Shown here piece after piece: positions 1 through 38,522 of a stretch of 38,522 nucleotides of DNA (positions are counted from its first letter, which is position 1; the number at the start of each line of letters is the position of its first letter). This DNA comes from a virus. The stretch lies in the IMG/VR virus record IMGVR_UViG_3300007345_000100, positions 1 through 38,522 of that record, one strand, 5' to 3'. Under the pieces are notes generated by a model. The model ran no database searches. It was not told the origin of the DNA and saw nothing but the letters and a program-made list of their open reading frames with translations. Both the position numbers and the translations under genes were made by a program.

Positions 1-27
1 CCATAGGTTCGAATCCTATCGGGGGTA
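1..27 (+). tRNA. tRNA, 3' end only (T arm and acceptor strand)
   Basis: The first bases fold as a tRNA T arm: stem ATAGG at 3-7, loop TTCGAAT at 8-14 and stem CCTAT at 15-19, all five pairs Watson-Crick. They are followed by a seven-base acceptor strand CGGGGGT at 20-26 and discriminator A at 27. CCA is not encoded. The anticodon lies outside the window, so the amino acid cannot be named. It sits 15 bp upstream of the first phage gene, so it is probably a phage-encoded tRNA. A host tRNA at an integration site is possible, but no integrase is seen here. Confidence 0.8.
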
Positions 28-42
28 CACAATTTCAATACA

Positions 43-567
43 ATGAATCAAGAACAAAAAGACCGAAACGAACTGCTATGCTCTATCCGAGAGGAGTACC
101 TCAGGATTGTCGGCATGAAAAACACAGGGTCACGCAAGCGTCCCGAGGTAGAGATGCGGTACGCCCTCGTCAATGCTCTATCCAGGTTCTGTTCTGACAC
201 AGAAGCCGCATGGGTTTGGGGCATCGACAGAACCACCGTGATACACGGCAAGAGGAACCATGAGATGTACTTCATCAACTCTCCCTTCTACAGGGTGTCG
301 TACAGAGCCGCCAATGAATTGGTGGAGGATCAAGCCGATGCCTTGATGCACTACGCCCCCAACACCGTGAGACCTGAGTTAGGTCGCATGAAGTTTTCAG
401 GGAAGCGTCGTTACGAAGAGGAGCTGATGTACCTGCAAGACTCCATCGACAGAATCAATGATAAGATTGACAAGTTGATACTCAAGCGTAAAGAGATCAA
501 GCATCAGCTAAGCGTGATGAAGAGAAAGACATACAAGAATATCCTCAAGGACAGAAAAATGCTGTAA
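43..567 (+). CDS. DnaA domain IV-like DNA-binding protein, putative phage replication initiator
   Basis: This 174-residue protein has a region (about 33-75) that resembles the DNA-binding domain IV of DnaA. An RP-x-x-x-x-R-Y-A-L helix is followed by a helix-turn-helix and the signature DRTTVIHGKRNH at 62-73, comparable to the DnaA motif D-H-T-T-V-x-H-A. No AAA+ domain is present, so it cannot be a full DnaA. The C-terminal part (about 125-165) is rich in Lys, Glu, Ile and Leu with heptad spacing, suggesting a coiled coil. It is the first gene of the + strand replication module, 5 bp before the primase-helicase. I infer that it binds DnaA-box-like sites at the phage origin or recruits the replisome. 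It could instead be a regulator that mimics DnaA. Confidence 0.65.
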   Translation: MNQEQKDRNELLCSIREEYLRIVGMKNTGSRKRPEVEMRYALVNALSRFCSDTEAAWVWGIDRTTVIHGKRNHEMYFINSPFYRVSYRAANELVEDQADALMHYAPNTVRPELGRMKFSGKRRYEEELMYLQDSIDRINDKIDKLILKRKEIKHQLSVMKRKTYKNILKDRKML

Positions 568-572
568 CACCT

Positions 573-2342
573 ATGATCACCATATACCCAAACCACTACG
601 AGACAGACAACCCACGTCACATCGATCTCGACCTCGCCTTTCAGCGCATCAAGACAGGCAAGCAATCAGAGACCATACAGGCCATACGAGAGGGCGACAA
701 GAAAAAGAAGAAAGACCTGCCCCTCATCCTGTTCAGTGGCATCTTCGACAGCCGTAAGGATGACAGCCTACGCAAACACAGCGGATACATAGTCCTGGAC
801 TTCGATCACATCGACGTGCCTGTGGCCAAGCAGTCTTTAAGCGATGACGAATACGTCAAGGCATGCTGGGTGAGCCCATCGGGTGATGGTCTCAAGGCCC
901 TCGTCAAGATAGATGATCCGACCAAGCACAGGTCACACTTCAGGGCTATGTGCAACCACTTCTCCGAGACACACGGCTTGTTGGTGGATCAAAGTGGCAT
1001 CAACGAGTCACGGGGTTGTTACGAAAGCTACGACCCCGACATCCATATCAAACCAGAGGGCAAGGTCTTTTCCAAGACCATAGAAAATGCTGTTACGCCC
1101 GACGTACCTACCTCTGACGACACGGACTACAGCAAGCTCTATTTGGCCGCTTGCATTATACGCAAGGCACCCGATGGCGGAAAGCACGAAGCCTTGCTCA
1201 AGGCAAGCATCTTGTTGGGTGGCTTCATAGCGGCACGACGTGTTGAGGAGTCGGAAGCTGTGCGTGTCTTGGAGAAAGAGATAGCGAAGCGGAATGTGGA
1301 CAGCATGGAGACGGCACGCAACACCATAGCTGATGGCATACGACAGGGTAAGCTGTCACCTCTGGCCGAGACCATAGAGGCCGAGCAAGCTATGCGGCGT
1401 GAGATGATGCTCACCGATGGAGACTTGTCGTTCATGAGTGACGACACCGAGGACTTCGATTGGATCATCAAGTTCAGGTCTGGCGACTTTGAGACAGGGC
1501 TATCGACAGGCAACACCATCTTGGACAGGAACTACAGGTTCAAGAAAGAGTTCACCATGATCTCGGGACACAGCAGCATAGGTAAGACCACCTTCATGCT
1601 GTACATGATAGTATCATCAGCCATCAACCACGATTGGAGATGGGTGATATACAGCAGCGAGAACAACACGGCGCTTATCAAGATGCGCTTGATACAGTTT
1701 GCAACAGGCAAGACCATTCAGGACTTGAGCAAGAATGAGATATCCACCATGATGAAGTGGGTGAAGAGGCACTTCGTTCTCATCGACAACAGCAAGGTGC
1801 TGAGCTACGAAGAGGTCTTGTTGTATTGCGAGAAGGTGTCACGCAAGCACCCGATTGACGGCTTGCTGATCGACCCGTACAACTCCCTGAAGATCACCAC
1901 CCTTTCAATGGGTGGTGTCCATGAGTATCACTATGAAGCGGCAAGTGAGTTCTTAACGTTCAGCAATCGCATGAACATAGCTGTATGGGTCAACGCCCAC
2001 TCTGTTACCTCAGCTATCAGGGCCAAGGGCAACGATGGACTTCCCGTGGCTCCAGGAGCCGAGGACACAGAACATGGTGGCAAGTGGGTCAACCGTTCCG
2101 ATTGCTTCCTTACTTTGCATAGGAAGATACACCACCCGAGCATCGACAAGCGAAGAGAGATTGAGTTTCATGTGCGTAAGGTTCGCAACCAAGAGACAGG
2201 CGGAGAACCCACGCCATTTGATACACCCTTCATCTTCAAGATGTCTATGGACGGCACATGCTTTGAGATGGTTGGGCCGTTTGGTAGACTCTTCACTCAC
2301 ATACAAGCGACAGATGTAGACAAACAAATGAAAATGATCTGA
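573..2342 (+). CDS. primase-helicase: BT4734-like N-terminal domain fused to a DnaB/T7 gp4-type RecA helicase
   Basis: This 589-residue protein should prime and unwind DNA at the phage fork. Residues about 1-165 resemble the BT4734/VirE-N family found in Bacteroidota mobile elements, with the L-D-F-D-x-I acidic motif near 74-78 and a conserved S-P-S-G-D-G-x-K-A-L segment. The family is related to archaeo-eukaryotic-type primases. Residues about 185-265 are helical and PriCT-like. The C-terminal half is a RecA-fold motor: Walker A GHSSIGKTT at about 332-340, Walker B GLLIDP near 430-435 and an N-A-H motif near 474-476, as in DnaB-type helicases. It lies between the DnaA-like gene and a T7 endonuclease I-like gene, with gaps of 5 and 4 bp, so the group is probably one operon. 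No zinc-binding primase domain is seen. The helicase call is firm; primase activity is inferred. Confidence 0.85.
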   Translation: MITIYPNHYETDNPRHIDLDLAFQRIKTGKQSETIQAIREGDKKKKKDLPLILFSGIFDSRKDDSLRKHSGYIVLDFDHIDVPVAKQSLSDDEYVKACWVSPSGDGLKALVKIDDPTKHRSHFRAMCNHFSETHGLLVDQSGINESRGCYESYDPDIHIKPEGKVFSKTIENAVTPDVPTSDDTDYSKLYLAACIIRKAPDGGKHEALLKASILLGGFIAARRVEESEAVRVLEKEIAKRNVDSMETARNTIADGIRQGKLSPLAETIEAEQAMRREMMLTDGDLSFMSDDTEDFDWIIKFRSGDFETGLSTGNTILDRNYRFKKEFTMISGHSSIGKTTFMLYMIVSSAINHDWRWVIYSSENNTALIKMRLIQFATGKTIQDLSKNEISTMMKWVKRHFVLIDNSKVLSYEEVLLYCEKVSRKHPIDGLLIDPYNSLKITTLSMGGVHEYHYEAASEFLTFSNRMNIAVWVNAHSVTSAIRAKGNDGLPVAPGAEDTEHGGKWVNRSDCFLTLHRKIHHPSIDKRREIEFHVRKVRNQETGGEPTPFDTPFIFKMSMDGTCFEMVGPFGRLFTHIQATDVDKQMKMI

Positions 2343-2346
2343 CAGC

Positions 2347-2820
2347 ATGAAACGGAAGCCACGCAAAAGACCTAAAGCAAAAGGACACAGGAGGGCAGGT
2401 AAGTCTCTGAAGAGCGCCCTTGAAGCATACTGCTTTGACAGGCTCAAGGACACGGGGTGGGACTTTGCATACGAGGAGGAGGTCTTCTATCTGGTCGATG
2501 GCTTTCGATACCCTGGAGTATATCACAAGATGACCAAGGGAAGGGACGTGATGCGTGACAATTCAAACAAGGCTGTGATGGGCATCAAGTACACGCCAGA
2601 CTTTGTCTCTCACAAACACAAGTTCATCATAGAAACCAAGGGCTACGTCCACGGCCAACACACCTTTCCGTTGCGATGGAAGTTGTTTCTGAAATACCTG
2701 ATTGAAAACAATATGGAGGACTACATGCTGTTCATCCCTAAGAACAGAAAGCAGGTAGACGCCACCATAGAGATCATCAAAAAACACCTGCACAATGGCC
2801 CCAAACAAGCCCTTCGATAG
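2347..2820 (+). CDS. T7 endonuclease I-like Holliday junction resolvase
   Basis: This 157-residue protein is close to the 149 residues of T7 gp3. It carries a PD-(D/E)xK active site: a Y-E-E-E segment near 42-45, YTPDF with D85, then FIIETKG with E96 and K98. The spacing D-x10-E-x-K is very near that of T7 endonuclease I (D55, E65, K67). A basic N-terminus (about 1-25, many Lys and Arg) probably contacts DNA. The family cleaves branched DNA such as Holliday junctions and replication forks, resolving recombination intermediates before packaging and degrading host DNA. Its position directly behind the primase-helicase fits this role. The last 26 bp overlap the start of the next gene. Confidence 0.85.
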   Translation: MKRKPRKRPKAKGHRRAGKSLKSALEAYCFDRLKDTGWDFAYEEEVFYLVDGFRYPGVYHKMTKGRDVMRDNSNKAVMGIKYTPDFVSHKHKFIIETKGYVHGQHTFPLRWKLFLKYLIENNMEDYMLFIPKNRKQVDATIEIIKKHLHNGPKQALR

Positions 2821-3232
2821 ACTTCTTCATCATGAATACGACAACAAAGCACGAGGGGCTACGATTGCATGCATGGAGAAACAGGGCTACATCGTGACAG
2901 AGAATCCCGATCAATACGCACAGGATCTTATTGCTGAGCCCAGCTTCATCTCGAAGTTAGACTGTCGTTTTTTAGTCGAGTGTGAAGTCAAGGCTGTTTG
3001 GGAGACAGGGAAGTTTCCCTACGCCAATGTGCAGTTGCCCGCCCGCAAACAAAAGTTCTTTGACGAGCGCACCTTGTTTTTTATCTGGAGCAACGACCTC
3101 TCAAGAGCCGCATGCTTTTGGAGCGAAGACATCAAACACCTGGACACGCACGAGGTGTCAAACAAAATGATGGCAAAAGGAGAGAGGTTCTTTCAGATAC
3201 CTCTGTCCTACGTTAAGTTTGTCTCAGCATGA
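2795..3232 (+). CDS. putative PD-(D/E)xK-fold nuclease-like protein
   Basis: This 145-residue protein is not one I recognise by family. It has a plausible restriction-endonuclease-like core: D44 in a QDLIAE segment, then a beta strand ending ECEVK with E64-x-K66, giving D-x19-E-x-K. Downstream are Q-L-P-x-R-K (about 81-86) and FFIWSND, resembling the rest of such a fold. The start overlaps the resolvase gene by 26 bp and the stop overlaps a following ATG by 4 bp, so it is translationally coupled within the replication module. I infer a role in recombination, DNA repair or host DNA breakdown. Catalysis is uncertain because only the strand-linked D/E/K pattern supports it. Confidence 0.5.
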   Translation: MAPNKPFDRLLHHEYDNKARGATIACMEKQGYIVTENPDQYAQDLIAEPSFISKLDCRFLVECEVKAVWETGKFPYANVQLPARKQKFFDERTLFFIWSNDLSRAACFWSEDIKHLDTHEVSNKMMAKGERFFQIPLSYVKFVSA

Positions 3233-3318
3233 ACTATTGGACAACCCACACCACCGTTATAGATGGAGAGTGCATGATCGTGCCTTGCCACAAGGGCTAC
3301 ATGATTGCAATCCTCTGA
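3229..3318 (+). CDS. possible 29-residue micro-protein at the end of the replication module
   Basis: An ATG overlaps the stop of the preceding nuclease-like gene as ATGA and opens a 29-codon frame that ends at 3318, the base directly before the convergent holin gene. The product would contain two Cys and a hydrophobic end (MIAIL). The tight ATGA coupling matches the style of other junctions in this window and is the main support. With so few codons a chance frame cannot be excluded, and no function is proposed. Confidence 0.35.
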   Translation: MNYWTTHTTVIDGECMIVPCHKGYMIAIL

Positions 3319-3753
3319 TTACTTCTTGGCCTTTTCGATGGTACGTCCTGCGAAGTACGCACCGAAGGCTGTGAGCATCAAGACCTGAAGGAGATCGACG
3401 TAAGAGTCTTTCACAGTGAAGGCCACGTTGTCCATGCTGTCAATCATCATGGTGACCATGAACATGCTCATCAAAGCGATCAAGGTGACGGGTCGGATGA
3501 GCTTGGCCAGCTTTACATCGCTTCCCATATCAGCCTTCCATCGCTCTGTAACATTGGCTTGGAATGCAATCTCAGCATCTACCGCTGCCGTCCCCTCATT
3601 GGTATCGACGTCAGGGTCTTTTGCAATCAGGTTCTTGACGACACCCAGTCCGCCGCTGTCGGGGAGCAGGTTACCTACCACGGACAAGACATTGGGTGCC
3701 TTGTCCTTCAACCAAGATCCTAGCTTGGTGTCTTTGATTTTCTTTTCACTCAT
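3319..3753 (-). CDS. holin of the GTA-type three-TM family
   Basis: This 144-residue protein resembles the GTA_holin_3TM family. It has a moderately hydrophobic N-terminal helix (about 20-42), then the family-like segment V-T-E-R-W-K-A-D-M-x-S-D near 68-79 and L-I-R-P-V-T near 85-90, followed by two clear membrane helices at about 87-105 and 118-136, and a charged Lys-rich tail. Such holins permeabilise the inner membrane at a set time so that the endolysin reaches peptidoglycan. It is the last gene of the late transcription unit and shares the cassette with the amidase 4 kb upstream. It ends base-to-base with the convergent + strand module. Recognition is by motif only. Confidence 0.75.
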   Translation of the reverse strand: MSEKKIKDTKLGSWLKDKAPNVLSVVGNLLPDSGGLGVVKNLIAKDPDVDTNEGTAAVDAEIAFQANVTERWKADMGSDVKLAKLIRPVTLIALMSMFMVTMMIDSMDNVAFTVKDSYVDLLQVLMLTAFGAYFAGRTIEKAKK

Positions 3754-3762
3754 GGTTCTGTA

Positions 3763-4128
3763 TTAAAAATCACTCATCAGTATTTCGTCGATGGCTTCTT
3801 GCACGTCATCCATGCTTGCTTCCATCGTCATCATGATGTTGGCTTGAAATCGTTTGACCTCTTCGCCTTCGTTGAACACAACAATGGTTGGCACCACAAC
3901 AATCTTGTGCTCCTGCTGAAGGGCAGGAGCAGTTGCAATGTCCACACGGCTTGTTTCGCAATCGTTCAGGTTCTCTATCCATTCCACTTTGTTTTGGGAA
4001 TTGAAAGATGCGTTGAACTCTACTACGCAGATGCCGCTGTCACATATTTTATCATCCGCTACATCTGCCACAGAGGTGGCCGCTAAGAATAGCGCAGATG
4101 ATGCAAACAGGATTGGTAAGATTTTCAT
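3763..4128 (-). CDS. exported thioredoxin-fold protein lacking the CxxC active site
   Basis: This 121-residue protein begins with a signal peptide (about 1-21, ending A-T-S-V-A), so it should act in the periplasm. The rest reads as a thioredoxin fold: VVEFNASFNSQNK at 35-47 aligns with the usual V-x-F-x-A-x-W-C-G-P-C-K, a central strand-helix follows (R-V-D-I-A-T-A-P), and VVVPT with cis-proline P80 precedes VVFNEGEEV. Both catalytic cysteines are replaced by Asn, so ordinary disulfide exchange is not expected. C29 and C34 sit just before the fold and C57 inside it. It lies between the holin and a membrane coiled-coil protein. I infer a chaperone-like or binding role; a redox role through C29/C34 remains possible. 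Confidence 0.65.
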   Translation of the reverse strand: MKILPILFASSALFLAATSVADVADDKICDSGICVVEFNASFNSQNKVEWIENLNDCETSRVDIATAPALQQEHKIVVVPTIVVFNEGEEVKRFQANIMMTMEASMDDVQEAIDEILMSDF

Positions 4129-4131
4129 TTA

Positions 4132-4416
4132 TCATTTTAATTGATCTATCTTTTCTTCAATACGCTTGATGTCTTCTTTGATTTCCGTGACATCCTCCTG
4201 CGTAGTCATGATTGTTTGACGGACAAGCTGATCCTTCATGTCGAACTCCATGCGTGTGATCTCTGGTGCTAATGGAGCTGGCAGTTCCTTGGCTTCTGCG
4301 ATGTCTGCTTGCAGGGCAAACCACATGGCCACGATTGTACCAACCCCTGCTGCCGCCATGCCTATGGTCTTTAGGTCTAGCGTAATCTTAGTGTCCTCCC
4401 CAATCTGTTGAGCCAT
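4132..4416 (-). CDS. small inner-membrane protein with coiled coil, i-spanin-like topology
   Basis: This 94-residue protein has one membrane helix at about 17-36 (A-A-A-G-V-G-T-I-V-A-M-W-F-A-L), a short Pro-rich linker (PAPLAP) and a strongly heptad-patterned C-terminus (about 66-94, ending RIEEKIDQLK). An N-terminal membrane anchor with a periplasmic coiled coil is the layout of i-spanins, which link inner and outer membranes at lysis. It sits between an exported thioredoxin-fold gene and a predicted outer-membrane protein gene in the lysis region. No lipobox-bearing o-spanin partner is seen nearby, so the spanin reading is inference. A holin regulator or a structural membrane protein are alternatives. 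Confidence 0.55.
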   Translation of the reverse strand: MAQQIGEDTKITLDLKTIGMAAAGVGTIVAMWFALQADIAEAKELPAPLAPEITRMEFDMKDQLVRQTIMTTQEDVTEIKEDIKRIEEKIDQLK

Positions 4417-4417
4417 A

Positions 4418-5452
4418 TCAAATAATTACATAGTTGATGCCGACAGAGAAGTCATGCCATGACCTATCCCAATACTTGTGATATTTACCTTCTGCAAAGA
4501 CACCAAAACTTTTGTTGAATCTTTTACCAAATATAAGGCCCCCAGAGTAATCGACCCATTGACCACTGTTTACAAACCGATGGTAAGAGTATTCACCATC
4601 GGTGTCAAGATGATATGGAATCAAGTTGCCCCAAGTGTGTACCCAGAAGTCCTTTGTGAAGTGATAGTAATCGAAACCCAACACAATTGAATGAACCCAC
4701 TGGTTCCTCAGATCGCCCCTCTTTTTATCTACGTAGTCCTTCAAGACCTCGGGGATGACAACCTCCTCCCAAACGTCGTAGCTGTTTGCGACGACTTCCC
4801 CATCTGGATTGAAGAACTGTCCAGTGTTGACATCTATATTATACCCTTCTTGTATAGCGAGTGAGGTGAAGTGCAACTGATTGTTGTCCAAGACCCACTC
4901 ATTAAGTGGGTCGTATCCGTAGGGCTCAGACAATCTCTGCATGATGCCTGCGTTGAGTGAAAGCTTACCAACCTTCGCCCGAAATCTTTCGGAGGCTTCG
5001 AAGTATCGGACATCAGCAAAACCATCCTGCAAGAACTCTACCTTGGCAATCCATTGATCGGCTACATACCTGAGGAAATGGTCTTGATCGAGATAGTTGA
5101 TGCCCTGCTGTCTTCTGTAGTCACCTTCAAACAGAAACTCAAAGCCACTAACCTTACCAATGGTAGCAGCATCACCGTAGGATTTCTCTGTCCCATTGTA
5201 GAATGTGTTGGCCCTGTTCTCGTATCCAAAGCGGGCAATCTTTCTGATGCCCGCTGTCAAAGAGTAATCGAAAGGCGTCTCTACTATGTCAGTTTGCAAG
5301 CCATTGCCTACAGAAAAAACCTCTGCGTCAGACAGTGAGTTACCTCCGCTGAAAGCTGTGTAGAACGTGGCGAACTTCAAAGCCTTCTTGATCGACTGTC
5401 CCGATGCAGTGATCGAAAAACAAATTAACAAGATGGTGGTGATGTACTTCAT
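4418..5452 (-). CDS. predicted outer-membrane beta-barrel protein encoded by the phage
   Basis: This 344-residue protein starts with a signal peptide (about 1-19, ILLICFSITASG then Q, a common flavobacterial cleavage context). The mature part is rich in aromatic residues and alternating polar/hydrophobic strands (for example QWVHSIVLGFDYYHF, HRFVNSGQWVDYSGGLIFG, SFGVFAEGKYHKYW), ending in the strand-like HDFSVGINYVII. This is typical of an outer-membrane barrel. I do not see the sequence hallmarks of PorP/SprF proteins. The start overlaps the stop of the T9SS cargo gene by ATGA, so the two are probably made together. An altered outer membrane during infection, a receptor change or an export partner are possible roles. 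None is shown by sequence alone. Confidence 0.6.
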   Translation of the reverse strand: MKYITTILLICFSITASGQSIKKALKFATFYTAFSGGNSLSDAEVFSVGNGLQTDIVETPFDYSLTAGIRKIARFGYENRANTFYNGTEKSYGDAATIGKVSGFEFLFEGDYRRQQGINYLDQDHFLRYVADQWIAKVEFLQDGFADVRYFEASERFRAKVGKLSLNAGIMQRLSEPYGYDPLNEWVLDNNQLHFTSLAIQEGYNIDVNTGQFFNPDGEVVANSYDVWEEVVIPEVLKDYVDKKRGDLRNQWVHSIVLGFDYYHFTKDFWVHTWGNLIPYHLDTDGEYSYHRFVNSGQWVDYSGGLIFGKRFNKSFGVFAEGKYHKYWDRSWHDFSVGINYVII

Positions 5453-7581
5453 TGTCTTACGATTCTTTCTTTTGTAATCCTACCTTGATAGCTAGCCATG
5501 ATGACATAGACCCCTGGAGATGGGAGATCGATTCGAGTGTCCTGTGTCTCCACCACCTTCTTGCCTGATGCATCGTAGATGGTAATCACTGTGCCTGTGG
5601 GTGCCTCTACGTTGATGATGTTTTCAGTAGGGTTTGGGAAGAAGTAAGTCATCTCCCTTACATCCGAGGTGATGGAAGACACCTGACCTGCACAGTATTC
5701 GTACTGACTGATGCACACCGCATCCCATCCCACCTCGCAGCAGTAGGGGTCAACCTCAATCACCCACGAGTAGCAGTAGTCGTTGGCCCAGTATGGCTCA
5801 CCTGGACCAGTGATGCATCCAGCGTCGTACAGACACTCTTCGTTGTTGGGTACGTTAGCGTACACGTTGTAGTTGGCAGCGTCAGGGTCCATACACCCAG
5901 GCATAGGCAACTCACAGCTTCCATTGTTGGTGTTGGCCATCGGGTCGTAGTTGATCGCCTCGGGAATGGTGCATCCGTAGATGAACTCAACGCAACTGTT
6001 GTTCTCTGTGTTGGCCAGCTCGTTGTAGTTGAACATGGTGGGGTCAGTACACCCAAACACAACTTCCTCGCACTCTGCTGGATCTGTGGCCGACTCGTTG
6101 TAGTTGTATGCTGTTGGGTCTTGACAACCCACCACCTCAAGCTCGTCACACACCCCGTCGCCATCGGCGTCGTTGATACACTCGTTGTCGCATCCGTAGT
6201 GCTCGATCGGGAAGGTGCAGTCACCGTCTACGTTTGCCTCGGGGTCGTAGTTGCAGGCGAAGCTAAGCGTGCAGCCCTCGATACCAGCCTCGCAGAAGTC
6301 TCCGCATACAGGCACGCCGTCGTACTTAAATGGGAACTTCTTGATGGCATCGGACCACGGGTTGGTCCCGCCCTCCATGAACACACCGCTTGGCCCGTCG
6401 AAGTAGAACCCGCATTGGGATGCGGTTGTCTCTGCGTTACCCTGCGTAAAGAACATGACCCTGACTGCTTCTCCAGAGTACAGAGGGATCTGAATCTCTT
6501 TCTCAAACTCGTCGCTAGGGTACATGGTAAACGGACCCCAGATCTCGTCGCCCTGCTGCACTCCAACCCAGCTACCGAACCAACCATCTCCTGCTCCGTC
6601 CGTAAGTGTCAGAGTAAAGTCACAGTTGTCTTCTGTCTCCAGTGTATTGGCATCCTCATTGAAGTTAATTGCTTGAGGATCAGTGCATCCCAGTATCACC
6701 TCTGTCTGACAGCTGCCGTCATCGATCACGGCACTGGGATCGTACTCTGTAAACCACGAGTCGGTGCATCCCTGAGGGATGGGCGGGAAGCATGGGTCGA
6801 TCACGATAGTATCACTTGATGCTACTTCGTACTGCGTAGTATCACCCACGTAGTACAGCGTCTCTCCACACAGGTTGGAAACAAGCAGGTTCCCATCTAC
6901 TCCTCCATAGCAGCTGCCGCACATACCATCTCCGAAGCTGTCGTACACGTCCACCCTGAACTCCGAACCAACAGGTAGGCACACAGCCTCTACAACGGGA
7001 GCGCCTACAATAGAATAGCCTGACCCCTCAGCAACCACTTCACCGTCTGGGACTGTGACTAGATCCCAGCTGATCTCAGCTGCATAAGTGTCAGGCGTAA
7101 CTGTTACAAGGATGTTGTTGTATCCTTCTTCGCATTGTACGGGAGGGAAGTCGCAAGGTGCAGGAGCGTTGGCCCAGGGGTGATAGTTGATAGCACCCGC
7201 TTGCATACATCCAAAGATGGGTGGTGGACAGGCAAGAACCTCGAAGGGGACGGTCATCTCTGACGCACTGAAGTCATACACCGTGGTGTCTAACTCACAG
7301 GTGTTGATCGAAAACCAGCCCTCCCCGAAGCCACAGCAGATGCCATCGCCAAAAGAATCGTAGATGGTAAAGGTGTACTCACCAAGAGGCAGTGGAAGGA
7401 ACGCCTCGACATACGGATACTCTCCCTGCAAAGGCGCTGAACCTGCAACGATGGCGTCGCTTGAGTCTCTAATAAGCCACGTCGTTTCTTCCCCGTATGC
7501 GTCCCCTTGGATGGAGATGGACACCCAGCCCTCCTGTGCTGTTGCAAACAGAGGGAGTAAAAGAAGAGGTAGGAATCTCAT
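5449..7581 (-). CDS. large secreted surface protein with T9SS C-terminal sorting domain
   Basis: The start is taken at the ATG that overlaps the amidase stop as ATGA, which directly opens a signal peptide (MRFLPLLLLPLFATA, then QEG); the frame stays open further upstream but lacks a signal at its end. The 710-residue product contains beta-rich modules with Y-D-S-F-G-D-G-x-C motifs (two copies) and a related D-G-A-G-D-G-W, eight GC-x-x-P/x-A-x-N-Y modules spread through it, and a calcium-binding-like DADGDGVCDE. It ends in a type A T9SS sorting domain (about 635-710: FFPNPTENIINVE, TIYDASGKKV, ITKERIVRQ). Such domains direct export across the outer membrane by the Bacteroidota type IX system. 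In flavobacteria these architectures are cell-surface adhesins or structural proteins. Here the gene is embedded between the phage amidase and a predicted outer-membrane protein. Many Cys suggest disulfides or metal sites. Its job in infection is unknown. Confidence 0.85.
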   Translation of the reverse strand: MRFLPLLLLPLFATAQEGWVSISIQGDAYGEETTWLIRDSSDAIVAGSAPLQGEYPYVEAFLPLPLGEYTFTIYDSFGDGICCGFGEGWFSINTCELDTTVYDFSASEMTVPFEVLACPPPIFGCMQAGAINYHPWANAPAPCDFPPVQCEEGYNNILVTVTPDTYAAEISWDLVTVPDGEVVAEGSGYSIVGAPVVEAVCLPVGSEFRVDVYDSFGDGMCGSCYGGVDGNLLVSNLCGETLYYVGDTTQYEVASSDTIVIDPCFPPIPQGCTDSWFTEYDPSAVIDDGSCQTEVILGCTDPQAINFNEDANTLETEDNCDFTLTLTDGAGDGWFGSWVGVQQGDEIWGPFTMYPSDEFEKEIQIPLYSGEAVRVMFFTQGNAETTASQCGFYFDGPSGVFMEGGTNPWSDAIKKFPFKYDGVPVCGDFCEAGIEGCTLSFACNYDPEANVDGDCTFPIEHYGCDNECINDADGDGVCDELEVVGCQDPTAYNYNESATDPAECEEVVFGCTDPTMFNYNELANTENNSCVEFIYGCTIPEAINYDPMANTNNGSCELPMPGCMDPDAANYNVYANVPNNEECLYDAGCITGPGEPYWANDYCYSWVIEVDPYCCEVGWDAVCISQYEYCAGQVSSITSDVREMTYFFPNPTENIINVEAPTGTVITIYDASGKKVVETQDTRIDLPSPGVYVIMASYQGRITKERIVRQ

Positions 7582-7997
7582 GAGTCGAGGTGTGAAAACT
7601 TCTCTTGAACGACGAAGCTTGGACAAGCCTTGTTCGAGTATTCATTGTGTCCGTGGATGGAGATGTCTTTCCCAAAAAGACATCTCACACCGTTTACGAT
7701 TTCTTCAAAGGCGCAAGCCTGATCCTCCGACATCGTGTCTTTGGGAAGCATACCCTCATCGCATCCTCCGATGTAGCATACGCCCACTGTTGTTTTGTTG
7801 TGGCCTTTGACGTGAGCACCCGCCTTGTCGATAGGTCGGCCCAACTCCACACTGCCATCAAGTCTGATGACGTAGTGGTATCCAATGTCAGCCCAACCGT
7901 TTCCGTTGACGTGCCAATCACGGATCGTTTCTACGCTGTAGTCTTTGCCCTCGGGTGTAGCCGAGCAGTGCAATACAATTCTGTCAATGTTTCTCAT
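7578..7997 (-). CDS. endolysin: T7 lysozyme-like N-acetylmuramoyl-L-alanine amidase
   Basis: This 139-residue protein is a compact amidase_2 (PGRP-fold) enzyme that cuts the bond between muramic acid and L-alanine. The zinc ligands are H10 in IVLHCSAT, H117 in HGHNEY and C125 in KACPSF. Y40 (IGYHYVI) and K123 match the catalytic Tyr and Lys of T7 lysozyme, and length and motif order match that family. There is no signal peptide, so release needs the holin. The start overlaps the giant virion protein gene by ATGA and the stop overlaps the T9SS cargo gene the same way. T7 lysozyme also inhibits its RNA polymerase, but no phage polymerase is seen here to suggest that second role. Confidence 0.92.
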   Translation of the reverse strand: MRNIDRIVLHCSATPEGKDYSVETIRDWHVNGNGWADIGYHYVIRLDGSVELGRPIDKAGAHVKGHNKTTVGVCYIGGCDEGMLPKDTMSEDQACAFEEIVNGVRCLFGKDISIHGHNEYSNKACPSFVVQEKFSHLDS

Positions 7998-10900
7998 GGT
8001 GTAGCAAATGCTTTTTCTGTTAGAATAGATTCGAGACCTGCCTCAGATTTAATGCCTAAGTAAAAGAAAGCAAAATTAAAGTATGCGTTGTACTCTTCCT
8101 CGGTCATCTCCCTCTCTTTGGCCTTGAGAACAGAGGCGATTTTCTTAGAGCTTTCTTTGGACAATCTACGCATCTCGTTCGCATGCTGACTGTATTGTTC
8201 AGGCATGATGTTTTGCAACAGCTTCTCAGCTACAGCGGGCTTCAAAGCAGACTTGAACTTTGAGACGCTGATGTTTTTGTCTAGCGTTGTCAAGTCGCTT
8301 TCTGCTTGCATCTTCAAGATACGCATGAGCTTGTCAACACCTATGTCTTCGCCAGCTTCAAGGTAAGCTTGAAGCTCTGGGTCGTCACTGAAAGCTTGTG
8401 TCACAAACTCGTATGCCGCAGCCTCTTCCTCACTGGTCAGCGATCTATTCATAGGCATGTCGTCCATAGCCTTGGCAAAGTAGTCCAACTCTTTGACACC
8501 CAAGCCCACAAGGTTAGCTCCGTGTAGTGTTGCCCTCAAGACCGTGCTGATCTGCATGTGCTCTTGATCTTCAGGTCTCACAAACCTTTCGCTTCCTGAG
8601 TTGGTCGTATACGACTTACCATCTCTCTTCAGTCGATCAATTGATGTCGTGATGTCTCTGAACTTTTGTCCCGCTGGCCCTGTCAACCCAAGCAAAGTGT
8701 ACAAAGCTCTAGCCCCTGGCTCTTTTTCATTCTTTGCCATGTCCGCATAGCTGTCTCCATAAGTTGGGACAGCACCACCATACTTTTTGAACAAGGCAAA
8801 CTTGTCTTCTTTTTCGAGTCCAGGGATGTCGTAGTCCGCTTCGTTGAAGAACAAGTGGTAGTTAAAGGCATCTCGAACATTGTCGTCAACCATACCTATA
8901 GATGGAACGGGAAGAGCATCAACCGCAGCACTCACACCAGACTCTTTCAACATTTGAACTGCATCAAACTCCTTCTCTTCGTCATCATCATCACCCATCG
9001 CTTGTTTGACAATCTCGTTGAAGAGTGCCATCGTCATTTTAGATGCGATGTGGAAGGCAAACAAGGACGACATGGTTGCAGCAAAACCTCTGAGTCCATC
9101 CTTTCTTGCTTGTGCATCTACACCCATAAGAAGTCTTCCCACATCCGATGTCAACGACCTCTTTGTGTTGATCGCAAAACTTTGATACGGGAAGAACGCT
9201 TGCATCAAGCTTCGACCAGCACCACCATCTCTTTTGTAAATGGCTGCTGCCATTCGAGCACTTGAAGTGTTCTGATCTTTTTCAAGCATGTTGTCGGCAT
9301 ACGCCAAGGCTTCTGCATTGGGATTGGCTGCTTCGTTCGTCCAATCAATATCAGATGCGCTCGTCACAACACCCTGTTCAATTAAGAAGTCAGCGTAGTA
9401 AGCAAAGAAAGAAGCAACAGCAACCGCCTTATCCGTTGTAGTCAAAGCCCACAAAGACTTGTTTGTGAACGTGTCTCTCAACCGTCGCATTCTAGACCTG
9501 TCAAAGTTTGTGTTGCCTTGGAACGGGTCGATGTTTCCTGCACGGTAGTCTCTCAAAAATGCTGCACTTCTTTTGAGCAACTCGAACTTGTCTCCAGGAA
9601 GCTTAACAGTAGGATCGCTCAAGACCTTACGCTTGCCCTCAATATCTGTCCCGACAAATGTCAATGCAAGGATGCTTGCGGACTCTTGCATGAAATACAT
9701 CATGGAGCTGATGCTCCGCATATTCATGAATGTCGCCAAGCCGACGGTGCCCTGTTTGACAACCTGAACAAAAATCGATCCGAATGCACCAACAACCGCC
9801 GCAGCACGCAAGGATTCGATGGGGTTCAACAATGCCTTACCGCCAACACGAACACGACTGCGGAAGATAAACGGTTCGCTTTGTGTTTCAACCTGCAAGA
9901 AATCCCTGACGTATTGCTTGAGCTGACCACCAGCTTCGTCTTTTACCAAGTTGCCAAACGCTTCCGTTCCAAACGCATACTCCATCGCAAGGATGTCCCC
10001 CAAAGCTGTAGTAATCAACGCATTCTCCCTCAGGGTGTTGTGGTTGATGTCGATGAAATTCAATCCCAAGATTGCTTCACCACCCACAGCCCTTTGCTCT
10101 CTCTCGAAAGTTGCACCAGGAGTTTTCTGTACCCCACCTTTTGATGAGGCTTGCATCCTGCTAACCAATGCATTGCGCAAGGCCATGACAGATTCTACAT
10201 CCTCATCTTTTGAAGTTTTTCTAACCTGGAATGGCGTGTAGTTGTCGAGGACGCCAAGCTCTTTCCCAAGAAATCTTTCTGCAAAGATTTCCAAGTCGGG
10301 CCTAGCTCGTTCGTGCAGATCGACCATAAAGTCCACCATCTCTACAACCTCAGGGCGCCCTGTCTGCACACGGTTTTGCAACGCCTCTAGCGTTGCTTCT
10401 CCTGTAAACAAGAAGTCAAAAGCTTCTTTGAACTGGTCGATCGTTTCTTGAACAGCACTTTCATTTTGCTCTATGTCCTCGATTGTAGCTTGCATAGAAT
10501 CACGCAAGGCTTTATACCATGCCGCTTGCTTTTCTGCAAGACGCTGCTCAAAATCCTCTTGCGTCCTAGAGGCAGCACGAGCCTCTTCAACAAACTCTTT
10601 TGGCATCTGACGAGACATGCTGTATATCTGCGACAGTGCTTGACTTAGCTTCGACGTAATGTCTGTTTTGCCCTTGAGAGAAAACTTCTTGTTGATCTCG
10701 TCAATCTTCTCTTGCAGTGCGTTGGCAGTTTCCAAGTGCCTTTGTTCAAAAGCATTGATAGCCATGATCACGTCTTGCAATCCGATCGCCACCTTGATTC
10801 GAGCAATGTCTCTGTTGCTCACACGGAAAAGATTCCTAAGCAGACTAGACAAGTTATCCAACACACCAAGAACGGCTGTTCGCTTTGACGAAATACCTCT

Positions 10901-13900
10901 TTCTGTCAGTTTCGTGATCTTATCGGCGTAATTGATGCGCCCCTTGGTGAGTGCAGCCAAGTATCCGAGTCCAAAAGTTCTGCCATTGACGAGGTAGTCA
11001 TTGAGCTTGTACTCGATCGCCAAGAGGTGGTGCTTCTCAAGCTTGTCTAATCTTTTACGAACTTTGTTAAAGACCTCGTCGTCTTCAATGTTGGCGTTTT
11101 GAGGCAAGCCCATGATCAAGCGGAACCCTGGGTCGGCAAGGATAGCCTCAGCATTGAAAAGCATCAGAGGCATAATGCCTTCGTCAATGATCAAAGATTT
11201 CTTTAGATCAACCAGTGCCTTCTCCTCTTTGGCCAACTCCAAGTAGATGGTCTCGAGATCGTCAACATTACGTGGGTCAAGACCCAGCTTTTCCGCCATC
11301 TTGTTGACTCTCTTCTGCGTGGCACTAAGCCTGCTCTCGAAGAACTTCTTTAAGATAGCTTCGTACTCCTCTTCAAAGGTGGTCTCTTCGCCCTTCAAAA
11401 GCTTACGCTCTACGGCTCTCTCGGCCTTAGCCCGTAGCTGCGCCTGTTGCTGCGCTTGCTCGATTGCTTTGAATGCATCGAGCTGCGCCTGCAATCCTTT
11501 GACCTCATTCAACTGAGTGGCATCGAACACAAGGTTGCCCTCCTCATCCTTGGCAAACCGTCCACGGCGCATGTTGTTGTTGACCGTGTTGAGCAAGTTC
11601 ATGAACGCCTCAAGCTCCTCCAAAGGAATCAAGGACGCCTTGATGCGGGACAAGGCTAATGCAAGATCAGCGTATGTCGTGAAGTCCCGTTGCTTTGACT
11701 TTCTCTTCAACGTGCTTTGGAACTGACGAATAGTCTGCAAGTTTTTGAGGTGCCTCTCCATAGCACCCCTGGCATCTTGCTCATCAAAGATGGCAGCCAA
11801 CTTATCCAGGTGCGCATCGATGTACTCTAACTCGTTGCCCTTCAACTTCTTAGCTGACGAACGAGACAGCTGAGACATGACCTTGAAAAACTCTGTCAGT
11901 TGCTTTACGGTGAACACCTTGGATGCGCCTTTGTCCTTGGCCATCCGATCTTTGATAAGCTTGCGTGCCTCACGGATAAACTGCTGCACCGTAGACACTT
12001 TGTTTTTCAAAGCGTCCAGCTCCTCTCTCAGTTTCTTTGCCTCGGTAGATAGCTTGTTCTTTTCTCTTCTAATCTTAGAGACAACCTTGCCTTGCTCCGT
12101 GCGCCCGACTCTTCGGCCCCGAGCAAACTGTACTGCCTTCTTGTATGTTTCCTCAGCGTCCTTTTTGCTCATGCCAGAATCCTCTAGCACCTTCAAGACT
12201 TCTTCTTTCTTGGGCTTGAACAGTCGTATCTGATCGGTCTTTTCAAGAACGAGCTTTTTCTTTTTGCCTCGACCCACCTGCTTGAGTGTAAAGCCTGGCT
12301 CAGTCATGATATCCGCCACAGTGCTTACGATGCCCTGACGTTTCGTGACAGACTCAACAGTGGTGTCTGCATCGGACAGAGACTCGATGCTGTTGCGGAT
12401 CAAATCAATCTGGCTCTCAGAGAACACACCCCCTACGTCGCCAGCAATCGTTTTGATCAGGGCTGGCTTGGACAGAGCTGCGATATCTGCGCCCGCCTTG
12501 GCCAGTTGCTGTACGATTTCTGTCGGCACGATGTCAACGACATTGAACAGCGAGGTAGGTGTACCTACAAACTTGCCCAGGATAGAGTGCTGATAGGTGT
12601 CGTGAGCGTCAGAGTCCTCTTGTATACCCGTAGGCTCCAACACGCCTACGATGTCACCCGTTTGGGCATCAATCTTTTCAAGGTATTCGTCTCTAAGCAG
12701 TCGATTGAAGACATCCTGCTTTGGCACGCCAAGCTCGTCGTGCAAGAACGTATGAAACTCAAGGGATGGCTTGACGCCCATGCCTTGGTGCAGCATGTTC
12801 TGCACAAATGTTTTGCGTGATGGGTGATCGACAACGTCTTTGCCTCGGCTGTTCAAAGCCTTGAGCACGCCCATCCACTTCTTTGTTTCTGTCTTGGTCT
12901 TCAGGAGAGAGTTTGTGATTTGCACAAACTCATCAAACGACCCCTCTACAATCTCGACGCCACCAAAGGTCTTGCCGATATTTCTTTTCATCCCAGCTTC
13001 GATCTCCTGGATCAACACCTTGGACGTACCCTTGGAGAAGTTGTGTGCCGACTTGGGTGAGCCAGACATCAGGAAGATGTAGTCAGCTCGACCAACCCTG
13101 TCATTCAATGTCTTGGGAGACAAGCCTGATGCCCACACCACATCGTTGTCTTGGTTTTGCTGGTCGGTACTAAATCCGATGCCTCCCAAAACCTGTGCTT
13201 CAACGCCCGTATCAGGGTTGCTGTACGTGCCTCTCTTCAACTGGTCAGCCATCCACACCCATACGACAGGGTTGCGATTGTTCTCAGCCTTGAAGTCAGA
13301 CAAGAGACTGGCAATGTCTACCGTGGGTTGGTTGGCCATGTAGGTTCCTGCCACATTGATGGCTTGCTTCTTGGCCTGGACTTGGGCGGGATCAACAGGA
13401 AGCCCCTCTTCAGTGACAGATTCTTGCGAGTCCAACCCTGGCTGCACACTGTTGCCGTCCTCATCTACTTGAGCTTCAAGTACCGCACCCTCCTCTTCGT
13501 CGATGGCTGTTGGGCCCTCTTGCAATCTTAAACCAGCTTCGATAATCGCTTCGGTGTCGGCTACAGCCTCACCCCTAGCCATCGCTTGGGTAGCGGCGTC
13601 GATGGCTGCGACAACGGCCTTGAGCTTTGGGTCTTTGAAAGAAGTGCCAAAGGTGCGAGACACAAACTCCTTGAGCCCTGAGATCAAGCCCGCCTTGAAA
13701 TCAATACTCAATGTGCCCGATGTAATCAACGACTTGATCTCTGTCAAGAGCTCGTCTGCCGCAGTATCGTTTTCCGCAACGATTTGCATCAGAAGCTTTC
13801 TCTGCATAGCAGGGTCTGCCTCAGCCAAAGCAAGGACTGATCGTTGCTCTTCAGGCAGGTATGCCGCAATGAATCTAGAGAACACATCGATGTTGGGAAT

Positions 13901-16900
13901 CAGACGTGCCAGCGTTGCAGCAAGACGTCTGGTGCCTGCCTTGGTATCCTCTTGATTTTCGTTCTGCAAGGTGGCCTGGTGGAACGCTTCGTGGTATGGC
14001 GTGTTGGCCTCTAGTGCAGGCAAGAACAAATGCACCTCGGCGCTTTGCACTGTCCCGTCGTCCTTTCTCTTGTACACCACATGCACACCTCTAGCAAAAC
14101 GCTCCCCTGTAGCTTTTTCATACGCTTTCGTGGTGCCGTGCAGAAACACCTTGCCACCTGTCCCAGCTTCAGTAACTGTAGCAATAATGTTCTTGATGTT
14201 TTGCAGTCCACGAATGATCTGCTCTCTATTTGAGAAGCGGGTGGTTACAATTTTACCTGAGGCGATGATTCTGTCGATGACAGAGCCAGCATTTTCTGAC
14301 GTCAGTTCAACACTATTGCCCCTACCAACCCTACCGTATTCAGTGATATCTGGGTCAGTAGAGCCCACCTCTCTGATGACAGCTTGCACCTCAGGATCTT
14401 CCAAAGCAATGTCTACAGAGTTTTCGTTCTGAGCATATTTGCTTTCGATTTCAAACTTCTTCTTGAAGCTTTCTTTAATCTGATTCTGAAGAAGGTTTAT
14501 TTGCGCCTCGTAAGTAGAGACCGCAGCTTTGTTATTAGCTGCTTTGGCTTGTGCAAGTAGACCTCTAAGCTTTTGAGCTTCTTTACGAGCCCCTGTAATG
14601 TCTTGATTGTGTCCGAAAATAGCTTCCGCATCTTCGTCGGAAACATTTGCAAGGAACGATAAGTCTCTTGCAGCCACTCTATGCTGTTCTTCTTGAACAT
14701 CAAGCATCTTTCTTTTAACCTCATCTCTTTCTTCTTTTGTTGTTGCGTTTTTGAACTGCTCACTGAGCTCTTCATATCTGTTTTGCAGACGTATCTGATC
14801 TTTCAAGCGGAACTTGCTGGCCACATACGACGGCGCTCGAACGATGCTAGTTTGTACGCCTCCTGCTGCGACACCCACCACGAAAGAGTCGGCTACCTGA
14901 GCCCACGATACAGACAACTGTGCCTTCTGTATCTCCTTTGCAGCGATGCTTTTTTCAAGACGGTCTTGCACTTCAGAGGCAATGCCTGGCGTCTCAATCT
15001 TTTTCTGAATGTCCTCGATCTCACGATCCAGTGCCAGCCTTTCCGCATAGTTCCGCAATCCCTGATCGGCAACAGAGACCAAGCCCTCCTCAATACCTTC
15101 CTCTAAGAACTTAAACGCTCTGTTCGTTGTGACTTTGTCAAAGACATTTTTTGCCTGCAACAAGACACCCTTTTCGGCGGGGACAGTACCCCACAAAAGA
15201 GCCTTACCGCCACGCCCTGCCAGTGGCTTGAGACCCACGGCTTTACGGATGGCGTCAGCGGAACCTAATTCCGCCTTCATAAACAGCTTTTCTGACAGGT
15301 ACTCTACGCCACCAGCCAACGTACCAAAGGCCAACTTTTCACCCGCAGTAAGATTTGAATTTTGGTTCAAATCTTCTATCGTAGAGCCTGCGCTACCTAG
15401 TGCAAAGCTGATGAGTGTGAGTTCAGTGGCACCTGTCGCCAACCCTGCGATCTGTAGACCAATCTGTGGGAGCGCCTCGGCCACCATGCTTGTAAACATG
15501 ACGCCCCGTGCATACTCGTCCCCAAAGTTTTGTCCGAAAACACCTCTTTGAATTTGCTCCAGCGTCAATCCCTTTTTAAGATTGTTGGCCTGTGACATGC
15601 CCGCTGAGAGCTCCCCGAAGGTAGGAGCTTGATCAGACTCTACACCTAAGATTCCTGCGTAAAACTCTTGAAAGGAAGGGACAGCAGTATCGCCAAAAAT
15701 ATTAAGCGCACTATCCTCTGGGGTGGCTTCTAATACCGCATCGACAAAATTAAGCGTGCCCGAAAACACCATACCAGCCGTCTTGAAAAGGTTAGGTGCG
15801 ATAAGATCCTCTTCCAACTGACGGCCTAAAAACTCTCCTGACGTTCTGTACGCTTGCAGAGCCATGTCGCTTTCCATAGCAACCTGATCCAAGGCTACTT
15901 GACCAATAAGCTCAGAAATGTTGTAAGCTCTACGCTCCAAGCCCAACACCTCATTCGCTTCGTTGTAGGTGTTGATGATGTCCGTGCGTCTGCTTGCCAA
16001 ATCTGCTTGCACTTCTTGGCGCTCCTCCTCTGTCACTGCGGTGTTGAAGCGATCGACGAAAGCATCAAGCTCTGTAATGGCTGCTTTCTTTCCGTCCTCT
16101 GCTTGCACGACCTCATTGCGTGCGTTCCAATACCCTGCAATCTGCTTGTACTTGTCCTCTGAAAACTCAATGTTTCGACGTTCGTAGTAGTCTGATGCCT
16201 TCTCAAACGTATTGATTTTTTCAGGCATGTTGGGCTGAATGGCAGTCAGCTCTTCGTCAGTTTGAGGGACGTAAGCAGAGTTGACGTTGCCCAGTTGACC
16301 CTCATAGAAGGGCACGCTCATACCCTCCTCATCTTCGACCTCGGGCAAGGCTTGAACCTGCTCGTTGGTGTACTTGCCGATACCAAACTCATTGTTGATG
16401 ATCGACGTCTTGAGGTTCTCTTTTGACGTAGAAAGCTCAGCACGATCTACGATCAAGCCAGCACTCAACATGACATCGTTGATATCCTCTGTAGTCACTG
16501 ATGTGCCTGTAAACAGAGGAGTGTCTTTGAGGGTGTCAAATATTTCTTTTGAAAAACCCTCCCTCTCCTGTGCGCTTAGGGCGTCGCCCAATACGCCTCT
16601 ACCCTGCAACCACTTCTGCGTCTCTTTGAAGACAAAGTATTCTCTTTGGTTGGCCTGATACTCAGATGGCGCTGAGCCCTCAGTACCGTATGCCTCAATA
16701 ACTGACTGAGTGTCAGTCTCATACAGCTCTTGTATGTCTTCTGGCGTGAACTCTCTGCCACGTCCTGTCTCTTCAGCGGACATGGTAGCCATCGCCTCGT
16801 AAGGATCTTTCGCCTCACCAAACAGCGATGAGAGATATCCAGACTTGTTTTCTTCAGCTTGCTTTCTGGCGCTTTCTAAGTCTTGCACGGGCTCGAAGCT

Positions 16901-17167
16901 TGAATCGCCTGTAAGCGATTCTAAGCCTGCAACATAGTCGGAAGAGAACGCCGACTCTTTTTTTTTTGGATTGATGCCTGACAAATAGATCAGGTCTCTT
17001 TGGTCACCCTTGAACCCAGCACTGTTCATCACGGTCATGATTCTGTTGAAATCATCCGTCTGACCCATCTGACGAATCAAGTCTTCTTTGGTGCCGAGAT
17101 ATCCTTGCTCTTGAAGGACGGTGTAGATCTGATCAATCCGATCTACGTTGTATGATCCGTTTGACAT
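7994..17167 (-). CDS. giant 3057-residue virion-associated polyvalent protein with HExxH peptidase motif
   Basis: This is one intact 9.2-kb frame. Residues about 10-66 hold two copies of a Y/M-x-x-L/M-x-x-x-G-Y/F-x-G-x-x-x-D-L motif. A Gly/Ala-rich hydrophobic region near 560-640 looks membrane-active. HGTTKAYE (near 1020) and TPYHEAFHQ with H1059, E1060 and H1063 form a zincin-type peptidase motif. A coiled coil with many Lys and Glu lies near 1680-1800. The C-terminal part (about 2400-2730) has further hydrophobic segments, a FFPYQSFAIN motif and an acidic DDDDEEKE patch. Such patchwork giants are found as internal or ejected proteins of podovirus-like and crAss-like phages. The position after two other internal-virion-like genes and before the lysis genes matches T7 gp16, which enters the host envelope during DNA ejection. 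Function is inferred from layout and motifs. Confidence 0.7.
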   Translation of the reverse strand: MSNGSYNVDRIDQIYTVLQEQGYLGTKEDLIRQMGQTDDFNRIMTVMNSAGFKGDQRDLIYLSGINPKKKESAFSSDYVAGLESLTGDSSFEPVQDLESARKQAEENKSGYLSSLFGEAKDPYEAMATMSAEETGRGREFTPEDIQELYETDTQSVIEAYGTEGSAPSEYQANQREYFVFKETQKWLQGRGVLGDALSAQEREGFSKEIFDTLKDTPLFTGTSVTTEDINDVMLSAGLIVDRAELSTSKENLKTSIINNEFGIGKYTNEQVQALPEVEDEEGMSVPFYEGQLGNVNSAYVPQTDEELTAIQPNMPEKINTFEKASDYYERRNIEFSEDKYKQIAGYWNARNEVVQAEDGKKAAITELDAFVDRFNTAVTEEERQEVQADLASRRTDIINTYNEANEVLGLERRAYNISELIGQVALDQVAMESDMALQAYRTSGEFLGRQLEEDLIAPNLFKTAGMVFSGTLNFVDAVLEATPEDSALNIFGDTAVPSFQEFYAGILGVESDQAPTFGELSAGMSQANNLKKGLTLEQIQRGVFGQNFGDEYARGVMFTSMVAEALPQIGLQIAGLATGATELTLISFALGSAGSTIEDLNQNSNLTAGEKLAFGTLAGGVEYLSEKLFMKAELGSADAIRKAVGLKPLAGRGGKALLWGTVPAEKGVLLQAKNVFDKVTTNRAFKFLEEGIEEGLVSVADQGLRNYAERLALDREIEDIQKKIETPGIASEVQDRLEKSIAAKEIQKAQLSVSWAQVADSFVVGVAAGGVQTSIVRAPSYVASKFRLKDQIRLQNRYEELSEQFKNATTKEERDEVKRKMLDVQEEQHRVAARDLSFLANVSDEDAEAIFGHNQDITGARKEAQKLRGLLAQAKAANNKAAVSTYEAQINLLQNQIKESFKKKFEIESKYAQNENSVDIALEDPEVQAVIREVGSTDPDITEYGRVGRGNSVELTSENAGSVIDRIIASGKIVTTRFSNREQIIRGLQNIKNIIATVTEAGTGGKVFLHGTTKAYEKATGERFARGVHVVYKRKDDGTVQSAEVHLFLPALEANTPYHEAFHQATLQNENQEDTKAGTRRLAATLARLIPNIDVFSRFIAAYLPEEQRSVLALAEADPAMQRKLLMQIVAENDTAADELLTEIKSLITSGTLSIDFKAGLISGLKEFVSRTFGTSFKDPKLKAVVAAIDAATQAMARGEAVADTEAIIEAGLRLQEGPTAIDEEEGAVLEAQVDEDGNSVQPGLDSQESVTEEGLPVDPAQVQAKKQAINVAGTYMANQPTVDIASLLSDFKAENNRNPVVWVWMADQLKRGTYSNPDTGVEAQVLGGIGFSTDQQNQDNDVVWASGLSPKTLNDRVGRADYIFLMSGSPKSAHNFSKGTSKVLIQEIEAGMKRNIGKTFGGVEIVEGSFDEFVQITNSLLKTKTETKKWMGVLKALNSRGKDVVDHPSRKTFVQNMLHQGMGVKPSLEFHTFLHDELGVPKQDVFNRLLRDEYLEKIDAQTGDIVGVLEPTGIQEDSDAHDTYQHSILGKFVGTPTSLFNVVDIVPTEIVQQLAKAGADIAALSKPALIKTIAGDVGGVFSESQIDLIRNSIESLSDADTTVESVTKRQGIVSTVADIMTEPGFTLKQVGRGKKKKLVLEKTDQIRLFKPKKEEVLKVLEDSGMSKKDAEETYKKAVQFARGRRVGRTEQGKVVSKIRREKNKLSTEAKKLREELDALKNKVSTVQQFIREARKLIKDRMAKDKGASKVFTVKQLTEFFKVMSQLSRSSAKKLKGNELEYIDAHLDKLAAIFDEQDARGAMERHLKNLQTIRQFQSTLKRKSKQRDFTTYADLALALSRIKASLIPLEELEAFMNLLNTVNNNMRRGRFAKDEEGNLVFDATQLNEVKGLQAQLDAFKAIEQAQQQAQLRAKAERAVERKLLKGEETTFEEEYEAILKKFFESRLSATQKRVNKMAEKLGLDPRNVDDLETIYLELAKEEKALVDLKKSLIIDEGIMPLMLFNAEAILADPGFRLIMGLPQNANIEDDEVFNKVRKRLDKLEKHHLLAIEYKLNDYLVNGRTFGLGYLAALTKGRINYADKITKLTERGISSKRTAVLGVLDNLSSLLRNLFRVSNRDIARIKVAIGLQDVIMAINAFEQRHLETANALQEKIDEINKKFSLKGKTDITSKLSQALSQIYSMSRQMPKEFVEEARAASRTQEDFEQRLAEKQAAWYKALRDSMQATIEDIEQNESAVQETIDQFKEAFDFLFTGEATLEALQNRVQTGRPEVVEMVDFMVDLHERARPDLEIFAERFLGKELGVLDNYTPFQVRKTSKDEDVESVMALRNALVSRMQASSKGGVQKTPGATFEREQRAVGGEAILGLNFIDINHNTLRENALITTALGDILAMEYAFGTEAFGNLVKDEAGGQLKQYVRDFLQVETQSEPFIFRSRVRVGGKALLNPIESLRAAAVVGAFGSIFVQVVKQGTVGLATFMNMRSISSMMYFMQESASILALTFVGTDIEGKRKVLSDPTVKLPGDKFELLKRSAAFLRDYRAGNIDPFQGNTNFDRSRMRRLRDTFTNKSLWALTTTDKAVAVASFFAYYADFLIEQGVVTSASDIDWTNEAANPNAEALAYADNMLEKDQNTSSARMAAAIYKRDGGAGRSLMQAFFPYQSFAINTKRSLTSDVGRLLMGVDAQARKDGLRGFAATMSSLFAFHIASKMTMALFNEIVKQAMGDDDDEEKEFDAVQMLKESGVSAAVDALPVPSIGMVDDNVRDAFNYHLFFNEADYDIPGLEKEDKFALFKKYGGAVPTYGDSYADMAKNEKEPGARALYTLLGLTGPAGQKFRDITTSIDRLKRDGKSYTTNSGSERFVRPEDQEHMQISTVLRATLHGANLVGLGVKELDYFAKAMDDMPMNRSLTSEEEAAAYEFVTQAFSDDPELQAYLEAGEDIGVDKLMRILKMQAESDLTTLDKNISVSKFKSALKPAVAEKLLQNIMPEQYSQHANEMRRLSKESSKKIASVLKAKEREMTEEEYNAYFNFAFFYLGIKSEAGLESILTEKAFATP

Positions 17168-17189
17168 TCTTAGAGAATTGTTTTGTGCA

Positions 17190-19853
17190 TCATTGTGTCA
17201 ACCTACCGACATATCGACCTCTCAACTGACTTGCAGAAAGATCTCTTTCGTACAGTTTATCACTAACATTACCGCCCTGCACTTGATAGACTGTTTCTGT
17301 TTTAGGCTTTCCATCTCTACCCATTACTGGATTGCCTTTTCTATCTTTTACTTCTACCGTCTTCACTCCAATAATGATGTCAGAGTGAGATCCATACCCC
17401 TTTTCCTTTCCATACTTACCCCTTCCTTTAGCATCTCTTTCAAACTCCCTGTAAGTCTGCGGGCCAAGCGGATTTCCGTTCTCGTCTTTTCTTCCTTTGA
17501 ACAGTATATCGCCCGCTTGGTACTTCGTCTTTCTAACCAACTCTTCGGCCTTGTAGTTTCCTTCACCTTTGAAGCCTCGTCTGATGTAATCTGAGTGCCG
17601 TGCGCTACCCTCAAATGTAGGGTCAAAAGCTTTTGCAAGCTTGCTTACAGTCGCTGCGCTCCAAGCATGTTCGGTTGCGTCTGCCCCTTCTCTTGGATCG
17701 AATCCAACATCAGCAAATAGTTCTTCTTCAATATATTTTTTCGCAATAGGATTGCTCTCGTCTCTGTACACACCTAGCTCAGCGTCATACAAAACATTCT
17801 TGAGTTCACCAGCAGCAACACCCAATCTATCTTCCGCTGAAATCTCTTGCCCAAGCTGATCAACCTCCTCTTTTGCAATTTCCGGTTTCTTGAAACGCCT
17901 CAGGCGAGCCCTGTTTGATTCTACTTCACGAGCAAGCTCCTCTTTAGACATGGAGGCGTAATCCCCTCTTTTGCCTTCCGCAGACGGTACCGCTGTATCG
18001 GCAGGTAATTCAGCCCCAGCCGCTGTTGGGTCAGGGGTTGCTGTAGGTGTTTCTGTAGGTGTTCCTGTAGGTGTTCCTGTTGGGTCAACGGAGGCAACCA
18101 CTCGACCTTCTGGAGTAATCTCCAAAGGTTCTGTTGTTGGGAGTCCTGTTTCTTCAGCCGTTGGCACTGCAAGACCCTCTGCGCCCTCCTCAGTTTCTTC
18201 AGCTCCAACGCCCTGATTCAAGCCGCCCAACGCTGTCTGTGCTGCTGTAGGTGTAGGCGTAGGGGCTGGCGTGGTGCCTGTCCCTGTTGAGGTTACTCCA
18301 ACTTGTCCCTTACCTAATTCAATCAGCTCACTATAGCTTGGGTTTTGCTTGTTCTTTGGCGCCATCCTGCTGAGCTGTCCTTCCAACTCTGTAAACAACT
18401 CAAGGTTGTTTTCTCGTGTGATTGTCTCGGCTCCTGATAGAAGCAAATCGATCAGGCTTTGCTGCTGTGAAGAACGATCAGCCTCTGGAGTTGCAAGCAG
18501 CTTATCCAACAGGTCTCTGTTTCTGCCAATCTTGTATCCAGCCACTTGACCTTCTGGGTTCATGTACACGTTCTCTACCTGCACGGCTGTGTTTCCAACG
18601 TCCACGGCATTTAGGCGTGCCGAAGTCGGGATGTCAAACACCTGCCCAAGCTCTGCAACCTCTACGGATTGAACAGTGTTGTTCTCCCCATAGTTTCTAG
18701 GAGCAAACGGAACGAATGCTGGCCCAAGCTCTGTTGCTGTTTCTGTCGTGGTGGCTTCAGGAACACTGAATCTAGACTTCGCCCTTTCGTATGCGTTCTT
18801 TGCGTGCAAGTTCTGTGCTTCACGGAACTTCATGAGGTTGTCCTCTGTCACAGTAAATGACCGACCCCCTGCGGTAGTCATCTCTTGTCCCACAAGTGTT
18901 TTCAATTCATCCTCCGAGACGTCATATTGAGCATTGCCATCGGCATCAAAGCCTGTAATCTTGGTGATAGATCGACCTTCTACATTGAGATCCTTGAGCG
19001 ATGGAGAGTAGATCTGATCAACAGCGTCCAAGTCTTTTTCTACAACGCCTCGGTTTGGAATGTTCTTAGTCTTGTATGCCTCAAGAGCAACAGCGTTCCA
19101 CATGGTGCCCTCTCTCTTGGCGTAGCCGTTGTATTTGTCAGCAAAGTCTGTGGCAAAAGCATTTTGATCCACAAGGACTCCAGAGCTAACCCCTGCTGTA
19201 TTTCTGCCTTGATACGAGTCCACAAAAATTGTATCCGACACCTTGCTTGACAACTGAGTGTATGCACCTTCGACACTGCCCTGAACCACAGGCAGATTGT
19301 CAGGATTTGAAGCAGTAACTGCTGACTCAAAATAATCGACACTTTGGTCTCCCTGGACAACTCTAACCTTATCTCCCACCACTTCATAAGCAGGGGCTTG
19401 ACCAAACTTTTGGTTGAAGAGATTTAGGTTGAAATCTCTCAACCCAGCCTCAGCCAAATCTTGATCTCCTCTGATAGAGAGGTTTTGCTCTAGAATAAAT
19501 TTACTCCCAAAGACAGCGTCCTGAGCAATGCCGCTGTACTGCGACTTGGCCGCAGACACCCTTTGCGCATTGGCGTCAGAAGGGTTTTGTTTGAAGTCAA
19601 GCTCTGTCTGCTGCCAGACATCAAGAGCTTTTTGAACGCCCTCCTTGTAGTAAGGGTTGATGTTCCCAGGGGCCGTAGTCACCCCAGCCGTCCCGATGCC
19701 AAGCGTCTTCTCTTTGTCCAACTGTTTCTGCGCACGCTCCTGCACCACCCCAAGGATGGGATTCATGAAACGACCTGCCGCCTCCCTTCCGATCGCACCA
19801 TAGTCTGGCAGAGGTGCAAGGAATCCTGTTTTGAACTGTGGACCGTGAGACAT
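17190..19853 (-). CDS. internal virion-like protein with C-terminal DUF2272/NlpC-P60-like domain
   Basis: This 887-residue protein has a helical N-terminal part (MSHGPQFKTGF, ALDVWQQTELDFKQN), a middle domain, a Thr/Pro-rich linker with short repeats (about 535-545 and 590-606), a helical segment (about 640-690) and a C-terminal domain. The latter shows H-A-W-S-A-A-T-V-S near 728-736, A-G-D-I-L, S-H-S-D-I near 822 and G-G-N-V near 860, the order of motifs in DUF2272-type cysteine-peptidase-fold proteins. The residue expected as nucleophile is Ser, not Cys. A peptidoglycan-cutting or binding activity in the ejectosome is plausible. The gene corresponds in position to T7 gp15. The first 233 bp are overlapped, in another frame, by the end of the preceding gene. 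Confidence 0.6.
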   Translation of the reverse strand: MSHGPQFKTGFLAPLPDYGAIGREAAGRFMNPILGVVQERAQKQLDKEKTLGIGTAGVTTAPGNINPYYKEGVQKALDVWQQTELDFKQNPSDANAQRVSAAKSQYSGIAQDAVFGSKFILEQNLSIRGDQDLAEAGLRDFNLNLFNQKFGQAPAYEVVGDKVRVVQGDQSVDYFESAVTASNPDNLPVVQGSVEGAYTQLSSKVSDTIFVDSYQGRNTAGVSSGVLVDQNAFATDFADKYNGYAKREGTMWNAVALEAYKTKNIPNRGVVEKDLDAVDQIYSPSLKDLNVEGRSITKITGFDADGNAQYDVSEDELKTLVGQEMTTAGGRSFTVTEDNLMKFREAQNLHAKNAYERAKSRFSVPEATTTETATELGPAFVPFAPRNYGENNTVQSVEVAELGQVFDIPTSARLNAVDVGNTAVQVENVYMNPEGQVAGYKIGRNRDLLDKLLATPEADRSSQQQSLIDLLLSGAETITRENNLELFTELEGQLSRMAPKNKQNPSYSELIELGKGQVGVTSTGTGTTPAPTPTPTAAQTALGGLNQGVGAEETEEGAEGLAVPTAEETGLPTTEPLEITPEGRVVASVDPTGTPTGTPTETPTATPDPTAAGAELPADTAVPSAEGKRGDYASMSKEELAREVESNRARLRRFKKPEIAKEEVDQLGQEISAEDRLGVAAGELKNVLYDAELGVYRDESNPIAKKYIEEELFADVGFDPREGADATEHAWSAATVSKLAKAFDPTFEGSARHSDYIRRGFKGEGNYKAEELVRKTKYQAGDILFKGRKDENGNPLGPQTYREFERDAKGRGKYGKEKGYGSHSDIIIGVKTVEVKDRKGNPVMGRDGKPKTETVYQVQGGNVSDKLYERDLSASQLRGRYVGRLTQ
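18037..18084. repeat. four tandem 12-bp units encoding a Thr/Pro/Gly linker
   Basis: Four near-identical 12-bp units of the form GTT(T)NCTGTAGGT lie head to tail inside the 887-residue virion gene. Read on the - strand they encode T-P-T-G/E/A repeats. A second, looser Thr-Pro run lies at about 18242-18280. They are a flexible linker before the C-terminal domain and a likely site of length variation between strains. Confidence 0.85.
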
Positions 19854-20703
19854 CTTTTTCGAATTTCGTAAGCAGTTTCAATACAAATTTGTGCAAAGGT
19901 GAGTCACCCTGCTTGGCCAACCTCATCATCTTTTTTGATTGTTCTGGATTGAAGACGTATTCACCGCCCGTCAGCTCGATGCCAACAGAGTCACCTTCTT
20001 TATCGACCAACGTCAATGGGTTGGTGTTGTGAGAAAACGATCCAGGCGTTTTCGCAACCTTGTATCCCTTCTTGGCAACCTTCCCTCCTTTATCCATTCC
20101 CATCCCAACACCAATGACACCGCCGACGATGCCTCCAACACCACCAGCGATGTTGGCGAAGTTTTGAATACGCTGTTGCTCGGCCTGGGCTACACGGGCC
20201 TCGGCCAACCGCTGAGCATCAAAGCCAAACTCCATGTCTCGTGTAGACCGAGCCTCTTGCCTTGCAATGGTTCTGTCTTGAGCCAAGCCTAGGTCTTTCA
20301 AAGCTGCTGTCTGCAATCGCTGCTGAGTCAACACCTCCTGTCGCTGCGCCGTCTGAGCCTGTTGAGTGGCTTGGGCTAAGGCCCCAAGCCCACGGGCCCC
20401 GAACTGTGAAACGGCCTGCGTGGTGGTGGCCAAAGATCTGTTGATGTCCTCCAGCCTCTGTTGCATAAGGCGTTGATCGTAAGCCTGTTGCACCTGCTGA
20501 TAGAAAGCACTGGGAGTAGCTAGGGAAGGCTGTGCCGCTTGTAGATCCGCAAGGTTTTGTTGTGCGGCATCTAGTCCTTTTTGAGTCCGTCTCTCAAGAC
20601 TTCTCTGATCGAGCGCACCCATGATGCCTCCCGCCAACTGGCCTACTCCGCCAATGGCTGACCCTAAGGCCTGTGCTTGTCCTGCTGAAAATGTATTCGA
20701 CAT
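19621..20703 (-). CDS. T7 gp14-like internal virion protein; last ~80 codons doubtful
   Basis: The frame is 360 codons, but the credible protein covers only about the first 280. It begins with an Ala/Gly-rich segment (GSAIGGVGQLAGGIMGAL), continues as long Gln/Ala-rich helices (20-190), a glycine-rich hydrophobic stretch (NIAGGVGGIVGGVIGVGMG), and an ELTGGEYVFNPEQ motif typical of the C-terminal part of small phage internal-virion or tail proteins. It then reaches HKFVLKLLTKFEK, a natural-looking end. Beyond this the frame runs 233 bp inside the start of the next gene and yields a Trp/Cys/Gly/Arg-rich sequence that looks like an out-of-frame reading. Either the real stop is missing through an indel at the AAAAA run (19855-19859), or a frameshift joins the two genes, or the overlap is real. 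Position and size fit T7 gp14. Confidence 0.6.
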   Translation of the reverse strand: MSNTFSAGQAQALGSAIGGVGQLAGGIMGALDQRSLERRTQKGLDAAQQNLADLQAAQPSLATPSAFYQQVQQAYDQRLMQQRLEDINRSLATTTQAVSQFGARGLGALAQATQQAQTAQRQEVLTQQRLQTAALKDLGLAQDRTIARQEARSTRDMEFGFDAQRLAEARVAQAEQQRIQNFANIAGGVGGIVGGVIGVGMGMDKGGKVAKKGYKVAKTPGSFSHNTNPLTLVDKEGDSVGIELTGGEYVFNPEQSKKMMRLAKQGDSPLHKFVLKLLTKFEKDVSRSTVQNRIPCTSARLWCDRKGGGRSFHESHPWGGAGACAETVGQREDAWHRDGWGDYGPWEHQPLLQGGRSKSS

Positions 20704-20705
20704 CT

Positions 20706-23700
20706 TTATTTATCGTTGTGTAGTGGTGAGGAGGAGTATGAGAGGTTTACGGCATAGAGCTCTACAGCAGTTGTGTCTGTATTGGTCAAGTCAACTTGGC
20801 TGTAGTAGTCACGGATCTTATCTCCATTGATGTCGTCATCAGACACGGCCATCACCGTATCGCCTGCTGTTAGCCCCCCAACAGCGCCACTGGCTGTAAT
20901 TTCTTTGCGACCTGAAACAGACGAAACAGTTACGCTGAGGGTTGATTCTGATGACGATGCCAACTTAAATAAAGTGTCTCCGATTCCGAAAGGCAAGTTA
21001 CTCACTTTTGTAGTAAACGTAATCTTGCTGCCATCGACACTTGCGACCTGCCCAAGCACCACCTTGTGTGACGAGTTGGAGGTGCTGCTGGACGTAGCGT
21101 CTTTTGCAATCACCCTGTAGAACATGCCCTCCCTTTCATCAAACTCAGAGGCTTGCATAGAGCTGGCCCCCGTGGTCTGCGTGGAGTTGGACACGACGGC
21201 TTTCCAAGCTTTGTTGCCCTCAAGACTCATGGCGTTGTACACCTTGATGTCGCTGGGGTTCTTGCGTGAAATCACAGACACCTGTGAATTGGCCTGACTG
21301 CCGTAGAAATTGTTGCGTGTGGCGTTGGAGTTGTGCTTGTAGATGACTCCGTCCTTGAATGAAAAGAACTTGTCGTGCAACCTTGCATACATCTCAGGGA
21401 TGAAAGAGTAGAACGTAAGCCACACACCCTTTGTCGTCGAGTACGCAGACGTCTCAGCAGCAGTGGCGGAGTTGGTGCCCGATTTTGTCATCGTTACACT
21501 ACCCTTGTCGGTTTGCCGTGTAAAGCTAGTAGGCAAAGTAAGGGAGCTGTCACGGGCAGAGATAGAGCCTGTAGCTACATGAGACCCGCTTGACGTGACT
21601 GCCTTGACTGTGATGCTGTCTGTCGAGTTGCGCAAAGAGCTGTCGAGGTATACGCTGCCGATGTCACCCAGCTTGTCCACATAGATGACTCCCTGACCCG
21701 ACACCTCCCAGTTCAAGTTAAGCACATCCCATTGTGTCTCACCAAGATCCCATGTATCTCGGCCTCCGTTTTCAAAAAGGACGTGAGCCTGTGCATCGAC
21801 GTTTGTCCTGGTAGCAGAAGCAGGTTTTTTGACAGGGCTAAGAATCAAGCCTTCGCTGTCAGGGAACGTCAACGAATTTCGATCGATTTGTGGGCTTGTA
21901 ATAATCAGCTCTGCATTGTCAGGATCGTAGCCGCACGGGATGAAGGGCTTCTGATCGAGCACGTTGATGTTAGAGAACAGAGTCTGAAAGTGAGATGTCA
22001 TGCTCTTGGAGCTTAACAGGTCAATGCCTTCAGACGACAGTTGCACCACAGCCGCACGAGCGACATCGACGAAGTATACCCTCCCGAAGCTTTCTACCAC
22101 ACTCTCAGGCTGCAAGCCTGGGCCCAGATTGCCAGCGTAGTATGTTGGAGTGCCCAACACATTTGTGGATGTCACAAGCTGCCCTCCCGCAGCACTCTCA
22201 ATCAACACCCGTGAAACGGGTGTCTTTGAGATTTTGTTTTCCTGCATGACCATCAACGCTTCATTGCGGTCCAGCAAGAAACATACATCGCCGTGTTGCG
22301 TGTTGTAATCCTTGAAGGGAAACAGTGATGGGTTGAATGAAGACAATGCCAGCACAGCCGAGTCTAAAGCGAACGGATCACTGTATGTAACTGACGATGA
22401 TCTGACTTGCTCTATCTGGTCTGGCGTTTCGATATGAGGTCGCCCAATATCTACAGCCTTGGATTCAAAGAAGTCACTGACTGACTCGTCCTCAATAATG
22501 AAGTTCTTATACGTCTGGTCTCCTGGCTTGGTTTCGTCAGGTTGGCCTGTGCTGCTGTTTGTGGGATTCGTCAAAATCTCACGCAACTTCAAATGCACAT
22601 CACCAGTATCCAAGGTGATGCATCCTGGGAAAACACTGTCAGGGGCTCCCGCTGTCGCTGCCACAGTGCAAGAAAAGTTACTGCCAGGAGTGGCGAGGTC
22701 AGGGAATGGGAACCCTTCGCTAATTGTGTACAGGAAAGTCCCGCCGCTTTGCGGTTGAATACCTGTGACAAAAACGTCGGTGGCATCAGGAACCGAAGCT
22801 GCTGGAGTTAGCCTATCTCCCACAAAAAGCCGAGTCGTGGAGGTAAATGAGGTGCTACTTACAACACGAATTGCGGCAGTAACTACCGTCGTGTTGCTTC
22901 TGTCCCCGCCATGTGTACGGCTTCCTCCCGCAACCACGATATCGAAGGTCTTGCCGACCTCGTGAAAAACCTGATTCTCCACCCGTAGCTTGGGTCGAAA
23001 GATTTCTACAACGCAATCGTTGGTGAAAAAATCTAACCCCGCAGCTACATCCAGCTTATTGAACCCAGGGATGTCCTGATCTCGTATGCCAAGGAAGAAC
23101 CCTGTTCTGCGATATGTCGTGTCAGATGGTTGATCACTGTTCGCATACAATTTGATAGGGTTCTCCTCGTTGTCTATGTACCTCTTGTATGAGCTGATCT
23201 TGAACTCATGCATAGGTCGAACCGTATTGCCGTCTGAGTCCTTGTATCTGAGCACACGCAGAACATCACCCTCTTGGTATTCGTACTCTAAGTTGGCGCC
23301 CTTAGATTCATTGTACGAGTTGGTCTTGCCCTCTAAGGAACGCATAGACAGATAGATAAGGCCGTCAGGGTCACTGCCAGAACTCGTGCCCAAAGCATCG
23401 ATGATCGGTCTGGTAACTCCACCTGAATCACTCAGAGGATCGGCATAAGTTTCTGTCCGTGGCAAGCCTGCCTCCAAAACAGAGATCTGCAAGATCTTTT
23501 CGTAGCTCGTGTTTTTAGAATACACAGGAGCGTACTTGGTTGCCCAATATGGTGGCTCGTGGGTAAACCTCAAATCAACCTCTGTCCTCCCTTCATTGCC
23601 GTTTCTATCTACGTCGCCAAAATGAACGACGTCAACAGAATCAATTTTTTGTACGCCTCCATGTCTATTTCTGTGGTCGAAATAGACAATGCCAAATTCA

Positions 23701-25922
23701 TGGGTAGCGCCCGCCTTGAAAGATATCGACTGACCCTCAGACACATAGTCGATGTTTGAGATGACGTTGAATCCTTTGAAAACGTGATTGATCGCCTTTA
23801 CTAGTGTACCATTTGATTGCTCATCTCTGAAGTCTTTAATTGTCCTGCCCGCAGAGTTGGTAAAGCTCGGACCACCAATACTTGATGGATCTAACTGGAG
23901 CTGATTGTAAATGACATTTCCAGAGATACCGCTAGTGCCAGACGCCACATCAAACTGCGCATCGACACCCGTGATATTCAAGTCGACTTTTTCTACACGC
24001 AATCTAAAGTCTACTGTTTGTGTTGATTCATTGTATACGCCGCCAAAGACCATAAATGTCACAGTACCATCAAGATCTAGCAAAAAATCTGATGGGGCGG
24101 GAGCGCCAAGGCCACTCACTGTTCCTGTGCTGAAGCGTGTTTTCTTGCTTCGAGTTCTCACAAAAACAGAGGTCTGTTGTCCATTAAGAATCTCAATGAT
24201 CTTGTCTGCAAACTGCTCTTGAACAGTGAGGTTAGATTCTGCATCGATACCCTGTATGCTCGAGCTTGAATTGAAATTTAGAGGTTGCGATCCTCCTGCT
24301 TGATCAAACGTCAACGACCTCTGATCGATCTGTGGTGATTCCCCGCCAGCATTATATCCAATAGGTTTCAGCAAGAAACCTCTTATTTCAGTTGGTGGGA
24401 GATCCAAAAGTTGGTTGTCAACGGCCAAAGAATTTGGGGTGATGGCGTCTCCATTGGCTGCAACACCATCTGAAAATGTGATGGTGTGATCAAAAAGCAT
24501 GTCTTCGCCACCAAACGACGCAATGCCAAGGGTAGAGTAATCTATCGTGAGGTCGATGTTCAAAACACCAGCCTCAACAGATGTAAAGTCACTTAATTCA
24601 GACACATCAACAGAAAACCCACTTTGCGCAATGTCACCGTTGGCGTTGAAAGACACCAGCCTGGGGTTTTCGTCACTGGCATCAACGAGGTTTTGCCCTA
24701 TCGGAGCTTCGCCCAGAGCATGACGGAACTTCTCATTGTTAGTAACAAAACTTCCTGTTCCTGGGAAAAACCTCAGTCCTGGATACGTGTTGATATCTAG
24801 TGTAGTAGACGTCTGTAAGCCCCTGTCCGATCCTGGCAGATTGAAGTTGTCTGGCTCAGGGTGGTAGATAGGGGTGGCCCCTACCTTCACCCGATCTAAG
24901 TTATCAAACCCTTCTAGGTAGTTGCCATAGAAAAGCCTGTTGTTGCTGATGGCCTGCGCAAAAGCATTGCGAGGGACAGCATCAAACATCTTGAAAGCCT
25001 CCTGATCTGGCAACACCGTGTACACCCCGTCGTTCGCAAACGCCAATCCGTTTTCAGTGCTGGGTCTGTGCGGGATCTCAGCGATACGATAGAAAGCCTG
25101 GTCGTTGTTTCTGCGCACAAAGACTCTTAGCTTTTCTACAGGGCCATCGCTGCCCTGCATCTCCAAGAGCAGTTTGTTGTTTCTGTCACGCAAGAAGTTT
25201 TGCGCTGGCGCATTGAAGGCTCTGTTTGTGGTGCTGACAGCGAGCTCAGAGTATGGCGACAGGGCGCTAAGCTCACCGTCGTCATAGACATACTGATAGG
25301 CAAACTGAAAGCAGTTGTTTTGCAGGTTGTTGAACTTGATGTCAGGATCGTCAACAAAACTAAATGTGATGGGTGTCTGTGGCGGTTGCTTGCACACGGA
25401 CACAAACAGTTCTTTTTGAGCATCGGTGCCCGAGGTAAGCAGAGGGCCGTAGCCACTGGTCAACGCCCTGGTAGCGTTGATCTTCCTGGGCTCGTTCCTG
25501 CTGTCTGTGAAATACAACAGGTGGTCACCAAACTGATTGATCACCACGTCAGCCTTGACGAACCTCTCAGGATGAAAATTCAAAAAAGAACCTTCTAAAA
25601 CCTTGTGGTACTTGTCTGTGTTATGACGGTATTGGTAGATACCGTGAGTGCCATTGGCGTTGTACAAAAAGAAATAGATGCAATTACCTGCCTCCGATGA
25701 CACAGCGCCTACGACTCTGTTATTGCCAGAGCCAGGGATGGTGTCCGAGGAGCTGGCCGAAGCAATCGCAGTATTACCCTCGACGTTTTTAAGCACGCCC
25801 TGGTTTCCATCATCGCCTGTAGAGACTCTGATGTTGAGGGCGTTCGACATCTCCACCTCCTTCAGAAGCCTTGGGTCTTCATCTTTGTTGAGGTACTGAG
25901 GGATAAGCTTGTCAATAGCCAT
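20706..25922 (-). CDS. muzzle / tail-tubular-protein-B-like protein
   Basis: This 1738-residue, beta-rich protein is much longer than T7 gp12 (about 790). N-terminal features include INQFGDHLLYFTDSRNEPRK (about 110-130), FAYQYVYDDGELSALSPYS and, near 320-335, AISNNRLFYGNYLEG. Such lines occur in P22 gp10/T7 gp12-type stabilisation proteins and in crAss-like muzzle proteins. Near 1510-1530 it has HDKFFSFKDGVIYKHNS followed by NNFYG, also seen in this group. The middle (about 400-1250) holds several beta domains and is probably an insertion specific to this phage group. It would form the distal part of the short tail. The start overlaps the stop of the upstream tail gene by one base (TGATG), so translation is probably coupled. 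Confidence 0.7.
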   Translation of the reverse strand: MAIDKLIPQYLNKDEDPRLLKEVEMSNALNIRVSTGDDGNQGVLKNVEGNTAIASASSSDTIPGSGNNRVVGAVSSEAGNCIYFFLYNANGTHGIYQYRHNTDKYHKVLEGSFLNFHPERFVKADVVINQFGDHLLYFTDSRNEPRKINATRALTSGYGPLLTSGTDAQKELFVSVCKQPPQTPITFSFVDDPDIKFNNLQNNCFQFAYQYVYDDGELSALSPYSELAVSTTNRAFNAPAQNFLRDRNNKLLLEMQGSDGPVEKLRVFVRRNNDQAFYRIAEIPHRPSTENGLAFANDGVYTVLPDQEAFKMFDAVPRNAFAQAISNNRLFYGNYLEGFDNLDRVKVGATPIYHPEPDNFNLPGSDRGLQTSTTLDINTYPGLRFFPGTGSFVTNNEKFRHALGEAPIGQNLVDASDENPRLVSFNANGDIAQSGFSVDVSELSDFTSVEAGVLNIDLTIDYSTLGIASFGGEDMLFDHTITFSDGVAANGDAITPNSLAVDNQLLDLPPTEIRGFLLKPIGYNAGGESPQIDQRSLTFDQAGGSQPLNFNSSSSIQGIDAESNLTVQEQFADKIIEILNGQQTSVFVRTRSKKTRFSTGTVSGLGAPAPSDFLLDLDGTVTFMVFGGVYNESTQTVDFRLRVEKVDLNITGVDAQFDVASGTSGISGNVIYNQLQLDPSSIGGPSFTNSAGRTIKDFRDEQSNGTLVKAINHVFKGFNVISNIDYVSEGQSISFKAGATHEFGIVYFDHRNRHGGVQKIDSVDVVHFGDVDRNGNEGRTEVDLRFTHEPPYWATKYAPVYSKNTSYEKILQISVLEAGLPRTETYADPLSDSGGVTRPIIDALGTSSGSDPDGLIYLSMRSLEGKTNSYNESKGANLEYEYQEGDVLRVLRYKDSDGNTVRPMHEFKISSYKRYIDNEENPIKLYANSDQPSDTTYRRTGFFLGIRDQDIPGFNKLDVAAGLDFFTNDCVVEIFRPKLRVENQVFHEVGKTFDIVVAGGSRTHGGDRSNTTVVTAAIRVVSSTSFTSTTRLFVGDRLTPAASVPDATDVFVTGIQPQSGGTFLYTISEGFPFPDLATPGSNFSCTVAATAGAPDSVFPGCITLDTGDVHLKLREILTNPTNSSTGQPDETKPGDQTYKNFIIEDESVSDFFESKAVDIGRPHIETPDQIEQVRSSSVTYSDPFALDSAVLALSSFNPSLFPFKDYNTQHGDVCFLLDRNEALMVMQENKISKTPVSRVLIESAAGGQLVTSTNVLGTPTYYAGNLGPGLQPESVVESFGRVYFVDVARAAVVQLSSEGIDLLSSKSMTSHFQTLFSNINVLDQKPFIPCGYDPDNAELIITSPQIDRNSLTFPDSEGLILSPVKKPASATRTNVDAQAHVLFENGGRDTWDLGETQWDVLNLNWEVSGQGVIYVDKLGDIGSVYLDSSLRNSTDSITVKAVTSSGSHVATGSISARDSSLTLPTSFTRQTDKGSVTMTKSGTNSATAAETSAYSTTKGVWLTFYSFIPEMYARLHDKFFSFKDGVIYKHNSNATRNNFYGSQANSQVSVISRKNPSDIKVYNAMSLEGNKAWKAVVSNSTQTTGASSMQASEFDEREGMFYRVIAKDATSSSTSNSSHKVVLGQVASVDGSKITFTTKVSNLPFGIGDTLFKLASSSESTLSVTVSSVSGRKEITASGAVGGLTAGDTVMAVSDDDINGDKIRDYYSQVDLTNTDTTAVELYAVNLSYSSSPLHNDK

Positions 25923-26731
25923 CAGTATTTGGGTGCTTGCTTGAAGTTCTTACGGATGGTCTTCAACGCCTCCTCTTTGCTGAACGCTTTGAGTCGGGCG
26001 TTGGCCTTACGTCTCTCGTTGTAATACTCTTGACGTGCCCGCCCCTTCTCCATAGCTGGGACGCTGCTCTTACGCTCAATGATCTTGTAGTAGATGAAGC
26101 ATCGCAAAGCCTCCTCTGCCTGCACATGGATGGTAGGATTCGAAGACCGTGCTTCGTCAGCGATGTATTCAATCACCACTTCCGACACGCCGCTGTTGAC
26201 AGCAAGCTCAATCCTGTTTTGGTCGAGGTTGAGTCTGTACTCACCCTCGTAGAAGCCGCCACCCAAACCGTAGATCTGACCGATGTTGTTCTGGTAGATG
26301 TAGTTCGAGAAGACAATGAAGTCGTCAGCACCAAACACACCGCCTGTAGAGAATCCTGTCTTGGCATCTTCCCTGTCATTCACTCCGTCGCTGTCACTGT
26401 CAATGACATTGCCTGCGGTGTCGGTCTTGTACTTCTGTGAGTAGTTGATGTTCTTGTTTTCGCCGAAGACGTGAACCAAGCCGTCCTGTCCTACGATGCC
26501 GATCTTGATGAGGTCTACAAAATCGTCAGGCAACTCCACCGTGTTGTTGGCTCCCGCCGACAGCTTGACAGAGCGCACACGCTGCAACACATCGAAGCCC
26601 ATCTCTCTAATGCCCCGCAAGGCGTAATTGTGGATCAGCGTATCCGACGCATTGTTGGCGTAATCATCACCTTCTAAGGTGAGGATGTAGTCGTTGACGA
26701 CCTCTGCTACTGTAACTAAGTTTCTTGCCAT
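25922..26731 (-). CDS. tail tubular A / ring-type head-tail connector protein
   Basis: This 269-residue protein has an N-terminal helical pattern (VAEVVNDYILTLEGDDYANN, LIHNYALRGIREMGFDVLQRV) followed by NNTVELPDDFVDLIKIGIVG. This is the arrangement of gp11/gp4-type gatekeeper or ring proteins of short-tailed phages, in which helices pack in the ring and a beta domain points out. A middle insertion contains DSDSDGVNDREDAKTGF, an acidic calcium-loop-like segment. Near 195-240 helices with V-Q-A-E-E-A-L-R-C-F complete the fold. It directly precedes the muzzle-like gene and follows another connector-like gene by 7 bp. The specific identity (TTA versus ring protein) cannot be fixed from sequence reading. 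Confidence 0.65.
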   Translation of the reverse strand: MARNLVTVAEVVNDYILTLEGDDYANNASDTLIHNYALRGIREMGFDVLQRVRSVKLSAGANNTVELPDDFVDLIKIGIVGQDGLVHVFGENKNINYSQKYKTDTAGNVIDSDSDGVNDREDAKTGFSTGGVFGADDFIVFSNYIYQNNIGQIYGLGGGFYEGEYRLNLDQNRIELAVNSGVSEVVIEYIADEARSSNPTIHVQAEEALRCFIYYKIIERKSSVPAMEKGRARQEYYNERRKANARLKAFSKEEALKTIRKNFKQAPKY

Positions 26732-26738
26732 CTATCTA

Positions 26739-27467
26739 TCACTTTTGGGACTCAGCGTTGGAGTAGTTGTATACGTCAGCGTCACGCAGATTCACACCGA
26801 CAAGCTTGCCCATCTCAAAGACCAACTCCGAGGTGTAGTGCTCAGGAAGTTCAAAGTCCACAGACTCCCCAGGCACATAAGACTCTTTGCCATTCAGGGT
26901 GTCAAATCCAAACTTAGGCAAAGAGACAGTGCGGGCATTGGACGTGGGGTCCAAGCCCTCAGGCTGCTTGTAGTAGCGCACCTTGATCTTAGAGACAGAG
27001 GTAGGGAACACCTCGAAATCATCGCTCATCAACACCACTGGCCGTGAAACAGTGGGAGCTGACAGAGTGCTCAAAAGAACTCTGTCTAGCTTCTCTTCGT
27101 CGTAGATCACGTCAGCCATGACGCTGTTGTTTACACCCAACAAAATATCTCCGCCTGTCTTGACGTTGATAAGACGGGCGAAGTCATCAGGTCTGGCAAA
27201 GACACCGCTGCTTTTTGTAATCGTTGTTGTCTTAGAAAAGACACCCAAGTCCTCTTTGATCTGCTTGATGCGAGACTTGTCTCGGGCAGGGTCGATGTTG
27301 CGACGCCGCATATTCTCTGCTGCGGTCAACTCGTCGAACAGCTTGTTGAAGATGTTCATCTGAGCGATGGGCGCAAAAGAGTTGAACTCTGTCGGTGTTA
27401 CAAACCCACGTTCATCTTTATTTGCCAGATCGTTAAGTGCGTTGTATACCTCTCTTACGCTTGCCAT
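26739..27467 (-). CDS. connector or tail-adaptor structural protein
   Basis: This 242-residue protein starts with helices (VREVYNALNDLANKDERGFVTPTEFNSFAPIAQMNIF), then a linker with many Arg and Lys, then a beta-rich part (GVFARPDDFARL, VLMSDDFEVFPTSVSKIKVRYYKQPEG) and a C-terminal helix (ELPEHYTSELVFEMGKLVGVNLRD). The N-terminus and the P-D-D-F motif are shared in style with the adjacent 269-residue protein, and both look like ring or adaptor proteins joining portal and tail. It is the first gene after a terminator-promoter pair, so it begins a transcription unit for tail and ejection proteins. I do not recognise a named family with certainty. Confidence 0.6.
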   Translation of the reverse strand: MASVREVYNALNDLANKDERGFVTPTEFNSFAPIAQMNIFNKLFDELTAAENMRRRNIDPARDKSRIKQIKEDLGVFSKTTTITKSSGVFARPDDFARLINVKTGGDILLGVNNSVMADVIYDEEKLDRVLLSTLSAPTVSRPVVLMSDDFEVFPTSVSKIKVRYYKQPEGLDPTSNARTVSLPKFGFDTLNGKESYVPGESVDFELPEHYTSELVFEMGKLVGVNLRDADVYNYSNAESQK

Positions 27468-27488
27468 ATCGTAGTTATATCAATATAG

Positions 27489-27496
27489 CAAATATA
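27489..27496 (-). promoter_or_regulatory. Bacteroidota-type -7 promoter box for the tail operon
   Basis: TATATTTG on the - strand matches the Bacteroidota consensus TAnnTTTG exactly. It ends 21 bp before the ATG of the 242-residue connector gene and begins 2 bp after a terminator hairpin. A -33 TTG is not evident; the hairpin occupies that place. Confidence 0.7.
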
Positions 27497-27498
27497 AG

Positions 27499-27521
27499 AA
27501 AAAGGGCCCGAAGGCCCTTTT
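27499..27521 (-). terminator. intrinsic terminator with UUCG loop
   Basis: On the - strand the sequence is AAAAGGGCC, loop TTCG, GGCCCTTTTT. The GC stem closed by a UUCG loop and followed by a T run forms a rho-independent terminator 21 bp after the stop of the 283-residue gene. The stem is A/T-flanked on both sides, so it may also work on the + strand. Confidence 0.9.
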
Positions 27522-27542
27522 CACTTGAGACGTACCAAAACC

Positions 27543-28394
27543 TTAGGCGATTGCTTCGAGCTGCCTGTCAATCTCTGAGAGCACTGAGGCGCCCTTGTCC
27601 GTCATCACAAAACGTGTGAGCGTATCGACGGCGTCCTGACCGACAGGCACGGACAGGATCATCTTTCCTGTATCGGCCCATACGATGGCGCCACCCTTCT
27701 GCGTTACAATCTGGAAGTCCATAGCCTGCATCACTGTCGTTCTTGCATGCACCATAGGGTTGTCAAACATACCCATGAACTTCGTTGGATTCTTCTTGGC
27801 GTATTGCACCAAAGCTCTCTTGAGCTGCAAATCTTTTTGATTGGTGTTGATATTCAACGCCATAGCCACGGGTAAAAGCTCATCGATAGGACGTGCCTTG
27901 ATCATGGAGATTGCATCGGTAATAAGGAAATCCTTTTCTACCTCCTTTTCAACATCGATTTCTTTGTTGGCCAGTTGAAACACGCCTCCTCCGTTAGCTT
28001 TATTTTCAGGGTGTTTTGTCAAAAACTCTAACAAGTTTGGCTGATCGTAACGAACTGTAAGAATCTTGTTTCGAAACACAACATGCTCTTTAACAGCGTT
28101 TTCAGATTGCTCATCAACGTAGATAGACTGCTCTCCTGGGCAATATCTAATTTGTCGAACTGCTCCAGTCTCTTCGTCAAAGATGTTGACGCCGTCGCTT
28201 TTAATCTTTAAGAAGATGCCGCCTCTACCATTGATTGTTTCAAAAAGCTTGGGCACTTTTTGAAAGTCAGGAAGATTTCTTTTGACAGTTCTCTTCTTAG
28301 CTACAGGCTTCTTTGCCGTGGGTGCCTCGGGAGCCTCTGTCTTCTTGCGTGTTACGGGACGGCCACGCTTAGCCGCTGGTTGATCCTGTGTCAT
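27543..28394 (-). CDS. phage protein of unknown function in its own transcription unit
   Basis: The start is placed at the ATG giving MTQDQPAAKRG. A longer frame would begin at a TTG that lies inside the promoter box, which rules it out. The 283-residue product has a basic, Pro/Ala/Lys-rich N-terminus (about 5-45: RGRPVTRKK, KKPVAKKRTVKR) resembling an AT-hook or nucleic-acid-binding tail. A beta-rich middle (GGIFLKIKSDGVNIFDEETG, YCPGEQSIYVDEQ) and a helical C-terminal half (ITDAISMIKARPIDELLPVAMALNINT) follow. It sits between the capsid and connector genes with its own promoter and terminator, so it may be made at a different level from its neighbours. A virion or DNA-binding head protein is a guess. 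Confidence 0.6.
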   Translation of the reverse strand: MTQDQPAAKRGRPVTRKKTEAPEAPTAKKPVAKKRTVKRNLPDFQKVPKLFETINGRGGIFLKIKSDGVNIFDEETGAVRQIRYCPGEQSIYVDEQSENAVKEHVVFRNKILTVRYDQPNLLEFLTKHPENKANGGGVFQLANKEIDVEKEVEKDFLITDAISMIKARPIDELLPVAMALNINTNQKDLQLKRALVQYAKKNPTKFMGMFDNPMVHARTTVMQAMDFQIVTQKGGAIVWADTGKMILSVPVGQDAVDTLTRFVMTDKGASVLSEIDRQLEAIA

Positions 28395-28418
28395 ATTGAA
28401 TAATGTATTTAACTGAAA

Positions 28419-28426
28419 CAAATATA
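28419..28426 (-). promoter_or_regulatory. Bacteroidota-type -7 promoter box for the 283-residue gene
   Basis: TATATTTG (- strand) lies 24 bp upstream of the ATG of the 283-residue gene and 9 bp after a terminator hairpin. It matches TAnnTTTG exactly. No clear -33 TTG is seen at the usual spacing, because the terminator stem lies there. Confidence 0.7.
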
Positions 28427-28435
28427 AGGCAAAAG

Positions 28436-28461
28436 AAAAAGGCTCCCGAAGGAGCCCTTTT
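28436..28461 (-). terminator. intrinsic terminator with UUCG loop
   Basis: The - strand reads AAAAGGGCTCC, loop TTCG, GGAGCCTTTTT. It lies 18 bp after the stop of the 303-residue gene and closes the transcription unit of the small paralogues. It is similar in design to the terminator at 27499-27521 but with a different stem. Confidence 0.9.
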
Positions 28462-28479
28462 CACAGTTTTCTTTATTGT

Positions 28480-29391
28480 TTAGTCATTGTACTCCAAACC
28501 ATCAGGGTTGGCACCGTAAAGTCTAATAAGAAACCTTCCTGCGGTGTAATCGCCTGCGGCGCCACCGCCATGATACAGATATAAGTATTCCGTATCAGTG
28601 ATCCCAGCATTGTGAACTGGGTTGTTAGCCGCATCAGCGAGGTTGAGTTGAGTCCTGTCGCCGACTGACTGAACCGCTTCCGTAATCTTCTCATTGCCTG
28701 TGGCGTCTGCACCTTGGGTCACGGAAGCGGTGCTTGATGATGAGAGTCCAACGGTGGTGCTGGCGCCAAGCGGAGCCTCCAAACAGATAAGCTCAGCGGC
28801 GTATACAATACCATTAACTGCTTGTGTCACCTGGGTGATGTAAGCGGCACCTCCTCCTGTCACACCAATGGCATGGTCTGCTGTTGCCGAAGCAGTGCAA
28901 GTCTTTCCGCTTGTAGCTAGATCAACAAAAATTGTCGTGATGATCTCACCATTGTACATTCCAACATTGCTCGATCTCCCAGGGGCCCCTGCACCTGCGG
29001 CATTTGCACTAGTAATAGTAGACTGGACAGGCCCGTGAAGCTTAATGGTCCCGTGATCTGCAAAAGTTATAGAGACGTTGCTCAGCCTATGGTCAGCGTA
29101 CTCTCCAGTAGAGTTATCTCCTATAACTAGAGTAGGCTCTCTGGAGTAGTTGATCTGATTTACGATACTCTCCATGATCTCCCTAGGATCAGAATCGGCG
29201 GTGCGAGACATGGTCACATCAAGGGTGTCAGTCTCCACTGACTCCTTGAAGATCATTTTCAATGTACTAGCATTCGTGACCTCCATTCCAGCGGAGGCTG
29301 ATACAGGAACCGTGGTGGCGCTGGCTTCGGTAGGCCCACTAAGAGCAGCACCATCAGCGTTGAAGTATAAGAATTTTTTGTTTGGATCCAT
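28480..29391 (-). CDS. small-paralogue family member, extended form; putative virion protein
   Basis: The start chosen is MDPNKKFLYF, which aligns with the starts of the two sister genes (MFKYLYF, MERFLYF) and has the same leader TAGAAATC before ATG as the sister gene at 30158. A longer frame would overlap the previous gene. The 303-residue product has the shared domain in its first ~110 residues (TLKMIFKESVETDTLDVT, IMESIVNQINYSREPTLVIGD). An Ala/Gly/Thr/Ser-rich beta-type extension follows (AAGAGAPGRSSNVGMYNGEII, TEYLYLYHGGGAAGDYTAGRFLIRLYG). It follows the capsid gene, so it may be a head decoration or accessory protein. It is the last gene before a terminator. Confidence 0.6.
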   Translation of the reverse strand: MDPNKKFLYFNADGAALSGPTEASATTVPVSASAGMEVTNASTLKMIFKESVETDTLDVTMSRTADSDPREIMESIVNQINYSREPTLVIGDNSTGEYADHRLSNVSITFADHGTIKLHGPVQSTITSANAAGAGAPGRSSNVGMYNGEIITTIFVDLATSGKTCTASATADHAIGVTGGGAAYITQVTQAVNGIVYAAELICLEAPLGASTTVGLSSSSTASVTQGADATGNEKITEAVQSVGDRTQLNLADAANNPVHNAGITDTEYLYLYHGGGAAGDYTAGRFLIRLYGANPDGLEYND

Positions 29392-29399
29392 GATTTCTA

Positions 29400-29714
29400 T
29401 TATAGAATGCTGAGGGAGGTTTCGCACGCCGTAATGTCTCGATGAAGAAACTCATTGTTTATCTCATCCGCAATAACAATAAAAGGTCTTTTGCTGGTTC
29501 TGATAGCATCAGTTATAGCATCCATAACCTTTTTGTTTTTGTTTTGAGTGGTGGTGATTTTCACGGTCACCTCGTTTCCAATTCCGTCTTTGACATCCTT
29601 GAACTCAAGAGTAATACCGTCGGCATCGGAGTCAGCCTTCATCGCTCTAAGCAAATCAGTAGGCATACAAGCAGCGTCACTTAGGCTGTTTGCAAAGTAT
29701 AAATATTTAAACAT
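29400..29714 (-). CDS. small-paralogue family member (104 residues)
   Basis: This protein shares with its two neighbours the start MxxxLYFA, a central V-x-V-K-I/V-T-x-x-x-N/D-K pattern and a C-terminal block: DAI..SK-RPFIVIADE followed by FLHRDITAC. No known domain is recognised. It lies between a terminator 50 bp upstream and the extended sister gene 8 bp downstream. Its leader contains a small hairpin (29734-29748, stem TGAGG/CCTCA) that might affect expression. Its place behind the capsid gene suggests a virion component. Confidence 0.6.
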   Translation of the reverse strand: MFKYLYFANSLSDAACMPTDLLRAMKADSDADGITLEFKDVKDGIGNEVTVKITTTQNKNKKVMDAITDAIRTSKRPFIVIADEINNEFLHRDITACETSLSIL

Positions 29715-29763
29715 CGTAGTTATTTCTTGTAGCTGAGGCTTGTCCTCACCTAACTGTTAATGT

Positions 29764-29803
29764 AAAAAAGAGAAAGTGGGGAGAGCCATTCTCTCCCCCT
29801 TTC
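29764..29803 (-). terminator. intrinsic terminator after the capsid unit
   Basis: On the - strand a GAAAG..GGGGAGA arm pairs with TCTCCCC..CTTTC around a short loop and is followed by TCTTTTTT. It begins 17 bp after the stop of the 112-residue gene and probably ends the capsid transcript. One bulge is present in the stem. Confidence 0.8.
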
Positions 29804-29819
29804 CAAATTAGATTGCCTG

Positions 29820-30158
29820 TTAATTTGCGGCAGTAATAGTGTTAACACATGCGGTCACATCGGGATGGATAAACACGCTTTCGTTTTCATCACACACAAT
29901 AATGAACGGATCTTTTGAATAAGACATAGCGTCCACGATAGCCTCAATAACCGCCTTGTGCTTATCCGAGGTGACAGTCAAGTCAACCTTGTCGAAGGTT
30001 GCTCCTGCATCATCTTTCATAGGTCGGAAGTAAAGACCCAACGATGTAGAGTCAATGCTACCAAATCCTGCAAAGCGGGAAACGGGATAGCACACGCCAT
30101 CGTCAAGGGTGTCAAATGGTCCGCTTGCCGCCTCCATGAAGTATAAAAATCTTTCCAT
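29820..30158 (-). CDS. small-paralogue family member (112 residues) directly after the capsid gene
   Basis: It starts MERFLYF and shares the family layout: a beta-rich middle (VDLTVTSDKHKAVIEAIVDAMSYSKDPFIIVCDE) and the end block FIHPDVTACVNTI. The leader TAGAAATCATGGA is the same as at the 303-residue sister gene. The gene is 26 bp downstream of the capsid gene and just before a terminator, so it is co-transcribed with the capsid. I infer a small head protein such as a decoration or stabilising subunit; no family name is recognised. Confidence 0.6.
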   Translation of the reverse strand: MERFLYFMEAASGPFDTLDDGVCYPVSRFAGFGSIDSTSLGLYFRPMKDDAGATFDKVDLTVTSDKHKAVIEAIVDAMSYSKDPFIIVCDENESVFIHPDVTACVNTITAAN

Positions 30159-30184
30159 GATTTCTAGATTCTTTCAGTTAATGA

Positions 30185-31708
30185 TTAGGAACCTTGGATC
30201 AGAACGTGCTGGTTAGCAGCTCTAGTCACGAGGCAACACTCAGAACGGTAGTGGAACTTAGCAACGTCTTGTGTGTCGTTGGTGAAACCAAGGACGCCAC
30301 CGCCAGTTACCCAGTGCTCCATCTCACGAGAGTATCCTCCAGCAGCTTTGTAGTTCATCTCCAAAGAGGGAGCTCTCTCACCTGAGCGTGGATCCACCAC
30401 GTTAGCCAAAGGAATCATGACACCAGCGCACAATCTGTTCGCCACGTCAGTGTTTCCGAGCAAGGTGGGATCGTTCAAGAGCTTGAAGCTGTTCTTGTGG
30501 AAAGTGTATCCACCACGAGAGTAAGACTTGAAACCGAGGTTCAAAGCCATGTCTCTGTCGTTGTTGAACGCTCCGTAGCTTGAAGCCACACCAGCAGTCA
30601 CGTTACCGCCTGCACCTGCACCACCAATCATGTCGTCGAGCAACAAGTCTTGCTGGGTGTTAGAGTACACAGCGTATTCAGCAGGTGCACCGTTCTTGTC
30701 GAGCTCTCTGATCAAGAGATCGAGATCGGACAAACCAGCTTGACCAATCAAGGTGCTGCTCACGATACCTCTGTCTTCCAATGCTGAGAGGTAACCCTCA
30801 GTACCCTCGACATTTGCATCAAAGCCACCAGAGTTAACCTTAGGCAATCCAGCATCAGCGTCGCTGTTGGTAGCCTTTTGGCCCAAGAGCATGATCATTT
30901 CACGCTTGTCCATGAAGCGCTGACGGGTGTCCATCTCGCCCTTCACGTAGTAACGATAGTCACCACCGCCCACATCGATGTAGCCAATGTTGGTGGCCTG
31001 TGAACCAGACACCTCATACGACTCCTTGACGATGGCGTAAGGGTTGGTTCTCTTCACTACGTTAGACTCGATGAAGCGAGTGGGCTGGTCAGTGCCCTGG
31101 TTGAACATGTTACCAATGATCGGCATATCCAAAACATCAGCCACTGTGATGGTCACAGTAGCTGTACCGCCGACGATAGGCTTAGCGTGGAAGGTTGTAG
31201 ATGAAGAGGTAATTGCTGCACCTGCTGCATTTGAACCCACAACGATCATACGATCCACACCGTTAACCAAAATGATATCACCTTCACGAACGATGAGCTG
31301 AACACTCGATCCGTCAGAAAACCCTGATGCATCAGCAGCAACCACAGTGCCGAAAGTGACACCACCAGTGATATCACCCAAAGCACCACTGGAGTCGGTG
31401 GTGGAGTTGTCGTCCTCCAAAGAGCTTACAACAGTAGCTCTTTGAACTTGGTGCAAGCGTGCTTCCTCGAAGAACTGCACGCTGTCAGCGGTGCCGTTGT
31501 TCTTGATAGCGCCTGTCATTTGCAAAAATCCAGAAATACCCTGAGCTCCGAAAGTTTTAGTGAGCTGGGCACGAACGTCTGGGGCGTTGACCTCCTTAAT
31601 GAAGTCGTACAACGAAGTGTACTTCGTTGGGTCTGAAAGGGTGTAAAGGTTGTCGCTAATGCCCTTAGGAGCACTACCAAACGTACCTGTACTTTGTGAA
31701 ATAGCCAT
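30185..31708 (-). CDS. major capsid protein (probable)
   Basis: This 507-residue protein lies directly after a scaffold-like gene and before connector genes, the usual place of the capsid gene. The N-terminal part is a helix-rich arm (NLYTLSDPTKYTSLYDFIKEVNAPDVRAQLTKTFG) followed by an E-rich extended loop-like region (VQFFEEARLHQVQRATVV) and a long domain with an Ala/Gly/Ser/Thr content typical of HK97-fold capsids. MDKREMIMLLGQKATN at about 267-282 resembles the spine helix region. The C-terminal part has GYTFHKNSFKLLNDPTLLG. I cannot name the family, but length, position and composition agree. The gap to the scaffold-like gene is only 19 bp. Confidence 0.8.
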   Translation of the reverse strand: MAISQSTGTFGSAPKGISDNLYTLSDPTKYTSLYDFIKEVNAPDVRAQLTKTFGAQGISGFLQMTGAIKNNGTADSVQFFEEARLHQVQRATVVSSLEDDNSTTDSSGALGDITGGVTFGTVVAADASGFSDGSSVQLIVREGDIILVNGVDRMIVVGSNAAGAAITSSSTTFHAKPIVGGTATVTITVADVLDMPIIGNMFNQGTDQPTRFIESNVVKRTNPYAIVKESYEVSGSQATNIGYIDVGGGDYRYYVKGEMDTRQRFMDKREMIMLLGQKATNSDADAGLPKVNSGGFDANVEGTEGYLSALEDRGIVSSTLIGQAGLSDLDLLIRELDKNGAPAEYAVYSNTQQDLLLDDMIGGAGAGGNVTAGVASSYGAFNNDRDMALNLGFKSYSRGGYTFHKNSFKLLNDPTLLGNTDVANRLCAGVMIPLANVVDPRSGERAPSLEMNYKAAGGYSREMEHWVTGGGVLGFTNDTQDVAKFHYRSECCLVTRAANQHVLIQGS

Positions 31709-31727
31709 TTTTGTTTAGATAAAAGAA

Positions 31728-32786
31728 TTAGACATTAAACGTCATTCCTCCCCCACCTCCGAGTGCTTTCAAAAGCTGTTCCGACAACTGTGTATTCGAG
31801 TCTGACTGTGTTCCAACGTCTGGTCGTGAGGCGTCAACATTTGCTGCCGTCTGCACTACACCTCTCTTGCCATCGCTCAACCCTTGGTTGTAGATGGAAG
31901 AGATGATGCTGTCTGCGTTGTCGATCAACGCCCTGTGAGCGTTGAGCTTGAAAAAGTCCCACGAGCCATCCTCTCCAATGTAGTCGTCGAAATAGTTTTC
32001 GATATTCGAGTTTCTGTTTACTAGCTGAGCCCTGTAGTCGTCATCCACCCCGAACTTGAACGTTTCGTCCGTGCCAGGGAGTTCGAACTCCAGATAACCA
32101 AACTCGTTGGTCGTTCTCTGCATCGTGTTTATCCACTCGTCGTCGATAGGGGAACCGACGTCGTCACGAGAGACATCAGGGGCCATATAAGAATCTCTTA
32201 AATCGCCAATCTGTCTCTTCGCCTTTTCCGCATCCATCTTGAGCTCTAGCTTAGACAAACGAATCTCGTCCTCAGTGTGTACATCCTCATCGAGTTTGTA
32301 CTTCCTTCCAATCAAAAGATTGACCTCTTCTGATGAAAGGCTTGGGTGGTCGGCAGTCATCTGGAGTCTCATCACTGACATGTCATCCATTTCGGATGGG
32401 TCGAGCGATTGATATTTGTACCAGTCTTCTGGTGACCGCCCCGTTTCGAGAACGAACTTGTTGATCGCACTAACACGCTCATCAATTTCTACGGGTGTAT
32501 ATGATAGCGCCTCCGAGATGTCGTCGTAGCTGTCGAAGCTCCTCCCTAGCCTTTCGCTTAGGAAGGACAACACTTCAGCATCGACATCGATCTCTTCGGA
32601 CGTCGTATCCTCATTTACGGGCTGCTGTACAGTCTCTGGCTCAGCTTGTGGCTGAGCTTCGACTGGTGCGGCCTCTACTTCTGGCTGAACCTCTTGTTGC
32701 GGTTCGGCCTGGGTATCGGGCGTGGGAGGGGTGTCGCTGATGGCGAACCCCGCCTGTCCCAATGCTTCTTCTACTTCTTTACTCAT
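31728..32786 (-). CDS. scaffold-like capsid assembly protein
   Basis: This 352-residue, strongly acidic protein has a disordered Pro/Glu/Gln-rich N-terminus (about 18-65: repeats such as QPEVEAAPVEAQPQAEPE), helical central parts (TEDEIRLSKLELKMDAEKAKRQIGDLRDSY) and a Gly-rich C-terminus ending LGGGGGMTFNV. These traits, plus the position directly before the capsid gene, match T7 gp9-type scaffold proteins, which guide procapsid assembly and leave or are degraded. No protease motif is seen. Confidence 0.75.
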   Translation of the reverse strand: MSKEVEEALGQAGFAISDTPPTPDTQAEPQQEVQPEVEAAPVEAQPQAEPETVQQPVNEDTTSEEIDVDAEVLSFLSERLGRSFDSYDDISEALSYTPVEIDERVSAINKFVLETGRSPEDWYKYQSLDPSEMDDMSVMRLQMTADHPSLSSEEVNLLIGRKYKLDEDVHTEDEIRLSKLELKMDAEKAKRQIGDLRDSYMAPDVSRDDVGSPIDDEWINTMQRTTNEFGYLEFELPGTDETFKFGVDDDYRAQLVNRNSNIENYFDDYIGEDGSWDFFKLNAHRALIDNADSIISSIYNQGLSDGKRGVVQTAANVDASRPDVGTQSDSNTQLSEQLLKALGGGGGMTFNV

Positions 32787-32801
32787 ATCTGTAAATTTTT
32801 A

Positions 32802-33362
32802 TTAGTATTCAAATGTTAAAATCAATCTGCAATCATCTGCGGCGGGAAAGGAAGGAGATGTGGAAATGCCATCAATCGTGCCCACCATAAAGACGGTGTG
32901 TCCAGGGTTGATGCTGGTCACCGTGGTGTCCTCCATCAAGGGAAACTCTGACCCGTCTACAGCCTGCTCCCCAATGTGTGCGATGTGATACACTTGTGGA
33001 GAGTGGAAGCCTATCTGATTTGAATTCACCCCCTCGACTTCTTTGTTGCTGATCTGCAAGGACGCCATCCAGCCCATCTCTTTTCTTCCTGTTTGATTAG
33101 GAAAGTTTGCCGTGCCACTCACGCTACTCCCTGCCGCACCAAAATAGGTTTTGTCGGAGGTAGCCGTTTTTTGAAAGAAGTGGATTGCACATTCATCGTT
33201 GGTCAAGTCCGCAGTGTCTGCGCTGTCTACAAGGAAGAACCCACTTACCAAGCGAACACTTTGTGCAGGAAGCTGCAACTCGACAGCTTCAAAGAATATC
33301 TGGTTGTCGCTGTACGTTCCTGTTGAAACAACTACGGGTTGTATGATCGTCTTGAAAGCCAA
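32802..33362 (-). CDS. tandem-array paralogue E (186 residues), TTG start
   Basis: This is the last of five consecutive, related genes in transcription order. It begins at TTG (encoding AFKTIIQPVVVSTGTY after Met), with the same N-terminal block as its sisters, so the TTG is the likely true start. The family features are: a strand with QLPAQS (QLPAKD in others), a CAIHFFQ motif, a central G-W-M-A-S-L-Q-I-S strand and a C-terminal GHTVFMVGTIDGI...ILTFEY block. Beta-rich, with no signal peptide. It is 15 bp upstream of the scaffold-like gene. I infer a virion surface or decoration protein; the rarer start codon may lower its level. Confidence 0.6.
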   Translation of the reverse strand: MAFKTIIQPVVVSTGTYSDNQIFFEAVELQLPAQSVRLVSGFFLVDSADTADLTNDECAIHFFQKTATSDKTYFGAAGSSVSGTANFPNQTGRKEMGWMASLQISNKEVEGVNSNQIGFHSPQVYHIAHIGEQAVDGSEFPLMEDTTVTSINPGHTVFMVGTIDGISTSPSFPAADDCRLILTFEY

Positions 33363-33366
33363 GGTC

Positions 33367-33933
33367 TCAGTATTCTACATGAAAAATAAAACGCATTTCA
33401 TCACCAGTAGCGAAATCTGGACTACCGCTTATCCCGTCAATCGTACCCACCATAAAAACCGTATTTCCAATATTGCTGCTTGTCAGCACCAAAGAGCTCA
33501 TGTACGGAGTTTCTACCTGAGTGGTGCTGTTCACGGCGGCACCTATGTTTCCAATCTTAGTCATCTTGTAGACGACATCACCTGTGAACCCATAATTATC
33601 TTGCGAAATGTTGCTGCTTCCAAATTGAACCGACCCCAGATACCCATTGGTCTCCATCTGAACGCCTGTCAATCCAAAAGCCTGACTCAACCCTCCTGGA
33701 GCGTGCGTAGTATTTTGAAAAAAATGAAGGGCACACTCATCAGAGTTTAACTGACTGGCAGAATTACCCCGATTCATAACGATAGCCTTCCCTCCATGAA
33801 TGATGCAGTCCTTGGCAGGCAACTGCAACTCCACCAAGGCATTCCCGCTGGAATCGACAAAAAGCACGTCATCGTTAACGTAGTTGGCGTTCGTGTCAAC
33901 GACCACTTCTTTTATGATTGTGTGAAAAGGCAT
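33367..33933 (-). CDS. tandem-array paralogue D (188 residues)
   Basis: This family member starts MPFHTIIKEVVVDTN with ATG. It has VELQLPAKDCIIHGG near 35-50, ECALHFFQNTTHAPGGLSQAFGLT near 66-90, NGYLGSVQFGSSNIS and the C-terminal IGNTVFMVGTIDGI...HVEY block. Compared with its sisters it carries a short insertion in the N-terminal strand (DSSGNA). The gap to the following array gene is 4 bp. Function unknown, with the same virion-surface inference as for the array as a whole. Confidence 0.6.
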   Translation of the reverse strand: MPFHTIIKEVVVDTNANYVNDDVLFVDSSGNALVELQLPAKDCIIHGGKAIVMNRGNSASQLNSDECALHFFQNTTHAPGGLSQAFGLTGVQMETNGYLGSVQFGSSNISQDNYGFTGDVVYKMTKIGNIGAAVNSTTQVETPYMSSLVLTSSNIGNTVFMVGTIDGISGSPDFATGDEMRFIFHVEY

Positions 33934-33936
33934 CTG

Positions 33937-34467
33937 TTAATACTCTACGCTTAATATAACTCTCATGTCGTCGGTCGCATCAAAACCAGTGTTGCCTGAA
34001 TCAATGCCATCAATAGCTCCGACCATGAAAACAGTGTTCCCTATCCTAGTGCTTGTAAGGACAAAATCGCTCAGGGCTGGGCTTTCAGCGTTTGAGAGTG
34101 AACTGTTGCTTAGGTTGCAAAGCTCCTGGAGAACCGTAGCTCCGTCAATCCCCATTGTGTTAATGGCGATATGCTCTTCGCTAATCTGGACCCCGCCTAT
34201 GTATCCGTTTGCTTTGATCTGAGCCGCCGTTAAACCAAAGGCTGCATTGGCAGCGCCTGGCTGATGAGTGTTGTTTTGAAAAAAGTGAATGGCAGCCTCG
34301 TCGTCTTGAAGGCTTATGGTGCTCTGTCGATTCCCCACAAAATATCCACCGTGTAAAATACAGTCCTTTGCAGGCAACTGAATCTCTACCATGTCAAACA
34401 AGGTGTCGTGATTGGCATAGCCTGATGTAGACACGGTCACCTTTTGTATGATGTTCTTAAAAGGCAT
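33937..34467 (-). CDS. tandem-array paralogue C (176 residues)
   Basis: It has the compact form of the family: MPFKNIIQKVTVSTSGYANHDTLFDMVE, QLPAKDCILHGG, EAAIHFFQNNTHQPGAANAAFGLTAAQIKANGYIGG and IGNTVFMVGAIDGI...ILSVEY. It is the closest sister of paralogue B, with which it shares the DTLFDMVE and PGAANAAFGLTA segments, so those two look like the latest duplication. The central part (EELCNLSNSSLSNAESPALSD region) is the variable zone. The gap to the next gene is 3 bp. Confidence 0.65.
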   Translation of the reverse strand: MPFKNIIQKVTVSTSGYANHDTLFDMVEIQLPAKDCILHGGYFVGNRQSTISLQDDEAAIHFFQNNTHQPGAANAAFGLTAAQIKANGYIGGVQISEEHIAINTMGIDGATVLQELCNLSNSSLSNAESPALSDFVLTSTRIGNTVFMVGAIDGIDSGNTGFDATDDMRVILSVEY

Positions 34468-34470
34468 GGC

Positions 34471-35001
34471 TTAGTATTCCAGTGACAATTGAATGTAACT
34501 TTGATCTGTGGCAGAGAAAGCATTTGCCGTACCATCCGCACCATTGTCATCGTAAGTGCCCACCATAAATATGGTGTTCCCTGGATTTGTGCTTGTCAAA
34601 ACCAGGTTGCCAATATATTTTCTTTTGCTGGCGTTGCGTTCGGTATTACCCAAGCTATTTAAGATGTAGTGCTCAATGACGTCGCCTAAGCCAACCATAA
34701 AACTAAAACTGTCATTTGATATCTGTAGTCCTCCGAGATATCCATTTTCTGTCATCTGATCCGCCGTCAAACCAAACGCTGCGTTGGCTGCTCCAGGTGC
34801 ATGCGTGTTCTTTTGGAAAAAGTGAATGGCGCACTCATCATTGGACGCCCACCCGTCGTTAGGGCTCACAAAGAACCCGCCATGAACAACACATGATTTG
34901 GCTGGAAGCTGCACCTCTACCATGTCGAACAACGTATCGTTGTTTGAGTAGTTCGGCGTCGTAGAAACCGTGATGTCTTGTATGATTTTTTTGAAAGGCA
35001 T
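34471..35001 (-). CDS. tandem-array paralogue B (176 residues)
   Basis: It starts MPFKKIIQDITVSTTPNYSNNDTLFDMVE and keeps QLPAKSCVVHGGFF, ECAIHFFQKNTHAPGAANAAFGLTADQMTENGYLGG and GNTIFMVGTYDD...QLSLEY. It differs from paralogue C mainly in the middle (about 105-135: FSFMVGLGDVIEHYILNSLGNTERNASKRKYIG), suggesting that this region faces selection for diversity while the two ends are fixed. The gap to the next array gene is 3 bp. Confidence 0.65.
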   Translation of the reverse strand: MPFKKIIQDITVSTTPNYSNNDTLFDMVEVQLPAKSCVVHGGFFVSPNDGWASNDECAIHFFQKNTHAPGAANAAFGLTADQMTENGYLGGLQISNDSFSFMVGLGDVIEHYILNSLGNTERNASKRKYIGNLVLTSTNPGNTIFMVGTYDDNGADGTANAFSATDQSYIQLSLEY

Positions 35002-35007
35002 TGTCGA

Positions 35008-35676
35008 TCAATATTCTAAAGACAACAGTATACGAATTTGGCCTTGGGCAGTAAAGTTTGGCACGTCATCGTTGTCTGATGTGGTGGTAGCAGAATCGCT
35101 TGCCAACTCATCAATCGTTGCAACACAAAACATCTTGTTGCCTAGCTCGGTACTGGTCAAGCCCATGATCCTGTCATTGCCCTGTCTGAATCTTTGGGCA
35201 GTGCTTGACGTATCTACTGTGTTATCTCCAAACGGTACCAGCTTAAAGATGCGTGGAAAATCAAAACCTACATAATTGGGCACCGCAAGAGACACTGGAG
35301 GGTTGGTGCCAGCAGCGGCGTCATCAAAATCGTGTTTCATCACATGAACGCTGCCCAGATAATTGTTGGCTTTAATCATAGCCTCTTTATCTCCAACACC
35401 ATTGCTACCCGCAGCTAAATATTCTTGAGGCGCCCCTGCCGTACTTGAATGGTTTTGAAAAAAATGCAGGTTGATGTTGTTGATTTTATGAGCATTTGCC
35501 TCGCCGTCTTGACCGTAAGAATCAAGCGTCCCCGAGTCATCAAGAACAAAGCCTCCGAGAAGCATGCAGTCCTTGGCAGGCATCTGAAACTCCGTCATAC
35601 CGAAGATGACGTGCTGTTCAAGATACCCCGTGCCCGTAGCAATGAGTGGCGTTATTTCGATGTGTTCAAATGGCAC
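35008..35676 (-). CDS. tandem-array paralogue A (222 residues), GTG start, most divergent
   Basis: This is the first array gene in transcription order. Translation begins at GTG (PFEHIEITPLIATGTGY after Met), in line with the MPF start of its sisters. It keeps FQMPAKDCMLLGGF, NLHFFQNHSSTAGAPQ, NNYLGSVHV and LGNKMFCVATIDEL...ILLSLEY. It is longer by about 45 residues, with insertions near 50-65 (SYGQDGEANAHKIN) and in the central part (DDAAAGTNPPVSLAVPNY). It is probably the oldest or most specialised member. No annotated family is recognised. Confidence 0.6.
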   Translation of the reverse strand: MPFEHIEITPLIATGTGYLEQHVIFGMTEFQMPAKDCMLLGGFVLDDSGTLDSYGQDGEANAHKINNINLHFFQNHSSTAGAPQEYLAAGSNGVGDKEAMIKANNYLGSVHVMKHDFDDAAAGTNPPVSLAVPNYVGFDFPRIFKLVPFGDNTVDTSSTAQRFRQGNDRIMGLTSTELGNKMFCVATIDELASDSATTTSDNDDVPNFTAQGQIRILLSLEY

Positions 35677-35686
35677 GCTCTACTCT

Positions 35687-36055
35687 TTAGCCTTTGGTGA
35701 AAAATGCATACTCCAAAACACAACTGGCTGTATCGGCTCTAGCCTCCAGTCCTGCCCCGTCGTTGATAGGGAAGAAGCAAAACTCTCCAGGGCTCAGTCT
35801 GGCGTATTGAACACTGGCTGTAGTTTGAAGCACAACGAAGTTTGTTGTGTCAATGTTTTTGGCGTAGAAATATCTGATACCGCTAACAGCTTCATCCACA
35901 AGTTCCTGGTCGTCAGACGTGGTAATGGTCTGTCGTGTCAAACCTTGATTCGGGCCTGCGGCTGCAATAGTCAACGTGTCAGACACAGAAAAATTTAGGC
36001 TGTCTGATGAGATATCAGTGCTCACAAGAGTTAACGTAGGGGTGAGGGTTGCCAT
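35687..36055 (-). CDS. 122-residue beta-rich protein, putative virion component
   Basis: This protein is Thr/Ser/Ala-rich (TPTLTLVSTDISSDSLNFSVSDTLTI) and beta-type, with GIRYFYAKNIDTTNFVVLQTTASVQYARLSPGEFCFFPI in the middle and a C-terminal CVLEYAFFTKG. The alternation of strands with a P-G-E-F-x-F-x-P turn resembles small head-fibre or spike-type phage proteins. It has its own promoter box 25 bp upstream and precedes the paralogue array by 10 bp, so it probably starts the transcription unit that contains the array, scaffold and capsid. No named family. Confidence 0.55.
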   Translation of the reverse strand: MATLTPTLTLVSTDISSDSLNFSVSDTLTIAAAGPNQGLTRQTITTSDDQELVDEAVSGIRYFYAKNIDTTNFVVLQTTASVQYARLSPGEFCFFPINDGAGLEARADTASCVLEYAFFTKG

Positions 36056-36079
36056 AGTTGTGGTGTTTGTACTTTACCA

Positions 36080-36087
36080 CAAATATA
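36080..36087 (-). promoter_or_regulatory. Bacteroidota-type -7 promoter box for the head operon
   Basis: TATATTTG on the - strand matches TAnnTTTG and lies 24 bp before the ATG of the 122-residue gene. A TTG 24 bp upstream of the box could serve as the -33 element, slightly farther than usual. It would drive the paralogue array, scaffold and capsid genes. Confidence 0.7.
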
Positions 36088-36099
36088 AGAATATCAACC

Positions 36100-36453
36100 T
36101 TACCTTCTTTTCAAGCCGAATACCTTCTTCTGACTCTTCGGCGGGCGCTTGGTGCTCCCGCCTTTCCCTGACCACAAGAACCTGTTCGCCCAGTACGCAG
36201 CACTACCCTTGCGCTTGATGTTCTTGGCATGCCGTGACTTGAACGCACGGCGGGCTTCAGGGCTGTAGTTATGCCCCATAGACTGCGCTCCAAAACGAAT
36301 GATCTCGCCCGACTCTTGACCAGGGCCAATGGTGGAGACCACGACAGCCTTTTTGGTTTTGTGACCAGGCGTCTTCTTAGGAGAGTTCACCTTACGCACC
36401 CCAGCTTTTTTAAGCTTGGATGCGATGGCTTTTCTCATTGACGACCTGTCCAT
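36100..36453 (-). CDS. small basic protein with DUF5872/DUF6321-like motif
   Basis: The start is set at MDRSSMRKA, which follows a promoter box by only 4 bp. A longer frame upstream would overlap the promoter and the previous gene. The 117-residue product is very basic (KKTPGHKTKKAVV, RPPKSQKKVFGLKRR) and carries IIRFGAQSMGHNYSPEARRAFKSRHAKNIKRKGSAAYWANRFLWS. It resembles the R-F-G-x-x-x-M...R-x-x-F-x-x-R-H...Y-W block of small phage proteins in DUF5872/DUF6321-type families, in which Cys residues often accompany the His. Here the Cys are absent. A nucleic-acid-binding or packaged protein is plausible. The promoter position suggests a leaderless message. Confidence 0.65.
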   Translation of the reverse strand: MDRSSMRKAIASKLKKAGVRKVNSPKKTPGHKTKKAVVVSTIGPGQESGEIIRFGAQSMGHNYSPEARRAFKSRHAKNIKRKGSAAYWANRFLWSGKGGSTKRPPKSQKKVFGLKRR

Positions 36454-36457
36454 ATTA

Positions 36458-36465
36458 CAAATATA
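36458..36465 (-). promoter_or_regulatory. Bacteroidota-type -7 promoter box giving a possible leaderless mRNA
   Basis: TATATTTG (- strand) is followed by TAAT and then the ATG of the basic protein. Transcription starting about 4-7 bp after the box would begin at or within the start codon, so the message would have no or almost no leader. The box sits just after the stop of the 77-residue gene. A -33 TTG is not seen. Confidence 0.65.
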
Positions 36466-36466
36466 A

Positions 36467-36700
36467 TCATTCTGGATCTTGCTCATTCCAGCCCTGATCA
36501 TAGTCGTTTATGATGGCTGAAATTTCAGAGTGAGTGTATTCTGTTTTGCCAGAAAGAAATGAAGGCTGGGAGCCGCTGTACTCCACTACGACTTGTGTGC
36601 GGGTTAAATTGTATCGAAGCACGTCGATACTGTCGTCTTGAAGTTGTGAGAAATCAAGAGAACTAACTTCAGAAGAATCAACAATGCAATACATACTCAT
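36467..36700 (-). CDS. 77-residue acidic protein, weakly KTSC-like
   Basis: This small protein (VDSSEVSSLDFSQLQDDSIDVLRYNLTRTQVVVEYSG) has one antiparallel-strand pattern, V-L-R-Y-N-...-V-V-V-E-Y, and a C-terminal T-E-Y-x-H-S-E-I-S-A-I-I-N-D-Y helix that recalls KTSC domains. The match is weak. The start overlaps the stop of the LamG-like gene as ATGA, so it is translationally coupled to it. An adjacent second Met (MSM) could also be used. No function is assigned. Confidence 0.5.
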   Translation of the reverse strand: MSMYCIVDSSEVSSLDFSQLQDDSIDVLRYNLTRTQVVVEYSGSQPSFLSGKTEYTHSEISAIINDYDQGWNEQDPE

Positions 36701-37653
36701 GATGGAACACTGGCGTTATAGGTGGCCCCGTTTGTAAGAGTGCCAGAGTTGGAGTTTGACGAAGAGTCGTTTGTGTTGTCTTCAAATCTCCACCATCCAA
36801 TCAGATCAGACTCTCCTGAAAGATCACCAGGTGCGCCAGAATTGTAAATGTTTGTTACTTCGCTGGCGCTCAGAACTTTGTCAAACAAAGCCCATTCGTC
36901 TGTCAACAAGTCCATTGCTTGGCCTCCACTTCTATTTGCACCAATTCTTATAGTGTCAAAAACTACGTCTGACGCAACAACAGTAAGACCCGCAGCAGTA
37001 CCTGTACCATTATGGCTGGCTACTTCGCTTTGACCAAAATTAACCAACGTCCCATCAAAGTACAATTTCATGACACCAGTGTGTGTTGTGCCACTGTACG
37101 CATAGGTGTCTGATGTATCCCAAGTGTACACAACGTGATGCCAATTTCCTTTCATATCGTTGGCATTATATATGCTGTCTGAAGCTGAGCCAAATGATCC
37201 ATAGTCACTTGCGATTCTATTGAAAGGAGCCCCGTGATGAGAAGCCGCTGTTTTTGCAGCGCATTGTCTAGTGCCAAAACTCCCACTCATTGAGTTTTCT
37301 CTGTAAAGCCCCACAAGACCAAAAACATTTGACCCACTGGTGTTGAAATAAAGCAAATCCATTCTACCCTTAGCCAGTTCACTCGAATCAAAAATTGTCC
37401 AAAAAGCTTTTGAAGATGTATTGGATGAATCAATGTTGACCCAACAAGACACAGACCCCTGAGCACGAGGTATAATGTCTGAGCTTAAACTTATATCAAA
37501 AAAATCATTGACACCATCAGTAAAGAGTGACTTGGTGTTTGCGAATGAAGAAGGCACAGTGACTCCTTTCACCTTAGCCAAGCCAGACTTTGCCACCCCA
37601 GAAATCTTATTGATAGAGTTGTAAGAAACTCCTGAAAGCTTACTTATGCTCAT
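36697..37653 (-). CDS. LamG/concanavalin A-like lectin-fold virion protein
   Basis: This 318-residue protein has a short N-terminal attachment region with K-L-S-G-V-S-Y-N-S-I-N-K-I-S-G-V repeats (1-31), then one LamG-type jelly-roll domain (about 40-290). Its landmarks are SLFTDGVNDFFDIS, a GSVSCWVNI strand, GNWHHVVYTWD, MKLYFDGTLV, DTIRIGANRSGG, DEWALFDKVLSASEV and LIGWWRFEDN. Such domains commonly bind glycans. Translation overlaps the preceding fibre gene by ATGA. I infer a tail- or head-fibre tip or a surface lectin that contacts host polysaccharide. The N-terminal repeats probably dock it on the virion. The ligand is unknown. Confidence 0.75.
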   Translation of the reverse strand: MSISKLSGVSYNSINKISGVAKSGLAKVKGVTVPSSFANTKSLFTDGVNDFFDISLSSDIIPRAQGSVSCWVNIDSSNTSSKAFWTIFDSSELAKGRMDLLYFNTSGSNVFGLVGLYRENSMSGSFGTRQCAAKTAASHHGAPFNRIASDYGSFGSASDSIYNANDMKGNWHHVVYTWDTSDTYAYSGTTHTGVMKLYFDGTLVNFGQSEVASHNGTGTAAGLTVVASDVVFDTIRIGANRSGGQAMDLLTDEWALFDKVLSASEVTNIYNSGAPGDLSGESDLIGWWRFEDNTNDSSSNSNSGTLTNGATYNASVPS

Positions 37654-38522
37654 GACAGCTCAACCCAGTCTTTTGACGGATCAAAGTATATCTCCCTCTG
37701 AGTACCATTTGTACAGTAACCTACAATTCTAACGATGTCAGTACTTCCAGTGGGTGCTGTCTTTGTTATCTCTCCTGGTGTTCCTGACACATACAAAACA
37801 TCTCCAGTTGTGAAACCAGCAAAGCTTCCGTGTCTTGCCAATCCCTTTACAAGAAATCTGGGTTCATCATCAACCACTGCGATGGCAATCATACCTGTAG
37901 CTGAGGCTGCTGCATTTGCATTAGTTTCCTCCCACTGCTGAGAAGAGTCTAAATAGTACAGCTTACCCTGCTCTATGTCCCCATCAGTACCAGCGGGTCC
38001 GCTACCAAAAGCCACTACATCTCCGTAATATTGATCAGTGCTGCTTGGAGTTGGGATCTTTCTTTGACCAGTCACAGTCAGTATGCTGCCGTCAAACGTA
38101 AGGTTAGCTTCAGCTACAACAGCACTTGTCCCTGCACCCGTAAGAACAGAATCAGAAGTCAAACTAGTAGCCCCAGTACCCCCCTTGGCCACAGTAACGG
38201 TGTCAGACAAAGTAGATCCAGCCGCAGTTACAGTGATGGGAGCAGTACCGTCAAAGTTTACACCGTTAATAGCTCTAGCTGTAGCAAGGGCTGTAGCTGT
38301 TGCAGCATTCCCTGTGCATGAACCTGAAGAGCCCGAAACGGTTGTTTGATCGCCTGTATTGTTTCCTGATATACTAGCGTCTGAAAGAGCTGCACTAAGT
38401 TGAGCTACACTAAAAGACCCTAAAACAGCGGCATTGCCAGTAGATGTAATATGGCCTGTTAAGTTTGCATTGGTTGTTACTGTTGCAGCATTACCAGTTG
38501 TGCTCTGATTAAGAGTAGGGAC
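37650..38522 (-). CDS. tail-fibre-type protein, C-terminal 290 residues; 5' end outside the window
   Basis: The frame stays open to the window edge, so an apparent TTG start at 38210 is not used. The visible part begins with fibre-type modules: TGNAATVTTNANLTGHI, TGNAAVLGSFSVAQL, SGNNTGDQTTVSG, CTGNAATATALATARAING and VNFDGTAPITV, all common in phage fibre and bristle proteins. TVAKGGTGATSL follows, then a C-terminal globular domain (about 165-290) with GKLYYLDSSQQW, GMIAIAVVDDEPRFLVKGLARHG, GDVLYVSGTPGEIT and a final DWVELS. The repeats form trimeric fibre shafts in related proteins, and the end domain may be a host-binding tip or a trimerisation element. The downstream LamG-like gene overlaps by ATGA. 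Confidence 0.75.
   Translation of the reverse strand, partial: VPTLNQSTTGNAATVTTNANLTGHITSTGNAAVLGSFSVAQLSAALSDASISGNNTGDQTTVSGSSGSCTGNAATATALATARAINGVNFDGTAPITVTAAGSTLSDTVTVAKGGTGATSLTSDSVLTGAGTSAVVAEANLTFDGSILTVTGQRKIPTPSSTDQYYGDVVAFGSGPAGTDGDIEQGKLYYLDSSQQWEETNANAAASATGMIAIAVVDDEPRFLVKGLARHGSFAGFTTGDVLYVSGTPGEITKTAPTGSTDIVRIVGYCTNGTQREIYFDPSKDWVELS

Follow-up and report, generated by a model that had tools for sequence, protein, structure and literature searches.

A conserved gene cassette of mostly marine phages pairs a predicted type IX secretion cargo with a predicted viral outer-membrane barrel

Results

The window, that is, the whole stretch of DNA analysed here, is the complete IMG/VR record IMGVR_UViG_3300007345_000100 of 38,522 bases, and this record may itself be a genome fragment. 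Its structural genes have matches among the PHROG virion families, in one case with a crAss-like muzzle C-terminal domain, and its head gene is related to the head genes of Flavobacterium, Cellulophaga and Maribacter phages. The gene under study, a candidate cargo of the type IX secretion system (T9SS), occupies 5449..7581, as placed by the first-pass annotation made from the sequence alone, and lies on the minus strand. It is preceded by an N-acetylmuramoyl-L-alanine amidase gene (7578..7997, minus), which is endolysin-like (phrog_822, E 1.8e-50; PF01510), and is followed on the same strand by genes for a predicted outer-membrane beta-barrel (4418..5452), a strongly conserved 94-aa protein with one N-terminal transmembrane helix and a coiled coil (4132..4416), an exported thioredoxin-like protein of 121 aa (3763..4128) and a holin (3319..3753; phrog_3427) that adjoins the cassette. 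The ATGA overlaps that had been described between the cargo gene and both the endolysin and the outer-membrane protein gene are present. No conserved CxxC was found in 24 aligned thioredoxin-like proteins, and a role as an active thioredoxin for the cargo disulfides was rejected on this ground. No match to a spanin family was found; the coiled-coil protein resembles a spanin only in its layout of helix and coiled coil. Directly upstream of the endolysin gene, 7994-17167 encodes a 3,057-aa protein, a size seen for internal virion proteins. Two long minus-strand open reading frames at 17190-19853 and 19621-20703 overlap by 233 bases, possibly through a frameshift or a mis-called start, and positions 1-35 resemble by eye a tRNA gene 3' end that is truncated at the contig boundary, although ARAGORN found none.

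The cargo is a modular 77-kDa protein of 710 aa with a pI of about 4.05 and 39 cysteines. Its signal peptide (aa 1-16; 7534..7581, minus) reads MRFLPLLLLPLFATA, with predicted cleavage at ...ATA/Q, and a signal peptide is present in every family member that has its own 5' end; signal peptides and topology were called from sequence and simple hydropathy. A predicted beta-sandwich domain follows (aa 17-122; 7216..7533, minus), which weakly resembles Ca-dependent carbohydrate-binding modules (2xfd: Z 7.1, rmsd 3.0, 86 residues aligned, from a long model of low pTM). The region of aa 124-586 (5824..7212, minus) carries modules interleaved with two further beta domains. Eight modules of the form GC-x-x-x-A-x-N-Y had been reported here; the number holds if degenerate copies are counted, but the true pattern is GC-x4-A-x-N-[YF] and has six strict copies, as compared to 0.00 and 0.02 in shuffled proteins for the strict and the full count. 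These modules are common to the cargo and many proteins of Flavobacteriales, including surface proteins of T9SS type. A cysteine module, CITGPGEPYWANDYCYSW...YCCEVGWDAVC...C (aa 589-630; 5692..5817, minus), contributes columns that are among the most conserved of the family alignment. The AlphaFold2 model of the cargo body has low global confidence (pTM 0.42), and a Foldseek search with the full model matched only the C-terminal domain (CTD) confidently and gave no function for the body.

The CTD (aa 648-710; 5452..5640, minus) is of T9SS type A. It scored 31.7 bits on TIGR04183 (cut-off 23) and 36.0 bits in a six-frame search. The first-pass annotation had staked its T9SS reading on the CTD scoring above the family cut-offs, which held for TIGR04183 but not for Pfam PF18962 (Por_Secre_tail), where the score of 25.6 bits missed the gathering score of 27 by 1.4 bits. 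Among 54 aligned cargo relatives, 42 matched TIGR04183 and 41 matched PF18962 at E <= 0.01. AlphaFold2 folded the last 65 residues into a domain of seven strands, for which block pLDDT values were mostly 81-90 and which superposed on the CTD of RgpB (5ag8: Z 9.5, rmsd 1.8, 64 aligned) and on that of NucA bound to the T9SS translocon (8glk: Z 8.1). The predicted structure has the Ig-like seven-strand fold of T9SS CTDs.

Tail and body of the cargo differ in their relationships. The tail in the window is 40-48% identical to those of relatives whose bodies are 91-92% identical, and 67% identical to that of one relative with a body of only 41% identity. Such a mismatch is what modular exchange of tails, independent of the body, would give. 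Most of the cargos that were negative for TIGR04183 share a C-terminal tail, LL-x-VTDLLGR...LFYIYDDGTVEK. Of 60 relatives of one Flavobacteriales MAG, 42 have this tail as well, with 2-48 copies in each genome; in the loci read, the copies lie at the extreme C-terminus of proteins, several of them with visible signal peptides, and SprA is present in 35 of 40 tested relatives of that MAG. This recurrent tail, also written KELLKVTDLLGRE...NQ-LFYIYDDGTVEKRI-IE, was read in L260-L265 and in the phage cargos of L047, L052-L055, L057, L058, L060, L061, L063 and L073. Two phage proteins with it, scanned singly, gave no match in NCBIfam, and it looks like an undescribed type of sorting tail. A second, shorter T9SS-tagged protein was seen in tandem or alone in L092, L101, L103, L135, L039 and L254, with a length of about 411 aa in the latter two. 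In L258, a short signal-peptide protein (6379-7047, minus) has a single GC module, and its type B-like tail scored 33.2 bits on TIGR04131, slightly below the cut-off of 35; this phage has the coiled-coil and thioredoxin-like genes with the signal-peptide protein on the opposite strand, and the barrel was not detected.

The barrel protein (344 aa) has a signal peptide and a conserved insert of about 75 residues. Its AlphaFold2 model is a 12-strand membrane barrel (pLDDT 76), and the top 50 fold matches were almost entirely membrane barrels, mostly bacterial outer-membrane proteins; an even-stranded barrel with a signal peptide is the general criterion for this class, to which the protein is predicted to belong. 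Foldseek and VIA returned the general barrel fold and no identity. The sequence family was found in none of Pfam, NCBIfam, PHROG and PDB, the PorP/SprF models matched neither the window barrel nor 53 family members at E <= 1, and tblastn did not find it in 50,697 phage records. It strongly matches the viral model A0A516LKJ4 (E 4.6e-24), which carries no name. The family is viral: it occurs in at least 558 viral stretches and in only four loci among about 85,000 bacterial and archaeal genomes. Phage replication genes and an endolysin accompany the barrel in L080, and phage-like genes lie on L257, which is another contig of the Maricaulis MAG that contains L081 and L082. In the aligned sets, conservation is higher for the barrel (54-96% identity to the window) than for the cargo (31-87%).

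Misassembly at 5449 or 7581 had been named as one finding that would undo the annotation. Two other IMG/VR contigs are identical to the window over 6.2 kb spanning both cargo junctions, with no mismatch, and the same cargo-barrel junction is found in relatives whose proteins are 79-87% identical. Relatives of the cargo, down to about one third identity, were found in at least 109 viral stretches, from which 77 distinct loci were retained, and dN is far below dS in the cargo bodies. In 40 genomes searched, there was no full-length counterpart of the cargo outside a phage contig. Given the identical junctions in separate contigs and the viral relatives, both misassembly and a loose host passenger were rejected. 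Maribacter phage Panino, Cellulophaga phages phi38:1 and phi13:2, Flavobacterium phage elemoE and the uncultured phage ctfjg026 have neither the CTD nor the barrel. None of the cultured phages tested has the cassette; the viruses with it are uncultured and mostly marine, and they appear to infect Flavobacteriales.

The four genes travel together. The barrel gene lies directly downstream of the cargo gene, and the 4-bp ATGA overlap between them recurs in 46 loci. Gene clustering around 78 loci recovered the barrel in 72, the thioredoxin-like protein in 66, the 94-aa coiled-coil protein in 61 and a holin in many. The gene order takes three cyclic forms (cargo-barrel-coil-Trx, barrel-coil-Trx-cargo and coil-Trx-cargo-barrel). 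A tagged cargo was nearby for 119 of 122 distinct barrel genes (154 barrel loci), the other three lying at contig ends, a figure that is partly selected because half of the barrel loci were found via the cargo; for loci fetched by the barrel alone, it was 77 of 78. The apparent exceptions include contigs that stop right past the coiled-coil gene (L160), cut the barrel (G112) or end at the barrel (L081 and L082), and one locus (G100) with a 175-aa signal-peptide protein that has a CTD-like end and no family match. In L257, the barrel, coiled-coil and thioredoxin-like genes were present, and reading 14 kb by eye revealed no tagged cargo.

An unbiased sample was obtained from 39 viral contigs of at least 40 kb chosen by the capsid gene alone. 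Cargo tail and barrel were both present in 15 of these, the tail only in 1, the barrel only in 2 and neither in 21 (Fisher p 8e-8). Truncated contigs inflate this association, as the genes lie side by side, and the subset of at least 55 kb gives the safer figure (both 9, tail only 0, barrel only 1, neither 12; p 2e-5). The coiled-coil and thioredoxin-like genes occurred in one identical set of 18 phages of the 39. In roughly half of the capsid-related phages none of the four genes is present, and on the capsid tree the trait changes at least eight times. Among independent pairs, the barrel followed the tail in about 6.4 of 8 with none contrary (median p 0.03), and the long-contig subset, with four pairs, was not significant. 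The annotation had argued that the gene is not a loose passenger, and its inheritance together with the barrel and two further genes makes the coupling stronger than was then apparent. Cassette genes were also seen in another phage type (L080, L259 and L255); L080 and L259 (G037) have RNR, DnaB-like helicase and UvsX-like genes in common, and G037 additionally has the phrog_138 major head protein and PhoH.

Discussion

Our results indicate that a phage gene with the two signals of a T9SS substrate belongs to a conserved four-gene cassette. The export signals, the fold, the co-inheritance and the tail exchange pattern are shown by computation. Export of the cargo by the host T9SS, as the first-pass annotation had suggested, is very likely, because the family score and predicted fold of the CTD, the retained export signals and the exchange of tails that match those of candidate hosts all point to it. 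The cargo would cross the inner membrane by Sec via its signal peptide, after which the host T9SS translocon would recognise the CTD; given the signal peptide, a role as a virion protein was considered unlikely. It would then work with the downstream barrel, the one-helix coiled-coil protein and the exported thioredoxin-like protein, and the four products are predicted to lie in four layers of the envelope, i.e., the inner membrane, the periplasm, the outer membrane and the surface. The barrel is most likely the outer-membrane partner or anchor of the cargo, and expression is probably late, as the cassette adjoins the lysis genes. The cargo may serve any of the purposes that the first-pass annotation had proposed (blocking other phages, masking receptors, aiding release or adhesion); the most likely benefit is a change at the surface of the doomed cell and of the debris it leaves, where progeny and rival phages would fail to bind. 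We infer the Sec step, the T9SS translocation, the display or release, the anchor role, the timing and the purpose from these features, and we give a probability of about two in three to the reading as a whole, in which the cargo leaves a Flavobacteriales host by the T9SS, acts with the barrel and the two other products and changes the surface of the doomed cell. A bolder version, which we hold tentatively and think somewhat improbable, is that the four proteins form a mobile module that is specific to viruses, spans the envelope and occurs in at least two unrelated phage types, and that this module captures the T9SS for a viral surface structure, with tails swapped to fit the host and the barrel as a new kind of shuttle or anchor.

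The position of the cassette is also what a lysis aid would have, because holin and endolysin adjoin it in the window and an endolysin adjoins it in the second phage type (L080). The coiled-coil protein, with its N-terminal helix and coiled coil in the layout of inner-membrane spanins, could then serve as such a spanin, and the barrel and the surface cargo could weaken or cross the outer membrane late in infection. We consider this unlikely, since roughly half of the phages related by capsid have none of the four genes, yet all must lyse, and a modular T9SS-secreted protein of this mass would be an odd spanin, in addition to the missing family match. The same absence suggests that the cassette is accessory rather than essential for lysis, and for this reason a surface change, through shielding or exclusion, is preferred over lysis with modest confidence. 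A comparably small chance is given to the cargo being an adhesin or a coat that binds sugars, in which case the phage would gain by having infected cells or debris stick to particles or to cells nearby. The carbohydrate-module resemblance of the N-terminal domain and the GC modules shared with Flavobacteriales surface proteins fit with it, but the former match is weak and comes from a model of low confidence. That the cargo is a recent capture from the host or an assembly chimera, functionless for the phage, is highly improbable: its modules are indeed found in many Flavobacteriales proteins, but the many viral relatives, the identical junctions in separate contigs, the low dN relative to dS in the body, the co-inheritance with three other genes and the lack of a full-length counterpart outside phage contigs in the 40 genomes all argue against it.

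The cassette has partial precedents. Phage lambda encodes Lom, an outer-membrane protein that is placed in the host; the cassette would resemble it in putting a phage outer-membrane protein into the host and differ from it in the T9SS and the secreted partner, both of which Lom lacks, and its sequence is unrelated to the phage barrel as far as compared. Type A cargo usually relies on PorV of the host, so that in principle no dedicated partner is needed. The analogy with SprB-SprF suggests that the barrel may be a dedicated surface partner. In bacteria, a type B cargo gene is commonly followed at once by a SprF/PorP-like gene, the product of which acts as a shuttle or anchor (PMC12618676, PMC9143113). 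The phage cassette likewise has a cargo gene followed by an outer-membrane barrel gene, but its cargo CTD is type A and its barrel matches no PorP/SprF model, and the pair is therefore filed as one that may work like the bacterial pairs, not as one of them.

T9SS-tagged cargo of phages as such is already known. Three variable genes of Cryophage (an endoglucanase, a GH39 and a PA14 gene) carry T9SS type A sorting domains, for which host-system hijacking and superinfection exclusion or competition were proposed (PMC7468147, 2020). The sorting domains are of the same type as in our phages; the difference is that those are three variable genes of one phage, and here one conserved cargo slot is joined by a viral barrel and two further genes in many marine phages. 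In gut phages, T9SS sorting domains were described near BACON-domain ORFs (PMC6949934, 2019), likewise on phage proteins, and no cassette or outer-membrane partner was described there. In the open-access literature searched, we found neither the cassette nor the viral barrel family nor the tail exchange described. The conserved cassette is, as far as found, new, and so would be the use of a host secretion system by phages as a conserved route for their own proteins, of which only isolated T9SS-tagged genes had been described. If confirmed, the T9SS would be a route exploited by phages in marine Flavobacteriales, infection would alter what these bacteria display and release, a second class of T9SS partner could come to light through the viral barrel, and the cargo tails could help to predict the hosts of uncultured phages. 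As a separate observation, an unverified 13-kb phage clone from human faeces (L166, MT836089.1) has a 710-aa frame whose T9SS type A tail scores 44.9 bits.
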